Positions 1-64,000 of a stretch of 64,000 nt of DNA are shown here, piece by piece (position 1 is the stretch's first letter; the number at the start of each line of letters is the position of its first letter). Under the pieces are notes generated by a model. The model was given only the letters and a program-made list of their open reading frames with translations, was not told where the DNA came from and searched no databases. The position numbers and the translations under genes were made by a program. Origin of the DNA: Desulfovibrio psychrotolerans (GTDB lineage Bacteria > Desulfobacterota > Desulfovibrionia > Desulfovibrionales > Desulfovibrionaceae); assembly GCF_013340305.1 (NCBI RefSeq), contig NZ_BLVP01000007.1, positions 1 to 64,000 of the forward strand, in the 5' to 3' direction.

Positions 1-1
1 C

Positions 2-403
2 CCCGTTCAGGGCAAAAACCTTCCCGCCGAAGCGAGAGGCAGCTTCTACCCGGCTTCGTGGCATCCGTCAAGCAGTTTTCGCAAACTTTCTTTCCGGTGT
101 CCCTTCCGCCGTGCCAGCCCGATCAATGATCGTTTGCCAACTATATTAAGGGGATGCAAAACCCGTCGTGTCAATGAGCAGTCCCTTCCGAAGCAGGGAA
201 GCGGGTTCTACGCAAATCCCACCCACCCGTCAACTGGTTTTTTGCGCGATTCTTTGCGCGATGAGCACATTGGTGGATTCTTTTTTTACACCACCCAGCA
301 ACATGCTGACTTATTTAGATTAACCACGCCACAACCTCAGCGTTCTCTCCGAACGACATTGCCACCGGGCAGCGGCATGATATACAGACCCACCACAAGA
401 TAA
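2..403 (+). other. Open frame running in from the left edge, with a diverged internal repeat
   Basis: One frame is open from the window edge to a stop at 403. It contains two related segments in that same frame, at about 20-110 and 175-260. Both read roughly LP..(G)SFY....HPS..F followed by an Arg/Leu-rich stretch, and both share the DNA pattern CTTCCG(CC)GAAGC then TTCTAC then CCGTCAA. No ATG start with a ribosome-binding site is visible, and the only start inside the window is a TTG near 134. It may be the tail of a repeat-bearing protein that starts outside the window, or a decayed duplication. I do not recognise it. The stretch from 404 to 532 holds no gene; a short direct repeat of CAAACATCCGG lies around 450-475. 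Confidence 0.2.
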
Positions 404-532
404 AAGACAAGCTGCCCAAGCACCTTACTGGCACCTGACGGGCGTTCGCCAAACATCCGGCAAACATCCGGCAAACTCCATACAACAGCTCTATGTTGAA
501 TGGGCATGGGCACAACGCAAAGGGGTTTTTTC

Positions 533-1177
533 ATGACCATGAGCAAACAGGAATTGCAGGACATAGCAAGGCAGGTTCAGGAGGGGCGCTACGTAACCAA
601 GGGTACGCTGTACACTGCCGTTATCATTGCGCTGGCGCTGGGCCTTTATATGGGTAACCTGCTTACCAGCGTCTACGCCCCCACGCCGGTATCATCAACA
701 TCCGCACCGCAGCCCGGCCAACCGATACAGCCGGCGCAGACGCAGGAAGTGGACCCCGGCCTTGCCGCCGCCATTCTCAAATACGAGAAGATGACGCGCG
801 AAGCACCGGACAACGCCGATGCCTGGGCCATGCTCGGCCACGCCTACTTCGACACCAACCGCCCCAAGGCCGCCATCACAGCCTATACGAAGGCGCTTGA
901 GCTGGCCCCCGGCAACCCCGATGTCATGACCGACCTTGGAGTCATGTACCGTCGTGACGGCCAGCCCGAGCGCGCCGTGGAGCTGTTTAACGAGGTTATC
1001 CGCCAGAATCCCGCCCATGAGCAGTCGCGTTTCAACAAGGGAATCGTCCTGTACCACGACCTTGACCGCAAGGATGAAGCCATTGCCGCATGGGAAGACC
1101 TGCTGCGCATAAACCCCAAGGCAACCGCCCCCGGCGGGCAGCCACTCTCTGCCATGATACAGCAGCTTTCGCGCTAA
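533..1177 (+). CDS. Membrane-anchored TPR protein (NrfG/CcmI-like)
   Basis: This 214-residue protein has a short cytoplasmic N-terminus, one transmembrane helix (about residues 25-45) and a Pro/Thr/Gln-rich linker. Three to four tetratricopeptide repeats follow from about residue 80, with typical signatures such as AWAMLGHAYFD and AITAYTKALELAPGNPDVM. TPR proteins of this layout often act as scaffolds in cytochrome c maturation or envelope assembly; the specific role here is not known. I chose the ATG at 533 because AAGGGG lies 8 bases upstream, while the upstream in-frame start has no such site. A strong hairpin terminator follows, so it is probably transcribed alone. Confidence 0.75.
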   Translation: MTMSKQELQDIARQVQEGRYVTKGTLYTAVIIALALGLYMGNLLTSVYAPTPVSSTSAPQPGQPIQPAQTQEVDPGLAAAILKYEKMTREAPDNADAWAMLGHAYFDTNRPKAAITAYTKALELAPGNPDVMTDLGVMYRRDGQPERAVELFNEVIRQNPAHEQSRFNKGIVLYHDLDRKDEAIAAWEDLLRINPKATAPGGQPLSAMIQQLSR

Positions 1178-1283
1178 CAGCGGCAGGATGCTCCCGCAGG
1201 TGAAGGACCACTGTTCCGGGAAGCATTTGCCGCCGGGCATATCCTCCGCAGCCTCTGCCCGTGCCACTGCACGCCTTTGCGTG

Positions 1284-1323
1284 CCGCCCCCGGCCATGCA
1301 CTTATGGTCGGGGGCGGTGTTTT
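1284..1323 (+). terminator. Rho-independent terminator after the TPR gene
   Basis: A 13-bp stem, CCGCCCCCGGCCA paired with TGGTCGGGGGCGG with one G-T pair, closes an 8-base loop and is followed by TGTTTT. Confidence 0.8.
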
Positions 1324-1427
1324 ACCACCGGGGACGCACTGCGCCCGGCATATCGCCAGCATGGACAATTACGTGACAACCTTCTACAAACGACTATCTT
1401 CTCTCACGTAACCGAGACAGGAACCAC

Positions 1428-4400
1428 ATGACCGACCTTTACCCCTGCCGCAGGCTTGCCCTGATCCTCTTCCTGCTCCTGTTCCCATGGAATCAGCAGG
1501 CGCAGGCAACCGTTGCCAGCCAGCCGGTAGCCCTGTCTACCGTTCAGGATTCGTTGCGCCTCATTCCGCATCTGGATGCCCTCTCAGACCCCAAGGGGCT
1601 GTTCACTCCTGAGCAGGTAACTTCCGCAGCCTTCATCCGCAGTTTCGCCCCGCTCGCCCTGCGCGATGTAAACGCCAACTCCGGTGCCACATGGCTTCGC
1701 GTAAGGCTGGAGGCGGACAAAGGCGGAAGACTGGCGCAGGAAGGCCTGTACCCTGTCATGGATATGGGCGGCGCGCAGCCCGGCCCAGTAACGCTCTTTG
1801 TTCCTCAATACGATGACGACGCAGCCGCATGGCCCACGGGCTGGAAGGAGTTCTCCTCAGACGGTTCAAAACTGCTGCCGCTTCCCGCTCCGCAGTCCGG
1901 CTCTATAGTTTGCTACATTCGCATACCCGGCCCGCCCACACCGTGGTTCCACCCCACCCTGCACATGCGCAAGGCAGCCGAACCTGTACGGGAAGAACCG
2001 TTTATGCGAACCACCGTGGTGCAGGGCGTCATGGCGGGACTCATTCTGCTCAATTTTCTTCTCATGGCCATGGGCCGGGGCGAAAGCCGCTTCTGGCTGG
2101 CCCTGTACGGCGCGCTCGGGCTTATCCATTCCATAGCGGGCCCCGCTCCCGCCCCCGCCGGAGGCCTGCCCTTTTCCGCCGCGTGGTCCATCCTTACCCC
2201 CGGTCTTGCGCTTGTTCTGCTCCCCCACGTGGGAAGGCACATACTCGGCACATGGAAAAACAGCCCCGGCAATGACGAAATCTTCCGTGCCCTCTCCCTG
2301 CTGGGGGCGCTGCTTGTGGTTCTTCCGCTCATTCCCGGATGCGGCAGCCTTGTGCGCCTGCTCCCCCTGTGGCCGCTTCTCGCTCTCCTCGCGGCTTTTC
2401 CCGCTATTTCATGCAGCCTGCAACCCGTTCCGGGAGCCAAGCGATTCCTCCTTGCCTGCCTCATTACTGCATCGGGAGCCGTGCTTTCGCTGCTGCCCGC
2501 AGATTCACCGGATCAGGCGCGTCTGGCGTCGCTGCTGCCCCTGTGCGGAGTCGCTGCCGGACTGCTCCTGCTCACGCCGCTGGTGGGCATTCCCCGGGTA
2601 AGGGAGTCGGGCAAGCCCCTCCCCCTCTTTGCTGCACCTGCATTTTCAGAGCTTGACGATCTGCCGCCTGTGTTGCAGGGCATTCCCGCCACAGCCGCCA
2701 CCCCCCAATCCGCGCCTGCTTCGGCTGCAGCGGCAAAAGCTCCTGCCCTCCTTGGCCAGAGCACTCCTAAGCAGGCTATGCCCGCCGCTGTTGTTCCCAA
2801 CGTTCTGACAACTCCGACCAAGCCGAGTAAGCACGTGCCCCCCTCCAACTCAAACGGCTCAAGCGTCACGACCGATACAACCGTTCCCGCCGCCCGGCCC
2901 ATGCGTGCAGCGCAGAACGCGCACACCGCGCAGCCTTCTGCCCCCGCTGCGTCACCCGGCCGGGAGCAGTTGCGGCAGGAGGCCATTCGGGAACTGCTTG
3001 CCCGTGTAAGCCACGACCTGCGCACCCCGCTGAACACCATCCTGCATGTTGCAGAAAACCTCACCCTCTCCGCACTGAACCACACCGGGCATGAACAGCT
3101 CCGTACGTTGCAGGCGGCAGCGGGCAATCTTTCCACGCTGGTCAACGACCTGCTGGACCTGAACCGTGCGGACAAAGGCCGCCTGCGGCTGCGCCACAAG
3201 CCTTTTGACCTGCAACGTCTGCTCATAGAAACCCATGACATCATCCTCCCGCAGGCAGAGCAGAAAGGGCTGAGTCTTATATGGTATATGGCCCCGCATC
3301 TGGGCATCCGCTACAGCGGCGATGCCGACCGGCTGATGCAGATTCTTCTGAACATCCTCGGCAACGCCATACGGTTTTCCGACAAAGGCACCGTCTCCAT
3401 CCGTGTTACGCGGGTGCCGGATAGCGCGAACCCCGGGCATCTGCTGTTCCGCATACGGGACAACGGCATCAGTATTCCCCTGCAGAACCAGTACGACGTG
3501 CTCGGGGAATTCTGCCTCGATCCCGGCACGGGAACGGGGCGCTATGGTGCCACCGGACTGGGCCTGCCCATTGCCCGCGACCTTATCGGGCTCATGGGGG
3601 GCTGCATCTGTCTGGACTCCCGCCCCAATCAGGGCACGGAAGTATCCTTCTCTGTCCGGCTTTCGCCGCTGCCCGGCGACATGGTCGCCCCTGCCCCCGG
3701 CAGGCTTATGTCCGCTGTGAATGAAGAGGACGAAGCGCATCCCTTTGCCAAGCCTCCGAAACAGTTTGAAAATCATCTCCTCGTTGCGGACGATGTAGCC
3801 AGCAACCGCCAGCTTGTCCGCTTCTTTCTGGAAGGACTGCCGCTGGTCATGATAGAGGCGCGAACCGGTGAAGAGGCCGCAGCCCTGTATACCGCGCACC
3901 CCTGCGGCGTCGTTATGGTCGATGCCGACATGCCCGGCATGGGCGGCCCCCGCACGGTAAAGGCCATACGCGAATTCGAATCACGCAACGGACTCGACGC
4001 CGTGCCCATTCTGGCACTCACCTCCCGTCCGGAAGAGAGCGGCTCCATGCATGAGGCGGGCTGCACCGCCACGCTTCCCAAGCCCATTTCGCGCACACGG
4101 CTGCTGGAAATGCTCACGCGTCTTGTTCCGCCGCACATCCTGCGCCGCACGGCACAAGCTTCTGCAGCGCACGACGCGGAGACGGAGACGGAGACCGGAA
4201 ACGCCGCCCCGCAATCCGCAGAACATCACATCCAGCCCTCTCCTTCCCATGCCACGCAGCCGGAACGCACCCGCTCCGGAAGCGCATACGCCCCCGGCCA
4301 CCCGCACACCCCCGGCCCGGTGCATCCTCATACGCACGACAGCAGTGCACGCGGCGTTGCCCATACGGCCGGGCAGCAGATGCCGTATTCCGCCTTTGGT

Positions 4401-4958
4401 GGCAACGGAGCGTCAGAAACGCCCGTGTCATCGGAAACATCGGGAACATCGGAAACACAGGAAGCCGCAGCGGCCCGATTCAACCCGCCTTCTTATGCGC
4501 CCCCCCTCCTGCTCAACACTTCTGCCTCGCCAGAACAGCAAGGCGCACCAATGATACAGGCGTCTGAAGCAGCCATCCCCCCTGCCGCTTCTGCTCCCGC
4601 GCCCACTCCAGAAGGCACATCCCCCGCAGCTCTGGTGCCCAATCTGGATACCAGCCTCATTCCGCTGATACCGGGCCTGCTGGAGAGCATCGCCTCGGCC
4701 CTGAACGATGCGCACAGACACGCCTCTGCCGCCAACACATTCGGCGTGCAGGAGGCCACGGGCAGAATAGGCGGTTCAGCCGCCAGTTTCGGCCTGCGTG
4801 CCCTTGAACGCATGGCCCGCTGCGTAGAACGTGCCGCAACAGCGGACGATCTGGAAGCGGTTACCACTCTGCTGCCCGATCTGGAAAACATGGTCAGCCG
4901 GAACAGCCGGGCACTGGCAGACATCCACCGCATGCACCAGACTATGACGAAGCACTGA
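1428..4958 (+). CDS. 7TM-DISM hybrid sensor histidine kinase with receiver and degenerate Hpt domain
   Basis: A 1176-residue membrane sensor kinase. A signal peptide (about 1-27) precedes a periplasmic domain of the DISM type (about 35-180), then a seven-helix membrane block (about 195-390) and a long Ala/Pro-rich linker. The kinase core has a dimerisation helix with phospho-acceptor His529 in RVSHDLRTPLN. A HATPase domain follows, with IRDNGISIP and a Gly-rich GATGLGLPIARD lid. A receiver domain has Asp832 in VMVDADMPGM and a conserved Lys in LPKPIS. A second low-complexity linker leads to a C-terminal helical domain resembling Hpt. There the usual H-x-L-K-G-S-A motif reads G-R-I-G-G-S-A, so the phospho-accepting His and the Lys are absent. 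The start is ATG with AGGAAC upstream. The signal it senses is unknown. Confidence 0.85.
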   Translation: MTDLYPCRRLALILFLLLFPWNQQAQATVASQPVALSTVQDSLRLIPHLDALSDPKGLFTPEQVTSAAFIRSFAPLALRDVNANSGATWLRVRLEADKGGRLAQEGLYPVMDMGGAQPGPVTLFVPQYDDDAAAWPTGWKEFSSDGSKLLPLPAPQSGSIVCYIRIPGPPTPWFHPTLHMRKAAEPVREEPFMRTTVVQGVMAGLILLNFLLMAMGRGESRFWLALYGALGLIHSIAGPAPAPAGGLPFSAAWSILTPGLALVLLPHVGRHILGTWKNSPGNDEIFRALSLLGALLVVLPLIPGCGSLVRLLPLWPLLALLAAFPAISCSLQPVPGAKRFLLACLITASGAVLSLLPADSPDQARLASLLPLCGVAAGLLLLTPLVGIPRVRESGKPLPLFAAPAFSELDDLPPVLQGIPATAATPQSAPASAAAAKAPALLGQSTPKQAMPAAVVPNVLTTPTKPSKHVPPSNSNGSSVTTDTTVPAARPMRAAQNAHTAQPSAPAASPGREQLRQEAIRELLARVSHDLRTPLNTILHVAENLTLSALNHTGHEQLRTLQAAAGNLSTLVNDLLDLNRADKGRLRLRHKPFDLQRLLIETHDIILPQAEQKGLSLIWYMAPHLGIRYSGDADRLMQILLNILGNAIRFSDKGTVSIRVTRVPDSANPGHLLFRIRDNGISIPLQNQYDVLGEFCLDPGTGTGRYGATGLGLPIARDLIGLMGGCICLDSRPNQGTEVSFSVRLSPLPGDMVAPAPGRLMSAVNEEDEAHPFAKPPKQFENHLLVADDVASNRQLVRFFLEGLPLVMIEARTGEEAAALYTAHPCGVVMVDADMPGMGGPRTVKAIREFESRNGLDAVPILALTSRPEESGSMHEAGCTATLPKPISRTRLLEMLTRLVPPHILRRTAQASAAHDAETETETGNAAPQSAEHHIQPSPSHATQPERTRSGSAYAPGHPHTPGPVHPHTHDSSARGVAHTAGQQMPYSAFGGNGASETPVSSETSGTSETQEAAAARFNPPSYAPPLLLNTSASPEQQGAPMIQASEAAIPPAASAPAPTPEGTSPAALVPNLDTSLIPLIPGLLESIASALNDAHRHASAANTFGVQEATGRIGGSAASFGLRALERMARCVERAATADDLEAVTTLLPDLENMVSRNSRALADIHRMHQTMTKH

Positions 4959-4962
4959 TGCC

Positions 4963-5009
4963 GCGCGCCCGTACCGAAACCCCACAGGGCGCGCCTGGAG
5001 CCGATTTTT
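4963..5009 (+). terminator. Possible terminator after the hybrid kinase
   Basis: GCGCGCCC (4963-4970) pairs with GGGCGCGC (4987-4994), and a T-run follows about 12 bases later. The offset T-run makes this only moderately likely. The rest of the gap to 5282 holds the upstream region of the TetR gene; I see no convincing promoter. Confidence 0.4.
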
Positions 5010-5282
5010 CCGCATGCGTTGACAACAGCAAAAGATGAAGGTATCCCTCACTGCGTGAGTGAACACTTAGAAATAATGGATTACCGCTGCTCGATATAAC
5101 ACTCGCAATCCGACACAGTGATTCAATCATACCACCCTGTTGCAACGGTATTTTTCAGCCTCTTCCGGCACTGCGGCACAGCCTGCGGAGTTTTGGCAGC
5201 GCGCAATACATGCTCGTTCAGGCTCGCGGCAGCCACACTAACCACCGGGCGCAACAGGACAAGCCATAAAAAGGGATAGCAT

Positions 5283-5864
5283 ATGAAACGCGATGTGATT
5301 CTCGACACCGCCGCCCGCCTGTTTGCGGAGCGGGGTTTCAACAACACCCCCACCAGCCTGCTGGCAAAAGAGGCCGGAGTTGCAGAAGGCACCATATTCC
5401 GCCACTTCCGCACCAAGGACGATATTTTTCTCACGCTCATCAACAACGTGAAGAACCAGCTTATCAGCGATATCGAAAAGTATCTTGAAGTACGCGGACC
5501 GGAAAACGCGCTGGAAAAGCTGGAATCCGTCATCAAGTCCTTCTATGTGTTCGTCAAAAAGAACAACATGGAGTTCTGCCTTATCTTCCGCGATGCCCCT
5601 ACGCGGTACGGGCAACGCAATGATGATGTTTTTCTGAACATCAAAGAGATATACACGTACGTCACAAACTATATGAAAGACGCCATAGACGAGGGGAAAG
5701 CGGAAGGCACCATACGGGCCGATATCACCTCGCAGGAATTCGCCGACATGCTCATGAGCACCATGGTCGGTCTTGTCCGCGCTATGCACTTCGGATTCAT
5801 CGAATCCTCTGATGACATTTTGAAAACTGTCATCGAAAGCTTCTCAAAACTGCTCACCAAGTAA
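5283..5864 (+). CDS. TetR/AcrR-family transcriptional regulator
   Basis: This 193-residue protein has an N-terminal TetR DNA-binding domain (about residues 1-50). The helix-turn-helix reads SLLAKEAGVAEGTIFRHFRT, followed by the family's usual KDDIFL. The remainder is an all-helical ligand-binding and dimerisation domain. Such proteins repress efflux, lipid or stress genes and are released by small hydrophobic ligands. The ligand and targets cannot be read here. It sits alone between a hybrid kinase and a chemoreceptor, with a strong terminator directly after it, so its targets may be itself or distant genes. Confidence 0.9.
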   Translation: MKRDVILDTAARLFAERGFNNTPTSLLAKEAGVAEGTIFRHFRTKDDIFLTLINNVKNQLISDIEKYLEVRGPENALEKLESVIKSFYVFVKKNNMEFCLIFRDAPTRYGQRNDDVFLNIKEIYTYVTNYMKDAIDEGKAEGTIRADITSQEFADMLMSTMVGLVRAMHFGFIESSDDILKTVIESFSKLLTK

Positions 5865-5886
5865 TCCGCCGTATGCCGCAACACAG

Positions 5887-5915
5887 GGCCGTGCTTCACG
5901 CACGGCCTTTTTTTT
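5887..5915 (+). terminator. Strong rho-independent terminator after tetR-like gene
   Basis: A perfect stem GGCCGTGC / GCACGGCC with a 5-base loop is followed by eight T residues. Confidence 0.92.
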
Positions 5916-6034
5916 GTGCTCTGCTTTATCATACCGTAACGCCGTTATTATCATTTCAATATCTCGATAATTGAAGTACATGCATCTTTGAAGAACGCAA
6001 CGATCCCGCATCTTGTATACTCTGGAGAAAGTGC

Positions 6035-8080
6035 ATGAACTGGAAGGATATTACCCTGAAGGGCAAGTTCGCCGTTGGCTTCGGCAGCGTGCTCATTCTG
6101 CTCCTCGGCCTTGCCGCATGGTCTGTAACGGGCATAGGCACCATTGTGGGCAACGCCAAGGAAGTTATCTCCGGCAACAAATTGCGCGGCGATGCCGTGC
6201 AACGGACTGTCGACCATCTGAAATGGGCTGAGCAGGTACAGCTGCTGCTTTCTGACGATACAGTACATACTCTTACCGTGCAGACCGATCACACACTCTG
6301 CGGTTTCGGCAAGTGGTACTACGGCGAAGAACGCAAAGAGGCCGAACGGCTGGTTCCCCAGCTGATACCCGTCTTGCAGAAAATAGATGAGCCGCACGCC
6401 CGGCTGCACAAATCCGCCGTTACCATCAAGGAACTCTACCGCCCTGCGGATAATGCCCTGCTCAGCTTCATGTACGTTAAAAAACTTGACCATCTGGAGT
6501 GGATGAACAACGTCCTTGCCACCATTACAGATACGCAGGCAACCCAGTTGGGCGTACAGCTGGACCACACCCAGTGTTCACTGGGCCGCTGGATGTATTC
6601 TTCGGAAACACAGGAGCGCGCCCAAAAAGACCAGACCCTCGCCTCGCTGCTCACTGCCGTGCACGACCCGCATAAGCAGTTACACCAGAGCGGTTCACAA
6701 CTGAACGACATGCTCCGCGCCGGAAGAAGGGATGAGGCAGTTCAACTGTACCATGCGGACACGCGCCAGTATGCGGCTGCCACCCTTGCCGCGCTGGATA
6801 CCCTCATCCACGAATACGAAGCCCGCAACGAGGGCCTGAACAAGGCCAAAAGCGTGTTCGTGAACGAAACCACCCCCGCCCTGAACATGGTGCAGGCAAG
6901 CCTTGCCGAACTGGTAGACGTGGCCGCAAAACATGTCATGACGGATGAGACCATGCTCCACGCCGCCTCAGATACCCGCATGGTCGTGTTCGCCGCCAGC
7001 GGCGTGGCTCTTGTCATCGGCACCTTTCTGGCCTTCGTCATCGCGCGCGGCATCATCGGCCCCCTGCGCAAGGGTGTGGACTTTGCCGAACTCGTAGCCA
7101 CCGGCGACCTCACCGCCCGGCTGGATGTGGAACAAAAGGACGAGGTAGGCACCCTTGCAAACTCCCTGCGCAGCATGGTCGTCAAGCTCAAGGAGGTGGC
7201 AGCGTCCATTGAGAGCGGCGCTTCCAATGTGGCTGCGGGCAGTGAGGAGCTTTCCGCCACAGCCCAGACCCTGTCGCAGGGTGCCACGGAGCAGGCGGCA
7301 GCCATAGAAGAAATCTCCGCCTCCATGGAAGAGATGACAGCAAACATTTCCCAGAACGCCCAGAATGCCACGGAAACGGAACGTATCTCCCGCGCTGCTG
7401 CGCAAAGTGCGGCTCAGGGCGGGCAGGCCGTGAGCCAGACCGTTGCCGCCATGAGGCATATTGCGGACAAGATCTCCATTGTGGAAGAAATTGCCCGCCA
7501 GACCAACCTGCTGGCCCTTAACGCCGCCATAGAGGCCGCCCGGGCCGGCGACCACGGCAAGGGATTCGCCGTTGTCGCGGCAGAGGTGCGCAAGCTGGCG
7601 GAACGCTCCGGCAACGCGGCGGCAGAGATAAGCGAACTGTCCACAAACAGTGTCAGCGTGGCGGAAAACGCAGGGTCCATGCTTGCCGCGCTGGTGCCTG
7701 AAATACAGCGCACCGCAGAACTGGTTCAGGAGATAGCCGCAGGCACTTCCGAGCAGTCCAACGGGGCACAGCAGGTGACCAAGGCTATCATCCAGCTGGA
7801 TCAGATTATTCAGCAGAATGCCTCCGCCTCGGAGGAAATGGCTTCCACGTCAGAAGAACTTTCGGCACAGGCCATTCAACTGCAGCAGACCATCGGCTTC
7901 TTCAAGGTGGACACAGTACCGGGCCGGAGCACCCCGCAGGGCCCACGCAAAGCCGCCGCCCGCGTGAATACGGGATCTGCCCGCAAGGCACTTCCCGACA
8001 AGACGCAGGCTTCGCGCGGCAAGGCCGATTCGCTGCGGTTGGACATGAGCGACGACGACAGCGAGTTTGAACGCTTCTAG
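6035..8080 (+). CDS. Methyl-accepting chemotaxis protein with tandem periplasmic CZB domains
   Basis: This 681-residue chemoreceptor has a first membrane helix at about 12-34, a periplasmic region, a second helix at about 318-338, a HAMP domain and a C-terminal signalling coiled coil. The coiled coil carries the conserved hairpin tip [20 protein letters not shown]. The periplasmic part holds two complete chemoreceptor zinc-binding (CZB) motifs, Hxx[W]-x24-Cx[F/L]GxW-x26-HxxxH. The first uses H61, W64, C89, H121 and H125; the second uses H153, W156, C181, H213 and H217. CZB domains bind zinc and respond to metal or oxidants, so this is probably a zinc or redox receptor. GGAG lies 7 bases before the ATG. 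The C-terminus ends in a short acidic tail without an obvious CheR pentapeptide. Confidence 0.93.
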
Positions 8081-8095
8081 CCATCTGAAAGCACA

Positions 8096-8135
8096 CAGGC
8101 CCGGAACGGAATACCCGCTCCGGGCCTGTTCTCAT
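8096..8135. terminator. Terminator between chemoreceptor and phage module A
   Basis: CAGGCCCGGA pairs with TCCGGGCCTG around a 13-base loop, followed by a weak T-run (TTCTCATTT). It lies between two convergent genes and probably serves both, closing phage module A from the other side. Confidence 0.7.
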
Positions 8136-8154
8136 TTGCAGGCAGGTAGATCCG

Positions 8155-8910
8155 TTACTCTCCCGGCTGAACACCGGCAGGCGTTCCCCCTGTCCCCCCG
8201 ACCACAAAGGCAGAGGCATCCGGCGTAACGCCTGAAGGCGCATGGGCAGAGTGTTCCGGCCCGTACGCCGCCACAAGGTCATCCACCACATTGCCCTCGC
8301 GCCCCTGCCGCAGCAACGCAGCCGGGTCTTCTCCTTTGCGGCGTGCCGCCGCCACAACGCCCAGCAGGGTACGCACGGCCTCGTCAGCCTTTGCCGCCCA
8401 CCGGTTGCGGGTATCATCACCGCGTATACGCCCTTCCCCGTCTGCGCCCGCAGGGGAATACCCCTCGCCCGTTGCACCTTCTTCTGCGCTGCCCACCGCA
8501 CTGCCTGCCATTCTGTCTGCCGCACCGTCCGCCGCACCGCCTTCCGCATCGCGCAAAAAACCTTGATACTGTGCTTCGCGCAGCTCCCGTATCTCTGCAT
8601 GCGCCTCATCCCGCGCGCGCATCCGCAACCGCTCGGCATGAAACGCCATGCTGCCGCCCACCTGTCCCACAAGGGCGGCCTGCTCCAGCGGGTCTCTGGA
8701 ATGTTCCAGCACGGCACGCGGCACATTGCCAAAGGCAGCCGCTGCGTCCTGCATCCTGCCGGGCTTGGATTCGTCCACAATGCTCCGCAGCCGCCCTTCA
8801 GCCTGCACGGCAAGCCGCAGCACGCCCGCCGCCCGCTCCGCATCGGAAACATCCCGGCGTCCGGCTCCGGCCGGTCCATGGAGACCCCCCGGTCCCGCGT
8901 CCAGTATCAT
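8155..8910 (-). CDS. Hypothetical protein of phage module A
   Basis: This 251-residue protein has no recognised family. It is rich in Ala, Gly, Arg and Glu, with helical stretches around RLRMRARDEAHAEIRELREA and a Gly-rich centre. I take the ATG at 8910 because it overlaps the stop of the scaffold-like gene as ATGA, the same coupling seen at the two junctions upstream. The longer GTG start at 8955 lacks a well-placed ribosome-binding site. In podovirus-type operons the slot after the scaffold usually holds the major capsid gene, but this sequence does not look like one. It could be an accessory or internal virion protein. The function is unknown. Confidence 0.6.
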   Translation of the reverse strand: MILDAGPGGLHGPAGAGRRDVSDAERAAGVLRLAVQAEGRLRSIVDESKPGRMQDAAAAFGNVPRAVLEHSRDPLEQAALVGQVGGSMAFHAERLRMRARDEAHAEIRELREAQYQGFLRDAEGGAADGAADRMAGSAVGSAEEGATGEGYSPAGADGEGRIRGDDTRNRWAAKADEAVRTLLGVVAAARRKGEDPAALLRQGREGNVVDDLVAAYGPEHSAHAPSGVTPDASAFVVGGTGGTPAGVQPGE

Positions 8911-9887
8911 GCCGCCTGCCCGCGTTGCACGCCCACCGCGAAAAGACGTGTCCACATCGCCCTGCCCGCCTCCCGCAACACCTTCCCGCTGCGGGGGAAT
9001 GGATATGCGTTTCTGAAGACCTCGGTCCTCAGAAACTCCTCCGTGCTCATGGGCGCGGTCGCTGCCGCATACGCTCCGGGCTGTGCGGAAAAGGCATCCT
9101 CGCTGATGGATTCGCCGATCACGGCCATCATCTCCGCGAACACCCCGTTATTCCCCAACCCCGCCGCAAGCAGCGGACGCAGCCTGCCCCCCATCTGCCT
9201 GTCCAGCACATGCGTGGCATAGTTGGCCTGCGCCAGGCGTTCCTCAAACCGCCCCGCCCATGCTCCTTCGCGCAGCGAGCGCAACGAACTTTCCCGTTCC
9301 TCGCCCATGCGGCGGGCCTGTTCGGCAAGGTAGAAGTCCGCCGCCTCCTGCGCCTGCCGCGCGTTCAGCCCGCAGTCCACGCAGAACTGGCGGTAGCTGT
9401 TCAGCATGGACTCATCCACCGGCATCCCTTCGGGAAAGACGATGGAAACCGCTTCAGGATCAGCCAGCGGGGCCTCCTGCTGCGTGCCGTTTTCCGCCCC
9501 TCCGGTTCCCTGACCGGGCGTCCCGCCAGCGGCCGCGACAGCCTGCGTGGCACCCTGTTCGCGCCCCTGTTCGCTCCCCTGTTCGCTTCCCTGTTCGCTC
9601 CCCTGCCCAACGCTCCCTCCGCCGCTCTCCCCGCTGCCCGATACGGCACCCGACCCGGCTCCCGACCCGGCTCCCGACCTGTCCGCAACGGTGCGCACGG
9701 CCAGTTGCCTGTCAGCCAGGTGCTGCATACCACCGGGCAACTCGCCGGAAACCAGCGGGGCTCCTGCACTGCCCGCATCTTTCGTCCCGCTTCCCGCAAC
9801 CCCGCCTGCCTGAGCAGGCACGCCGGGGGCGGAGCTTCCCTGAGCGGTGCCCTCCTGCCCGGCCATGCCGGAAAATGGATTCTTCAT
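8907..9887 (-). CDS. Phage scaffold / capsid-assembly-like protein (module A)
   Basis: This 326-residue protein has a disordered Gly/Ser/Ala/Gln-rich first half, including a 12-bp DNA repeat coding (S/R)EQG four times. The conserved C-terminal half includes QFCVDCGLNARQAQEAADFY, then a WAGRFEERLAQANYATHV segment and LLAAGLGNNGVFAEMMAVIG. This Asp/Glu- and Ala-rich helical pattern, ending in a 'GLGNxxxxxxxxxxIG' stretch, is typical of capsid-assembly (scaffold) proteins that follow the portal gene in T7- and BPP-1-like phages. It is coupled by ATGA overlaps to the Bbp19-like gene upstream and the unknown gene downstream. The family assignment is by pattern recall, not by a search. Confidence 0.65.
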   Translation of the reverse strand: MKNPFSGMAGQEGTAQGSSAPGVPAQAGGVAGSGTKDAGSAGAPLVSGELPGGMQHLADRQLAVRTVADRSGAGSGAGSGAVSGSGESGGGSVGQGSEQGSEQGSEQGREQGATQAVAAAGGTPGQGTGGAENGTQQEAPLADPEAVSIVFPEGMPVDESMLNSYRQFCVDCGLNARQAQEAADFYLAEQARRMGEERESSLRSLREGAWAGRFEERLAQANYATHVLDRQMGGRLRPLLAAGLGNNGVFAEMMAVIGESISEDAFSAQPGAYAAATAPMSTEEFLRTEVFRNAYPFPRSGKVLREAGRAMWTRLFAVGVQRGQAA

Positions 9888-10396
9888 ACGTTCTTCTCCC
9901 GTGTATGCACGCGGTCCGGCCCTTCAGGTTCCGAACCGCCGTTTTCCCGTCCCCGCGCCACATTTCCGCGCGCCGCTTCGTTTCCCGTCCTGCAAACCGG
10001 CGCAGGCTGCATCTTGGACATCGACCGGCAAGCCCACTGCCGCGCCCCCTCAAGCTGCATGCGCACGTGGCTCACGGGGTCGGCAAGGGCAATGTCTCCC
10101 ATACGGTCGCGGGCGTAGTCATACAGAGCCGTTGCCCCGTAAACGGAAGCGTTGGTGCGCGAAAGCCTCTCGTTGGCGCACGCGCCGTCCAGCCAGTGCC
10201 GCAGCACCCGCACCCCCGCGCCCGAATCCACCCGCAGCACCTCGCGCAGGTCCGCCAGATACGAGAGCATCCTCGCCTCCTCGTCCCGCGCCTCCCGGCG
10301 CACCCGCTCATAATCGGTCGCCAGCAGGTCGGTCAGGGCCTCCTCGTCCAGTTCCAGCAACGCTCCCAATTCCCTGTCCTTGGCCATGTCCGTCAT
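9884..10396 (-). CDS. Bbp19-like phage protein (module A)
   Basis: This 170-residue protein has a core GVRVLRHWLDGACANERLSR followed by NASVYGATALYDYARDRM. This resembles the small Bbp19-type proteins encoded next to the portal gene in BPP-1-like podoviruses, which show a 'GxRVLxxLLxxxxxxxxSF....LxxxxGRRxxG' pattern. The C-terminal third is basic and probably flexible. The start codon overlaps the portal stop as ATGA and its own stop overlaps the scaffold-like start, so translation is probably coupled. Its role in phage biology is not settled. Confidence in the exact family is moderate; confidence that it belongs to the phage set is high because of the operon. Confidence 0.6.
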   Translation of the reverse strand: MTDMAKDRELGALLELDEEALTDLLATDYERVRREARDEEARMLSYLADLREVLRVDSGAGVRVLRHWLDGACANERLSRTNASVYGATALYDYARDRMGDIALADPVSHVRMQLEGARQWACRSMSKMQPAPVCRTGNEAARGNVARGRENGGSEPEGPDRVHTREKNV

Positions 10397-12087
10397 GCAC
10401 CCTCCCCGCGCCGCGCAGCCAATCCCGCCTGACGCAGCACAATATCCACGGCGTTGCCCTGCTCCGTTTCCACGCCGGAAAGTTCCTTTGCCCCCCGCAC
10501 CAGCCGCAGCATCTGTTCCTCCTGCGCCCGTTCCAACTGGGCCGCCTCGCGCGCCTCACGCACCCCGCGCACCTCGTCGGCAGAGCGGATAATCCGCGCA
10601 GGCGCACCCGCAATGGCAGCAAGCTGATCCACGCACTGGTCAAAATCCAGCTTGTCCAGCACCTGCGGTGCAACGGCGGCCATACGCTCCACATCCCCCG
10701 CCAGCTGCCGTATGGCATGCCCTGCGGACTGTTTCTGCGCCTGCGCCAGAACGGAAACGTATTCTATGTTCATCTCCTCCCCGGCCAGTTCCGGCGGCAC
10801 GGGCGGCAGCGCCCCTGCACGGGAAAGAATCCCGAAGCTGCGCGAGATGAGCGGGTCCAGAATCTCGGTCTGATAGCGCTCAATGACAGGCCCGAGCATG
10901 AGCAGCTTCTCCTGACTGCGCTCCATCACCTCGGCCGCCGTCACGTTAGACCGCGCATCCCCGGCGAACATGAGAAACAGATCGTTGAAGAACCCCTCAC
11001 GGATGGCCCGGCGCACGTCATCAATCTTGTAGCTCACCGCTTGAATATCGGGGTTTATCTGATACAGGGGTGCCAGCGCGTCCGGCTGGTTGGGGTTCAC
11101 ATAGTTCTGCGCACCGGGGATAAGGTTCAGCCGCTGCTTATACCCCGTGGGCACCCGCATGGGCGGATTCACCACCTTGTGCACGGCAAGCAGCTGACTT
11201 TTGGCCATCTCCTGCAGCATCTTCACATCGGGCAGGGCATCCATGCCCGGAGACCGCCCGTACACATCAGAGCCGTTTACGTCCCAGCGGGCGCACAGGT
11301 GCGGAAACTCCTCATAACCACCCTCATGCAGCAGGTCCGCTCCCGGCCCGTCTCCTGTCCGCGCCGCCTCAAACACCACCGATGCCCACGGCATATTCAG
11401 CCTGTCCCGTTTGGCAACATCACGTTCCCGCCGGGGCATGACCAGATGCACCACCTCCATGAAACCGTAAGGTTCCTTGCGCAGCATCCTGCGTGCGGCG
11501 GCGCTCATGGCCTGTTCCCCATAGCGTTCCGCCACCTGCCGCGCGGTCATTACGGAACGGCGGGCCACCGTATCCACCCTTCCGTGGGCGTTGGCGGCCC
11601 ATGCGTATTCCCCGCAGGAAAGACAGGAAAAATTCATACCCCGTTCGGCATCATGCGCATGGTACAGGTCGGCAGAGCCGAACGCTCCCAGTTCCGTGTA
11701 CATGCCGTGGATGGACTGGTAGAAGTTGGATCGCGCAAGCGCGTTGTAAACGCGCCCTTCCACGTCATCCAGCCACACGCGCACCGGGCCGAACTCCATG
11801 AGATCCCGGTCCGCCAGACGCAGCCGGAACCACGGGCGCGCGGGCGACGTCAGCCCGCCCTGCATGCCTGCCGCCAGCACACGCACGGCTCTGGTGGCCG
11901 TGGAATCAATAATTCTGGCTCCGCGCCTCTCGCCCCTGTCCGGCTCGCGCGAGGAAGCGCTCCCGAACCGCCCCTTGTAGGGCACCACATATTCCGCAAT
12001 ATCGCGCCACAGCGGTTCCCAGCCGGACCTGCGGGATTCCAGAAACGCCACAGTCTCACGGGCCATTTTCAGTCGGGTGGATTCCAT
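10393..12087 (-). CDS. Phage portal (head-to-tail connector) protein (module A)
   Basis: This 564-residue protein closely follows the 'bacteriophage head to tail connecting protein' family, the podovirus portal that forms the ring through which DNA enters the capsid. Recognisable landmarks are WRDIAEYVVPYKGRF near the N-terminus, AAGMQGGLTSPARPWFRL (about residues 72-89), the PPMRVPTGYKQRLNLIPGA region, and AGDARSNVTAAEVMERSQEK, with LLMLGPVIERYQTEILDPLI close behind. Its length is normal for the family and the frame is uninterrupted. It starts 3 bases after the stop of the small upstream gene and overlaps the next gene by ATGA. Codon use looks like that of the host. It is the anchor gene of module A. 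Confidence 0.9.
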   Translation of the reverse strand: MESTRLKMARETVAFLESRRSGWEPLWRDIAEYVVPYKGRFGSASSREPDRGERRGARIIDSTATRAVRVLAAGMQGGLTSPARPWFRLRLADRDLMEFGPVRVWLDDVEGRVYNALARSNFYQSIHGMYTELGAFGSADLYHAHDAERGMNFSCLSCGEYAWAANAHGRVDTVARRSVMTARQVAERYGEQAMSAAARRMLRKEPYGFMEVVHLVMPRRERDVAKRDRLNMPWASVVFEAARTGDGPGADLLHEGGYEEFPHLCARWDVNGSDVYGRSPGMDALPDVKMLQEMAKSQLLAVHKVVNPPMRVPTGYKQRLNLIPGAQNYVNPNQPDALAPLYQINPDIQAVSYKIDDVRRAIREGFFNDLFLMFAGDARSNVTAAEVMERSQEKLLMLGPVIERYQTEILDPLISRSFGILSRAGALPPVPPELAGEEMNIEYVSVLAQAQKQSAGHAIRQLAGDVERMAAVAPQVLDKLDFDQCVDQLAAIAGAPARIIRSADEVRGVREAREAAQLERAQEEQMLRLVRGAKELSGVETEQGNAVDIVLRQAGLAARRGEGA

Positions 12088-12090
12088 ACG

Positions 12091-12318
12091 TCACTGCCCC
12101 AGAAGCTGTTTTCTGTGTATGTTGGCCTGCGATGTATCGCCCAGCGCACCGGTAATGATGGTCGATTCGCGCCCCATAGCCGCAAGCTGCGCCTTGCGCT
12201 CGTCCTCACGCGCCTTGCGTGATGCCTCGGTCTCCCCCTGCGTCTCCGCCGGCGGGTCCGGCGGGGGTGGCGGTGCCACCGGTGCCGGGGGACTGTAGGA
12301 TTTTCCGCCTCCGCCCAT
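12091..12318 (-). CDS. Small phage virion-associated protein upstream of portal (module A)
   Basis: This 75-residue protein begins MGGGGKS, continues with a Pro-rich stretch and ends with a basic segment followed by MGRESTIITGALGDTSQANI and a short Lys/Leu tail. Many podoviruses carry a protein of this design (short Gly/Lys start, Pro-rich linker, GR-x-STIxTGxxG) directly beside the portal gene. The start is set by a near-perfect AAAGGAGG seven bases before the ATG at 12318; the longer open frame upstream translates only a tandem repeat. It is the first gene of module A and lies 3 bases from the portal start. Confidence 0.75.
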   Translation of the reverse strand: MGGGGKSYSPPAPVAPPPPPDPPAETQGETEASRKAREDERKAQLAAMGRESTIITGALGDTSQANIHRKQLLGQ

Positions 12319-12344
12319 GCAAACCTCCTTTGCGTGAACCATGT

Positions 12345-12424
12345 GCCCGGCCCGCCCGGCCCGCCCGGTCTGCCCGGTCTGCCCGGTCTGCCCGGTCTGC
12401 CCGACCTGTCCGACCTGTCCGGTC
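12345..12424. repeat. 9-bp tandem repeat array in the leader of phage module A
   Basis: Nearly nine copies of a 9-bp unit (GCCCGGTCT, with GCCCGGCCC at one end and GTCCGACCT at the other) lie 27 bases upstream of the first gene of module A. The array is within the presumed transcribed leader. Confidence 0.9.
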
Positions 12425-12810
12425 AAGAACGCTGCCCGGCTACCAAGCCAGCCCGACTCAAGGCCGCCCTGTTCAAGGCCGTCCTGTGCATTACAGTACG
12501 CAGCGCCCCATGCGCCGCGCCGCCTCATGCGTGAACGGACCCTACACGGCCAGTTTTTTGTAAAACGGCGTCAGGCATGTCCCAAGGGGGTGTACGATGT
12601 GTCCCGGCACGGTGAGGATGGGGGTGGACGCCCTGTGCAAAACGGACTCATGTCCGTGCTGCGGGAATGTAAGACCGTGCAGATACGGGCATGAACCCTC
12701 TTGCAAAGCGTCATGTCCCACCCACCCCGGCGGCGATACGGCAATAATGATGATAGGATGGGAGAAGGAGGCGGAGAGTCCGGAAAAACGGGAATCGGCT
12801 GCCATATCTG

Positions 12811-12869
12811 ACCGGACAAGACCAGGTCAGGCCAGACCAAATCAGATCAGATCAAACCAGATCAGGCAC
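12811..12869. repeat. Degenerate AGATC-type tandem array
   Basis: Short repeats of the form (A)CCAGATCAG / AATCAGATC with a 5- to 10-bp period. Apart from this and the array nearer the module, the gap from 12319 to 13048 holds only the icd terminator and no convincing gene. Confidence 0.7.
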
Positions 12870-12922
12870 GACAGCACCCCAAAGCCCGTGCCCGTACCTC
12901 CCTGTGGCGCATAAAAGAAAAT

Positions 12923-12950
12923 GCCCCCCGCAGAAAACTCTGCGGGGGGC
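12923..12950 (-). terminator. Terminator of icd
   Basis: A perfect 12-bp stem GCCCCCCGCAGA / TCTGCGGGGGGC with a 4-base loop, followed on the minus strand by ATTTTCTTTT. It separates icd from phage module A, so module A must have its own promoter between here and 12345. Confidence 0.92.
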
Positions 12951-13048
12951 GCGGTCATCGTGTCACGGCACAACAGCGCACAGCAGCGCACGCAGGGGCA
13001 CGCAGGGGCACGCTGCGGCACTCTGCGTGCGCAAAGGCAGGTACAGAA

Positions 13049-14197
13049 CTACAGCAGCGAGCCCAGAATATCGCCGAACTCCCTGCAGCCCACGGTCCGT
13101 GCGCCTTCCATCTGCGAGGCAAGGTCCACGGTCACGGACTTGGCGGAAATGGCCCGGTTCATGGCGTTATGGATAAGGGCAGCCGCCTCGTGCCAGCCTA
13201 AATGGTCCAGCAGCATGGCACCGCACAGGATAAGACTTCCGGGGTTCGCCTTGTCCTGCCCCGCTATGGTGGGCGCGGTGCCGTGGGTGGCTTCAAAGAA
13301 CGCCAGCGTGTCAGACATGTTCACGCCCGGAGCAAGCCCCAGACCGCCCACCTGCGCGGCAAGCGCATCGGAAATGTAGTCGCCGTTCAGGTTGGTGGTG
13401 GCAATCACGCTGTACTGTTCGGGGCGGATGAGCACCTCCTGGAACATGGCGTCGGCAATGCGGTCCTTCACCACAATGCGGTCCGTGCCGGGAGCGGCGT
13501 CCTTTTCCGTCACCGTGCGGTCGCCGAACTCATCGCGCGCCACCTCGTAGCCCCATTCACGGAACCCGCCCTCGGTGTACTTCATGATGTTCCCCTTGTG
13601 CACAAGGGTCACACTGGATTTACCCTGCGCCACGGCGTATTCCAGTGCCTTGCGCACCAGCCGCTTGGAGCCTTTGGGCGTCATGGGCTTCAGCCCCACG
13701 CCTGCGGTAACATCCACATTCACACCCAGTTCGCTACGGAAAAAATCAATTATGCGCATTGCTTCCGGCGTACCGGAGGCATACTCAATCCCCGCGTACA
13801 CGTCTTCCGTGTTTTCGCGGAACACAATCATGTCCACCTTTTCCGGGTGCTTCACAGGCGAAACAATGCCTTCAAAGTAGCGTATCGGACGAATGCAGGC
13901 ATACAGGTCCAGCGTCTGCCGCATGGTCACGTTCAGGCTGCGGAACCCCTTGCCCACCGGGGTAGTCAGCGGTCCCTTTATGGCAAGCTCGGCACCGCGC
14001 AGGGCATCCAGCGTGCTCTGGGGCAGGTACTCGCCTGTCTCGCGGAAAGCCTTCTCCCCCGCCAGCAGTTCCTTCCACTCAAGCGAACGCTCCGATCCGT
14101 ATGCCTTCTCCACAGCCCTGTTCACCACGGGCTGGGCAACCTTCATCACCTCGGGACCAATCCCGTCACCTTCAATAAACAGTACAGTCTTGCGCAT
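13049..14197 (-). CDS. icd: Isocitrate dehydrogenase (NADP-type)
   Basis: This 382-residue enzyme oxidises and decarboxylates isocitrate to 2-oxoglutarate. It begins with the family's KTVLFIEGDGIGPEVM. The substrate loop is SLNVTMRQTLDLYACIRPIR, including the Ser/Arg residues that bind isocitrate. The metal-binding Asp residues lie in NLNGDYISDALAAQ, and the cofactor region is ATHGTAPTIAGQDKANPGS. It is somewhat shorter than the E. coli enzyme, as in many anaerobes. I chose the ATG at 14197 because GGAGG lies 9 bases upstream. It is transcribed alone. NADP preference is inferred from family resemblance. Confidence 0.92.
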   Translation of the reverse strand: MRKTVLFIEGDGIGPEVMKVAQPVVNRAVEKAYGSERSLEWKELLAGEKAFRETGEYLPQSTLDALRGAELAIKGPLTTPVGKGFRSLNVTMRQTLDLYACIRPIRYFEGIVSPVKHPEKVDMIVFRENTEDVYAGIEYASGTPEAMRIIDFFRSELGVNVDVTAGVGLKPMTPKGSKRLVRKALEYAVAQGKSSVTLVHKGNIMKYTEGGFREWGYEVARDEFGDRTVTEKDAAPGTDRIVVKDRIADAMFQEVLIRPEQYSVIATTNLNGDYISDALAAQVGGLGLAPGVNMSDTLAFFEATHGTAPTIAGQDKANPGSLILCGAMLLDHLGWHEAAALIHNAMNRAISAKSVTVDLASQMEGARTVGCREFGDILGSLL

Positions 14198-14698
14198 TCG
14201 AGCGTCCTCCAGTTCAATATCCCCGCGCAAACGGGTCACGGAACCTAGCAAACGTTACCGAATTTGTAAAACGCGGAAAACGCCCTCTCCCCCCGCCCTT
14301 GCTTCCCCTTCTCCTTCTCCGTCGCCGCATCCGCACTGCATAAACCGGGCGCTAAAACGCTGCCGGAAATGCATCGCATCCGGTATCGCATTGCCTTTTT
14401 TCCCGCATCACGGTAAGCACCAGCACGCGCTCAACGTCCATGCTTCCTTCCCGCAGCCCGTTCCGACTCCCATTCCGCCGGAACGTCCGCCGGAAAATCA
14501 GCCGGAACGTCCGTCATACAACCCGGCAAAGCATGGCAACCGCGCAACGGCATTTTCCGGTCTGCTCCCGATAACATGAGTATACCGCGCCAACGGGTCC
14601 CCGCCTGCCCCGGGCAATACGCCAGCCGCCGACAGGCAGCGGGTAACGCACGGGGGGGCGCCTCCCCGTCACCGGGCGCGTCACGCGGAAGAGTTGCA
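14198..14698. other. Intergenic region between icd and the glycan gene set
   Basis: No gene is visible. This divergent gap should hold promoters for icd (leftward) and the glycosyltransferase fusion (rightward), though I find no clear hexamers. It contains a short tandem array of GCCGGAACGTCC-like units at about 14478-14516. Confidence 0.5.
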
Positions 14699-17233
14699 AT
14701 GCACGTAACGCTCACGGGAGGCGACGCCTCCTTCTTTACGACCGAAGCTGCTCCGCTTCTGCGCGCCATGCGCGAGGCAGGTCACTCCGTCACCGTCATG
14801 GCTCCCCGGTTCGATGCCCGTACCACCGCCGCCCTCACCGCCATGGGCGTTGATACGCACACCTTTGCCAGCCCGCGCGAGGGCATCATCCCCCTGCGCA
14901 ACGCGGTTTCCGTCTTCTCCCTGTGGCGCGCCTTCCGCGCCCGGCGGTCAGATACGGTGCTCAACTGCGGCGTCCCCTGCATCATCCACGGTTCGCTCGC
15001 GGCGCACCTCGCCGGAACCAGACGCATCTTCGCGCTGGTAAACGATGCCGCCTCGGCGTTTCCCGGGCACGCCCGCACCCTGCTTGCAGACCGCTCCATA
15101 CTTGCCGAAACGTCAAGCCAGTGCCCTGCCGGGAACAACGGCAGCACAGCGGAAGACGTTCCGGCAGCACGGCGTTCTGCGGAAATGACGCAGGCGGCAG
15201 CAAAAACCGCTCAACCCTGGGCAGATGACACTACGTTACGCCCGGCACAACCGTCCGCCGCAACCCCGTCTTCGCCCGACGGACCGTATGGGACGGGCGG
15301 CACGGGCGAGACGGACGGGACGGGTAACACGGGCGGCACAGATGAAACCAATGGGACGGAACTAAATTTACAGACACAACAGACAGAACAGGCAGAACAG
15401 ACGGAACTCGAAGGACAGACCGAACCTGCAGGACAGGCAGACTCAGCGTTCGCCAAGCCCTTACGCCGTGCCCGCAAGGCACTCATCACACGGGCGGATA
15501 AAACCGCAGCCGAATCCGATACCGCAGCAGACCCCCATGCCCCGCTGGACCCGGATGCCCTTGCGGAACAGGCAGGCTATGCCGGGCGCGGGCAAAGCTT
15601 CGTCCGCCTTGCCAAGGCAACCTTCGCACGCCTTGCCGCCCATCTGCGCACGCGCTTCCGGGTTGCCTCCTGCAAGGCAGCCCTCAGCGCCAACCGCACC
15701 GTTTTCTTCCTGAACAGTGACGACAGAACCATCTTCACCAAAGGGCGCATCCTGCCCGTACATACCCGCCATTGCCTGACCAGCGGCTTCGGTGTGGACA
15801 TACAGGCCCATGCCGCCACGCCGCTGCCGGACACCTCCCCCGGCATGGAATTTCTGTGCATAGCCCGCCTCACCCGTCTTTCCGGCGTAGAAGAATTCGC
15901 GGAAGCCGCGCGGCTGGTGCGGCAGCAATACCCGGAATCCCGCTTCCGGCTCATCGGGCAAACGGTAGAAGACCCCATGGCCCTTTCTCCCAGCGATCTC
16001 AGCCTGTGGAAGATGTGGCTGACCATTGAACCGCCGGATTCCGTCGCACCGGACGCGTCGGTCATGGAACGTGCCCTTGCCGGGGCCACGGTGTTTGTCC
16101 TGCCTTCCGTGCACGAGGCCATGCCCGCCGCCACCCTGCGTGCGCTGGCCGCAGGCCGTCCGGTCATCACCACAGACGCTCCCGGCTGCCGCGAAACCGT
16201 TCTCCACTGCGCAAACGGCTACCTCGTGCCCCCCCGCAATGCCCAGTCTCTGGCAGAAGCCATGCTGCGCTGCATCCGCGAACCCCAAATCCTTCCGGCC
16301 ATGGGAGAAGCCTCCCGCCGGTACGCCGAGGAGCGGTTCGACATGCACAAGGCCACCCGCCCCCTGCTCAGGGAAATGCACCTCGCCCATGCCGGTCCGG
16401 AAACGGTGCTGCCGCAGACAGTCCTTTCCAGCGCGGTCAAACGCGCCTTCGACCTTGTTCTCGCCGTTCCCCTGTGCGTTCTGCTGCTGCCGGTCATGGC
16501 CGTCGTAGCGTGGAAGGTGCGCACCCGCATTTCCAAAGACGTTTTTTTCCGTCAGGAACGCCCCGGCAAAGAAGGCAAACTGTTCCGCATCCTCAAATTC
16601 AAGACCATGACCGATGCCGTGGACGAACACGGCGCCCTCCTGCCCGATGCGGACCGCCTTCCCCTGCTGGGCAAACGCCTCCGGGCTGCCTCGCTGGACG
16701 AGTTGCCCGAGCTGTGGAACGTCATCCGGGGCGAGATGAGCCTTGTGGGACCGCGCCCCTTGCTGCCCTCCTATCTGGAACGCTACTCCCCGCGTCAGGC
16801 CCGGCGGCACGAAGTGCGGCCCGGCATCACCGGATGGGCACAGGTAAACGGACGCAACAGCGCATCATGGCAGGAACGTCTGGAAATGGATGTCTGGTAT
16901 GTGGACAACCACTCCCTGTGGCTGGACATGCGCATCCTCTTCCTCACGGTGTGGAATGTACTGCGGCGCAAGGATATCTCGGCCCCCGGCCATGCCACCT
17001 GCCCGGAATTCATGGGCAACGATCCCTCCGCCGCCTGCCCCGGCATGCCGGAAGAGGAACAGACAACCGGCACCTCCCCCGCTTCCGGAGCTTCCAGTGC
17101 TTCCCCGGCTTCAGATGGTTCCGGCAGCCACGGCAACTCCGGCGGCACGCAGCCCCAGCCTGCCACGCCGGAGGATACAGCCACGCAGGCCGCTGCCGCA
17201 GCGGACAGCAAACACCCCCCGGAGAAACCCTGA
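14699..17233 (+). CDS. Glycosyltransferase fused to a phosphoglycosyltransferase (PglA-like + PglC-like)
   Basis: An 844-residue fusion. The first part is a GT-B glycosyltransferase. Its N-terminal half (about 1-105) starts HVTLTGGDASFF. Its C-terminal half (about 270-560) has FVLPSVHEAMPAATLRALAAG and VITTDAPGCRETV. Between the halves lies a low-complexity insert of about 150 residues rich in Gly, Thr, Gln and Glu. The second part (about 575-760) is a bacterial sugar transferase that places a sugar-phosphate on undecaprenyl phosphate. It shows a membrane-entering helix, RQERPGKEGKLFRILKFKTM, the catalytic Asp-Glu in SLDELPELWNVI, and VRPGITGWAQVNGRN. A Ser/Pro/Ala-rich tail ends it. Fusing the enzyme for the first sugar to one for a later sugar would couple two steps of lipid-linked glycan assembly. 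The start is ATG with GGAAGAG upstream. Confidence 0.85.
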   Translation: MHVTLTGGDASFFTTEAAPLLRAMREAGHSVTVMAPRFDARTTAALTAMGVDTHTFASPREGIIPLRNAVSVFSLWRAFRARRSDTVLNCGVPCIIHGSLAAHLAGTRRIFALVNDAASAFPGHARTLLADRSILAETSSQCPAGNNGSTAEDVPAARRSAEMTQAAAKTAQPWADDTTLRPAQPSAATPSSPDGPYGTGGTGETDGTGNTGGTDETNGTELNLQTQQTEQAEQTELEGQTEPAGQADSAFAKPLRRARKALITRADKTAAESDTAADPHAPLDPDALAEQAGYAGRGQSFVRLAKATFARLAAHLRTRFRVASCKAALSANRTVFFLNSDDRTIFTKGRILPVHTRHCLTSGFGVDIQAHAATPLPDTSPGMEFLCIARLTRLSGVEEFAEAARLVRQQYPESRFRLIGQTVEDPMALSPSDLSLWKMWLTIEPPDSVAPDASVMERALAGATVFVLPSVHEAMPAATLRALAAGRPVITTDAPGCRETVLHCANGYLVPPRNAQSLAEAMLRCIREPQILPAMGEASRRYAEERFDMHKATRPLLREMHLAHAGPETVLPQTVLSSAVKRAFDLVLAVPLCVLLLPVMAVVAWKVRTRISKDVFFRQERPGKEGKLFRILKFKTMTDAVDEHGALLPDADRLPLLGKRLRAASLDELPELWNVIRGEMSLVGPRPLLPSYLERYSPRQARRHEVRPGITGWAQVNGRNSASWQERLEMDVWYVDNHSLWLDMRILFLTVWNVLRRKDISAPGHATCPEFMGNDPSAACPGMPEEEQTTGTSPASGASSASPASDGSGSHGNSGGTQPQPATPEDTATQAAAAADSKHPPEKP

Positions 17234-17240
17234 CCAAAAA

Positions 17241-17330
17241 CCGTCACGGCCTGCACGGGCCTGCCCCGGCCTGCCACGGCTTGCCCCGGCTTACCACGGA
17301 CAGCACGGTCGTGCCCGGCCTCGCATGTCA
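17241..17330. repeat. 10-bp tandem array after the glycosyltransferase fusion
   Basis: About nine degenerate decamers near CTGCCCCGGC. The rest of the 17234-17818 gap has no gene. It contains a second degenerate array of AACATGCC/AACGTGCC units at about 17600-17675 and the upstream region of the aminotransferase gene. Confidence 0.75.
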
Positions 17331-17818
17331 ATTCACGGCACCGCCCCGACACAAACTGCTGCTGGCCAAATCCGGTCCACGCTGCCGTATCTGCCGCGTC
17401 CCAAAGGGCAATGCCAACCGTTCCGCCCCGGACCGTGCAGCTCCCGGATGCCCCCGCTGCCCACCGTTTCCGGCAGCGATTGTGCGATTGCGATTTATCG
17501 TCTATAAGCGCGGGAAAAACTGCGGTCACACGCGGTTTTTCGCAAAAGGACAATACACATCTGCTGCTAGCGTGATGCGTTTCGCAGGCAGCACGTCACA
17601 CAGCATGCCGGGCACCGTGCCAGGAAACATGCCGGGGAACGTGCCCAAAAACATGTTAGACAACATGCTTGGCACAGCAGAATACGCAGTACGGAATAAT
17701 TCAGGGTCTCCATGCAGATAAACAGGCGCGGGATTCAAAGCACCCCGCAACAACACGATAATTCACCCATTTTCAACAGCCGGACACCGTTCACCCGGCA
17801 ACAGGCGCAGGTATCCTT

Positions 17819-18973
17819 GTGAAATCAGTGCAGCCGCAACAGCGCGTCTATCTCTCCCCTCCCCACATGTGCGGGCGGGAACTGGAATTTGTGCAGCAGG
17901 CATTCGCCAGCAACTACATCGCCCCCCTCGGCCCCATGGTCACGGGGTTTGAGGAAGACTTCGCCGCCCATTCCGGCATCTCCCATTGCGCGGCCCTTTC
18001 CAGCGGCACTGCGGCCCTGCACATTGCCCTGCGTCTTCTCGGCATAGGCCGGGGAGATATCGTGCTGGCATCCAGTCTCACCTTCATCGGCAGCGTCTCG
18101 CCCGTCACCTTCCTCGGCGCGGAACCCGTGTTCATAGACAGCGACACCGCCACATGGAACATGGACCCCAACCTGCTTTCCGATGCGGTCAAGGACTACT
18201 GCCGCCAAGGCAAAACCCCTGCCGCCGTTGTGGTCACAGACCTCTACGGGCAATGTGCCGACTACGACGCCCTGCGCGAGGTGCTGGACAGAAACGGCAT
18301 CCCGCTGGTCATAGACGCCGCCGAATCCGTAGGTGCCACCTACAAGGGCCGCCACGCGGGCAAGGGCGGCATCTGCGCCGCCTATTCCTTCAACGGTAAT
18401 AAAATTATCACCACATCCGGGGGCGGCATGCTCGCCGCAGAAGACGGCGACTTCATCAGCCGCGCGCGCTGGCTTTCCCAGCAGGCACGGGAAAACGCCC
18501 CCCACTACGAGCATGTGGAGGTAGGCTACAACTACCGCATGAGCAACATCGTGGCCGCCATCGGGCGCGGGCAGCTCACGGCCCTGAACGAGCGTGTAAA
18601 CGCCAAGCGGCAGCTTGCCGCACGGTACGAGCAGGCACTGAGTCACCTTCCGGGTATATCCTTCATGCCGGAAGCGTCTTACGGACGCAGCAACCGCTGG
18701 CTCACGGTCATGCAGGTGGACGAGCAGGCCTTCGGCGCAAGTCCGGAGACCATCCGCCTTGCCCTTGAGCGGGAAAACATAGAATCCCGCCCGGTCTGGA
18801 AGCCCATGCACATGCAGCCGGTGTTCCGTCAATGCGCCGTCTACGGCGGGCGCGTCTCCGAATCTCTTTTCGCCAAGGGCCTGTGCCTGCCTTCCGGCAC
18901 CGCCATGACGGATCAGGACTTCGAAAGAGTTATTGCGACCATCCATTCCTGTGCCGGAGAAGGTGCCAAGTGA
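17819..18973 (+). CDS. DegT/DnrJ/EryC1-family sugar aminotransferase (PglE-like)
   Basis: This 384-residue PLP enzyme transfers an amino group to a keto-sugar nucleotide. It shows the family's SSGTAALHIALRLLG, the cofactor-contacting Asp166 in VIDAAESVGATYKG, and the Schiff-base Lys195 in YSFNGNKIITTSGGG, followed by NYRMSNIVAAIGRGQL. Its start is a GTG with AGG 8 bases upstream. Its stop overlaps the next gene by GTGA. That gene is a 4,6-dehydratase, so the pair very probably makes a 4-amino-4,6-dideoxy-HexNAc nucleotide, the bacillosamine precursor or a relative. No acetyltransferase is present in the window to complete a bacillosamine pathway. Confidence 0.88.
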   Translation: MKSVQPQQRVYLSPPHMCGRELEFVQQAFASNYIAPLGPMVTGFEEDFAAHSGISHCAALSSGTAALHIALRLLGIGRGDIVLASSLTFIGSVSPVTFLGAEPVFIDSDTATWNMDPNLLSDAVKDYCRQGKTPAAVVVTDLYGQCADYDALREVLDRNGIPLVIDAAESVGATYKGRHAGKGGICAAYSFNGNKIITTSGGGMLAAEDGDFISRARWLSQQARENAPHYEHVEVGYNYRMSNIVAAIGRGQLTALNERVNAKRQLAARYEQALSHLPGISFMPEASYGRSNRWLTVMQVDEQAFGASPETIRLALERENIESRPVWKPMHMQPVFRQCAVYGGRVSESLFAKGLCLPSGTAMTDQDFERVIATIHSCAGEGAK

Positions 18974-20883
18974 CACTTTTCAACTTCCGCTCCCTGAACT
19001 TCTACATCATGGTGGGCATAGACCTGCTGTGCTTTGCGGCTGCACTGTTCTTTTCCTACTGTATCCGGTTCGACTTCAACATACCGCATCAGTACCTCGT
19101 CCAGTACATGAACCTGCTCATCCCCACCCTGCTCATCAAGTTCAGCGTATTCCTTGCGCTGGGCATGTACCGGGGCATGTGGCGCTACACCAGCCTGCAC
19201 GATACATGGAAGCTGCTCCAGGGCATCGTCCTGCAAACGGGAATGCTGCTCATCTTCATCTTCTACATGTACGGAACACCGGGTTTCGCTCGCGCGGTCT
19301 TCATTCTGGACCCCTTCGCCACCTTCATCCTCACGGGCGGCGTGCGCCTCGCCATCCGCATGGCCTTCAGCCTGCGCGAAAACGGCACCCTGCCCTTCTG
19401 CGGCCCCCGGTGCCTGCTTTCCAAAGATGAACGCAAGCGCGTGCTGATCATCGGCGCAGGCAGGGCAGGCGAACAGTTCGCCCGCGAACTGCAGTCCGCT
19501 CCTCATCTGGGATACGAAGTTGTGGGCTTCATCGACCGCGAACCGGAACTCAAGGGCCGTACCATCCACGGCAAAACCGTGTTCGGCGGTCTGGATCTTC
19601 TGGCGTCCACCGCCCAGCTCACCCGCGCACATGAAGCGATCATCGCCCTCACCGAGGCCAGCGGCGATTCCATCCGCGAAATCGTCTCCGCCTGCAAATC
19701 CACAGAGCTTGCGCACAAGATTCTGCCCCCCATGAACGAGATTCTGGACTGGAAGCGGGGCATCAAGGCACTGCGCGAGGTGAACTACCTCGACCTCCTC
19801 GGCCGCACGCAGGTAGAGCTTGATACGCAGGCCATCGCCGCCTATCTGGAAGGCAGAACCATCCTCGTCACAGGCTGCGGCGGTTCCATAGGCTCGGAAC
19901 TGGTCCGCCAGATAGTGCGCTTCCACCCCGCCAAACTGGTGCTTGTGGATTCCGGCGAACACAATCTGTACCAGATAGAGATGGAACTGCTCCACCGCAT
20001 CGGCTTTAAAAGCTACGTCACCGTGCTCGGCAACATACGCGACAAGGCCCTCATGCAGTCGGTGTTCGCCGTCAACCAGCCCCACGCCGTATTCCACGCC
20101 GCCGCCTACAAGCACGTGCCCATGCTGGAACGCAATCCGTGGCAGGCCGTACACAACAACGTGTTCGGCACACGCACGCTCATGCAGGCCGCCGTAGATG
20201 CCGGGGTAGAACGCTTCGTGGTCGTCTCCACAGACAAGGCCGTGCGCCCCACCAACGTCATGGGCGCCACCAAGCGCATCACGGAAATGCTCATGCAGTC
20301 CTTCTCCGGCGGTGCCACCCGCTTCATGGCCGTGCGCTTCGGCAACGTCCTCGGCTCCTCCGGCTCGGTCATTCCGCTGTTCCTCGACCAGATCAGCAAG
20401 GGCGGTCCCGTCACCGTCACCCATCCGGAGGTTACCCGCTACTTCATGTCCATACCGGAAGCCGCCCAGCTCATCCTGCAGTCGGGCACCATGGCGCAGG
20501 GCGGAGAAATCTTCGTGCTGGACATGGGCGTGCCCGTACGCATCGCCGATATGGCGGCAGACCTCATCCGCCTTGCGGGTCTGGAACCCGGCAAAGACAT
20601 AGACATCATCTTCACGGGACTGCGCGAAGGCGAAAAGCTGTACGAAGAACTCATCACCGACGGCGAAGGCATCCTGCGCACAGAGCACGACAAGATCATG
20701 GTTCTCGGCTGCTGCGATTCCCCCGTATCGGCACCGCACGAACGCAAGGCGTTCTACGGCGCTCTGGAAGAACTGGACAAGGCCGCAGCAGCGTATGATC
20801 CGGTCACCATCCGCACCATCCTCAGGCGTATCGTTCCGGAATACATCCCGGCAGACGAACTACGAAGGGGCAAGGCGGACTGA
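18970..20883 (+). CDS. Membrane UDP-HexNAc 4,6-dehydratase (PglF/WbpM-like)
   Basis: This 637-residue protein has four N-terminal membrane helices (about 10-120), a CoA-binding-like Rossmann segment around RVLIIGAGRAGEQFARELQS, then a catalytic extended SDR domain. The SDR domain has the nucleotide motif TGCGGSIGSELVRQI and the catalytic region STDKAVRPTNVMGATKR. It converts UDP-GlcNAc to the 4-keto-6-deoxy sugar that feeds the aminotransferase upstream. The start is a GTG overlapping the preceding stop (GTGA); the longer open frame upstream reads through the aminotransferase in another frame and is not real. Its length is typical for WbpM and PglF. Confidence 0.9.
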   Translation: MTLFNFRSLNFYIMVGIDLLCFAAALFFSYCIRFDFNIPHQYLVQYMNLLIPTLLIKFSVFLALGMYRGMWRYTSLHDTWKLLQGIVLQTGMLLIFIFYMYGTPGFARAVFILDPFATFILTGGVRLAIRMAFSLRENGTLPFCGPRCLLSKDERKRVLIIGAGRAGEQFARELQSAPHLGYEVVGFIDREPELKGRTIHGKTVFGGLDLLASTAQLTRAHEAIIALTEASGDSIREIVSACKSTELAHKILPPMNEILDWKRGIKALREVNYLDLLGRTQVELDTQAIAAYLEGRTILVTGCGGSIGSELVRQIVRFHPAKLVLVDSGEHNLYQIEMELLHRIGFKSYVTVLGNIRDKALMQSVFAVNQPHAVFHAAAYKHVPMLERNPWQAVHNNVFGTRTLMQAAVDAGVERFVVVSTDKAVRPTNVMGATKRITEMLMQSFSGGATRFMAVRFGNVLGSSGSVIPLFLDQISKGGPVTVTHPEVTRYFMSIPEAAQLILQSGTMAQGGEIFVLDMGVPVRIADMAADLIRLAGLEPGKDIDIIFTGLREGEKLYEELITDGEGILRTEHDKIMVLGCCDSPVSAPHERKAFYGALEELDKAAAAYDPVTIRTILRRIVPEYIPADELRRGKAD

Positions 20884-21014
20884 CCTGCCCCGGCCCTCCC
20901 TGCCACGGTGCAGCCGGGCGCGCAGCCTTTTCGCCGCGCTTTTTCCTTGAATATTTTCGTACAGTTGGATACCTAATCCGTACATTTTTCCACCTTTCCC
21001 ATTCAGGAGGCGTC

Positions 21015-21581
21015 ATGTCCGCAGAAAAAATCGGGGCCCGTGTCCGCAAGTACCGCGAAGAAAGAAAGCTGACCCGCGAAGAGCTGGCCGGGACGGCAGA
21101 CATATCCGTATCCGTGCTCACCGCGCTGGAAGAGGACAACCTCTGTCCCTCCATCGCCCCGTTGCAAAAGCTTGCCCGGGCCATGAACGTCCGCCTCGGC
21201 ACCTTCATGGACGATCAGGTCTCCACAGACCCCCTCATCGTCCGCGCCTCCGCCCGTCAGGCGGACCTGACCATGCAGAAGGCGGGCAACAAGCGCCCCG
21301 CGGTCCGCTTCCACTCCCTCGGCAAGGGCAAAAACGACCGCAACATGGAACCGTTTTTCATAGAAATGTCCCCGGAACCGGAAGAAGACCGCAAACTCTC
21401 CTCCCATCAGGGCGAAGAATTCATCGTCGTGGTCTCCGGCTCGCTGCAGGTGGTCTACGGCAAGGAAGAATACGTCCTGCAACAGGGCGACAGCATCTAT
21501 TACAACTCCATCGTTCCCCACTATGTGGGGGCTGCAGCAAACGCCCCGGCGCAAATCTACGCCGTCATCTACTACCCGTAG
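21015..21581 (+). CDS. XRE-family regulator with cupin domain
   Basis: This 188-residue regulator has an N-terminal helix-turn-helix (about 6-60, LTREELAGTADISVSVLTAL) and a C-terminal cupin barrel (about 110-185) with GEEFIVVVSGSLQVVYG and LQQGDSIYYNSIVPHYVG. Its His and Glu residues could bind a metal or small ligand. AGGAGG sits 6 bases before the ATG. It is followed after 9 bases by an acyl-CoA synthetase, so it probably controls and senses a substrate or product of that enzyme. A partly symmetric GTAC...GGAT..ATCC..GTAC stretch at about 20960-20985 could be its own operator. Confidence 0.9.
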   Translation: MSAEKIGARVRKYREERKLTREELAGTADISVSVLTALEEDNLCPSIAPLQKLARAMNVRLGTFMDDQVSTDPLIVRASARQADLTMQKAGNKRPAVRFHSLGKGKNDRNMEPFFIEMSPEPEEDRKLSSHQGEEFIVVVSGSLQVVYGKEEYVLQQGDSIYYNSIVPHYVGAAANAPAQIYAVIYYP

Positions 21582-21590
21582 GATTGCGCC

Positions 21591-23243
21591 ATGGAACAGT
21601 TCGAGATCCGCGAAAAAACGCTGGGGCAGATACTGGACGACACCATCGCCCTGTATCCGGACAACGATGCCGTCATCTACGTAGACCGCGACTACCGCCT
21701 CACGTACAGGGAGTTCGGTCAGGTGGTGGACGACCTCGCCCGGGGCCTCATGGCGCTGGGCGTGCAGCACGGTGAAAAGGTGGCAGTCTGGTCCACCAAC
21801 GTGCCCTACTGGGTCGCCCTGCAGTTTGCCACGGCAAAAATCGGCGCCATCCTGCTCACGGTAAACACCAACTACCGCAAGAGCGAGGTCCAGTACCTGC
21901 TCAACCAGTCCGAGTGCGAAAACCTGTTCATCATGGACGGCTTCCGCGACCACGACTACGTGCAGACCATCTTCGATCTCATCCCGGAGCTGAAAACCCA
22001 GCCCCGGGGCAAACTCCAGTGCCCCAACTTCCCGCACCTCAAGCGGGTCATGTTCCTCGGCGCAGAAAAGCACCGGGGCATGTATTCCGTCCCGGAAATC
22101 ATGTCCATGAAGGCCATGGTCTCCGGGCAGGAATATACGGAGAGGCAGACCATGCTCTCCCCGCACGATGTGGTGAACATGCAATACACCTCGGGCACCA
22201 CGGGCTTCCCCAAGGGGGTCATGCTCTCGCACCTGAACATCGGCCTGAACGGCTACTGGATCGGCAAAAACCAGAACTTCACCAGCAAAGACAGGCTGTG
22301 CCTTCCCGTGCCGCTGTTCCACTGCTTCGGCTGCGTTCTGGGCGTACTCGCCGCCGTCAACCACGGTGCCGCACTGGTCATACTGGAAACATTCAGTCCG
22401 CTGCACGTCATGGCGTCTGTGGATCAGGAAAAATGCACCGCCCTGTACGGCGTGCCCACCATGTTCATCTCCGTGCTGGAACACAAACTGTTCGACAAGT
22501 TCGACTACAGCTCCCTGCGCACGGGCATCATGGCCGGGTCCATCTGCCCGGAACCGCTCATGCGCAAGGTCATAGACAAGATGAACATGCGCGAAATAAC
22601 CATCTGCTACGGCCTCACGGAAGCCTCTCCCGTCATGACGCAGACCCTCCCGCACGACAGCTTCGAACGCCGCACCCAGAGCGTGGGCAAAAACATGCCC
22701 GGCATAGAGGTCAAAATCGTGGACCCCGATACCGGCCTTGAATGCCCTCCCAACACGCAGGGCGAGGTGGTCTGCCGCGGATACAACGTCATGAAGGGCT
22801 ACTACAGCATGCCCGAAGCCACAGAAAAGGCCATCGATGCCGAAGGCTGGCTGCATTCCGGCGACCTCGGCACCATGGACGCGGAAGGCTACGTGGTCAT
22901 CACCGGACGCATCAAGGACATGATCATCCGTGGCGGCGAAAACATCTACCCGCGCGAGATAGAAGAATTCCTCTACCGCATGGAGAGCATTCAGGACATT
23001 CAGGTGGTGGGAGTGCCCAGCCGCAAATACGGCGAAGAGGTGGGAGCCTTCATCATCCCCAAAGAAGGCTGCGAAATAGCCCCCGAGGATGTGCGCGACT
23101 TCTGCCGCGGGCAGATAGCATGGCACAAGGTCCCCCGCTACATCGCCTTCGTGAAGGAATACCCCATGACCGCCAGCGGCAAGATACAAAAATACAAGCT
23201 GCGCGAAATGGCTCAGGAGCTTTTCCCAGAAGCCATGCGCTAA
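21591..23243 (+). CDS. AMP-forming acyl-CoA synthetase
   Basis: This 550-residue member of the ANL superfamily activates a carboxylic acid to the acyl-adenylate and then the CoA thioester. It has the P-loop-like YTSGTTGFPKGVMLSH, the A5 motif YGLTEASPVMTQT, and the hinge region GDLGTMDAEGYVVITGR followed by DMIIRGGENIYPREIEEFLY. The catalytic Lys is in TASGKIQKYKLRE near the C-terminus. Its length fits the medium- to long-chain FadK/FadD-like group, but the chain length cannot be read from sequence. It is co-transcribed with the XRE-cupin gene and followed by a strong terminator. Confidence 0.9.
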   Translation: MEQFEIREKTLGQILDDTIALYPDNDAVIYVDRDYRLTYREFGQVVDDLARGLMALGVQHGEKVAVWSTNVPYWVALQFATAKIGAILLTVNTNYRKSEVQYLLNQSECENLFIMDGFRDHDYVQTIFDLIPELKTQPRGKLQCPNFPHLKRVMFLGAEKHRGMYSVPEIMSMKAMVSGQEYTERQTMLSPHDVVNMQYTSGTTGFPKGVMLSHLNIGLNGYWIGKNQNFTSKDRLCLPVPLFHCFGCVLGVLAAVNHGAALVILETFSPLHVMASVDQEKCTALYGVPTMFISVLEHKLFDKFDYSSLRTGIMAGSICPEPLMRKVIDKMNMREITICYGLTEASPVMTQTLPHDSFERRTQSVGKNMPGIEVKIVDPDTGLECPPNTQGEVVCRGYNVMKGYYSMPEATEKAIDAEGWLHSGDLGTMDAEGYVVITGRIKDMIIRGGENIYPREIEEFLYRMESIQDIQVVGVPSRKYGEEVGAFIIPKEGCEIAPEDVRDFCRGQIAWHKVPRYIAFVKEYPMTASGKIQKYKLREMAQELFPEAMR

Positions 23244-23265
23244 CCGCTCCGCACACAAACGCAGA

Positions 23266-23299
23266 AAGGCGGCCTCCGGTTCCGGAAGCCGCCTTCTTT
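23266..23299 (+). terminator. Terminator after the acyl-CoA synthetase
   Basis: AAGGCGGC and GCCGCCTT form a stem with the Gly/Cys-rich loop between them, followed by CTTTC. It lies between convergent genes. Confidence 0.8.
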
Positions 23300-23344
23300 C
23301 GTTCCTGCATCGCCTGTTGTCTCTGCAGCGGCAACGCGGTGCAG

Positions 23345-24691
23345 CTACTCGCCGCGCCCGTTCTGCCGGGTAAAATAGTCCTTCGTCTCACGCACAATGA
23401 CCGGACTCAGACAAATAAGCCCTATCAGGTTGGGAATGGCCATCATACCGTTAAAGGTGTCCGCCAGTGCCCATACAAAGTCCAGCTTCACCTGCGTGCC
23501 CACCAGCACCGCGCACACAAAGAGCAGGCGATAGGGCTTCACCGCCTTCACCCCGGCCAGATACTCCACCGAACGCTCGCCGTAGTAGCACCAGCCAAGG
23601 ATGGTGGAATACGCAAACAGCATAATGCCTATGGTCACCACATACTTGCCGCCCGCAAACCCCATCTCGAACGCGCCTGTGGTCAGCGGCGCACCGTTCA
23701 GGCCGGAATCCCAGTTGAACATAATGATGACCAGCCCGGTCATGGTGCACACCACCAGCGTGTCAATAAACGTCTGCGTCATGGAAACAAGGGCCTGATC
23801 AACGGGATGCTTGGTCTTGGCGGCAGCGGCGGCAATGGGCGCGGAACCCAGCCCCGATTCGTTGGAAAACACGCCCCGTGCCACCCCGAACCGTATGGCC
23901 ATCATAATGGTGGCTCCCGCAAACCCGCCGGAGGCGGCAGCGGGGCTGAACGCATACTCAAACACCAGCGCAAGGGCGGCAGGCACCTTGCCCGCGTTCA
24001 TAACCAGAATGAACAGTGCGCCGCTCATATAAAAGAGAATCATCACCGGAATAAGCACAGAGGTCACTTTGCCTATGCTTTTAATCCCGCCCAGCACCAC
24101 CATGGCAGTCAGGGCAGAAAGGACAATGCCCACCACCAGCTTGTCCGCTCCAAAGGTGCTGTGCATGGCGTCCGCCACGGAATGCGACTGCACCATGTTG
24201 CCTATGCCAAAGGCGGCCACCGCCGCCAGCACGGCAAAAAGACTGCCCATACGCTTCCAGCCCAGCCCGCGCGAAATATAATACATGGGCCCGCCCGCCA
24301 TCTCGCCGTTCTCGTCGGTCACGCGGTATTTCACGGCCAGCACGGCCTCGCCGTACTTGGTGGCCATGCCTACCAGCCCGGTCACCCACATCCAGAACAG
24401 CGCTCCGGGGCCGCCCAGGGCAATGGCCGTGGCTACCCCGGCAATATTACCCGTGCCCACCGTGGCGGAAAGGGCCGTCATAAGCGCCGCAAAGTTGGAA
24501 ATATCCCCCTCTCCGGCATCCTTGTCCTTACGCTTCACCAGCGCCAGATACAGCGCGTGGCCCAGCTTGGTAAACTGCAACCCGCGCAGCATGATCGTCA
24601 GCAGCAGCCCTGTTCCCACCAAAAGCACCAGCATATACGGTCCCCAGACAAGGCCGTTCAGCCAATCCACTGCCGTGGCAAGCGATTCCAT
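23345..24691 (-). CDS. Alanine/glycine:cation symporter (AGCS family)
   Basis: A 448-residue inner-membrane transporter with about eleven hydrophobic helices that couples amino-acid uptake to Na+ or H+. Family signatures are [20 protein letters not shown] (the first conserved substrate/ion region), [34 protein letters not shown] and [21 protein letters not shown] take the ATG at 24691 because GGGAGGAG precedes it by 4-5 bases. The longer frame starting at 24721 lacks a site. It is transcribed alone; a -10 box and a palindrome lie upstream. The substrate is probably alanine or glycine, by family. Confidence 0.92.
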
Positions 24692-24762
24692 CAACTCCTC
24701 CCGTGTGTTTGCACAATCCATCGAAAGAACGTCTTTCCGAAAAATAATGTGCTTTTTCCATC

Positions 24763-24784
24763 ATTATACATGTCATAAAATGAC
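24763..24784 (-). promoter_or_regulatory. -10 box and palindromic operator of the AGCS gene
   Basis: On the minus strand a perfect TATAAT (24763-24768) lies about 70 bases before the AGCS start. Immediately upstream, where the spacer would be, is a perfect 13-bp palindrome GTCAT-AAA-ATGAC (24772-24784). The -35 is poor, as expected for an activated or repressed promoter. The rest of 24692-24982 is AT-rich and without a gene. Confidence 0.5.
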
Positions 24785-24982
24785 CTTAAATGCAGGAAAA
24801 ACCACAACAGACCATACTGATCCGGGTTGGAAAAATACGCACATGCGCCCTTCATGGCAACCCAAAAAGCCGCCACGGCTTCAACCGCCACTTCCCGGCC
24901 ATCCAGCGGCCACAGCATCAATGATTATTTCATCATTATTTTTTTAGATATTAATGAAAAGTTCACTATATAAAAAATATCT

Positions 24983-25022
24983 GAAGAAAAACTCCGGCAC
25001 AGCATCAATGCGTTGCCGGAGT
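24983..25022 (-). terminator. Terminator of phage module B
   Basis: On the minus strand ACTCCGGCA (25022-25014) pairs with TGCCGGAGT (24999-24991), followed by TTTTCTTC. It lies 72 bases after the last module B gene and points away from it. Confidence 0.85.
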
Positions 25023-25093
25023 CCTGTCGTCATCTCCTCCCCTCAGGTGCCTGCTTCCCGCAAGCCACTCAGGCGCTCCCCGCGGCGCAGGCG

Positions 25094-25696
25094 TCACAGC
25101 ACCAAAGGTCCAAGGCTTTCCCGCGTGCACACAGAAAGCACTCCCGCCTCAAAACGCTGCCCTCCCTCCGGGCGGCGCAGCGCAACTGCACCCGGTATCG
25201 CCCCCTGCACCCGAAACCCCAGCCGCCGGATAAACCGCAGCACATGCACGTAGGAGCCGGGCGTCATTCCGTACAGGGCATCCAGACAGTACCCGCCACC
25301 CGCCGTTTGCCCGTGCAGCATAAACCCCACCACAATCCGGCCTATGGCAGTCTTCATGGGCAGTCCCGCCCGCAGCACGGCAAAATGCACCATGGCAGCC
25401 CTGCCGGAAAAATTGTTCAGCCACGCCAGCGCAACGGGTTCCGGCTCTCCGCCCCCGCCCGCACCGCCGTCCGCACCGCCTGCAGCGGCATACACCGCAT
25501 AGCAGTACACGTCGGGTGCCGTCATAAACGCCGCAAATCCCGTAGCGCAGGTTACGCCGCCATCATAGAACAGCCGCTCCGCAATATTCTCTGCAGCCAG
25601 CCTCTCCCACAGGCGGGCAAGCATCGCGGGGGTCAGGGTCAATGCACCGGGCACATGCGCCCGCACCACAAACCGCCTGTCGTCTCTGTCACACAT
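25094..25696 (-). CDS. T7 gp13-like / GNAT-fold phage protein (module B)
   Basis: This 200-residue protein has an N-terminal half containing AENIAERLFYDGGVTCATG and a Gly-rich loop, then VALAWLNNFSGRAAMVHFAV. The C-terminal part reads YCLDALYGMTPGSYVHVLRF and IRRLGFRVQGAIPGAVAL. The arrangement (a small-molecule-acetyltransferase-like fold with a terminal RRLGF motif) resembles the phage T7 gp13 family often encoded beside terminase or tail genes in podoviruses. The ATG at 25696 is preceded by GGAG at 9 bases and overlaps the terminase stop by 8 bases, so the longer open frame is not used. The function in particles is uncertain. Confidence 0.6.
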   Translation of the reverse strand: MCDRDDRRFVVRAHVPGALTLTPAMLARLWERLAAENIAERLFYDGGVTCATGFAAFMTAPDVYCYAVYAAAGGADGGAGGGGEPEPVALAWLNNFSGRAAMVHFAVLRAGLPMKTAIGRIVVGFMLHGQTAGGGYCLDALYGMTPGSYVHVLRFIRRLGFRVQGAIPGAVALRRPEGGQRFEAGVLSVCTRESLGPLVL

Positions 25697-27212
25697 ACAA
25701 TGCATACTCCATGTTTCCCACCGCTTCCTGCCCCTCTTCCTCCTCCCGTGCCGGAAACTCAGCGCACAGCGCCGGGTCCACAATACGCGCCATGCAATCA
25801 AGCATGTCGTCATGCGCCGCCACGGGAAAAGCCAGATACTCATCCTGCACAAACTCCCTTGTCAGGTCACGCCAGCGCCCCTCATGATCACGAAACGGGG
25901 CACGCACGGGCAAAAAGAACCTCCTGCGCTCGAACAGGGGCACCAGCTTGCGTATGCGGTCGTTCTTGGGCACACCGCCGCCCAATTCCAGAATCTCAAA
26001 CCGGTAGTTGCGCCCCTGCATCTCGTAGCGGATATGCTCTATGTCCGCCTGCACCCCGTAGCGTTCATACCCCACGGCAAGCGGTGCATACCGCCTGTGC
26101 AGGCGAAAAAGCCATTCCGCGCGCTCGGTCAGGTTCAGCCTGTCGCGCACGCCGTCTATGAGGTAATAGTTGCCGTCCTCCCCCAGCCCGATAACCAGCA
26201 TCACGGTATAGTCGCTGCGGCTCTTCTTCTCGCCCGCCGGGTCCACCACAATGTAGCGGTTCATGCCCTGCCAGTGGGCAGGCGACCGCACCTCCCAATA
26301 TCCCAGCCACTCTTCCCGGAACCCCTGCGCCGCGTCCGCCCGCGGGTCCTGCAACATCTGGCAGCCGAACACATACGGCCCCATCTGCCTGCGCTTTTCC
26401 TCCACCTCCCCGCGGCTCAGCAGCACGGGCGGACCATCCGGCGTTCCGTCCGCCGTGGCGGCATGCACCCTCGGCACAGCCGCCTTACGGTCCATAATGG
26501 CTCTGTAGGTATCGTTGTAGTGGTAGCGGGTGCCTATGTACCGCCGCCTGCCGCCCCGCGCTCCCAGATTCAGCGAAAGTGCCCAGCAATCCGTCACCTT
26601 GGCGATCATTTCCGGCGTGGTCACGCTCTCGCGGGTTACCACATCGTCATAAACCAGCACGCTGAAGTGCTTGCCCGTGGGCTGTCCGTCCACCAACCCC
26701 CACGCCTCCACAGTGGCTTCCTTGGGGTTGCCGCTGCGCCGCACCACAATGCCGTGGTCCAGCGACCAACGCGGCGCCTGCCTCCGCGGCTCCTCCCACA
26801 GCACGTCCGGGTAGCACCGCCGCAGCAGGACATTGTTTTCAAATTCGTATTTGATCTGCGCCAGAAACCCCTTGGCTATGGGGCGTGAATGGGAAAAGAT
26901 GCCGAAGGTCCGCTCCGGGTCATTCAGAATATCCTGAATGGTCAGGCCAAACGTGATGATGGTGGATTTGTAATGCTCACGCGCCCACAGGTCGAGCATA
27001 CCGTCAGGGCGCGCCTGCACCTCCGCGCACCGGGCATGGTGCCAGTCTGTTTCCAGGTCCTTTCTGCCAAGAATGTGCGTCATCAGAAAATACAGATCAC
27101 GCCTGCCCAGTTCCGCCATAACCGCCAGAACCGCCCGTTCGCCCTGCGCCTCTGCCATGCGCAGCACCTCGGCATACCGCGCCGCGTCCTCAAGTCTGCC
27201 TGTGCCTCCCAA
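25689..27212 (-). CDS. Phage terminase large subunit (module B)
   Basis: A 507-residue DNA-packaging motor. The ATPase domain has a Walker-A-like WAREHYKST (about 77-84) and Walker B VLVYDDVV (about 185-192). The C-terminal RNase-H-like nuclease has its acidic residues in YIVVDPAG (Asp324), GYERYG (Glu383) and AHDDMLD (about 480). All three catalytic elements are present and the length is normal, so the enzyme looks intact. The start is a TTG with GGGAGG 6 bases upstream; no better in-frame ATG lies near. It overlaps a small upstream frame and the gp13-like gene downstream. The small subunit is not here but 6 kb away in module C. Confidence 0.92.
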   Translation of the reverse strand: MGGTGRLEDAARYAEVLRMAEAQGERAVLAVMAELGRRDLYFLMTHILGRKDLETDWHHARCAEVQARPDGMLDLWAREHYKSTIITFGLTIQDILNDPERTFGIFSHSRPIAKGFLAQIKYEFENNVLLRRCYPDVLWEEPRRQAPRWSLDHGIVVRRSGNPKEATVEAWGLVDGQPTGKHFSVLVYDDVVTRESVTTPEMIAKVTDCWALSLNLGARGGRRRYIGTRYHYNDTYRAIMDRKAAVPRVHAATADGTPDGPPVLLSRGEVEEKRRQMGPYVFGCQMLQDPRADAAQGFREEWLGYWEVRSPAHWQGMNRYIVVDPAGEKKSRSDYTVMLVIGLGEDGNYYLIDGVRDRLNLTERAEWLFRLHRRYAPLAVGYERYGVQADIEHIRYEMQGRNYRFEILELGGGVPKNDRIRKLVPLFERRRFFLPVRAPFRDHEGRWRDLTREFVQDEYLAFPVAAHDDMLDCMARIVDPALCAEFPAREEEEGQEAVGNMEYALYV

Positions 27213-27393
27213 AACCTGCCTCCCGTGTCATCCGGCTGTTGAGAATATCCTTCGCCGCAGGCCGTTCACTACCGGCCAGAAACAGGGCGCACAGCCCATG
27301 CAGCCCTGCGTCCCTGCACACGTGTTCAGGGCTGAACGAGCCAGTCACGCAGCGGCATGGTATGAGCCACGCGGCAGCATGCCGTTTTTCCAT
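27190..27393 (-). CDS. Small ORF upstream of the large terminase (module B)
   Basis: A 67-codon frame beginning MEKRHAAAW whose end overlaps the terminase start by 23 bases. It has four Cys residues in the first half and a conserved-looking core LCALFLAGSERPAAKDIL. Third codon positions are GC-rich like real genes here. The ribosome-binding site is weak (GGGTG), and a longer start at 27441 is possible. I do not recognise it. Its position just before terL suggests a minor phage gene or a leader peptide that couples terminase translation. The stretch 27442-27669 upstream shows no gene. Confidence 0.4.
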   Translation of the reverse strand: MEKRHAAAWLIPCRCVTGSFSPEHVCRDAGLHGLCALFLAGSERPAAKDILNSRMTREAGFGRHRQT

Positions 27394-27669
27394 AACGGCA
27401 CACCCTGCGCGTGCTGCCCCTCGCACGGCAGACGCTATCACGGGATTTCAGGGCATAACGATGAGAAGGGGGTCCTGACGGGGTGCCGGCACGGTCCCGG
27501 CATGGTCTGCGATACCTTGACGGCATTTCAGGACATTGAAAAAAGGGAATGCGTTGTGGCGCAGCGCAGTGCTCAACCCTGCATGCATGTCTCCATGCGC
27601 GTCCGCTGACAGCAGGACCTGAACGCTTTGTGCGTCTTGTGTCTCATGATCGTCTGATTGGCCCGCGAT

Positions 27670-28998
27670 TCAGCGGCACCGTCCGGTCCGGGCATCGTAA
27701 TCCAGCCCCACCTTCTGGCAGGCGAACACCCGCTCGCGGTGCGCAGCCTCACTGCAGGCTGTTTCCCGGCTGGCAACGTCCTGACCGGCAGCTTCCTGTT
27801 TGGCAGCTTCCTGTTTGGCGCAGGCATTGTGCCGTGCAAGCCACAACCCGTGCACCTCTTCCGCCATAACACCGCGCAGCAGGGCGAATTCGTAGTAATA
27901 TTTATAAAAATACGGCAAATCCAGCCTGTCCACCTTCTCCCGGTCCGGCAGACGGCTCTCCGCCAGCAGGCCGGATACCGCCTCAAGCGTCCCCGTAGCA
28001 CCCGCAGGGTCCGCTCCCGCCTCAAAGCGGGTCATGGCCGCCTCCGCCACCGCCCGCGCAACGGGAATAAACAGCTTGGTCACATGCCCGTGCTGTTTGC
28101 GGGCAATGGCCCTTACCTGCCGCTCCGCATCTTCCGGCCACGCATATCGCTCCGCAGCCATGCGCGCCATTTCAAACCCGAAAGGATGATCGCGAAAGTG
28201 CTCCAGCAGCTGCGCCATAAACCGCACATCCCCCCCGGCCCGCTTCACGCCGTCCAGCATATTCACGCGGAAAATAAACTCACTGCCCGGTGTGCGCAGG
28301 GCCCATTCCGCCAAATCCCCCAGATACTCCGGCGCAAACTTGTCCGGGTAGTCTGTGGTGCACACACGGCAGGCATATGGCCGCGCGGCATGGGCAAGGG
28401 GCATGGCCTCAAAGCAACAGTGCTGGCAGGGTCCGGCCACCTCACGGTGTGCGCCGTGCTGGTGTCCGTCTCCTCCAAGATGCAGAAATTCATGAAAAAT
28501 AACAGACAGGACATACTCGTCCGGCTCGCCCTTCAGAACAGGGCTGAGAATAATGTACGGCGACCGGGCAGGGTCCTCGCTGCGCAGGCCCACCCCCTTC
28601 ATATGGTCGGAGTAAAGCTCCCGGCATAAGAACACAGGCTGGGGAGCGCTCTGCTTCCCCAACACATGAGCCACCTCACGTACCAGACTCCGCGCCGATG
28701 CCGTGCCGTAGCCCCCCATGCACCGCACGCCCCGCGCCAACGCTTCATGCACCAGTTGGGGCAACTTGGGGCCAAAGACCGTCAGGCACTCTCTGTGCAA
28801 TGCCACTCCGGTATCCAGCGCCACATACTCGTTATTCTGGGCCACAACCAGCCCCTGCCCCCGCAGCAGCCGGTCCAGTGCCCGCGCCTCCTCCGGGGAA
28901 CAGTCGGGGCACAGCGCACCGGGCGTTACGCCTGCGGCAATGGCCGGGACAAGAACCAGCAGTGCGGCAAGCCAGCCACGGAGCACATGAAAAAACAT
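27670..28998 (-). CDS. Secreted zinc-metalloprotease-like protein
   Basis: This 442-residue protein starts with a signal peptide (MFFHVLRGWLAALLVLVPA, cleavage near AIAAG). A Cys-containing segment CPDCSPEEARALDRLL follows. A zinc-protease helix HEFLH (about 169-173) lies in VIFHEFLHLGGDG and is followed by HQHG; a Cys-rich stretch CQHCCF with a later CRVC follows. The C-terminal tail carries a 15-bp DNA repeat coding KQEAA-type units. I chose the ATG at 28998 because GGGAGG lies 4 bases upstream. Probably exported to the periplasm; the substrate is unknown. I cannot place it in a named family. It lies just upstream of module B on the same strand, so read-through into the terminase is possible. 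Confidence 0.65.
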   Translation of the reverse strand: MFFHVLRGWLAALLVLVPAIAAGVTPGALCPDCSPEEARALDRLLRGQGLVVAQNNEYVALDTGVALHRECLTVFGPKLPQLVHEALARGVRCMGGYGTASARSLVREVAHVLGKQSAPQPVFLCRELYSDHMKGVGLRSEDPARSPYIILSPVLKGEPDEYVLSVIFHEFLHLGGDGHQHGAHREVAGPCQHCCFEAMPLAHAARPYACRVCTTDYPDKFAPEYLGDLAEWALRTPGSEFIFRVNMLDGVKRAGGDVRFMAQLLEHFRDHPFGFEMARMAAERYAWPEDAERQVRAIARKQHGHVTKLFIPVARAVAEAAMTRFEAGADPAGATGTLEAVSGLLAESRLPDREKVDRLDLPYFYKYYYEFALLRGVMAEEVHGLWLARHNACAKQEAAKQEAAGQDVASRETACSEAAHRERVFACQKVGLDYDARTGRCR

Positions 28999-29022
28999 TC
29001 CGCCTCCCGCGCGCGGCACTAA

Positions 29023-29094
29023 ACCACAGCCGGACTACCCGTCCGAACGATAGCCGGACTATGCGTCCGAACCACAGCCGGACTATACGTCCGA
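29023..29094. repeat. 24-bp tandem repeat that includes the 3' end of the GGDEF gene
   Basis: Three copies of a 24-bp unit (ACCACAGCCGGACTATACG then TCCGA). The stop codon and last codons of the adjacent gene (...Gly-Ser-Asp-Val-stop, ending at 29083) lie inside the copy nearest the gene, so the unit re-duplicates the gene end. Confidence 0.9.
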
Positions 29095-30042
29095 ACCACC
29101 AACGGCTTGTCCTCCCGGCCTTGCCCCGGCAATGGGAAACGCACCTATGGATGCATCGGGCACAATGCGGTTTCTGCCGTCCAGCTTGGCCAGATACAGC
29201 AGGCTGTCGGCCCGCTCCAGCAGTGCCGGAGCATCTTCCTCTTCGCGCAGCAGCACCATTCCCCCGCTCACGCTCACCGGCCTGCCCGTGCAGGGCACAA
29301 GCTCCTGTGCAAGCCGCTCGCGGAACCGCTCCATAAGCAGCCACGCCTCGCGCAGCGTCATCCCCGGCACAATAACCAGAAATTCCCCGCCTCCAAGTCG
29401 CGCGTACTCATCCTCCTCGCGCACACACGCAGAAAGGGTTTCCGCCACATGCAGCAGCACCTCATCGCCGCACGACCTGCCAAAGGCCTGATTCAAGCGC
29501 TTGAACATGTCCAGATCCAGCAGGCATACCGCCAGCGGAACCATCCGGTCACGCGCCTCCACCACGGCCCGGGCAAGCAGCGCATGCGCCTGCGCCCGTC
29601 CGCACACCTCGGCCCTGCCGGAAGACACATCACGCACCTGCGCCCGCCGTTCCCGGTCATGCAGTTCCCGCCGCAGCCGCCGCTCCTCAGAAGCCTCCTC
29701 AAGAGACACCACCACCCAGTCCGTGCCGGTTTCATCCTTAACAGGGGCAGCCTGCACCCGCAGCCATACAGGGGCATGCCCGGCAGACCGCTGCACCCCC
29801 AGCACACGCCACCCGCTGGCACGCCGTTCCCTCAGCGCCACCGCCACAGGGTGCTCGTCAGCGGCAACAGTGTCTCCGCATTCAGAAAGAAAAAAGTCCA
29901 GCGGGGCTGCCACCTCGGCCACAGCACCAAGCAGCACCCGGGCCGCAGGGTTGGCGTACACGGCCGAACCGTCACGGGAAAAAACCATGGTCCCGGAGGG
30001 CATCCCATCCAAAAATCGGTATATTGCGCGGGGCAGTTGCAT
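29083..30042 (-). CDS. PAS-GGDEF protein with variant GGGEF motif
   Basis: This 319-residue cytoplasmic protein has an N-terminal PAS domain (about 10-120; MVFSRDGSAVYANPAARVLL), a short coiled coil and a GGDEF-family domain (about 150-300). The signature is ARLGGGEFLVIVPG, with Gly in place of the Asp/Glu of GG(D/E)EF, and LLDLDMFKRLNQAFG carries the usual metal Asp. The third position contributes to metal and phosphate binding in diguanylate cyclases, so activity is doubtful; it may instead be a c-di-GMP receptor or sensor. I see no RxxD inhibitory site at the expected distance. AAGGAG precedes the ATG. Its last codons lie within a tandem repeat. Confidence 0.85.
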   Translation of the reverse strand: MQLPRAIYRFLDGMPSGTMVFSRDGSAVYANPAARVLLGAVAEVAAPLDFFLSECGDTVAADEHPVAVALRERRASGWRVLGVQRSAGHAPVWLRVQAAPVKDETGTDWVVVSLEEASEERRLRRELHDRERRAQVRDVSSGRAEVCGRAQAHALLARAVVEARDRMVPLAVCLLDLDMFKRLNQAFGRSCGDEVLLHVAETLSACVREEDEYARLGGGEFLVIVPGMTLREAWLLMERFRERLAQELVPCTGRPVSVSGGMVLLREEEDAPALLERADSLLYLAKLDGRNRIVPDASIGAFPIAGARPGGQAVGGSDV

Positions 30043-30112
30043 ACATACTCCTTACGTCGTCACGGCATATCATCAGCACATACTATCAGCACATAGCAAA
30101 CGGTACCCTCTG

Positions 30113-30222
30113 AGTATCATCAGATACCATCGTGTATCTTCGCCCACCATCGGGTATCATTGGGTACCACCGTGAATCATCGGGCATCTTCGTCCATCAT
30201 CGGGTTTCATCCGTATACCGGG
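30113..30222. repeat. 10-bp tandem array near GTATCATCGG
   Basis: About eleven degenerate decamers with consensus GTATCATCGG occupy the gap between the GGDEF gene and the peroxiredoxin promoter. The 10-bp phase is kept through the array. Confidence 0.85.
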
Positions 30223-30357
30223 AGAAACGCTGGCATGGCGACCGTTCCGCCCTGAGCGCATCATACGCCTTTTTCACAGGGCAGCATACCCTAAACCCGC
30301 CCGAAGCAACAGTCCGCAAGAAAAATTCGCAAACCGGGATGAACCGCAAACTTTTTA

Positions 30358-30387
30358 TTGACAATGATTCCTGTTATCATGCTATAG
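30358..30387 (+). promoter_or_regulatory. Promoter with palindromic operator upstream of the peroxiredoxin
   Basis: A consensus -35 TTGACA (30358-30363) is followed directly by a palindrome ATGAT-N7-ATCAT (30364-30380), then CTATAGC as a likely -10. The palindrome fills the spacer, where a repressor of Fur/PerR type would block polymerase. The family is a guess from position and the genes controlled. Confidence 0.55.
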
Positions 30388-30433
30388 CTGTGTTCACTCA
30401 CTCACATCAAACGATTCCTTCAGGAGGATTCCC

Positions 30434-31071
30434 ATGGATATCAAGTTTCCCCTCATCGGCGATGCCCTGCCCCGTCTTCAGGTCCGCACCACCCACGGCC
30501 CCATGACCCTGCCCGACGACATGCGGGGCAAATGGTTCGTCCTGTTCAGCCACCCGGCGGACTTCACCCCCGTATGCACCACCGAGTTTGTGGCGTTCCA
30601 AAAGCGCATAGAAGAGTCCGCGCCCTCAATTGCGAACTCATCGGCCTTTCGCTGGATCAGGTTTTCTCCCACATCAAATGGGTGGAATGGATCAAGGAAA
30701 AAACCGGTGTCGCCATCGAATTTCCCATTATCGCAGACTTCGGTGAAGTGGCAAACAGCCTCGGCATGGTGCATCCCGGCAAGGGCGGCAACACGGTCCG
30801 TGCCGTCTTCATCGTGGACCCGGAAGGCATCGTGCGCATCATCTTCTACTACCCGCAGGAACTCGGCCGCAACATCGATGAAATCCTCCGCGCCATAAAG
30901 GGCATGCAGACATCAGACGCCCACGCCGTCGCCATCCCCGCAGGCTGGCCCAATAACGAACTTATCGGCAGCCGCGTGATCATTCCTCCGGCCCAGAGCG
31001 TCCGTGACGCAGAAGAACGCCTGAAAAAATATGAAGGTTTTGATTGGTGGTTCTGCCACAAAGATATATAA
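30434..31071 (+). pseudogene. Peroxiredoxin (AhpC/TSA, Prx6-like) split by a one-base frameshift
   Basis: Two overlapping frames together make one complete peroxiredoxin of about 210 residues. The first gives the N-terminus and the peroxidatic Cys48 in [19 protein letters not shown]. The second resumes with [20 protein letters not shown] and runs to the normal C-terminus. At about 30617 the DNA reads GAAGAGTCCGCGCC, where restoring one T (GAGTTCCGC, Glu-Phe-Arg) rejoins the frames, matching family proteins. As written, the first frame ends at 30898 with a scrambled tail. The start has AGGAGG and a strong promoter upstream. The cause could be a sequencing error, a recent mutation or, less likely, recoding. 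Function if intact: reduction of peroxides and peroxynitrite. Confidence 0.85.
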
Positions 31072-31171
31072 TCCGTTCCGTCTCCTGCCCCGCGCCGGTT
31101 CATGCAGCCGTCGCGGGGCAGGCTTGCCGCACGGGGCACTTCCCACTGATCAGCAAACCAAAGGAACGCAC

Positions 31172-31990
31172 ATGCGCTGGAGACAATTCCTCACCCCCGT
31201 TGAATCCATAGACTCCCATCAGGCCCGCTCCATGCTCGCCTCCGACCCCGCAGTGCAACTGCTGGATGTGCGGCAGGCCAAAGAGTATGAAGAAGGCCAC
31301 ATTTCCGGGGCCAAATTCATTCCGCTGGGCTCCCTCGGCGACATGCTCGACGATCTCGACCCCGCCCGTCCCGTGGTGGTCTACTGTGCCATCGGCGGCA
31401 GAAGCCGCATCGCCGCACAGATGCTCGCAGGCAAAGGCTTTGACAAAGTCTTCAACATGTCCGGCGGCTTCAAGGCATGGAACGGCTGGAAAGGCTACGG
31501 AGAATACGAACAGGGCCTGCATCTCTTCATGAACACGCAGGACCTCCGCGAAGTGCTGGAAGTGGCCTACGTCATGGAAAAGGCCCTGGGCGATTTCTAC
31601 CGCACCATGTCCTCGTCCGTGCGAGACCCCAAAGCGTCCGACCTGTTCCGCAAACTGGCGGACGTGGAAGACAGGCACAGCGGCGCAGTGGCAGACCGCC
31701 TGCGTGCGGCCACAGGCAACGCTCCCCTGCCCGATGTGGGACCGGATGCCGCCCCGGAAGGCGGCCTGACCACAGAAGAATACATGCGCCGCCTCGGCAC
31801 GGACACGGAATCCCCGCGCGACATCGTCGATTTCGCCATGGCGCTGGAGGCGCAGGCCATGGACCTTTACGCCCGCGCTGCAGAAAATGCCCCCGACGAT
31901 GCCTCGCGCAAAGAACTCGAACGCATGGCGCAGGAAGAACGCGGCCACCTGAAGCATCTGGGCGTACTCATGGATGCCCTTATGGCCTGA
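31172..31990 (+). CDS. Rhodanese - ferritin-like diiron fusion protein
   Basis: A 272-residue two-domain protein. Residues about 10-110 form a rhodanese domain with catalytic Cys72 in VVYCAIGGRSR and the typical end FNMSGGFKAWNGW. Residues about 125-270 form a ferritin-like or rubrerythrin-like four-helix bundle. Its Glu/His ligands appear in EKALGDFYR, DVEDRHSG, ALEAQAMDLYAR and EERGHLKHL. It probably links sulfane-sulfur transfer with peroxide or iron chemistry. It lies 100 bases after the peroxiredoxin and 70 bases before a flavoprotein oxidoreductase, so the three likely form one stress operon. The ATG at 31172 has AGGAA 6-7 bases upstream; the longer frame overlaps the peroxiredoxin end. 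Confidence 0.85.
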   Translation: MRWRQFLTPVESIDSHQARSMLASDPAVQLLDVRQAKEYEEGHISGAKFIPLGSLGDMLDDLDPARPVVVYCAIGGRSRIAAQMLAGKGFDKVFNMSGGFKAWNGWKGYGEYEQGLHLFMNTQDLREVLEVAYVMEKALGDFYRTMSSSVRDPKASDLFRKLADVEDRHSGAVADRLRAATGNAPLPDVGPDAAPEGGLTTEEYMRRLGTDTESPRDIVDFAMALEAQAMDLYARAAENAPDDASRKELERMAQEERGHLKHLGVLMDALMA

Positions 31991-32059
31991 ACCGCCCGAA
32001 TCACCCGATTCGCCGCCAATCCGCACACTTCCCGCCAACACCGCAACACGGAGAACGCC

Positions 32060-33187
32060 ATGTCCAAACTCGTACTCGTGGGCGCAGGCCACGCGCACAT
32101 GACCATCATGGACAACATCCCCGCCATCAGGGCCAAGGGGCACGATGTCGTGGTCATCGGCCCCGGCGAGCGCCACTACTATTCCGGCATGGGCCCGGGC
32201 ATGCTCGGCGGCGATTACAAGCCGCAGGACATCAGCTTTCCTGTCAAGCGCGCCTGTGAACAGGCCGGAGCCACCTTCCTTGTGGACAAATGCGTCAGCG
32301 TCCGGCCCGATGAGAACATCGTGGTGCTGGAATCCGGCACAGAAATTCCCTACGATGTCGCCTCCTTCAACACGGGCAGCTCCATTGTGGACGATGTCGT
32401 CCGCCCCGGCAGCGAAGATATCTACACCGTCAAACCCATCGAGAACCTGCTCAAAGGGCGTGAACGCGTCCTTTCCCTCGCCCGCAGAGACCACGTGCGC
32501 ATCGCGGTCATCGGCGGCGGTCCCGCCGGGGTAGAGGTCGCAGGCAACGCATGGGCCTGCGGGCAGGAAGCGGGCGGCAACGTCTCCGTCACCCTGTTCC
32601 ACGGCCGAAATTTCATGTCCAAGGCTCCGGAAGGCGTGCGCCGCCGCTGCCGCGAAACCCTGCTCCGTCAGGGCGTGGAACTGGTGGGCAACGCCTACGT
32701 CACCGCAGTGGAAACCCGCCGCATCACGCTGGAAACAGGCGAACGCCATTCGGCAGATGTCATCTTCATCGCCATGGGCGTCCGCCCGCGCCCGCTTTTC
32801 GCCCCGTCAGGCATCCCGGCAGGTCCGGACGGCGGCCTGCTGGTCAACAAATACCTGCAAAGCCCCGCCTATCCGAATATCTTCGGCGGCGGCGACTGCA
32901 TCTGGTTCGAACCGCGCCCGCTGGATAAAGTGGGCGTCTACGCCGTGCGGGAAAACCCCGTGCTCCATCACAACGTGCTGGCGCAACTGGAGGGTACCCC
33001 CCTGCAGGAATTCGACCCCGGCGGCGATTACCTGCTCATTTACAACACGGGCGGGCGCACCGGCGTCCTGCACAAATACGGCATCATCTTCGGCGGCAAG
33101 CCTGCCTTCTGGATCAAGGACCACATTGATTCCGCCTTCATGAAGGCGTTCAAGCCCGAATATGAGCGCACAGGCCGCTACGCCTGA
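32060..33187 (+). CDS. FAD-dependent pyridine nucleotide oxidoreductase (NDH-2-like)
   Basis: This 375-residue flavoprotein has the FAD-binding N-terminus KLVLVGAGHAHMTIMDNIPA, the NAD(P)H Rossmann motif RIAVIGGGPAGVEVAGNAWA, and the second FAD contact NIFGGGDCIWFE. The GHAH start is shared with type II NADH dehydrogenases and with flavoprotein partners of selenophosphate synthetase. No C-terminal membrane anchor is obvious. As last gene of the peroxiredoxin / rhodanese-diiron cluster it could supply electrons from NAD(P)H to one of those proteins (inference). A terminator follows at 33312. Confidence 0.85.
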   Translation: MSKLVLVGAGHAHMTIMDNIPAIRAKGHDVVVIGPGERHYYSGMGPGMLGGDYKPQDISFPVKRACEQAGATFLVDKCVSVRPDENIVVLESGTEIPYDVASFNTGSSIVDDVVRPGSEDIYTVKPIENLLKGRERVLSLARRDHVRIAVIGGGPAGVEVAGNAWACGQEAGGNVSVTLFHGRNFMSKAPEGVRRRCRETLLRQGVELVGNAYVTAVETRRITLETGERHSADVIFIAMGVRPRPLFAPSGIPAGPDGGLLVNKYLQSPAYPNIFGGGDCIWFEPRPLDKVGVYAVRENPVLHHNVLAQLEGTPLQEFDPGGDYLLIYNTGGRTGVLHKYGIIFGGKPAFWIKDHIDSAFMKAFKPEYERTGRYA

Positions 33188-33311
33188 TATGATTCCGATA
33201 TCCCGCACCCGCGAACGATGATGCTCACCGCATCCGCCACGCGCAGCCCCGCAAAGCACTATCAACGCTGCTTTGCCGCCGAATTCCAGCCGAAGTTTCT
33301 TCAAAGACAAC

Positions 33312-33342
33312 ACAAGGGCCGGGAAATCCTCCCGGCCCTTGT
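33312..33342. terminator. Terminator between the flavoprotein gene and phage module C
   Basis: A perfect 13-bp stem ACAAGGGCCGGGA / TCCCGGCCCTTGT with a 5-base loop. T-rich sequence follows weakly on either side. It lies between convergent genes and ends 5 bases from the module C stop. Confidence 0.75.
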
Positions 33343-33347
33343 CGCGC

Positions 33348-33923
33348 CTAGCTGCCTCCCCCTCCGTCCGGCTCCGCACCGCGCAAGGGCGGCACCATGG
33401 CGGCATACACCGCGTCCAGCCGCTCCCGCAGGGCGGGCGGTATCGCGTCCTTCAAGTTTCCGTCCTCGTCCGTCCCGTGCAGCCGCTCCTCATACAACCC
33501 CACATGTCGGGCCAGCATCTCCAGCGCCTTGAGCTTGGAATGCAGCTTCACCCGCACCGTTCCCCCGCGCGATGTAGTTGTCTCCGTAATCTCGGCAATG
33601 GCCGCTGCCTGCTCCGTTGTCAGCAACGCCGAATCCAGCAGCTCCAGACTGTCGCCGGACCAGCGGCACACATCCGCCATAGAGGCAAACCCTATCGCCG
33701 CCAATTCCTGCACCACCCTGTCCTGCGTCACCCGCAGCCTGCATGCGCGCTCCTTCTTGGCCTCTTCTATGGCCCTGCGCACTTCCGGGCAGGCCATAAT
33801 CCTCCGGGCATCACGGCGCACGTTGCACTTGTCATATCCGGCCCGCAGAGCAGCCGCCACAGGGTCCATATCCACCAAAAATTCTTCAACAAACCGTTCG
33901 CGTGCCGGGGTCATCCCGCTCAT
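33348..33923 (-). CDS. Phage terminase small subunit (module C)
   Basis: This 191-residue protein resembles the Terminase_2 family that recognises phage DNA for packaging. It opens with the family's PARERFVEEFLVDMDPVAAA then LRAGYDKCNVRRDARRIM, the helix-turn-helix in which 'A..AGY' and 'A.R.L....V' positions are conserved, followed by an oligomerisation region around VRVKLHSKLKALEMLARHVG. It ends in a Pro/Gly-rich tail. Its ATG overlaps the upstream stop as ATGA. It is the last gene of module C. In most phages the large subunit would follow directly; here that gene is about 6 kb further along the same strand. Confidence 0.85.
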   Translation of the reverse strand: MSGMTPARERFVEEFLVDMDPVAAALRAGYDKCNVRRDARRIMACPEVRRAIEEAKKERACRLRVTQDRVVQELAAIGFASMADVCRWSGDSLELLDSALLTTEQAAAIAEITETTTSRGGTVRVKLHSKLKALEMLARHVGLYEERLHGTDEDGNLKDAIPPALRERLDAVYAAMVPPLRGAEPDGGGGS

Positions 33924-34207
33924 CGGCGCTCCTCCCTGCGCTGTCGCAACTCAGCCTTTATCTCCTCCAGCATCCTGTGCATGGCAATAATCCGCTCATC
34001 AATGCGTTCCACCTGCATGGCCGTGCGGCGCGATTCCTGCGCGTCCTCGCGCATCTGCCCCACCTGCCCCTCCACCGCGTCCAGCCGTGCCGCAAGCGAT
34101 GCTATCATCCCCGCCGCAATGGCCAGACTGCTCAGGGCAGAAACAACCGTCCCCACGTTCACGCGGCGGTCAATGCACCAGCGCCCGCCTGCCTCACAAC
34201 GCTCCAT
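33920..34207 (-). CDS. Small membrane/coiled-coil protein of module C
   Basis: This 95-residue protein has one hydrophobic helix (about 18-37, VVSALSSLAIAAGMIASLAA) followed by a charged coiled coil rich in Glu, Arg and Met up to the C-terminus. Small TM/coiled-coil proteins of this kind lie beside holin and terminase genes in many phages and may act in lysis (spanin- or antiholin-like), but this is inference. The ATG at 34207 has GGGAGG upstream and overlaps the holin stop by 14 bases. The stop overlaps the small terminase start as ATGA. Confidence 0.7.
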   Translation of the reverse strand: MERCEAGGRWCIDRRVNVGTVVSALSSLAIAAGMIASLAARLDAVEGQVGQMREDAQESRRTAMQVERIDERIIAMHRMLEEIKAELRQRREERR

Positions 34208-34772
34208 TACCGCCTCCCGGCTTCCTGTATGTGCCTGCCCGGTCGCCGCCCTGTCCTCCCAAACTGGCCAACCCGTCCTTGCGGTACGAACCAAGCGATG
34301 ATCCCAGATAATAGTTCACCACCGCCCCAAAAGCGGTTCCCAGCGAACCCAGCAGCAACAGCGCAGGCTCGTTAACCGTCTGCATGGAAACCACCGCATG
34401 CAGCATCCAGAAGAATCCGGCAATCACCACCAGTGCCACTACTCCCGTCACCCACGCCCCGCCGTGCCCCAGCGCGGCAAGCGAAACCTCCCGCGCCCTC
34501 GCGTCCCGCACATTGGTAAGTTCCGCCTCCAGTTGCGTAGCCTGCCAATGCAGCAACTGCGTCATGCGCTCCTGCTCCAGTTCACGCATGCGCAGTGCCG
34601 TCTGCGGATCACGCAACGCCTCTGCCACAGCCTCCGGCTCCGCCTTCACTCCCAGAAACGACCCCAGCAAAGACCCCGCCGCCCCTGCCACCGCCCCCAC
34701 CGGACCGCCCAGCACCGCGCCAAGCACAGGCGCCACCTTTGCAACCGTCCCGGCCACATCCCTCCATTCCAT
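34194..34772 (-). CDS. Phage holin of the 3-TM, gene-transfer-release type (module C)
   Basis: This 192-residue membrane protein begins MEWRDVAGTVAKVAPVLGAV, with a Gly/Ala-rich hydrophobic segment (about 14-45). An amphipathic middle, AVAEALRDPQTALRMRELEQ, follows, and two hydrophobic helices (about 105-130 and 138-162) come next. The order matches the 3-TM holin family named for gene-transfer-agent release, whose N-terminus is 'W..lA......P.lG..lGGP.G' followed by an 'al.dP....rl.ele' stretch. Holins form the membrane lesion that starts cell lysis. GAGGAGG lies 8 bases before the ATG at 34772, which excludes the longer frame. It is the first gene of module C. No endolysin gene is adjacent. 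Confidence 0.8.
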   Translation of the reverse strand: MEWRDVAGTVAKVAPVLGAVLGGPVGAVAGAAGSLLGSFLGVKAEPEAVAEALRDPQTALRMRELEQERMTQLLHWQATQLEAELTNVRDARAREVSLAALGHGGAWVTGVVALVVIAGFFWMLHAVVSMQTVNEPALLLLGSLGTAFGAVVNYYLGSSLGSYRKDGLASLGGQGGDRAGTYRKPGGGNGAL

Positions 34773-34942
34773 GCCACAATCCTCCTCTGTTACGCGCCTC
34801 CGCCTGCCGGAGCACGCTGTTCTGCACATGCACAGGCTCATACCACCCCCTTTTTTCCAAAACTCGCCATCGCACCGTCCCGGCTATGTCTACGCAGGGT
34901 CCCAAGCCCCTCTCCCACGGGGTGGACGCCTTTTCCAAAACA

Positions 34943-34978
34943 CAAAAAAAAGACCGGACACCTCTCTGGCGTCCGGTC
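34943..34978 (-). terminator. Terminator of the TPR lipoprotein gene
   Basis: On the minus strand GACCGGAC (34978-34971) pairs with GTCCGGTC (34959-34952), followed by eight T residues. It prevents read-through into module C, so module C should have its own promoter between 34942 and 34773; I could not pick out clear hexamers there. Confidence 0.92.
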
Positions 34979-35047
34979 CTAATCGTCCGGTCCATCGTAT
35001 TCTCACAGCACGTTCTTTACCCGTCGCAGCCCATATAGCGCGCATGC

Positions 35048-35130
35048 ATCGGGCCTAGTAGATGCCGGGTACATGCCTAGTACATGCCTAGTACAGGCCG
35101 GTTACATGGCGGGGACATGGCGCGGGCATA
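35048..35130. repeat. Degenerate 10-11 bp tandem array
   Basis: Repeats of the form ACATGCCTAGT, degrading to ACATGGCGGGG, lie in the gap just after the lipoprotein gene. The whole 34773-35145 gap holds only this array and the terminator. Confidence 0.75.
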
Positions 35131-35145
35131 CCATACGGTCCGCCG

Positions 35146-35790
35146 CTATTCGCACCACCGTTCCTTTTTCGCGTTCTCCAGCCCCGTGCAGTCTCCCGCC
35201 TTGCAGCCCCGGGCAAAATCCTCACACGCGCCCGGCACATTACCGTTCAGCAATTTCGTGGCAGCCCGGAAGTTCCATGCCCGATGATAGCCGGGATTCA
35301 TCTCCGCCGCCGTGGTCAGGTCCTGCTCCGCGCCAAGGTAGTTGCCCAGCCGCATCTGCACCAACCCCCGATAAGCATATGACTCCGGCGTGGGCGCAAG
35401 CCGCACCGCCCGGTTCAGGTCTTCCAGCGCAAGGTCGTACCACCGCTTATCAGAATAGGCCAATCCCCGCCGCAGCCACGCCTGCGCATATTCCGGCTCC
35501 AGTTCCACGGCTTCGGTAAGCAGGGTTACAGCCAGATCAGGATCAGAACACGTCTCGCCGCGCCACAGAATATGCGCCCTCGCAAAGGCGCGCTCCGCCT
35601 GTTCGTTGTACCTGCCCGCCGTGCCGCCCGGATTAAACCGTCCCAACTCAGGCTCCTTGCCGCCGCAGGCCGCAAGTCCAAGCAGCAGCACCGCGCACAG
35701 CATGCCCGCCGCCACCCTGCGCAACCGGCAGGCCCGAAGGTGCGCATGGCAAACCGGCCCGCCCCGCAGGCGCATCATCGTCATCATCAT
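35146..35790 (-). CDS. TPR lipoprotein
   Basis: This 214-residue protein has an N-terminal signal with a lipobox (LLLGLAACGGK, Cys about 42), so it is likely anchored to a membrane by lipid. About four tetratricopeptide repeats follow, for example AVTLLTEAVELEPEYAQAWL and EDLNRAVRLAPTPESYAYRG, and a Cys-containing C-terminus. It resembles NlpI-type lipoproteins, scaffolds for envelope enzymes, but no partner is encoded next to it. AAGGAG lies 6 bases before the ATG. A terminator follows 170 bases downstream. Confidence 0.8.
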   Translation of the reverse strand: MMMTMMRLRGGPVCHAHLRACRLRRVAAGMLCAVLLLGLAACGGKEPELGRFNPGGTAGRYNEQAERAFARAHILWRGETCSDPDLAVTLLTEAVELEPEYAQAWLRRGLAYSDKRWYDLALEDLNRAVRLAPTPESYAYRGLVQMRLGNYLGAEQDLTTAAEMNPGYHRAWNFRAATKLLNGNVPGACEDFARGCKAGDCTGLENAKKERWCE

Positions 35791-36416
35791 GTAAAACTCC
35801 TTGTGTGCATCTGCCCGATGGTAGCCTTATCCGCGCCCGAAGAAAAGACACCACTCCCAAAAAGCGCACGGAAGCGCAGTGGCACAATCAGAGAAAAAGC
35901 GGCGGGAGACACTTGTTCTCTGAACCGGGGACCACAGGCTTCCGTGCCGATTCATGCATGAAGCCCCTGCGGGAGACACTCCCGGTCACGTGCCGGAAGA
36001 ATCAGGACTCCGATACAGACGAATCGTGCTCAAGCCATACCGTAACTGAATAGCTTTTCAAAGCTAAAAATAGCATTTCCCCTCACCCGCACTGTATCTT
36101 TGCCGAATCGTTTCTGTAAATCTTCAGGAAATTGCCATTTCATGTACCATCAGTACAAATCAACAGGCAGATACCGCAATACTGGCCCGCAGGGTAGAAA
36201 TCCCGTTGCGTCAAACCGTGCAATGTTTTCCCTGCAACGCTCACATCGTCGCTTTTGCTGTAGCTGTCAAAACGCCAAACCAATCTGCGCTACGCATCAC
36301 CCGGACAAAACGCCTCATCAGCATCGGGAACATGGAATACCTGAATCCCTTGACATAATCTCAGAATGCACATATCAAATATCACATTACTTATATAGAT
36401 CAATGGAGAGATCGCC
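35791..36416. other. Gene-free region with lower GC content
   Basis: No convincing gene. Base composition drops from about 36040 to 36410. A small hairpin TAGCTTT-TC-AAAGCTA at about 36049-36064 is followed by an A-rich stretch. The long plus-strand frame crossing this region is not supported because it continues antiphase through the next gene. It may hold the promoter of the following gene. Confidence 0.4.
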
Positions 36417-36953
36417 ATGTCGTTCACCCGTCTGCACAGCCACATGCTCCGTCATCTTCAGGCACTCACAATGCATCTCGAAGAACAGACCCCGGCACAC
36501 CTTTCGGAACATATCCCGGAACATATCCCGGAACAGAGCCATGCACAGCCGGTGCACATGCTGCACACCGCACTCTCGGCACTGGCCGGTCATGCTCCCG
36601 TCTACGATCTGCTCTGCACCCGGAAAAGTCCATTTTTCAGCCATTTCTCAGGCACGGTCGTCCACCCTGCCCTCAATGAAGACGATATCTTCAGCCTGCT
36701 TGAAGATTCGCTTATCTTCATCCGGGAAAAAACACTGCGCACATCACTGCTGCATGCCACCCCGTTCGAATCAAAGCTGCTGGAGTGGATGGAGTGCAGT
36801 GGTCACTGGTCTCCGGGAGACGGAACCCTCTTTTCCACCTCCTTTTATTTCGACATCCCGTTGCAAATCGTGCGGGAAATCATGTCGCAGATGCCGCTGG
36901 TCTTTTCTCCCTCCTGCTACCCGGTTGAAATCACAGCCTCCAGCCAGCAGTAA
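36417..36953 (+). CDS. Hypothetical protein
   Basis: This 178-residue, probably cytoplasmic protein is unusually rich in His (about one in ten residues), with a 12-bp DNA repeat coding EHIP twice near residue 30. The middle contains EDDIFSLLEDSLIFIREKTL and the C-terminal half FSTSFYFDIPLQIVREIM. I do not recognise a family. GGAGAG precedes the ATG at a good distance, and the frame is intact. Composition is less GC-rich than the neighbours, which could mean recent transfer. It stands alone between a gene-poor gap and a sensory cyclase. Confidence 0.6.
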   Translation: MSFTRLHSHMLRHLQALTMHLEEQTPAHLSEHIPEHIPEQSHAQPVHMLHTALSALAGHAPVYDLLCTRKSPFFSHFSGTVVHPALNEDDIFSLLEDSLIFIREKTLRTSLLHATPFESKLLEWMECSGHWSPGDGTLFSTSFYFDIPLQIVREIMSQMPLVFSPSCYPVEITASSQQ

Positions 36954-37095
36954 TTCCTGCCACCGACGCAATCCCGCCGCTACGCCACATTGCCCAATCG
37001 TTCACTGCGGGCACGCCTCGCCTGTTTGCCTTCCTCGCCGCTTGTGCTAGGGTCTGCCCACAAACGGAAGCGCATTGTCTGCGGGAGCGGAGGCC

Positions 37096-39516
37096 ATGAC
37101 CCCAAAAATCAGACACTCCACGCGTCACCGCATCTCTGTGGTGCTCGTGTTCCTGCTTGCCACCCTCGGTGCCACAAGCCTGCAATTTGTCGCCCTCTCC
37201 GTGCTTCCGGAAGGCTCTCCCCTGCTGCTCGCCCTGCCTCTGGCAGGCGGTGCCCTCTTCACGGCGTTCATGCTGCTGCTCATCCGCAAGCAGTGCGCGC
37301 GGTGTCCGCTGCCGGAACGCAACGACCATCTTGAACACGCAAGAAACGACCGGCACGAAGAAATCCTCCGCCTGCGCCGGCAGGCGGCAGAAGCCGAGCG
37401 ACAGACTCTGGCCCTGCAACGGCAGATAGCAGAGTGCACGCCGGGCGACTATTCCGAACGGCGCATCGAATCACGCTTTCAGGCCGCCTTCCATGCCACC
37501 CCGGACCCCATCCTCTTCATCAACGCCGCCACCGGACTGGTGGTGGAGGTAAACGAAAGCTTCCTGCGCCTGCTCCGCATGAGCTGGCGCGAGGTACTTG
37601 GTGCCCCTGTGCAAACCATCCTGCACTGGCGCACCCCGGAAGATGCGAAACGCTTCCGCAATGTCCACGCCACAGGAACAGCGAGCAACCTGCGCGCGGG
37701 CATTTCCGCCGGCAACGGTACACACAGGGAATTTCTCATCTCGGTACGCCGCATGGATCTGGAAGGCGTGCGGTGCGACATCATTATCGCCCGCGATATC
37801 ACAGATATGGAACTGCTGCGCAGCGAACTGGCCGACAAAACGGAACTGCTCGAATCCATCCTGCGCCACATCCCCTACTATATTTACTGGAAGAACCCGC
37901 GCCACCGCTATGCCGGAGCAAACGACCTGTTCCGCAGGGCACTGCTGGGAGACCGCACCCTCCCGCTGGAAGGTCTTACGGACGATGAGATTCCGATTTC
38001 CCCGTTTGCCGGAGATGTAGCCGGAACGCCGCCCAACGCAATGGCGGGTGCAATGGCGGGCGCAATGGACGGAACACAATCCCGGGCAGAGGACGCACGT
38101 GTTCTGGAAACAGGCCAGCCCGTCATCCATGAAGAGCGGGCCATGTGGCTCGGCGGCAGGCTGGCGGACGTTCTGGTCAGCAAGGTTCCCCTGCGGGACA
38201 AGGCGGGCAGCATTTCCGGCCTGCTGGGCATCATGGCAGACATTTCCGACCTGCGCCGCTCAGAACGCCAGTTCGCCATGCTGCTCAACGGCATCCCGGA
38301 CCCCGCGTGGATCAAGGACGCCGAAGGACGCTACATCGTGGCCAACCGCGCACTGTCAGAACTTACAGGCGTTCCCGCCGCAGACATTCCCGGCAGAACA
38401 GACGCAGATATCCTCCCGCCGGACATGGCCCGCCGCTGCATGGCCAATGAACGGGCCGTGGTGCAGCAGGGCGTCCCCCTGCGCAACGACGAACCCTGCG
38501 AGATAGCCGGACGCACAGCGTGGTACGAGGTCATCCGTCAGCCTCTCACAGAAACGGACGCGGACGGCACCGTGCGGGTGACGGGCACCATGGGCATCGC
38601 TCGCGATATCTCCCAGCGGCGCAAGGCCGAGGATGAAATACGCACCCTCTCCCGCGCTCTGGAACAAAGCTCCGCCGCCGTTGCCATCACCTCGCGTGAA
38701 GGAGACATAGAATACGTCAACCCCCGCTACACGGAAATCACGGGCTACCTGCCCGCAGAGGCAACAGGCCGTCCTCCGCACTTCCTGCGCAGCTTGCCGG
38801 ACATGGAGCCGCAGGAAATATGGCAGCGCATCCATTGCGGCGACCAATGGCGCGGAGAGGTCAGAACCACCCGCAAGGGGGGCGAGCAGTGCTGGATATT
38901 CGCCTCCGTCTCCCCGCTCATGGACGATGCAGGCACCATTCTTCAGGCATTGGTGGTACTGGACGACATAACCGGCAAGAAGGAGCAGGAAGAATACATC
39001 CGCTTCATGGCCATGCACGACGGGCTCACCTCGCTGCCCAACCGCCGCCTGTTCATGTCGCAGCTGCGCCATGCCGTGGCCGTGCACCAGCGGGATGCAA
39101 CACCCTTCGCCCTGTTGTTTATAGACCTCAATGACTTCAAAAAAATCAACGATACGCATGGGCATGATGCGGGAGATACGGTCCTGCGCACCGTTGCCCG
39201 GCGTCTTGTGGATTCCCTGCGCGAGGTGGATACCGCCGCACGGCTCGGCGGCGACGAATTCGTTGTGCTGCTGCACGGTGTGAGCGGACGGGAAGAGGTG
39301 CGCACCGCCAGCCACCGCATAGCGGAAGCCATATGCCGTCCGGTCAGAATAGGCGCGGAGCCGTGCGTGGTCACCCCGGCCATAGGCGTGGCCATGTGCC
39401 CGCAGCACGGCACAGACCCGGACGAACTTCTCAGCCTTGCGGACAAGGCCATGTATCTGTGCAAAAACGAACGGAACTGCCCTTACGTGGAATGCGGTAT
39501 ACAACCTGAAGGGTAA
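37096..39516 (+). CDS. Membrane-anchored multi-PAS diguanylate cyclase
   Basis: This roughly 806-residue protein has two N-terminal membrane helices (about 15-70), a coiled coil and four PAS-type sensor domains (about 125-240, 250-385, 390-505, 510-640). The C-terminal GGDEF domain has LLFIDLNDFKKINDTHGHDA, the active motif AARLGGDEFVVLL, and an RxxD product-inhibition site (REVD) exactly five residues before it. It should make c-di-GMP, with feedback inhibition. Between PAS domains 2 and 3 there is a small coding repeat (AMAGAMAGAMDG). I start at the ATG with GGGAG 8 bases upstream; a TTG 21 bases earlier is possible. The ligands of the PAS domains are unknown. Confidence 0.88.
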   Translation: MTPKIRHSTRHRISVVLVFLLATLGATSLQFVALSVLPEGSPLLLALPLAGGALFTAFMLLLIRKQCARCPLPERNDHLEHARNDRHEEILRLRRQAAEAERQTLALQRQIAECTPGDYSERRIESRFQAAFHATPDPILFINAATGLVVEVNESFLRLLRMSWREVLGAPVQTILHWRTPEDAKRFRNVHATGTASNLRAGISAGNGTHREFLISVRRMDLEGVRCDIIIARDITDMELLRSELADKTELLESILRHIPYYIYWKNPRHRYAGANDLFRRALLGDRTLPLEGLTDDEIPISPFAGDVAGTPPNAMAGAMAGAMDGTQSRAEDARVLETGQPVIHEERAMWLGGRLADVLVSKVPLRDKAGSISGLLGIMADISDLRRSERQFAMLLNGIPDPAWIKDAEGRYIVANRALSELTGVPAADIPGRTDADILPPDMARRCMANERAVVQQGVPLRNDEPCEIAGRTAWYEVIRQPLTETDADGTVRVTGTMGIARDISQRRKAEDEIRTLSRALEQSSAAVAITSREGDIEYVNPRYTEITGYLPAEATGRPPHFLRSLPDMEPQEIWQRIHCGDQWRGEVRTTRKGGEQCWIFASVSPLMDDAGTILQALVVLDDITGKKEQEEYIRFMAMHDGLTSLPNRRLFMSQLRHAVAVHQRDATPFALLFIDLNDFKKINDTHGHDAGDTVLRTVARRLVDSLREVDTAARLGGDEFVVLLHGVSGREEVRTASHRIAEAICRPVRIGAEPCVVTPAIGVAMCPQHGTDPDELLSLADKAMYLCKNERNCPYVECGIQPEG

Positions 39517-39594
39517 GCCCCTTCACTGCCGCCTTCAGCCATGCCCTTTCCAGCACGGCTCCGCTCCCGCCTTAGTCCGGTGGGCACAGGCAGG

Positions 39595-40758
39595 CTACAG
39601 ATACAGGTCGGGGTCGGGCGGCATCCTGTCCCACTGAATCTTGCCCCGGCTCTTCTTGAACTTCCGAAGCATCACATACACCGCCCCTGCGCCGCCGTCC
39701 CTCGGCTGCGCCGTGCAGAAGGCCAGCACCACCCGCTTAAAAGGGTCGCGTGTCAGCCAGTGCTGCAAGTTCTCCCGCAGCACCCCAAACCCTTCCGGCG
39801 AGTTCTTCCCCCTGCCGGGAATAAGCAGCACGGTGCGCAGCCCTTTCACATACGCCCCCCGCATGAACCCCGTAAGCGCTTCATAGGCTTCCTGCGCCAC
39901 CATGCCGTGCATATCCAGATGCGCCTCGGGACTGAACTGCCCCGCCCGCAGCCTTCCCAGCACCATGGGGTCAAATCCGCTCACGTGGCCCTGAATAAAT
40001 TCCTCGGAATACTCCAGATGAAACTCCGCCCCGCCGTCCAGCACATCCTGTAACGCATCGGCAGACCGCGCCGCCTGCTGCACTCTGGCCGGTCTTTCCG
40101 GCTTTTTCTGCACATCCCGGCCCCCGGCGGTAATCCCCTCCACCCCCTGCATGGCGCGCAAAAAGGCTTCCGCATCCTCGTCACCGGCTCCTTCCACGTC
40201 ATGGAAGGCCTCCCCGTCCATCCCCCCCCGGTCCGCCCCACCGGAACGGGCGGCGCTGGAAAAAACACCGGAAACAGCGCGTGCAGTGCCTGCAGCATTT
40301 TCCCTGCCCACGGGGGCGGCACGCATGGCCGTTTCCGGCTTCGCCTCCGTGTCATCCACCTTGCCCCGCTTTGCGGCAGCCTTAAACGCGTCCAGCTCCG
40401 CCATGAACAACAGAGTATCCTCTTCATCCTTTGCCGCAGAACGTTCTCTGCCGCCGTGTGCCCCATGAGAAGCCTGTCCCGGAGCACCCGCAGCCGCGCG
40501 GGGAACACTCTTCCCTCCGGGCGGGTCCTGCCTGCCGCGTCCGCCCACGGGAGCCACCCCGGCCATGGCGCGCAAAAAATCCGCCGCTCCCTCTTCTGGC
40601 CCGTCCAGATCAGGAGCCGCCATATTGCGCCCCTTTCCCTTACCGGGCGCGGCACTGCAGGGCTTTACCGCAGGCATCTCCGCCGGGTCAGTCTGCCCTT
40701 CTTTGCGAAACAGGGATTTATCTAATTTTTTAAACGGATTGTTCTCATCTGAAGACAT
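39595..40758 (-). CDS. Smr-domain protein
   Basis: This 387-residue protein has a long, charged, low-complexity N-terminal region (about 1-270) containing two copies of a short motif FLRAM(A/Q)GV, then a C-terminal Smr domain (about 290-375). The Smr domain shows HLDMHGMVAQEAYEALTGFM, VLLIPGRGKNSPEGFGVLR and AVYVMLRK. The LDxHG and GxG motifs are those of Smr nucleases, which nick DNA or cleave mRNA at stalled ribosomes. The ATG at 40758 has GGAG upstream. The next gene in the same direction begins beyond a 385-base gap (40759-41143) that holds no gene, only short CAACTGGC repeats near 41000. Confidence 0.88.
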   Translation of the reverse strand: MSSDENNPFKKLDKSLFRKEGQTDPAEMPAVKPCSAAPGKGKGRNMAAPDLDGPEEGAADFLRAMAGVAPVGGRGRQDPPGGKSVPRAAAGAPGQASHGAHGGRERSAAKDEEDTLLFMAELDAFKAAAKRGKVDDTEAKPETAMRAAPVGRENAAGTARAVSGVFSSAARSGGADRGGMDGEAFHDVEGAGDEDAEAFLRAMQGVEGITAGGRDVQKKPERPARVQQAARSADALQDVLDGGAEFHLEYSEEFIQGHVSGFDPMVLGRLRAGQFSPEAHLDMHGMVAQEAYEALTGFMRGAYVKGLRTVLLIPGRGKNSPEGFGVLRENLQHWLTRDPFKRVVLAFCTAQPRDGGAGAVYVMLRKFKKSRGKIQWDRMPPDPDLYL

Positions 40759-41143
40759 GTGTTCCCACTCCTGCAAAAAGAAGGCGCAGCAGCCCGAGCG
40801 GGCGTATCCCGCTCTGAAAATTGTGCGCGCTGCGCCCCTGTCTCCCACACTCCCGCCGCAACCGCAAGCGCGGCACAGAGCATGGCATTGCTTGCGCACG
40901 CCACAGTCCCTTATCATGCGCTCCATGTCCGTAATGCGGTAACTCAGGCTTCCCGCCGCAGCGTCAGCACAAAGCCGGGCTGAAGCAGAATGGCGTCAGG
41001 CTCGGCAACTGGCTTGGCAACTGGCAACATACCGGGGTCGGATCAACATCCGGCATGGGGGCCGCCATAACGGGCCTGCTCTTGCTGCGGAAAAAAAGTT
41101 GCCGCGCGCAACGCCGTTCATGGGGCATACGCCGGGAATGCCG

Positions 41144-43999
41144 CTACCCCACAGGCAGGGTGATGATGAAGGTGGAACCTTTCCCCTCTTCAGATTCCAC
41201 GCGTATGGTGCCCCCGTGCTTGTTCACCACCACATCGCGGGCAATGGCAAGCCCCTGCCCTGTTCCTCTGCCCACTTCCTTGGTGGTATAGAAGGGGTCA
41301 AAAATCATCGCCAGCTTGTCCTTGGGTATCCCCGTCCCGGTATCGGCAATACGCACCACCACATGCTCGTCCTCCAGACGGGTAGATATGGTTATGCGCC
41401 CCTTCTCTCCGGTCACGGCAAGCGCTGCACCGTCATGCCGCACCTGTGTCCGGCTCAGTTGCTCGGCAATGGCGTGGGCGGCATTGACGATGACATTCAT
41501 GAACACCTGATTCAGTTCAGCGGGCAGGCACTGAATTTCCGGAATATTGGGAGCCATATCCAAATCCACATCGGCCACATATTTCCATTCGTTGCGGGTG
41601 ACGGTCAACGTGTTCCGCAAAGCCTTTCCCAGGTCAGCGGGCTGTTTGTCTCTTCTCCCCGGGTGCGAAAATTCCTTCATGGCCCTGACAATTGTTGTAA
41701 TCCGGGCCACCCCCTCTTCCGCCTGCGCAATGGCCTTGGGCAGTTCCTCATGGACAAAGTCAAAATCCGCCTCAGCCAGCTTTTCCAAAAAATGTTCCGA
41801 CAGGTCACGCACACCGGCAGCCCCCTGCGCCTCCTTCCCCGCTTCCGCCAGCCCCCTGCCCGCCACGGCAACCTCCAGCAGCGACCGGAGCGCCTCATCC
41901 ACAAACCGCAGATTATCGCCAACAAACTGAACGGGGGTATTTATCTCATGGGCAATACCCGCCGCCAACTGGCCTATGGATTCCAGCTTCTGTGCCTGCA
42001 GCAGGGTGGTTTCCATGCGCATCCGTTCGGTTATGTCGTTCTGCACAAACACATACCACGCCACCGCCCCGGATTCGTCATGAATGGAGGATATGGATGC
42101 CTCGGTTTCGTAGGCAGTACCGTCCTTGCGCATGTTTACCAGCCTTCCGGCCCACATGTTGCGCATGGCCACGGTCTTGAGCGTTTTGTGGAAAAACTCC
42201 TCACCCTGCCCGGAGCCGATAATCAGCAGAAACGGCTTGCCCACCGCCTCTTGGCGTGAATAGCCGGTATCCTCCTCAAAGGCGCTGTTCACATACTGTA
42301 TGGTTCCTGTAACCGCATCGGTTATGCAAATGGCGCTGCTGGCCCTTTCCACGGCCCGCTCAAGTAAGGCTCGCGCCTGCTCTGACCGTTTGCGCTCCGT
42401 AATATCCACCATTACGCCTATTATGCCCGCCACCTTGCCATCCGCATCGCGGTACACGCTTTTGTCCACCACAAAGTCGTGCGCCGCCCCGTCCGCACAC
42501 AAGATATGCATTTCCATTTTAGTCCGCTCGCCGGTGCGCAGCATGCGGGCGTCCAGTTTCTGCACCTCCCGTCGGAGCGCGGGAGAATACAGGGCAGGAA
42601 AATCGTCCATGCCCCTGCCCGGCACGTTGTCCGGGTCCACCCCCAGCACATCACGGGCGTAACTCCTGTTGCAGCCCACAAAGCGCCCGTCCAGCCCCCG
42701 GTAAAACAGCGGGCTGGGTATGGCGGACATAAGCGAATCCAGAAGCGCCACCTGCTGTTTCAGCAACCCCTCGGCTTTGGCCTTCTCGTTTATCTCCCGC
42801 AGATATTGCGTATTCAGCCGCGCCAGCTCCTCTGTCCGCGCATCCACCGCCCGCTCCATGCGCTCGGCGTGCTCCTGCAACTGCTCCATGAACCGGTTGA
42901 AGTACTCGCCCATCCTGCCCAGTTCATCCCGGCTGCTGCGCGTGCTCCGCACACTGTAGTCGCCCGTGGCTCCGGCCCGGAAACAGGTGACCAGACTCTG
43001 CAAGGGCTTCAGGAACGAGGTGCCTATAAGATGCGAGAGCAGGACAAGCACCGTGATCAGCAGGGCAAAAAAGACGGCTATCCATTTCCACAACTCGCGC
43101 AAAGGGCCTTCCATCTCGTCCTTGTAGCCGCATGCCGCCACAATCCAGCCCAGCTCCGGCAGGGAGCGGTAGACCACAACATGATCGCGGAACGCACCGG
43201 TTCCCGGCGCGTTCCAGCGGTATTCCAGCCGCCCGCTTTTCTTTTCCAGCATTTCGCGCATAAACAGATGGCCGGGGTGGGTGCCCTGTTCATGTTCCGC
43301 ACCATGGGCGATCACGGTTCCGTCCTCACTCATCAGAAAGGTGAACCCGGAGGGGCTCAGGCGTACTCCTGCCAGCGCCTCCTTCAGGTCGTCCATCTGC
43401 ACAAGGGTCAGAAACTCCTCAAGGTAGCCGGACACGCCTATAACCCATTCCCACGGCTGAAAATAGACCATGTATATGGCCTTATCGCGCGGAACGGTCT
43501 CACCGGGGTTCATCCAGCGGTATTCCATATACCCTGTCCGGCGGCTTATCACCTCCTGCACCACCTCCATGGCGTGCATGTCCTTTCCCACAAGATTGGG
43601 ATTGGGGTGAGCCACCACGGTACCGGTTCTGTCCACGCTCAGCACATAGCCTGTCTCGCCTACCCTTTGCGACAGCAACAGATTCCCGGCCCGCCGCTTC
43701 GCCTCTTCCATGTCCGCACCGGCATGCAGGGCGTCACGGTATATGGCGTGCACCATCTGCAGGCTCGCTTCCGCCTGCCCCCGCAGATGGTTGCGTACGG
43801 AAATCTCCACAGCCAGATGCACGGTCTGTTCAATACTGTCGGTTATGCGGGCAATGTCCTGCTCCACGCCTCCGGCGATTTCCAAGGCATAATGCCTGTA
43901 GGCCAGACTGCCGCCGGCAAGAAAAAGTGCCATCAGCACGGTGGTATATGCGAGAAGCAGTTTGGCCCTCAGCCCCATGTCCCTGTACCATTGCAACAT
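41144..43999 (-). CDS. dCache-HAMP-PAS-PAS sensor histidine kinase
   Basis: A 951-residue membrane kinase. An N-terminal helix (about 9-33) and a second at about 310-335 enclose a periplasmic double-Cache sensor with GYVLSVDRTGTVVAHPNPNL in the first lobe and SGFTFLMSEDGTVIAHG in the second. HAMP, coiled coil and two PAS domains follow, each PAS ending in a PAC-like DITER. The kinase core has the phospho-His in AAGIAHEINTPVQFVGDNL, the N-box Asn in MNVIVNAAHAI, and the lid FYTTKEVGRGTGQGLAIA. No receiver domain is attached, so a separate response regulator must exist. A GTG 9 bases upstream is an alternative start. Confidence 0.9.
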   Translation of the reverse strand: MLQWYRDMGLRAKLLLAYTTVLMALFLAGGSLAYRHYALEIAGGVEQDIARITDSIEQTVHLAVEISVRNHLRGQAEASLQMVHAIYRDALHAGADMEEAKRRAGNLLLSQRVGETGYVLSVDRTGTVVAHPNPNLVGKDMHAMEVVQEVISRRTGYMEYRWMNPGETVPRDKAIYMVYFQPWEWVIGVSGYLEEFLTLVQMDDLKEALAGVRLSPSGFTFLMSEDGTVIAHGAEHEQGTHPGHLFMREMLEKKSGRLEYRWNAPGTGAFRDHVVVYRSLPELGWIVAACGYKDEMEGPLRELWKWIAVFFALLITVLVLLSHLIGTSFLKPLQSLVTCFRAGATGDYSVRSTRSSRDELGRMGEYFNRFMEQLQEHAERMERAVDARTEELARLNTQYLREINEKAKAEGLLKQQVALLDSLMSAIPSPLFYRGLDGRFVGCNRSYARDVLGVDPDNVPGRGMDDFPALYSPALRREVQKLDARMLRTGERTKMEMHILCADGAAHDFVVDKSVYRDADGKVAGIIGVMVDITERKRSEQARALLERAVERASSAICITDAVTGTIQYVNSAFEEDTGYSRQEAVGKPFLLIIGSGQGEEFFHKTLKTVAMRNMWAGRLVNMRKDGTAYETEASISSIHDESGAVAWYVFVQNDITERMRMETTLLQAQKLESIGQLAAGIAHEINTPVQFVGDNLRFVDEALRSLLEVAVAGRGLAEAGKEAQGAAGVRDLSEHFLEKLAEADFDFVHEELPKAIAQAEEGVARITTIVRAMKEFSHPGRRDKQPADLGKALRNTLTVTRNEWKYVADVDLDMAPNIPEIQCLPAELNQVFMNVIVNAAHAIAEQLSRTQVRHDGAALAVTGEKGRITISTRLEDEHVVVRIADTGTGIPKDKLAMIFDPFYTTKEVGRGTGQGLAIARDVVVNKHGGTIRVESEEGKGSTFIITLPVG

Positions 44000-44133
44000 G
44001 AATATCACCCGAAATATTGAAGATGCGCTCCAGCAACACCCGCCATGCCCCGCCTGCGGGAAAACGGCTTTACAACGTCAATCGCCCGCCGTAGACTGTC
44101 TCCCCAGATTACCTTGAGGAGCATTATTCTTTC

Positions 44134-44445
44134 ATGTACACGTTCACCCCTTCCGGCGTCTGCGCAAAACAGATTCTCTTCGAAATCACCAACGGCAAAC
44201 TCCATAACCTGCAATTTGTGGGCGGCTGCCCCGGCTCCCTCAGTGCCATTACCCGCCTGCTGGAAGGGCAGGACATAGATAAGGTCATCGATGCGCTTAA
44301 GGGTCTGCCCTGCGGGAAGAAAAACACCTCCTGCCCCGACCAGCTCGCCCTTGTCCTGTCAGACATTGCCGACGGCAAGGGCGAAATGCACCGCCGCCAC
44401 ACCGGCCTTGCGGGCGCGTTCCGCTCGCTGAATCCCTTCGGATAG
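44134..44445 (+). CDS. TSCPD-domain protein (TIGR03905-like)
   Basis: This 103-residue protein has the pattern YTFTPSGVCAKQILFEI then FVGGCPGSLSAITRLLEG, and a Cys pair in LPCGKKNTSCPDQLA. These Cys residues recall the TSCPD domain found at the C-terminus of ribonucleotide reductases and as stand-alone proteins of unknown function. It probably binds zinc or a metal through Cys. GAGGAG precedes the ATG. It is divergent from the dCache kinase and convergent with the next kinase, so it is likely transcribed alone. Confidence 0.85.
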   Translation: MYTFTPSGVCAKQILFEITNGKLHNLQFVGGCPGSLSAITRLLEGQDIDKVIDALKGLPCGKKNTSCPDQLALVLSDIADGKGEMHRRHTGLAGAFRSLNPFG

Positions 44446-44587
44446 CGGTCCCCGCCTCCGTCTCCATCGCAACGCGACCCCCGCCCGCCGCAGCACCTCG
44501 CCTGCGGGTCTTCCGCCCTGCGGTTCCGGCAGCACCATAGCGGAATGCGCACGCACATGCTCCGCGCACGGCGTTACATCCGGCTCC

Positions 44588-46672
44588 TCATGCCCCCGTT
44601 GCGCCATTGGGCCCGTCCGTTCCGGAACCACGTGTGCCATTGTTACCCGCCGCCACGGAGCCTTGCTCACCGTTCCGCACCGTCATACCTGAATCATGCG
44701 CGCCGGTCTGCACCGTCATACCTGAATCATGGGCGCCGGTCTGCGCTGGCGTACCTGGATCATGCGCGCCGGTCTGCGCTGGCGTAACAGGACCACGCGC
44801 CCCGGAACCACGCCCGGCCATAGGCAGCAGGATGGTAAACCGCGTGCCGCTCCCCGGCTCCGATTCCACCTCCATGTGCCCCCTGTGGTTTTCCGTGATG
44901 ATAAAATAGGAGACGGAAAGCCCCAGCCCTGTCCCCACTCCGGGGTCCTTGGTGGTAAAAAATGGCTCGAACACCCGCATCTTCGTCTGTTCGTCCATGC
45001 CGGGTCCATTATCTTCCACCTCCACCAGCACATGACGGCCGCTCACACCGGGCGTTCCATCCCCCTCATACATGCCCGTACGCAGCACAATACGCGGCCC
45101 CTCGCACGCCACCATCGCCTGCGCAGCATTGCGCAGCAGGTTCAGCAGCACCTGCTCAATCTCCGTGCGCGAACAGGTAATGGGCGGCAGATCAGCCGCG
45201 TACTCACGAACAATGTCTATGTGCCTGAAGTCAAAACTCTTTTTCAGGTCATAATCCGTAGATGCCAGCCGTATGGTGCTGTCCACAATTTCATTTATAT
45301 CATGCGTGCTGTGCGCTGTTTCGCTCTTGCGCGAAAAACTCAGCATATTGGCCACGATATCCGCCGCGCGCACAGCAGAATCACGTATGCCTTCCAGCAT
45401 ACGCATAATCTGCCGTTGCTGCATGTAGGCGTGCACGGAATCCAGCGGGCATCCCACTGATTCCGCCGCCTGCACGTTGGCGGGCAATTCCGGCGAAAGC
45501 CTGCGCAAAATGTTCTGGGCACCCTGCAATATGCCGCCCAGCGGGTTATTTATCTCGTGGGCCATGCCAGCTGCAAGCCCCCCGACTGACATCATTTTTT
45601 CCGTCTGGATCATCACCTGTTCCAGCCGCACCTGCTCTGTCACATCATCCAGCCGCACCACCGCCCCGGCTGGCGCGCCACCAGCCTGCGCAGGCAGTGG
45701 AAAAATAGTCACATTCTCAAAGCGCAACCTGCTCCCGTTACGCACCTGATTCCGCGCAAGGCTTACCGGCTGGTCTGTCTCCATGGCCCGCCACACATCG
45801 TCCATCAGATGCGCCACCCTGGGCATCACCTCCGCCAGCGGTCGTCCCAACGCGGTCCTTGCGTCCGTGCCCGTCTCCACCGCTGCCTGCCTGTTCCACT
45901 GCACCACGTGCCCCTGCGGGTCCACCCCCACAAGAACGGAAGGCATGGCGTCCAGAATATTGGCCAGCAACAGGCGCAGCGAACGTTTCTCTTCCATATC
46001 CTCCAGCCGCTGACGTATGTCGCGCGCCACGATCACGGCATATCCCACCCCGTCCAGTTCATGCAGGCTTGCCGTCACCTCCACCGGTATCTCCGGGCAC
46101 CCGAAGCGCGGCAGCATGGTCTGAAAGGTCACATGCTCCGTACGTTGCCGATGCGCGGCAAACAGGCGGATCTCTTCCGCCATATTCCAGCCCAGCACAG
46201 ACTCCACATCCAGCATGTCCAGCGGAGTGCTGCCCTGAAAACACCCCATGGCCGCGTGGTTTGCATGCACCACACCGGGCGGGTCCAGCCGCATAAGAAA
46301 GATAAAGTCCATGGCGTTGTCCACCAACACCTGAAACCGCTCAAGCTCCGCTATCTTGCGGCGCAGTTCTGGGTAATAACTCTTGCGCAGCGAGCGTTCC
46401 CCAAGCCCCATAAGCTTTTCCAGTTCGGCATGGGAATCTTCACCGCCTGCGTCTGCTTCCGGGGTATCTGCTGCCTCCCGCCCTCCCGCCTGAAGGGCAG
46501 ACGCATTTGAACCGGGTGCACCGGACAAGACAGGCTTTGCGGACGGGACAGGCACATCCTCCCCGCTCGCGTCGCCGGACGCAACCAGCGCATCCCCTTC
46601 AGGGTCTCTGTCCGGCCCGGCGCCTGCCCCGGAAAGTCGCCCCGGCAGAAGCGGTCTACCACGCCTCTTCAT
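44588..46672 (-). CDS. PAS-PAS cytoplasmic sensor histidine kinase
   Basis: This 694-residue kinase lacks clear membrane helices. After a variable N-terminus come two PAS domains (about 110-230 and 240-365), then the kinase core. The core has GGLAAGMAHEINNPLGGILQ with the phospho-His, the N-box LLNLLRNAAQAMVA, VEVEDNGPGMDE and the lid FFTTKDPGVGTGLGLSVSY. The C-terminal tail of about 70 residues is low-complexity and coded by a 33-bp tandem repeat (AQTGAHDPGTP units). Its start overlaps the end of the alcohol dehydrogenase gene by 17 bases, so the two are co-transcribed. No response regulator is adjacent. Confidence 0.88.
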   Translation of the reverse strand: MKRRGRPLLPGRLSGAGAGPDRDPEGDALVASGDASGEDVPVPSAKPVLSGAPGSNASALQAGGREAADTPEADAGGEDSHAELEKLMGLGERSLRKSYYPELRRKIAELERFQVLVDNAMDFIFLMRLDPPGVVHANHAAMGCFQGSTPLDMLDVESVLGWNMAEEIRLFAAHRQRTEHVTFQTMLPRFGCPEIPVEVTASLHELDGVGYAVIVARDIRQRLEDMEEKRSLRLLLANILDAMPSVLVGVDPQGHVVQWNRQAAVETGTDARTALGRPLAEVMPRVAHLMDDVWRAMETDQPVSLARNQVRNGSRLRFENVTIFPLPAQAGGAPAGAVVRLDDVTEQVRLEQVMIQTEKMMSVGGLAAGMAHEINNPLGGILQGAQNILRRLSPELPANVQAAESVGCPLDSVHAYMQQRQIMRMLEGIRDSAVRAADIVANMLSFSRKSETAHSTHDINEIVDSTIRLASTDYDLKKSFDFRHIDIVREYAADLPPITCSRTEIEQVLLNLLRNAAQAMVACEGPRIVLRTGMYEGDGTPGVSGRHVLVEVEDNGPGMDEQTKMRVFEPFFTTKDPGVGTGLGLSVSYFIITENHRGHMEVESEPGSGTRFTILLPMAGRGSGARGPVTPAQTGAHDPGTPAQTGAHDSGMTVQTGAHDSGMTVRNGEQGSVAAGNNGTRGSGTDGPNGATGA
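44678..44800. repeat. 33-bp coding tandem repeat in the kinase C-terminus
   Basis: Three full copies and a partial of a 33-bp unit (CACCGTCATACCTGAATCAT then GCGCGCCGGTCTG), in frame, adding an 11-residue unit each time to the kinase tail. Confidence 0.92.
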
Positions 46673-47819
46673 ACAGACCTTCCACTTCCCGCTGCGTGAA
46701 CACACGCGGATTCGTCAACATACAGGCGTCTGCCATGGCGGTCCTCGCCAGCCGGGGAATAACCTCACGGCTCATCCCCAGCGCACGCAACCCCTGCGGA
46801 ATATCCACCTCTCTGCCCAGCGCGTCTATGGCCCCGCACAGGGCTTCTTTCACGGCGCGGTCATCCCTCTTCCTCACATCCACCCCGAATGCCTGAGCTA
46901 AGGCACGGTATCTGTGCGGCGCGGCATCAAAATTGGCCTTCACCACATACGGCAGCACAATGGCATTGCACTCACCGTGCGGGGCGTCCAGCACCCCGCC
47001 CAGGCTGTGCGCCATGGCGTGCACCGCTCCCAGTATGGCATTGGAAAAGGCATATCCGGCGTGCATAGAGGCGCGCATCATGCCCTCGCGGGCCACTGCG
47101 TCCAGCGGGTTATGCACGGCCTGAGCCAGATGCTCCCGCACAAGGCGCACGGCATCCAGCGCAAAAAGATCGGTGGTGGGCGAAGCAACGGTAGAGGCGT
47201 AGGCCTCAACGGCGTGCGTCAAGGCATCCATGCCCGTGGCGGCGGTAAGGGCGGGGGGCATGGAATAGGTGCATTCCGGGTCCACCAACGCCACATCAGG
47301 TATGGCGGCCTGCGCCACAATGGCGATTTTCACCTTCCGCCCCGTGTCGTTGATGATGCAAAACTGCGAAATATCGGCGCTGGTTCCGGCGGTGGTGGGT
47401 ACGCAGATCATGGGCGGCCCCGGCACCTCCACCTTGTCCACGCCCTCGAAGGAAAGCACATCCGCTCCGTTGGTGGCCATAAACCCCATGGCCTTGGCGG
47501 CGTCCATGGGGCTGCCGCCGCCTATGGCAATAACGCCGTCGCAGCGGGCTTCCAGAAACGCCGCCGCACCACGCCGCGTCTGGCTGTCACGGGGATTGGG
47601 CGCAATGTCGTCAAACACTGTGGTCCGTATACCCCGTTCATGGAGCGGCGCAATAAGGGCATCCACCAATCCTGTGTCCCGCACGCCCTTATCCGTCACC
47701 ACAAAGCAGTGCCCGAGGCTGAGGTTTTGCACATATTTGGTTAACATGTGTCGCGCACCGTTACCGAAGATGACCTCCGGCGCGGCAAATTTCCGCAAAT
47801 CATGCACAGTGTCAGACAT
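46656..47819 (-). CDS. Iron-containing alcohol dehydrogenase
   Basis: This 387-residue group III alcohol dehydrogenase interconverts alcohols and aldehydes with NAD(P). The nucleotide region is GVIAIGGGSPMDAAKAMGFM with TTAGTSADIS after it. The iron ligands are the Asp of CVPTTAGT...VDPEC and the His residues in GMDALTHAVEAY, GAVHAMAHSLGG and DAPHGECNA. GGAGG lies 8 bases before the ATG. It follows a LysR gene 87 bases upstream on the same strand and overlaps the kinase gene downstream. Sulfate reducers carry many such enzymes, for ethanol and related fuels; the substrate cannot be told. Confidence 0.92.
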   Translation of the reverse strand: MSDTVHDLRKFAAPEVIFGNGARHMLTKYVQNLSLGHCFVVTDKGVRDTGLVDALIAPLHERGIRTTVFDDIAPNPRDSQTRRGAAAFLEARCDGVIAIGGGSPMDAAKAMGFMATNGADVLSFEGVDKVEVPGPPMICVPTTAGTSADISQFCIINDTGRKVKIAIVAQAAIPDVALVDPECTYSMPPALTAATGMDALTHAVEAYASTVASPTTDLFALDAVRLVREHLAQAVHNPLDAVAREGMMRASMHAGYAFSNAILGAVHAMAHSLGGVLDAPHGECNAIVLPYVVKANFDAAPHRYRALAQAFGVDVRKRDDRAVKEALCGAIDALGREVDIPQGLRALGMSREVIPRLARTAMADACMLTNPRVFTQREVEGLYEEAW

Positions 47820-47906
47820 CCCCGCAACCTCCTGCGCTGATGGTTACCCTGTCACAACGCTAACACAATCTTCGCGGCTGTGATAGACGCAATATCCCAA
47901 ACTTCT

Positions 47907-48836
47907 TTATAAGTTGCCGCCAATCTCCTTGCATCCCTCATGCTCCGGCACTTCATTGGCATACCGTTGCACCTCGTCCAGAAACCGCAGCAACGCTGCG
48001 GACTCGCCCGCCTTCTTCCACACCACCCGCAGTTCCGGGCGCGGCAGGTCTCCCACAAGCGGACGATATGTCACCCCAGGCCGTCCGGCAGCACTCACGG
48101 AAGCCGGATGGATGGAGCAGCCCAGACCTGCAGCCACCAGTGCTTTGCCGGTTTCTATGCGCGCCACGCTCTGCACCACATCTGGCACCACTCCTACGGC
48201 GCGAAAGCTGGCAATGAGCGAATCATGCAGCAACGGGTGCGCCTTGCGCGGGAAAAGAATGAGCGGCACCCCGGCCAGGCGCTCAAGGGGAATCGCCTTC
48301 TCCGCCGCCAGCGGATGTCCTTCCGGCAGGCACAGCATGAACGGCTCCTTGCGAAAAAGCATACTCTCCAGATGCATGGGCACCCCGCGCACGCAGCTTA
48401 TGAGCCCCACGTCCAACTGGTCCGCTGCAATCATCCGCAACTGGTGCGCCGTGGAGAATTCCCACAAATCCATGCGCACCTGCGGGTACCGCTGCCGAAA
48501 AGCCCGTATGGCCTGCGGATACCCGGTCATGAGCGCGTACCCCATAAACCCCACGCGCAGCACGCCCTCCTCACCTCTGGCCACCGCCTGTACCCGTCGC
48601 ACCGCCGCATGAACACGGGCTACAATGTCCCGCGCGTCCTCCAGAAACGCCACGCCCTCAGGCGTCAGCGCCACCCGGCGGCTGGTGCGGCTGAACAGGC
48701 TCACGCCCAACTCTTCTTCCAACTGCCGTATCTGCTGACTGAGCGGCGGCTGCGACATATGCAGCCGCTGAGCCGCCCGCCCGAAATGCAGTTCCTCTGC
48801 CACCGCGATGAAATAGTTCAGATGCCTCATTTCCAT
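47907..48836 (-). CDS. LysR-family transcriptional regulator
   Basis: This 309-residue protein has the N-terminal winged helix (MRHLNYFIAVAEELHFGRAA then RLHMSQPPLSQQIRQLEEEL) and a periplasmic-binding-protein-like effector domain. The start at 48836 is preferred because further upstream codons lie in the palindromic operator. It probably activates the Fe-alcohol dehydrogenase gene just downstream, or genes elsewhere, and likely represses itself through the ATTGATA-TATCAAT sites directly before its start. The co-inducer is unknown. Confidence 0.92.
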   Translation of the reverse strand: MEMRHLNYFIAVAEELHFGRAAQRLHMSQPPLSQQIRQLEEELGVSLFSRTSRRVALTPEGVAFLEDARDIVARVHAAVRRVQAVARGEEGVLRVGFMGYALMTGYPQAIRAFRQRYPQVRMDLWEFSTAHQLRMIAADQLDVGLISCVRGVPMHLESMLFRKEPFMLCLPEGHPLAAEKAIPLERLAGVPLILFPRKAHPLLHDSLIASFRAVGVVPDVVQSVARIETGKALVAAGLGCSIHPASVSAAGRPGVTYRPLVGDLPRPELRVVWKKAGESAALLRFLDEVQRYANEVPEHEGCKEIGGNL

Positions 48837-48837
48837 A

Positions 48838-48891
48838 ATTGATACGTATAACATATCAATTATGAATTAAAGCGGTATTAGACATATCAAT
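48838..48891. promoter_or_regulatory. LysR-type operator sites
   Basis: A perfect 7-bp inverted repeat ATTGATA-N9-TATCAAT (48838-48860) abuts the LysR start, and a second ACATATCAAT lies 31 bp away (three helical turns) at 48882-48891. The spacing suits two dimers of one LysR tetramer and could serve both LysR and the divergent gene at 48963. Confidence 0.65.
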
Positions 48892-48962
48892 CATCAGGGC
48901 GCATTGTCCGGCAAGCCTCATGTACTTCCTAAACGTCCGCCGTGGACACAAGGAGCCCCCTC

Positions 48963-49694
48963 ATGGCAACCCCTGCACTGCCCACCTTCACCCGGCTTAT
49001 GGCTTTGATGGATAGGATGGCTGCGCCAAGCGGTACCCTCCGCGGCAGGCGTATTTGGCCCCGCCTGCTCTGCCGCATGGGCATTTCTGCGCTCATGCTT
49101 ATTGCCCTTTCCTGTCCGGCAGCTTTTGCCGCGTCACCGGCTGACATGAAGAAGGGAACGGAAGATATGGCAGAGAAGACTGATACCACATACCTCCCGG
49201 CTATGCCCGGAAGCGCAACCCACGCCGATACACGGGACGGGAAGCGAGATGAGACAAGAAGTGGAACACGAGGTGGGACAAGGGATAGGGTGGACAAGGC
49301 GCAGCAGCTGAAAACGCTGCCTCCTGTCTCCGTTGCGTCCAAAGGAGATGAAGCGGACGGCCCGCATGCTCCGGCCATGTGCCTTGCGCTGGATGCCCAC
49401 GGCGTGCTGTACCTTGCTGATGAGGGCACGGGCACCGTCCGCTGCATCACCCGCGATGGTGAATCTGCCGTGCTTGTACGCGGCCTGCGCGGGCCCAGCG
49501 CCGTGGCCGTGGACCACAGGCGCTGGCTCATGGTGGGTACCCGATACGGAGAAATCTGGCGCATAACGCCTAACGGAGAGGCCACACTGATTGGCAGCGG
49601 TCTGCCTGCAGTGCTCTCGCTCGCCATAGACCGCGACGGCGCTGCCCTGGTCGCCACACCGGAAGGCACTGTGGTACGTATTCCGGCGGACTGA
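48963..49694 (+). CDS. Secreted protein with a short beta-propeller-like (NHL/SMP-30-type) domain
   Basis: This 243-residue protein has an N-terminal extension with RGRRIWPR then a hydrophobic signal (ALMLIALSCPAAFA), so it is probably exported. A charged Arg/Gly/Thr-rich linker follows. The C-terminal half holds three to four blades with LALDAHGVLYLADEGTGTVR, GPSAVAVDHRRWLMVGTRYG and LSLAIDRDGAALVATPEGTV. That is too few for a closed propeller by itself, so it may oligomerise or be truncated. AAGGAG precedes the ATG. It is divergent from LysR and could be its target. Confidence 0.7.
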   Translation: MATPALPTFTRLMALMDRMAAPSGTLRGRRIWPRLLCRMGISALMLIALSCPAAFAASPADMKKGTEDMAEKTDTTYLPAMPGSATHADTRDGKRDETRSGTRGGTRDRVDKAQQLKTLPPVSVASKGDEADGPHAPAMCLALDAHGVLYLADEGTGTVRCITRDGESAVLVRGLRGPSAVAVDHRRWLMVGTRYGEIWRITPNGEATLIGSGLPAVLSLAIDRDGAALVATPEGTVVRIPAD

Positions 49695-49901
49695 CATCCG
49701 AACCGGGCAGAAACCATTCGCCGTCCGCTCGCACTGCACGGCAGGCGGGAGAAATTATTTTTTCAGGCCATCCGGATGTGTCAGGAGGCAAGACCGGAAC
49801 ATGTTCAGCCCTTATACCCGGAAATGCCTACAGAGGCTTGACGTGAAGGCCTGACCGTCTGAAGCAGTGCGGCAGATGGCCGATCTGCATCCTGCGGGCG
49901 G

Positions 49902-49958
49902 ACAGTCTAATCAGGCCAATCAGTCCAATCAGCCATCAGCCTGATCAGCCCAGTCCGG
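49902..49958. repeat. Degenerate 9-10 bp AATCAG array
   Basis: Repeats near CCAATCAG/GATCAGCC overlap the 3' end of the EF-hand gene (which stops at 49945). The 49695-49901 gap next to it has no gene. Confidence 0.65.
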
Positions 49959-51054
49959 CAAACACGGTCCCGGTCATGGGCATGCCCCGTTCACGGTATG
50001 GCCGCCCTGCGGCGTCCATACCTGCCTCGGTTCCGGAAGCCCCAGCAGCATCCGCTATGCGGTCACTGTAGGCGTCCATGGCCCTTCGGAGCAACCATGG
50101 CGGAGCGGGCCGCGTTGCCGCTGCTCCCTGCGTCCGTTCCCCGGCGTCAGCCATCTCCTGCGTAATGTATGCCGTGTCCGTGCCCGGCGAGCTTCCGGCA
50201 TTGCGCCCGCGATGCCCTGTGGTACCTTTGGCACCGTTCCGGCTGCCCGTACTTACGGCTCCGGCAACACCAGTCCCTGCGGTGTTACCCGGCCCGTTTG
50301 ATTCGCCCGGGCCTCCCACGCCATCGGGTGAATCGGGCGCAGCAGGCGCACTGGACACATCTGCCAGCCCTACACGCTCAAACCGCAGTTCACCGCTGGC
50401 GGCCATGGAACGCGCCTTGGCAAGGCCGTGCTCCAGAACAGCCTGCATCTCCTCGGCGGAAACCACGCCGTCCCCGTTCAAATCCTGCGTCACTGAAGGA
50501 CCGGAAGCCTTCTTCCGTTCTTCCTCACCAAGCGGATACGTTCCCTTGCGGTCGTCTCCTTCCGGCGGACTGTCCCCGTCCGCGGCGTTGCGCATGGCCG
50601 CTTCCAGCCCGCCATCGCCGCCGCCCATGGCCTGAACAAGTTCATCCTCGGTCAGGAAGCCATCGCCATCCTTGTCGCAGGCATCAAACTCCTCGTCGGA
50701 GAAAGAAGACTCCGCACGGGAAATCTTGCCGTCCCCGTCCGCATCCTGCTCCTGTATGATGGCGGCAGCCATGCGGCGCAACGCAGGGTTATCTCCCTTG
50801 CCGCTTTTTTCCAGATGCGCCGCCAACTCTTCCGGAGAAACAACTCCGTCGCCGTTGGTATCCAGATCGGCAAACCGCCTGCGCGACATGCCCAGTTCAG
50901 ACGCGCTTAACGCACCGTCCCCGTTCTCGTCACGGTCCGCCAGCAGGTTGCGGGCCATCTCCCCGTAATCCGTCTCCCGTGACAGCCCGCGGGAAAGCCC
51001 GGACTGCCAGGTTCCGGTAAATCCTTGCGATACATCTATTCCGCTTACACTCAT
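49945..51054 (-). CDS. EF-hand calcium-binding protein
   Basis: This 369-residue protein has five canonical EF-hand loops: DRDENGDGALSASE, DTNGDGVVSPEE, DADGDGKISRAE, DKDGDGFLTEDE and DLNGDGVVSAEE, with helical spacers. A long Gly/Ser/Pro-rich C-terminal half follows. All loops have the Asp/Asn and final Glu needed to bind calcium. There is no signal peptide; the start MSVSGIDVSQGF resembles proteins exported by leaderless routes such as flagellar or type I systems (inference). The ATG at 51054 has GAGG upstream. The number of EF-hands is high for a bacterial protein. Confidence 0.85.
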   Translation of the reverse strand: MSVSGIDVSQGFTGTWQSGLSRGLSRETDYGEMARNLLADRDENGDGALSASELGMSRRRFADLDTNGDGVVSPEELAAHLEKSGKGDNPALRRMAAAIIQEQDADGDGKISRAESSFSDEEFDACDKDGDGFLTEDELVQAMGGGDGGLEAAMRNAADGDSPPEGDDRKGTYPLGEEERKKASGPSVTQDLNGDGVVSAEEMQAVLEHGLAKARSMAASGELRFERVGLADVSSAPAAPDSPDGVGGPGESNGPGNTAGTGVAGAVSTGSRNGAKGTTGHRGRNAGSSPGTDTAYITQEMADAGERTQGAAATRPAPPWLLRRAMDAYSDRIADAAGASGTEAGMDAAGRPYRERGMPMTGTVFAGLG

Positions 51055-51143
51055 GGCATCCTCACGTCGTTGCCCCTTCCGGGTCACCGTTTCCATGCGG
51101 CAGAAACTGCCGATATCGGACAACGTGTGAGAATAAGCAAAAA

Positions 51144-51347
51144 ACGGTCCGCAAGGGACCGTTCCGCATGATGGCTAAGAGTTTTTTGAATTGTTTCGCC
51201 TCCGGGGTGCAGGGAGCTGAGCCCCCTGCACCCCGCATAAGCGAGGTAAATCCGTTAGTTGACTTCAGATTCGGCTTTACGGAAATACAGTTTTTCGAAA
51301 AACAAGGTTTTTCAGCTAACTGGAACGGTCCGCAAGGGACCGTTCCA
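51144..51347. repeat. REP-like intergenic element with duplicated hairpins
   Basis: Two copies of the hairpin ACGGTCC-GCAAG-GGACCGT lie at about 51145-51165 and 51324-51343 (the second extended to a 14-bp stem AACTGGAACGGTCC). Between them is a third hairpin GGGGTGCAGGG...CCCTGCACCCC at about 51203-51233. No gene lies in 51055-51386. This has the look of a mobile or repeated intergenic sequence family. Confidence 0.7.
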
Positions 51348-51386
51348 GTTCATGTTCAGTGAATTTTGCCACAAAGGGCGGACGCG

Positions 51387-53093
51387 CTACTCGGGCTTCC
51401 AGTCCTTGATGCGCAGATCCACGGTGGCTCCGCCGTTGTAGCGGTCTATGCGCGGGGAGTAGGCAAGGCGAATACGCCGTCCCTCAATCTGCGGCGACAT
51501 CTCGTCCGCCATGCGCCACGCCTTGGCATGCAGGCTGATACCACTGCGCGTATCCAGCAGTTCCAGCTTGAGATGTTTACCCGCAAACACGCGCCGCGAC
51601 TTGACCACAAGAGGAGGCGAGGCAAACACGGGTTCGCTGTTGCCCATGCCGAAGGGCTGCATCAGCTCCAGCTCTTTCAGCAGGGTGTAGTCGGAAGCCA
51701 GCTCAAACCCCATCTCGCCGTCCACACGCAGGTGCGCCGCCAGCGGCTCCGTGCCGATGGTCTTCTCCACAATGGCTGCAAACCGCTCACGGAAGCTGTC
51801 CAGATTGCCGGGCGGCATGGACATGCCCGCCGCAAGCCTGTGCCCGCCGAATGTCGTGAACAGGTCTGCGCATTGAGTGAGCCCCTCGTGCAGATGAAAT
51901 TCGCCTATGGACCGCGCAGACCCTTTCACGGCCTCCCCTTCCCGGCACAAAATGCAGGTGGGCCGGTTATAGGCATCCACCACGCGTGAAGCCACAATCC
52001 CTATGACCCCGGAGTGCCACTCATCGCCATAGAGCACCAGCGCATTGCGGTGCAACTGCGCCTCTGCCTGCCGCATGGCCTCGGCCTGAATGCGCTCTTC
52101 GGTATTCTTGCGCTCCTCGTTCATGCCGTCCAGCAATGCGGCCAGCCGGCGCGCCTCTGCCGGGTCCGTGCACATGAGCAGGTCCAGTGCCAGATCGGCG
52201 CGCCCCATACGCCCTGCGGCGTTAATGCGCGGCGCAAGGCCAAAGGCCACCTGCCCGGCTCCCACAAACGCGGCGGGCGCATAGCCGGAAACCTCTTTCA
52301 GTGCCGCCATGCCTACACGCCTGCCTTCTGCCAGCACCAGCAAACCATTCTTCACCAGCACGCGGTTTTGCCCCGCAAGCTCCACCACATCGGCAATGGT
52401 GCCCAGCGCCACAAGGTCCAGCAATGGCCGCACATCCAGCCGCATGCCTGTTCCCTCGGCCAGCCGCGTATTCAGCGCGCACATGAGGAAAAACGCCACG
52501 CCCACTCCGGCAAGGGCGGGGCAGGGGCACTCGCGCAGCCGGGGATTGCATATGGCGTGGGCATCGGGCAGGCTCTCACCGGGCAAATGGTGATCGGAAA
52601 CCACCACCAGCATGCCCAGTTCCCGTGCCCGTGCCACCGGGGCAAAATCCGAGATACCGCAGTCCACGGTCAGCAGCATACGCGCGCCCCTTTCATACAG
52701 AGCTTCCACACCCGCCACGTTCATGCCGTACCCCTCGGCCATGCGGTTGGGCAGGTGGTGCATGACAGGTATGCCGTGTCCCGCCAGAAAGCTCTTTACC
52801 AGTGCCGTGGAGGTAACCCCATCCACGTCATAGTCTCCCCACACGGCAAGGGGGCGGTTCTCGCGCAATCCCTGCGCCAGCACGTCCGCCGCCTCTTCCA
52901 GTCCGGGCCACTGGCACAGGGGAGCAAGAAGCCGCAGGTTGGGACTCAGATATCCCTGCACGGCCTCACGGCCCTGCATGCCCCGCTGCCATAGCAGACG
53001 GGCAAGAAATTCTGATATTTCCAACGATTCCGCATAGGCGGAAATATCCTCCGGGACAGGGTCAGATGAGCGGGAAAGCCAGACCTTGGGCAA
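51387..53093 (-). CDS. recJ: Single-strand-specific 5'-3' exonuclease RecJ
   Basis: This 568-residue exonuclease acts in recombination and mismatch repair. It has the DHH phosphoesterase motifs: WGDYDVDGVTSTALV (motif I), LLTVDCGISD (motif II), VVVSDHHLPGES (motif III, DHH) and LVALGTIADVVEL (motif IV). The DHHA1 domain with GSARSIGEFHLHEGL then FTTFGGHRLAAGMS, and a C-terminal OB fold, follow. I place the start at the TTG (53093), where ACGGAG lies 6-7 bases upstream and the sequence begins LPKVWLSRSS as in family members. The longer frame back to 53141 translates a tandem repeat. It is transcribed on the strand of most neighbours. Confidence 0.9.
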   Translation of the reverse strand: MPKVWLSRSSDPVPEDISAYAESLEISEFLARLLWQRGMQGREAVQGYLSPNLRLLAPLCQWPGLEEAADVLAQGLRENRPLAVWGDYDVDGVTSTALVKSFLAGHGIPVMHHLPNRMAEGYGMNVAGVEALYERGARMLLTVDCGISDFAPVARARELGMLVVVSDHHLPGESLPDAHAICNPRLRECPCPALAGVGVAFFLMCALNTRLAEGTGMRLDVRPLLDLVALGTIADVVELAGQNRVLVKNGLLVLAEGRRVGMAALKEVSGYAPAAFVGAGQVAFGLAPRINAAGRMGRADLALDLLMCTDPAEARRLAALLDGMNEERKNTEERIQAEAMRQAEAQLHRNALVLYGDEWHSGVIGIVASRVVDAYNRPTCILCREGEAVKGSARSIGEFHLHEGLTQCADLFTTFGGHRLAAGMSMPPGNLDSFRERFAAIVEKTIGTEPLAAHLRVDGEMGFELASDYTLLKELELMQPFGMGNSEPVFASPPLVVKSRRVFAGKHLKLELLDTRSGISLHAKAWRMADEMSPQIEGRRIRLAYSPRIDRYNGGATVDLRIKDWKPE

Positions 53094-53119
53094 GAATAAC
53101 TCCGTTGCGCATACCGCGC

Positions 53120-53192
53120 CATCAGGTGCAATCGGGTGCAATCGGATGCAATCAGGTGCAGTCAGGCACCATCAGCCACCATCAGGCGCAGG
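53120..53192. repeat. 10-bp tandem array upstream of recJ
   Basis: About seven decamers near AATCAGGTGC fill the short gap between the HDOD gene stop and recJ, extending into possible upstream starts of recJ. Confidence 0.85.
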
Positions 53193-53197
53193 ACAGG

Positions 53198-54073
53198 TTA
53201 CAGAAGGTGGGAAACAAGCGCGCGGATGTGCTCGGCATCCAGCCTGCTATCAAGCTGCTGTTCAAACCGCTGCGCATCACGCACAAAGCGCCTGAGCAGC
53301 GCAGAAGCGTTGTCACTCAAAGCTATACCTCCGTCCTGCCTGCTGTGCAACAGGGCGTCGGCTGTGTAGAGTATGGCCGCACCACGCTTATGCGAGGCGG
53401 CCAGATGTGGCTGATGATGCCAGCTTATGGGCTCGGTAAGCGCCTCAGGCAGATTCCAGTAGGAAAGCACATGGGCGGCGATGACCGCATGGTCCACGCC
53501 CCAGTAGCGGTCTTCAGCCTGCACATCCGAAAGACCATCGCGCTCCCGCATGTTGCGGATGGCAGCCCATGTGAGCGGCCTGAATGCGGCGATAAACAGT
53601 TTGCCGAGATCATGCAGCAAACCGGCAGTGTACAGGGTGTCCGGGTCCACCTGCTCGCCTGCTTCCATGGCGTGACGGGCGATAAGCCGCGCGGCTTCGC
53701 CCACGCTCACCTGATGCACCCAGTAATCGGCAAGGGCAAACTGCCGGGGCAGCTTTCTGCTTGCCGTCACATCAGAAATACTCAGTGAAAGCACAAGGTT
53801 GCGAACTTCTTTCATGCCCAGAACAGCCACGGCACGGGAAACGGAAGACACCTCGGACTGCAGGCCATAGTATGCCGAATTGGCCATGGAAAGCACCCGC
53901 GCCGCAATGCCCTGCCCGCGCGATATCGTCTGTGCCACCGCCTCCAGCGAGGCGGGAGAGGTATCGGATGTCTGGGAAAAAAGCTCACGCAACTGGCCCG
54001 CCTCGTAGGGCAGTTCCTGCATGCTCTGCAGCAGATCGCTCAGAAATTCCTGCGCTTCAAGATGATGCTGCAT
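53198..54073 (-). CDS. HDOD-domain signalling protein
   Basis: This 291-residue protein is almost entirely an HDOD domain (about 15-215): SMANSAYYGLQSEVSSVSRA then VLGMKEVRNLVLSLS, and GLLHDLGKLFIAAF, which retains the His-Asp pair many HDOD proteins lose. HDOD proteins act as regulators of chemotaxis, c-di-GMP or stress signalling and seldom show hydrolase activity. No partner domain is fused. It lies between recJ and the TPR gene on the same strand. The gap 54074-54240 has no gene. Confidence 0.85.
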   Translation of the reverse strand: MQHHLEAQEFLSDLLQSMQELPYEAGQLRELFSQTSDTSPASLEAVAQTISRGQGIAARVLSMANSAYYGLQSEVSSVSRAVAVLGMKEVRNLVLSLSISDVTASRKLPRQFALADYWVHQVSVGEAARLIARHAMEAGEQVDPDTLYTAGLLHDLGKLFIAAFRPLTWAAIRNMRERDGLSDVQAEDRYWGVDHAVIAAHVLSYWNLPEALTEPISWHHQPHLAASHKRGAAILYTADALLHSRQDGGIALSDNASALLRRFVRDAQRFEQQLDSRLDAEHIRALVSHLL

Positions 54074-54240
54074 TATTCACCCCGCTCCCGATAAACCACA
54101 GAAAATCGCTCTCCTGCCTGCCCTTATGTTTCTCTGCACAGCGGCATCCGTTCATGCCAGCCCGGTGCGGGCATTCGGATACACGCAGAGTACGCCTGAA
54201 CATTCACAAAAGCGCAGTTTCCTCCCCCTGAGAAAACGCC

Positions 54241-55296
54241 TTAATCGATGATAATGGGAGCGGATTTCCCGGCCTTCTTCTCAGCTTCCTGTCCGGCCTG
54301 CGCTTCACCTTTTTCCGCGGCAGATTTGCCGGGCTTTGCAGCGGCGTCTGCATCGGCGTGCGCGTTACCCTGTTCCGGGTCCTGCACGGTCGCCTCTGCG
54401 CCGGAAGCCCCCTCGTCCTGCGCCTTGCGCGCCTTTATGGCCTGTGCACACTTCACCAACTGGGCGTCCACATCGGCTGCCTTGTCTCTGGGCACCAGTT
54501 CCTTCTGTTTGAGCCACATAAGAAACTTCACAGCGGCATCCAGCGCAGGATTCAGGGCAAGGCAACGGAAAAGATAATCCACGCAGGCGGCGTAGTCCTG
54601 CTTGTCCAGACATACACGGGCGATATTGTAGAACAGGTTTTCGTCTTCGCCGGAAAGTTCCAGCGCCTTGGCATAGTAGTCCATAGCCTGCGTGTGCATC
54701 TTGTTCTTGCGCAGGTTGATGCCGAATTCGTTGAAAAGATGCTTGTGCTCCTCGTCAAACGCGGCCTCCAGCTTGACCAGCCGCTCAAAGATATTGTCCG
54801 CCTTGTCCGTCTCGCCCCTGTCCAGATAGGTCAGGCCGAGCCCGAAGTTGGCGCGCACGTTCTCTTCGTCCACCTTAAGGGCATTTCCGTATTCGAACTC
54901 GGCGCTGAACCCCTCGCCCCGCTGGCGATGCCGGTCGGCACGGGCAATGGTTTTGTTCAGCTCCTTCATCTTGGGGAACACGGTCTGCACATAAAATTCC
55001 GGTTCCGGCTGAAACTTCTCGATAACGTCTTCCAGCGTCACGGTTCGTTTGGGACCGGAGGGAACATAATTGGCATTCAGCGGCTGTATCATGATACTGC
55101 CATCCGACTCCTCCACAAACCAAAAAGCCTTCTGCACGGTTTTCCGCACAGTGGTGCCCGCGCCCACCTTTTTGACTTCCTGCGTGGAGAAAATGCCCTT
55201 GATGGGCTCGCGTCCCTTGCCCGCCTCAGAGTGCCCCGCTTTTGCACCCTGTTCCTTCCGGTCACCCTGTATTTCCTGCCCGGTCAGTTCTGCCAT
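54241..55296 (-). CDS. TPR-repeat protein at the end of the yicC-pyrF gene string
   Basis: This 351-residue cytoplasmic protein has an N-terminal region IKGIFSTQEVKKVGAGTTVR then KTVQKAFWFVEE, which resembles a conserved module of delta-proteobacterial TPR proteins. Three to four tetratricopeptide repeats (about 120-265) include NVRANFGLGLTYLDRGETDK and QAMDYYAKALELSGEDENLF. A Lys/Ala/Glu-rich tail of about 70 residues ends it. The ATG at 55296 has GGGAG upstream. It follows pyrF after 37 bases and is probably the last gene of that operon. The function is unknown. Confidence 0.8.
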   Translation of the reverse strand: MAELTGQEIQGDRKEQGAKAGHSEAGKGREPIKGIFSTQEVKKVGAGTTVRKTVQKAFWFVEESDGSIMIQPLNANYVPSGPKRTVTLEDVIEKFQPEPEFYVQTVFPKMKELNKTIARADRHRQRGEGFSAEFEYGNALKVDEENVRANFGLGLTYLDRGETDKADNIFERLVKLEAAFDEEHKHLFNEFGINLRKNKMHTQAMDYYAKALELSGEDENLFYNIARVCLDKQDYAACVDYLFRCLALNPALDAAVKFLMWLKQKELVPRDKAADVDAQLVKCAQAIKARKAQDEGASGAEATVQDPEQGNAHADADAAAKPGKSAAEKGEAQAGQEAEKKAGKSAPIIID

Positions 55297-55333
55297 ATCC
55301 GCTCCCAAGGGTCTGCGGGCCTGCTGCCCGCCG

Positions 55334-56032
55334 TTATTCCGCCACCCGCATGGCCTCCAGAATCTCCCGCGCCGCGCGGGCAGGGTCTTCGGCACCCGTT
55401 ATGGGCCTGCCTACCACAAGAAAGTCCGAACCCGCTTTCACCGCCTCGCCCGGCGTCATGGTCCGCCGCTGGTCATCACCTGCGACATGCGGCCGTATTC
55501 CCGGAGTAAGACAAAAATATGATTTTCCACAACTCTTTTTTATTTCCGCCACCTCGTGCCCGGAACAGACCACACCGTCCAGACCCCAGGCGTGCCCCGA
55601 AACAGCCAGTTGGCGTACGGTGTCATCCAGCGAACCGAAACCGGCGGACAGGTCTTCCTGCGCCATGGAGGTAAGCACCGTCACCCCAAGCAGCAGGGGC
55701 CGGGGCCCTGTTTCCATAGCTCCCTCGCGCAATCCCTCCACGGCGGCGCGGGCCATGCGCTCTCCGCCCATGAGATGGATGTTCAGCATATCCACGCCGT
55801 GCCGCACGCCGGAACGCACCGCACCTCGCACGGTGTTGGGTATGTCGAAGAACTTCATGTCCAGAAAAACACGGAAGTCCATATCCTTCAACCGGTCAAT
55901 GAGGTCCGGCCCCGTCGCCGTAAACAGCTCCAGCCCCACCTTTACCCACACACCGGAACCACGCAGCCTCCCGGCCATGGACAGAGCCTCATCAGCACCG
56001 GGATAATCCAGTGCCACCACAAGCTCAGACAT
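55334..56032 (-). CDS. pyrF: Orotidine 5'-phosphate decarboxylase
   Basis: This 232-residue enzyme makes UMP from OMP, the last step of pyrimidine synthesis. It carries the catalytic DxKxxD array in [20 protein letters not shown], the ligand contact [10 protein letters not shown] and the phosphate-binding loop FLVVGRPIT. Its length is that of the short bacterial form. The ATG overlaps the end of gmk by 8 bases, so translation is coupled. Confidence 0.95.
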
Positions 56033-56711
56033 CGTCCCTCCAATCCTTCATAATGCGCCCCACAAGGCCGGGATGACACGCTGGCGAGAGGGTTGCCGCA
56101 AGATAGGCGCTGCGCAGTTCGTCATACGCGCGGTCCAGTTCATCGTTCACAATCCAGGCGTTGAACCAGTGAGCCTGCTGCATTTCCTTTTCCGCATTGG
56201 CCAGCCGCTTGGCGATAACCGCCTCCGAGTCCGTGCCGCGCCCGCGCAGACGCCGTTCCAGCTCGCTGCGTGAAGGCGGCAGGATAAACACATAGCAGCC
56301 CTGCTTCAGGCTGCCCTGCAACTGGCTTGCCCCCTGCACGTCTATATCAAAGATGATGTCCCGGCCCTCTGCCAGCTTCTGCAAGGTGGCATCGCGCGGG
56401 GTGCCATAGTAGTTGCCGTGCACCTCTGCCCATTCGGCAAAGAATCCCTCTTCACGCTTTGCAAAAAATTCCTGTTCGGAAACAAACACGTAGTCCCGCC
56501 CGTGCACCTCTCCCTCCCGGGGCTGGCGCGTGGTGTGAGAAACGGAAAATTCAAACCGGGGAAACTCCGCAAGCAGCCGCTTGGTGAGCGTGGTCTTGCC
56601 CGTGCCTGAGGGGGCGCACATCACCAGTACGATGCCGGTGCGCTCGGCCTCCGCGCGTTCGCGCCGCGATGTCGGGCGCACGTCCGTGGTTTCCGTCGCG
56701 TCAAGCGCCAT
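56025..56711 (-). CDS. gmk: Guanylate kinase
   Basis: This 228-residue enzyme phosphorylates GMP to GDP. It has the P-loop [11 protein letters not shown], the GMP-binding [20 protein letters not shown] and the [10 protein letters not shown] motif, and the lid arginines in [17 protein letters not shown]. It has a 25-residue N-terminal extension compared with the E. coli enzyme. Its ATG overlaps the stop of remA as TAATG. Confidence 0.95.
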
Positions 56712-56965
56712 TATGCATCATCCTCCTGCGTGAATCGTTGCCCTACGGTCTCCGCCTGAATGGCGGACAATATGACGTGGTTGGAATCCGTGACCAGCAC
56801 GGAGCGGGTCTTTCTGCCCTGCGTGGCATCTATGAGCCGCCCTTCCGCCCTTGCGTCCTCGCGCACGCGGCGCATGGGGGCGGATGTGGGGCTGTATATG
56901 CCCACAATGCGGTTCGCCACCACAAAGTTACCGAATCCTATGTTCAGAAGCCTGTTCGCCTTCAT
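56711..56965 (-). CDS. remA: RemA/DUF370 family DNA-binding regulator
   Basis: This 84-residue protein is of the RemA family, with [40 protein letters not shown] and [18 protein letters not shown]. In Bacillus RemA forms arc-shaped assemblies that bind and activate matrix genes; the role in this lineage is not known. The ATG at 56965 lies 8 bases after yicC and its stop overlaps gmk, fitting the conserved yicC-remA-gmk order. Confidence 0.9.
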
Positions 56966-56972
56966 GCCGTCA

Positions 56973-57854
56973 CTACTCCAGATTCTGCACCTGCTCGCGG
57001 CACTTTTCCATCTCGTTCTTAAAATCCACCACAAGGTGCGAAATCTGGGCATCCTGCACCTTGTTGCCGCAGGTATTTATCTCGCGGAAGCACTCCTGCA
57101 GGGTAAAATCCAAACGCTTGCCCGCATCGCCGCCGGACCGCATAAGCTCCTTCAGACGACCAAGGTGCGTGTTCAGACGGGTTATTTCCTCACTCACATC
57201 CAACTTGTCGGAAAGCAGGGTTATCTCCTGCAGAAAGCGCTGTTCGTCCAATTCCGACTCGTTGCGGGCAAGCACTTCACGCAGCCGCTCACGTACCTGG
57301 GCAAAGCGGTCTTCCTTTATCTGGGGCGCGCGCTCCTGAATCACGGCAGTCCATTCTTCCAGACGGACAATGCGCTCCAGCATGTCGCGCTCCAGCGCCA
57401 CGGCCTCCGCCTCGCGCGAGCGGTTCCAGTCTTCAAGAGCATCGGCAAGGCCTTCTTCCAGACGGGTTATAAACGCCTCGTCCAGCTCCGCCCCTGCGTC
57501 ATCCCACAAAAAATTCATGGACAACAGCCGGTTGTAGTCCGGAGAAAACGCATCACCCCGCGCCTGTGCAAACAAGGCAAGCCTGTCCAGCATGGCTGCA
57601 GCCTGAGGCGCATTAAAGGTCACGGCCATAAGCCCTTCGCGGTGCACCTGCAGGTTGAGCGAAATATCTACCCTGCCCCGCGAGGCAAACCTGCGCACTA
57701 CTTTTTCGAACCGTGCCTCGGCAGAACGCACCATCACGGGCAGACGCCACTTCACATCCAGATGTCTGCTGTTCACGCTTCTGGCTTCCCATGTCATGGT
57801 AAAGCCGTCCCCTTCCATGAAGCTCCGTCCGAAACCCGTCATACTTCTCAGCAT
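56973..57854 (-). CDS. yicC: YicC-family endoribonuclease/stress protein
   Basis: This 293-residue protein begins [11 protein letters not shown] and has the N-terminal YicC domain with [18 protein letters not shown]. The C-terminal DUF1732 domain has [20 protein letters not shown] then [13 protein letters not shown]. YicC proteins of E. coli have been linked to RNA degradation. It is the first gene of the operon that continues through remA, gmk, pyrF and a TPR gene. The upstream gap (57855-58234) holds no gene and should contain the operon promoter. Confidence 0.92.
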
Positions 57855-58170
57855 CGCACGCCTCGCAATATGGCAACGCCCCGCATCAGGCAGGGCGGTA
57901 AAAGGCTTGAATTAGGGGATATCCGAAATCCCGTTGGGGGCACCGCGTCCGTGGTGCATGTGTTTGTCCGCACATCTGCGCGGGCAATGGCACACCCAAT
58001 GGTACGCCCAAAGGAATGCTCCCATACGCTACAACAGCCTGTTGTTCAAGCCGTACCCTAGCACACACCGCCTTTGCCGTCCGCTGTTTTCTCATGCCGC
58101 GCGCAGCGCAGCCGGGAACCTCCGGGCATGGCATCCGGTGCCGCCGTACCTGCGTTGCATTTTTACCAAC

Positions 58171-58255
58171 CGTGCCAGCGTTACTTCTGCCAAACGCGCC
58201 AGCGTTACTTCATGCCAAGCGCGCCAGCGCTACTTCATGCCGGACGCACCAGTAA
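58171..58255. repeat. 24-25 bp tandem repeat that includes the 3' end of mtaB
   Basis: Three copies and a partial of CGCGCCAGCGTTACTTCATG then CCAAG. The mtaB stop codon (at 58235) and its last codons are part of the repeat unit, so the array repeats the end of the gene. Confidence 0.9.
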
Positions 58256-59698
58256 CACCCCCTTACGCACGGCAACAGGCAAAGCCGCGCACATGCCGCG
58301 CGCACGGGCACCGGGGGGAAGTTCCGTAAACAGACACTCGGTATACATCTGCGAAATACCGCCCCGCACGCCGCCTGCCTGCGTCCGCGCAGCGTCTGCA
58401 TCTTCACCCTCCCGCTCGCCCTCATCCCCGGTACCGGAGGCCTGCAGCACCACGTTCTGCGGCACACCGGCCGACACAAGCTCCTGCAGAAACGCGGCCT
58501 TCTTTTCCGCCACCAACTCCCGCAGCACTCTGGCCCGCGCCGTCTTCACGGCACGTTCCAGTTGTCCGGGCATGGCCGCAGCAGCCGTGCCGGGGCGTCT
58601 TGAGTAGGGAAACACATGGGCATAGGTCAGCGGCATGGTCCGCACCGCTTCCAGCGTGCGGGCAAATTCGTTTTCCGTCTCTCCGGGAAATCCGGCGAGA
58701 ATGTCGGCTCCCAAGCCGAACAAGGGCCACACGCCACGCAATTCTTCCAGAAACGTCTGCAGAGAATCCACGGCATAATGACCGCGCCCCATACGCTTCA
58801 GCACCGCGTCATCGCCGGACTGCATGGAAATGTGCAGATGCGGTGCCACAAGACGCGATGCCGCCAGCGTGTCCAGCGCGTTGCGGTCCAACTGTCCCGG
58901 TTCGAGGGAAGAAAGACGCAGCCGCGCCCTGCCCGCCCACTCCCCGCCAAGCGCGTGCTCCAGCGTGCGCACAAGCATCCAGAAATCCGGCCGCCCCTGT
59001 CCGTTTCCCGTTTCCGGCAGGTCTCTGCCGTACTGACGCAAATTCACTCCAGACAGGATTATCTCGCGGAATCCGGATTCCAGCAGCGCACGCGCCTCGG
59101 CCACAATCTCCGCCATGTCACGGGAGCGCGACCGCCCGCGCGTGAGCGGAACAATGCAGTAGGTGCAGCGGTGGGAGCAGCCGTCCTGCACCTTCACCAC
59201 GGCGCGGGCCCGGGAATACCCTGTAACGGCAAAGTCGGGAAAGCTGCTCGGAGTCGCAGGCGTTACAGACGGTGCACAGGAGCCTTCGATAAGGCGACCG
59301 ACATCAGCCGATTCAGGCAATACAGGTTCCATGGCCGCCGCCCGTTCCGCAGCAGCACCGCCGGGCCATGCCTTAAGGCTGGCCTTTTCTTCCTGCGGCA
59401 CCACAAGCGACACCCCCGGCAACGAGGCCAGTTCCTTGCGCATAACCTGCGCGGCACAACCAGTGATGACAATGCGCGCCTGCGGATTGTCTCTGTGCAT
59501 CTTGCGCACAGCCGCCCGCAACTCACGCACCGCCTTGGCGGTCACGGCGCAGGAGTTTACCAGCACCACGCCGGCATCCTCTGCCCGGTTCACCTCGCAA
59601 AAGCCCCGGCGCAGCCATTCCTCGCGCAGGGCCTGCGTTTCATACTGATTGATCTTGCACCCGTGGGTAGACATGAAAAAGGAGAACGCTTCACGCAT
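58235..59698 (-). CDS. mtaB: tRNA t6A37 methylthiotransferase MtaB
   Basis: This 487-residue radical-SAM enzyme adds a methylthio group to t6A at position 37 of tRNA. The N-terminal UPF0004 domain has three cluster Cys (STHGCKINQYETQAL, VLVNSCAVTAKA, VITGCAAQVM). The radical-SAM motif is CSHRCTYC, and SSLEPGQLDRNALD then HISMQSGDDAVLKRMGR follows. A TRAM-like C-terminus is only weakly visible and carries a low-complexity insert. The ATG at 59698 has GGAG 5 bases upstream. Its 3' end lies in a tandem repeat. The gap 59699-59931 has no gene. Confidence 0.9.
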   Translation of the reverse strand: MREAFSFFMSTHGCKINQYETQALREEWLRRGFCEVNRAEDAGVVLVNSCAVTAKAVRELRAAVRKMHRDNPQARIVITGCAAQVMRKELASLPGVSLVVPQEEKASLKAWPGGAAAERAAAMEPVLPESADVGRLIEGSCAPSVTPATPSSFPDFAVTGYSRARAVVKVQDGCSHRCTYCIVPLTRGRSRSRDMAEIVAEARALLESGFREIILSGVNLRQYGRDLPETGNGQGRPDFWMLVRTLEHALGGEWAGRARLRLSSLEPGQLDRNALDTLAASRLVAPHLHISMQSGDDAVLKRMGRGHYAVDSLQTFLEELRGVWPLFGLGADILAGFPGETENEFARTLEAVRTMPLTYAHVFPYSRRPGTAAAAMPGQLERAVKTARARVLRELVAEKKAAFLQELVSAGVPQNVVLQASGTGDEGEREGEDADAARTQAGGVRGGISQMYTECLFTELPPGARARGMCAALPVAVRKGVLLVRPA

Positions 59699-59931
59699 GC
59701 CGACTCCGGCTCCACGCCTCCATTGCCGTGCCCGCACGATGCGCTGTTACGCGCCTGACACATATAGTTCGGAATAACATTGTATCCTGCATACTTCACA
59801 CGGTTCAAAACACAGCACGGCCAGATGCACGCACTGGCTGCCGTTCTGGCTGCCACTCAGATGACTGCACCGGCTGCCGGAAATCCTGCACCTCCGCATC
59901 GGTTCAGAAACGGAGTATGCACAACGAACAG

Positions 59932-61431
59932 CTAGCGGCGCTGTCCGCCGAAAGGCAGCACCACAAGCCCCATCATCCTGTCATAAAACCAGTCACGGCT
60001 CACGTCCGAGCGTTCCTCGGCAAAACGTACGGTGGTAATGACGGTTCTGCCCACCACAGCTCGGCCTTCCCTGCCTTCCCACTGGGTGCGTGCGCCCCAT
60101 ACGCTATGCAGCAGGAGCGGTTCCCCCGTCTGGGCATCCTGCCCCAGATACAGCCCTATGTGCCCACGGAACCAGATGAGGCTGTAGAACGGAATGCCCT
60201 GCTCCAGAATGATGTCCCGCTTGCCCGCCACGGTCATGCCTTCCAGCGAGACCAGCGTTCCGCCGCGCCTGCCCTGCTGGGCAGAATTACGGGGCAGCCA
60301 GACGCCAAAGACGGTAAGCATATCGCGCATGGCTGCGGAGCAGTCTCTGTTTTCCAGCATCCCACCCCAGCCGTACAACTGCCCCATCATACCGTTGGCT
60401 ATGGTCGCCACGGCCTGCGCTGTGAGACGCAGCGGCAGACGCCCGGCAGCAGATGCCGAGAGCTCAGCCAGCACCATGACAGCGTTGCCGGCCACATCAC
60501 GAGCAGGCACAAACACCGTGAGCGGAGCGGCCACAACACCGGAAGCGTCCGCCATCCCTTCCCGCGTAGTGCCTTCCGGGCTGCTTCCTGTACTGTCGAT
60601 GCCACCAGACAACTGCTGGCCACCGCTTTCCGTCCCCGGCACCGCCTCTGCGGCTGGCACCAGCGGGAACACCGCGCCTATATGCGCCACGCCGGCAAAG
60701 GCTCCTTCCCGTGTACGCAAAAGCGTGCCGTCCCGCACAACAGCGGCGTACGCGCCGTTCCTGTAGGCGATGCAGAATGCCTCATCCGCCCAGCCGAAGG
60801 CGTCTGCGGGCAGCCAGCCGGAAACATGTCCCGCTTCCGCAAAGTACCATGCGCCATCCGCCGAAACGTGTGTCACCAGTACCGGAGTACCTATCCACAC
60901 AGCAGAATTTTGCATGTAATCAAAGGGATACCCTTCGCCCGCATTGGACGGATTATAGAAAAAAGGCTTGTCCGTGGGCATTACCCGGAAGCTGGCATTG
61001 CGGGTCACAATGGCGCGGCGCGACAGGGAAGGATATGCATCGCTCCGCTGCATGGCCACCAGCGCCTCCCAACGGGCCAGCGACCATGGCTGCAGGTTTT
61101 CCGCATACCCTGTGCGTGCACCGAAAACAGAGGTGCCCCAGAAGGCGTCCGCCGCTGTAAAACTGGGACCGGTAGCCAGCCACGGAGCAAAGAACCGTTG
61201 CAGGAAACGGGTATACATTTCCTGCTGCGCTTCAAGGGAAACCAGTGGTTCAGTGGCCTTCGGCGGCAGATACGCCGCCGCGTTCTGGGGCAGGCGTTGC
61301 AGGTCGGCCACGCCATCCAGACGCACCGGCTCCACATCCCTTGCCGCACCACAACCGGAAAGCACTCCAACTCCCGCAGCAAGCACCATACACGCAATGA
61401 ACCGCCCGCATATCCGCCATATTCTGGTCAT
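59932..61431 (-). CDS. SH3b - NlpC/P60 lipoprotein (cell-wall hydrolase)
   Basis: This 499-residue lipoprotein has a lipobox GVGVLSGCGAA (Cys about 27). An N-terminal helical region is followed by two SH3b-like domains (IVTRNASFRVMPTDKPFF and VVRDGTLLRTREG). The C-terminal NlpC/P60 peptidase has catalytic Cys in NRDCSAAMRDML and His in FRGHIGLYLGQ, with a third polar residue near LHSVWGART. A Gly/Ser-rich insert lies between the SH3b and peptidase parts. This layout is common in delta-proteobacteria and cuts peptide stems of peptidoglycan. AAGGA precedes the ATG. It is probably a housekeeping wall enzyme rather than a phage endolysin. Confidence 0.88.
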   Translation of the reverse strand: MTRIWRICGRFIACMVLAAGVGVLSGCGAARDVEPVRLDGVADLQRLPQNAAAYLPPKATEPLVSLEAQQEMYTRFLQRFFAPWLATGPSFTAADAFWGTSVFGARTGYAENLQPWSLARWEALVAMQRSDAYPSLSRRAIVTRNASFRVMPTDKPFFYNPSNAGEGYPFDYMQNSAVWIGTPVLVTHVSADGAWYFAEAGHVSGWLPADAFGWADEAFCIAYRNGAYAAVVRDGTLLRTREGAFAGVAHIGAVFPLVPAAEAVPGTESGGQQLSGGIDSTGSSPEGTTREGMADASGVVAAPLTVFVPARDVAGNAVMVLAELSASAAGRLPLRLTAQAVATIANGMMGQLYGWGGMLENRDCSAAMRDMLTVFGVWLPRNSAQQGRRGGTLVSLEGMTVAGKRDIILEQGIPFYSLIWFRGHIGLYLGQDAQTGEPLLLHSVWGARTQWEGREGRAVVGRTVITTVRFAEERSDVSRDWFYDRMMGLVVLPFGGQRR

Positions 61432-61550
61432 GCTTTTCCTTCCATCCTCTTGTATACTTCCGCACCGGCAGGGGGCCGCTCACGTGCCGCCCCATACGGC
61501 ATTCATTATTCCCGCACCGACAGGCCACGCCCATGGCCCCGTGTGCAGCA

Positions 61551-62087
61551 CTACATACGGGCAGACTGTGCGGGTGGCAACCAGTCCGGGGGCGGCATGC
61601 TCCCTGCCCGGCTCCTTTCCCATACCATCTCCGGCTGCAACGCACCCCGCTCCCACGCTCCGTTCACGCCGCAGGCACACACAGCACGGCGCAACGGTTC
61701 CTTCTCCGGCTGCCTCTCCGCTGCCTGCGGGTACTCCACCGCCAGCAGGCCGTATACGCCCGCCTTGCAGTCACCGTCCCGCCGTGCATCAGAAGCCCAG
61801 GCCCGTGCCTCGCGCTCACTCGCACAAAGATGGAATTCCACATCGCCGTCAGGCCATACGCACCGCACCAAAAATTCGTTCATCTTCAGGCATTCCCCAT
61901 ACATTTCCGCCAACTGCACACTCCCGGCCCGTTCTTGCAGTCCGTCACTGTGCTTCTTCTCCACCCGCTGCAAAACCCGAAACACCGCGCCCGTGCAACA
62001 AGCCCCTTCCGCAGCAAACCGCGATACGGCATCGGCCCCACATAGCGAACAGACATACCAACGTCCTGCTTCGCACAAAATGTGCAA
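61551..62087 (-). CDS. Hypothetical protein downstream of the repressor
   Basis: A frame of up to 178 residues directly after the repressor gene. It starts with a C-x2-C pair (WYVCSLCGADAVSRFAAEG), has a helical middle (CTGAVFRVLQRVEKKHSDGL) and a part reading FLVRCVWPDGDVEFHLCASE then REARAWASDARRDG. Only a TTG start is available at the mapped position, and the true start may be a few codons earlier; no clear ribosome-binding site is seen. Two shorter overlapping frames exist. I do not recognise it. It may be a phage accessory gene co-transcribed with the repressor. Confidence 0.4.
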   Translation of the reverse strand: MHILCEAGRWYVCSLCGADAVSRFAAEGACCTGAVFRVLQRVEKKHSDGLQERAGSVQLAEMYGECLKMNEFLVRCVWPDGDVEFHLCASEREARAWASDARRDGDCKAGVYGLLAVEYPQAAERQPEKEPLRRAVCACGVNGAWERGALQPEMVWERSRAGSMPPPDWLPPAQSARM

Positions 62088-62110
62088 AACCTTCCGTGCC
62101 GCATCCGGAC

Positions 62111-63040
62111 TCAGAACTCCTTGCCCGCCCAGATGACACGTCCGATTATCTCCCAGCTCAGGGATTCATCCGTCACATCCACCTCTATATCCTGATAAGC
62201 CAGTTCACGGTTGTCCCCCCGGAACAGATACCGCCCCGGAGCCCGGGAAAAACGCTTCACGTATATCTCGTCATGCACGCGGATAACGTAGATACGGTCC
62301 TCCACCAGCTCCCGGTCACGCTCGTTCACCAGACACATATCGCCGTTATGCAGGGTGTTTTCCATGGACCGTCCCATCACCTCCATAATTTTCAGGCGAG
62401 TGGTGTCCGTTGTTTTCTGCATTACCCAGTCCAGCCGGAAGGCATAGGCTCCCTCGCGTTCACCGCTGGTTTCCAGCGAACCGCCGCCTGCGCTGGGCCG
62501 GGCACGGGCCTTCTCCACCAGAACAAAGTCCTCGGCGAACTGCTCTTCATACGTCCGCTCAACGCGCTTTGCCCCGGCAGACCGACCGGGCAGAAGCGGC
62601 AGACTGCTGCGGTCCGCAGAAGCTGCCCGTCTGCCATCCATGCCGTCGGCATAGCCTGGCTCGTATGAGAATGGTCCGCCGCGCGGGCTGCCACCCACGG
62701 AACCGGCAGCCGCGGGGGGAGAAGCGGGAGAAGCGGGAGAACCACCGGGGTACCTTCCACCGGCAGGCGGTTCCGCGCCCCGTTCGCGCAAGCCTGCCCA
62801 AGGCGGCACAGGTGCCGCCTGCTGCAGCCACGCCTCATCCGCCATGTCCTCCAGATACTCTGTCACCCTGCCCAGATTAGCCCTGCTCGGGTGGCGTTCT
62901 CCGTTTTTCCAGGCGTACACGGTGCGCTCACTTACCCCGGCAATGCGCGCCAGTTCGGCAATACCGCCCACCAAGCCTATGGCCTCAACAATGAATTCCT
63001 GAATGCGCCAGTCAGAGCTAGCAGTATGCGTTGTATTCAT
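62111..63040 (-). CDS. CI-like repressor with S24 (LexA-type) peptidase domain
   Basis: This 309-residue regulator has an N-terminal helix-turn-helix (about 15-65, IAELARIAGVSERTVYAWKN), a long disordered Gly/Pro/Ala-rich linker and a C-terminal S24 domain. The catalytic Ser is in VMGRSMENTLHNGDMCLVN, the Lys in EIYVKRFSR, and a FRGDNREL-type end follows. Proteins of this design keep a prophage silent and are inactivated through RecA-stimulated self-cleavage. I take the ATG at 63040 rather than the GTG 18 bases upstream because that GTG lies between the -35 and the -10 of its own promoter. It is divergent from the small zinc-finger genes. Confidence 0.92.
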   Translation of the reverse strand: MNTTHTASSDWRIQEFIVEAIGLVGGIAELARIAGVSERTVYAWKNGERHPSRANLGRVTEYLEDMADEAWLQQAAPVPPWAGLRERGAEPPAGGRYPGGSPASPASPPAAAGSVGGSPRGGPFSYEPGYADGMDGRRAASADRSSLPLLPGRSAGAKRVERTYEEQFAEDFVLVEKARARPSAGGGSLETSGEREGAYAFRLDWVMQKTTDTTRLKIMEVMGRSMENTLHNGDMCLVNERDRELVEDRIYVIRVHDEIYVKRFSRAPGRYLFRGDNRELAYQDIEVDVTDESLSWEIIGRVIWAGKEF

Positions 63041-63048
63041 ATGCAGAA

Positions 63049-63076
63049 ATAATAGCACATTAAGTGGAAAAGTAAA
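63049..63076 (-). promoter_or_regulatory. Promoter of the repressor (PRM-like), nearly leaderless
   Basis: On the minus strand -35 TTTACT (63076-63071), a 16-bp spacer and -10 TATTAT (63054-63049). The expected transcript start falls about 3 bases before the ATG, leaving no room for a ribosome-binding site, as for lambda cI from PRM. Confidence 0.6.
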
Positions 63077-63140
63077 TGCTTTTTTTGCACATTACGAGGT
63101 GATGCCTTGACGTTTATGTGCGAACATGAAATATTTGTTC
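63055..63140 (+). promoter_or_regulatory. Divergent early promoter (PR-like) and candidate repressor operators
   Basis: Plus-strand -35 TTGACG (63107-63112), a 17-bp spacer and -10 AATATT (63130-63135). Three GCACAT cores lie in the region: GCACATTA at 63055-63062 and 63087-63094, and inverted at 63116-63121. A palindrome GAACA-N9-TGTTC covers the -10 at 63122-63140. These are plausible binding sites for the adjacent repressor. Confidence 0.55.
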
Positions 63141-63288
63141 AAACAATACAGACTAGACGTATCCGGTCGCGCCTGCCGGAAATTCAGGCGCACACCCCTT
63201 CGGCAGGCCGGGACGAAGTGCGGCAAACGGTCATTCCGGCAGGATTACAAGAAGTTCAGGCAAGGCTTTCCAGAGGAGTCCGAATCCC

Positions 63289-63597
63289 ATGACACAGCAG
63301 TACCACACCGAACACGAGCACGCCGCCTGCGCCATATGTGGCCGCATGTTCCCGCACCCCCGCCCTGCGTTCAGCAGGCAGGCGCGCGCATGCCCCTCGT
63401 GCAGCAGGCCCGCTCCCGTAAGGGGCGGATACGAACCCATGGTGCAGATAGAGGCGGGCGAACATCAAAGGCTTCTGCATCTCTATTACGCCCATTTTGA
63501 ACACGATGTGCACCCTTCACCGGAAACCGCAGCCACGCTCCGCAGTGCCATGCTGCGCTGCAACAAATTCTTTGAAGGAGGCACATCATGCCATTAG
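63289..63597 (+). CDS. Small zinc-finger protein of the early region
   Basis: This 102-residue protein has Cys pairs in HAACAICGRMF and ACPSCSRP, a likely zinc-ribbon, followed by a helical C-terminus (GEHQRLLHLYYAHFEHDV) with several His. GAGGAG lies 10 bases before the ATG. It follows the PR-like promoter with a leader of about 150 bases and overlaps the next gene by 10 bases. It is probably a phage early DNA-binding protein; no family recognised. An overlapping frame starting at 63126 is not supported because it begins upstream of the expected transcript start. Confidence 0.65.
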   Translation: MTQQYHTEHEHAACAICGRMFPHPRPAFSRQARACPSCSRPAPVRGGYEPMVQIEAGEHQRLLHLYYAHFEHDVHPSPETAATLRSAMLRCNKFFEGGTSCH

Positions 63598-64000
63598 TCG
63601 TATGCCAGACATGCGGCAAAGAGTTCTCTGCCCGCCCCGGACGCGTAGCCTCCGGGCGGGGCAAGTTCTGCTCGCGGGAGTGCTCCGCCACGTCACGCCG
63701 GAACACAGATATTGTTGCCTGCCAGTGGTGCGGCAAGGAGACCCTGCGCAAAAGCACCCGCCAGAAGTATTGCTCACGCGCCTGCGCGGCTGCCTCGGCC
63801 CACGCCGCCCACTTCAGCAAGCCGCAGCAGACCATACGCTGCCGGACCTGCGGACGCCCGTTTGCTCCACGCACGGCAACGGATGCACACTGCGATGCCC
63901 GTTGCCGCATGGCCCGCAAACAGGAATCCGGACATGGATACGGTATGTTTGAAGATCCGTGGGCAAACGGCTCCATCCCGCCAGACCGATACGGCAAAGA
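63588..64000 (+). CDS. Multi-zinc-ribbon protein, cut by the window edge
   Basis: At least 137 residues; no stop before the end of the window. The ATG has GAAGGAGG 5 bases upstream. It contains three treble-clef or zinc-ribbon modules with the pattern C-x2-C ... C-x3-C: CQTCGKEF...FCSREC, CQWCGKET...YCSRAC and CRTCGRPF...HCDARC. Between them are basic linkers. After the third module comes an acidic GMFEDPWANGSIPPDRYGK. Proteins of this kind in phage early regions often act in DNA recombination, HNH-type endonuclease functions or host takeover; the visible part has no catalytic motif. It is the second gene of the early transcript. Confidence 0.7.
   Translation, partial: MPLVVCQTCGKEFSARPGRVASGRGKFCSRECSATSRRNTDIVACQWCGKETLRKSTRQKYCSRACAAASAHAAHFSKPQQTIRCRTCGRPFAPRTATDAHCDARCRMARKQESGHGYGMFEDPWANGSIPPDRYGK

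Follow-up and report, generated by a model that had tools for sequence, protein, structure and literature searches.

A chemoreceptor with two complete CZB domains in its periplasmic loop, one predicted to be nested within the other

INTRODUCTION

When a chemotaxis receptor carries two complete CZB zinc-binding motifs between its two membrane helices, how are the two domains arranged, and what might the receptor sense with them? The question is raised by a gene of Desulfovibrio psychrotolerans that lies in the window, as we call the whole stretch of 64 000 nucleotides that was analysed (contig NZ_BLVP01000007.1). CZB domains located in the periplasm are already known, a 2021 survey giving 384 such sequences, ~3.9% of CZB sequences (PMC8262984). 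The location is therefore not new, and the new aspect of what is a known kind of receptor is the nested double, and in some receptors triple, CZB arrangement. No description of a double or nested arrangement was found in the literature searched, which comprised mostly titles and the beginnings of abstracts and few subscription journals. The sole match to 'two CZB domains' proved to refer to dimeric DgcZ, in which each chain has one such domain (PMC12871147).

RESULTS

Two complete CZB motifs in a periplasmic loop

The gene (6035..8080, on the + strand like all the receptor features given below) is an open reading frame with an ATG start, encoding 681 amino acids. The order of its parts is TM1, two CZB motifs, TM2, HAMP and MCP signalling domain, which is the layout of a methyl-accepting chemotaxis receptor. 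Pfam finds CZB (PF13682) in two stretches with 95 bits for the whole protein, followed by HAMP at residues 336-386 (7040..7192) and MCPsignal at residues 452-607 (7388..7855). When each copy was scored apart with the PF13682 profile on the genome, CZB1 (Pfam match residues 61-131, 6215..6427) reached 54.9 bits and CZB2 (motif region 6491..6700) 51.5 bits, both well above the 29.4 required by Pfam. No other CZB match occurs in the 3.79-Mb assembly at E up to 1.

Each motif contains the whole set of three histidines and one cysteine. The zinc ligands predicted from the sequence are H61 (6215..6217), C89 (6299..6301), H121 (6395..6397) and H125 (6407..6409) in CZB1, and H153 (6491..6493), C181 (6575..6577), H213 (6671..6673) and H217 (6683..6685) in CZB2. 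The cysteines lie in CxxGxW-type motifs, CGFGKW and CSLGRW, where the following residue is G and S respectively and not Arg, and they are the only cysteines of the protein. An earlier note on this DNA had claimed two complete motifs, and this holds: both domains exceed the Pfam cut-off and all eight ligand residues are where it placed them.

Hydropathy in 19-residue windows, at a threshold of 1.6 or more, gives membrane segments at ~6-39 and 314-345, while the intervening loop does not exceed 0.94. We place TM1 at ~residues 13-34 (6071..6136), inside a model helix of residues 8-73 that also bears H61, and TM2 at ~residues 315-337 (6977..7045), in the model helix 304-355. Since both HAMP and the MCP signalling domain lie C-terminal to TM2, the loop between the two segments should be periplasmic, on a topology taken from hydropathy. 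The same note had proposed a periplasmic sensory module between the two membrane helices, and neither outcome that it named against its claim was found: the HMM calls both CZB domains, and hydropathy puts the region between TM1 and TM2 and not in the cytoplasm. The soluble TlpD-like layout, with no TM segment and a CZB C-terminal to the signalling domain, does not describe this receptor.

Conservation of the two ligand sets

The two CZB halves of the receptor align with each other at 33% identity over 80 amino acids. Both ligand sets are kept in 62 of 66 receptors with an equally long loop, the D. psychrotolerans receptor included (L001 was dropped as a copy of L002 before counting), although this may be an overestimate because retrieval used CZB peptides. 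The self-alignment and the intact ligand sets together argue that the double CZB does not arise by chance. The exceptions have lost the CZB1 set (L062, L066 and L082) or H153 (L091). Of the cysteines, C89 is kept in 63/66 and C181 in 66/66. Mean pairwise identity is 54% for CZB1, 35% for CZB2, and 35 and 23% for the two segments D1 and D2 of the helix that returns to the membrane, described below; from these alignments CZB1 appears to be the slower-evolving half.

CZB2 is predicted to interrupt CZB1 after its third helix

If the two domains were simply serial, each should add one motif period to the loop. The motif period is 92 residues, yet the spacing of TM1 and TM2 grows by 124-125 residues per CZB, the remaining 34-36 lying between the last CZB and TM2, and simple tandem was rejected. 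The repeat structure was analysed in 61 long-loop receptors, the set of 66 without L062, L066, L082, L091 and L103. The ascending part of the loop has a period of 92 residues and the return segment one of 36; the H61-H153 distance is itself 92 residues in 61/66. The 36-residue repeat has a score of 0.011, compared with a mean of -0.71 (sd 0.13, maximum -0.32) for 1000 column shuffles. When the best of offsets 8-53 was taken for each of 200 shuffles, the maximum was still -0.10. The sum 92+36 = 128 is near the difference in length between one- and two-CZB receptors, 124-128 residues.

The return helix (6728..6943; model helix 232-300) can accordingly be divided into two 36-residue repeats, D2 (232-267) and D1 (268-303), which would complete the bundles of CZB2 and CZB1 respectively. 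In a single comparison the D2 and D1 profiles match with E 7.8e-7, probability 84.5% and 16% identity, while against the profile of helix C, D2 and D1 gave probabilities of just 0.05 and 0.07%.

Receptors with one CZB provide a separate view of the same boundary. When the 14 of these were aligned to the double form, 10 placed no residue in 141-259, the exceptions being L072 and L096 with 3 residues each, L074 with 8 and L024 with 23. A D1 profile (38 positions) scored better than a D2 profile of equal length on 11 of the 14, with 1 tie and 2 losses, and the mean scores were 21.5 and 13.2 bits.

AlphaFold2 was run on residues 1-382 with 47 relatives, as a zinc-free monomer, and gave a model of mean pLDDT 92.5. 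Its helices are 8-73, 90-95, 98-106, 108-134, 140-165, 182-187, 190-198, 200-228, 232-300 and 304-355. The CZB of E. coli DgcZ (3t9o) aligns with model residues 138-263 (Z 13.5, rmsd 2.4, 116 of 120 residues). On the model CZB2 is thus a predicted four-helix bundle like that of DgcZ, with a Z in the range that the tool flags as possible between unrelated helical bundles; other four-helix sensors score alike, MCP2201 with Z 14.3. It is because such values can arise between unrelated bundles that the nesting was tested separately by sequence. The whole inserted, membrane-distal module, helices A2-B2-C2-D2, would span ~residues 141-268 (6455..6838), as the 3t9o match and the block missing from one-CZB receptors both indicate.

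The membrane-proximal module, with helices A1-B1-C1 in the CZB1 motif region, would be interrupted in sequence. The structure search lists one row per PDB entry, so that a match of 3t9o to CZB1 could not appear besides that to CZB2. The compact four-helix domain 4zvc spans model residues 49-299 with just 113 residues aligned, discontinuously, as would be expected if the inner bundle were made of ~49-134 and 264-299. In the model of the one-CZB receptor L063 (five sequences, pLDDT 79.4), 3t9o aligns over 47-172 with Z 13.0. Discontinuous four-helix matches and the L063 model together suggest that CZB1 too is a four-helix bundle, and the model and the repeats suggest that the return helix pairs with each bundle in turn.

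Stacks of the HBM type also align with the model, McpS (2yfb) with Z 12.2 and 225 residues aligned over 45-299 but rmsd 9.1, PilJ (8wdf) with Z 11.3 and rmsd 7.1, and TorS (3o1i) with Z 10.9 and rmsd 8.8. The HBM profile (PF16591) found no match in the receptor at E up to 1 in Pfam, where the HMMER filters drop most weak matches. Foldseek alone returned nothing at E up to 0.001, the DgcZ and McpS matches coming from the VIA second look; a single-sequence search of the PDB gave weak pentatricopeptide rows only, and a profile search matched the HAMP and TM stretches and, below them, three weak unrelated rows.

The insertion of CZB2 between helices 3 and 4 of CZB1 is well supported by computation, as the AlphaFold model, the repeats of 92 and 36 residues and the one-CZB receptors agree. 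The 'tandem' of the earlier note therefore stands in so far as two full CZB domains share one loop, but they are not simply serial.

Receptors with one to three CZB domains form a ladder

Among 395 genomes from the phylum, 53 were matched at E up to 1e-20 by a profile of the double sensor, a count that also covers matches to single CZBs. Where some frames gave overlapping matches to this profile, the stretches fetched contained nine receptors with three CZB domains. Four of these (L118-L121) share one genus, and two of them one genome. Pfam itself reports three CZB stretches in L116 and L118. All three ligand sets are whole in 6/9; in the alignment a single His is missing from each of L121 and L123, and L126 is degenerate. 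A further frame, L127, with three CZB hits and a single TM, was kept out of the nine.

The median TM1-TM2 spacing is 179 residues for one CZB (173-183, n=14), 303 for two (297-310, n=63) and 428 for three (428-432, n=9), where the one- and two-CZB classes were themselves set by spacing (165-200 and 285-325), the 10 rows outside comprising two pieces of L064 and otherwise CZBs at the C-terminus. The distance from the last CZB to TM2 rises in step, being 60, 94 and 130 residues. In the match positions listed for 22 genomes, no receptor had four CZBs. The sensor thus appears to grow by whole modules.

The modules need not all be CZBs. In L062 and L082 Pfam finds a 4HB_MCP_1 match followed by a CZB in one loop, and L132 resembles them in layout, with one CZB at 168-239 in a loop of 305 residues. 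We had considered decay of CZB1 in L062, L066 and L082, but Pfam shows 4HB_MCP_1 in that place in L062 and L082; L066 is grouped with them by alignment alone. We read the CZB stack as a scaffold that accepts whole modules. In L117, L124 and L131 an sCache_2 domain lies within the CZB stack.

Distribution and ancestry of the double form

How general is the arrangement? In a sample of the D. psychrotolerans family CZB was found in 83/149 genomes, and a pair with the spacing of the double form (267-282 bp) in 30/149; within the genus the receptor is present in 4/10. Other carriers, judged by locus title, include members of the Thermodesulfobacteriota, Magnetococcales, Bacteroidota, Nitrospirota, SAR324, Krumholzibacteriota and Muiribacteriota, together with a gammaproteobacterial and a Chlorobiota MAG, several being short MAG contigs for which misbinning is possible. 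With 30 of 149 family genomes, several phyla and triples too, the double form is no isolated case. It is rare in the Bacteroidota sample, where 2/345 genomes match: the genome at the centre of the sample does so at full length, the other over just one CZB.

In a sample of the phylum of a Magnetococcales MAG (L040) 31/397 genomes match, 27 of them at full length. Every one of these 27 belongs to the class of L040, from which 35 genomes were sampled, and the other 362 genomes gave none. Within the class, which we take as Magnetococcia, a full-length match at E up to 1e-60 is present in 37/48 genomes and absent from 11, in a search where just a limited set of first-look candidates goes on to scoring, which means that absence is not proof. 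Both CZB motifs were present in the four receptors fetched from this class. Such spread is a correlation among related genomes, for which a Fisher test does not give a fair probability.

At L049, L070, L084 and L110 there are two or three double-CZB receptor genes per locus. Three genomes of the Magnetococcales class contain frames of 356-361 residues that resemble the double-CZB sensor but have just a single hydrophobic segment, lack a signalling domain and have lost the Cys ligands (L140, 3013-4095, -; L141, 1015-2082, +; L142, 938-2008, -); that of L140 adjoins an intact double-CZB receptor.

Trees of the single domains were quick, with 85 columns, and are read without direction. On all 152 rows CZB2 domains required 3 changes and CZB1 domains 6. 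With 10 long or odd rows taken out (L091, L103, L078, L047, L068_C and L064_C) CZB2 became one clade, with SH-aLRT 96, whereas CZB1 required 4 changes and the one-CZB rows 5. CZB1 and one-CZB domains intermix, and cytosolic C-terminal CZBs stand apart. The trees fit one old duplication, which would have been inherited as a unit.

DISCUSSION

Relation to known sensors

The receptor resembles the periplasmic (N-terminal) CZB chemoreceptors, cluster III of the 2021 survey, in having its CZB between TM1 and TM2 and a residue other than Arg after the Cys (PMC8262984). It differs in that the main-text section on that group describes no multi-CZB or nested sensor, whereas here there are two full domains, one within the other. 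The CZB of DgcZ shares its four-helix fold with the modelled CZB2 and has the same 3His/1Cys set, but it is cytosolic, occurs once per chain at the N-terminal side of a diguanylate cyclase, and the two CZBs of the dimer are described as packing together (PMC12871147). H. pylori TlpD and Salmonella McpA are likewise CZB-regulated chemoreceptors; TlpD, however, is soluble with a single C-terminal CZB, and McpA is described as similar in architecture. The HBM sensors McpS, PilJ and TorS place two helical modules in one periplasmic loop, as the model predicts for this receptor, and are not known to contain a CZB motif. Each of the two modules of McpS is reported to bind a signal molecule (PMC5126104).

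A proposed mechanism and its alternatives

Our preferred reading, to which we give a probability of roughly 0.6, is that the sensor consists of two CZB four-helix bundles end to end, CZB2 nested in CZB1, each binding a zinc ion, and that changes in zinc occupancy are passed to CheA, so that free periplasmic zinc is read as a report on redox or sulfide. Computation supports the domains, ligand residues, topology, nesting and conservation. The fold order would be A1-B1-C1-[A2-B2-C2-D2]-D1. The chain would leave the membrane via TM1 and CZB1, build CZB2 as the outer storey of the stack, and come back to TM2 in one long return helix that gives a fourth helix to both bundles. Each bundle would bind one Zn2+ through its 3His/1Cys set, with H61 on the helix that extends from TM1. 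If either bundle lost or took up zinc, its A-B-C core might loosen or tighten, shifting the return and TM helices and, through HAMP, changing the activity of CheA. We infer zinc binding, the direction of the signal, the use of zinc as a redox gauge, and any additive or cooperative use of the two sites. Linked sites might sense metal or oxidant cooperatively, as the earlier note raised.

The receptor may therefore be a periplasmic sensor of available zinc, acting as a gauge of redox or sulfide. The signal would probably be free periplasmic zinc, reporting local redox and sulfide, as high sulfide would lock zinc as ZnS. CZB affinity for zinc is given as femtomolar-range (PMC13370339, PMC8262984), loss of zinc is reported to alter kinase output (PMC12871147), and a 2026 preprint makes the case that CZBs follow the availability of zinc as a stand-in for redox state, without mention of periplasmic CZBs or sulfide (PMC13370339). 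We estimate that at pH 7 1 mM sulfide would leave free zinc at ~4e-16 M and 1 µM sulfide at ~4e-13 M, using a ZnS constant. At such concentrations a femtomolar-range site could switch; the link to sulfide is our own proposal. CheW matches 13 of 78 proteins near the receptors of relatives (78 picked from 272 candidates), which fits a working chemoreceptor; no zinc-specific neighbour gene was present among the 25 families listed, of 81, for these 78 proteins.

The CZB experiments considered here concern cytosolic proteins; in the periplasm such a site could respond to a different signal, or its zinc could be structural. One alternative, which we think unlikely, is an oxidant sensor, in which the two zinc-bound cysteines would be oxidised directly in the periplasm and free the zinc, in the manner of the Cys-Zn switch proposed for TlpD. 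The near-constant retention of C89 and C181, the sole cysteines of the receptor, would be expected of such a sensor, and the CZBs of TlpD, McpA and DgcZ are reported to react with HOCl (PMC6715182, PMC8262984). But bacteria of anoxic sediments would hardly meet HOCl, and zinc availability has been argued to be the more general signal (PMC13370339). A little less probable again is a purely structural zinc, with the real ligand, an organic acid or other small molecule, held in a pocket of the helical stack as in HBM receptors. Here the overall shape like that of the McpS, PilJ and TorS sensors is to be set against the high rmsd of the McpS match; relatives replace or combine modules with 4HB or sCache, and the genome also encodes a paralogue whose sensor is of the HBM type. 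Yet the predicted ligands rank with the best-conserved residues of the sensor, and the return helix is poorly conserved (D2 23% and D1 35%, compared with 54% for CZB1).

It seems very improbable that the duplication has no functional consequence, one site working and the other being decorative. CZB1 is indeed better conserved than CZB2 (54 and 35%), and 14 receptors manage with one CZB. Both ligand sets are nevertheless whole in 62/66, though retrieval favoured intact motifs, and double forms persist across several phyla.

Zinc sensing by two nested bundles thus remains our preferred reading, and it can be extended, speculatively, to an expandable metal-sensing ladder. CZB domains would be inserted in each other once, twice or three times, each adding one zinc site and ~125 residues with a single return helix kept in register, and the number of modules would tune sensitivity or range. 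In sediment bacteria this might act as a redox-taxis receptor reading the free zinc set by sulfide, and in magnetotactic cocci as one of the receptors behind magneto-aerotaxis; as a whole we consider this extension improbable. To our knowledge the receptors that steer magnetotactic cocci are not settled. With 37 of 48 genomes in the class of the Magnetococcales MAG carrying it, the double form is a concrete candidate for use at the oxic-anoxic boundary. More generally, the nesting of whole zinc-binding modules appears to be a route of sensor growth, whose forms with one, two and three domains can be compared directly, and the receptor offers a defined case for studying what a receptor gains from several linked zinc sites.

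Genomic context of the receptor gene

The receptor gene is flanked by a terminator-like hairpin and a convergent phage-like block. The hairpin (5885..5909, +), between a TetR-family regulator gene and the receptor gene, has a 10-pair stem and a T tail; it is a consensus match only, with 4 such sites in the region where 2.6 are expected. A sigma-28 promoter for the receptor was sought by its consensus and rejected, as the best site matches at 8/12 and 607 sites in the window do as well. The TetR gene (5283-5861, +) was considered as a partner and set aside, as it occurs in 10/10 genomes of the genus and the receptor in only 4/10; its product is 79-89% identical across these genomes, our own excluded.

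The genome contains 36 MCPsignal matches, two of which are pieces of one frame. In a paralogue from the same genome (L112, G000:C7:339000-342600; 914-2938, -) HBM matches with 30.1 bits against a cut-off of 29.8. The paralogue has the same TM1-TM2 spacing as the receptor (303) and is 62.7% identical to it from residue 308 on.

The phage-like block (8907-14251, -) includes a phrog_458 protease (8907-9887), a head-tail connector (PF12236, phrog_332; 10393-12087) and a phrog_1724 member (13049-14251). On the other side of the TetR gene lies a hybrid histidine kinase (1428-4955, +) with HATPase, HisKA and receiver domains, and with weak matches to 7TMR-DISM and Hpt.
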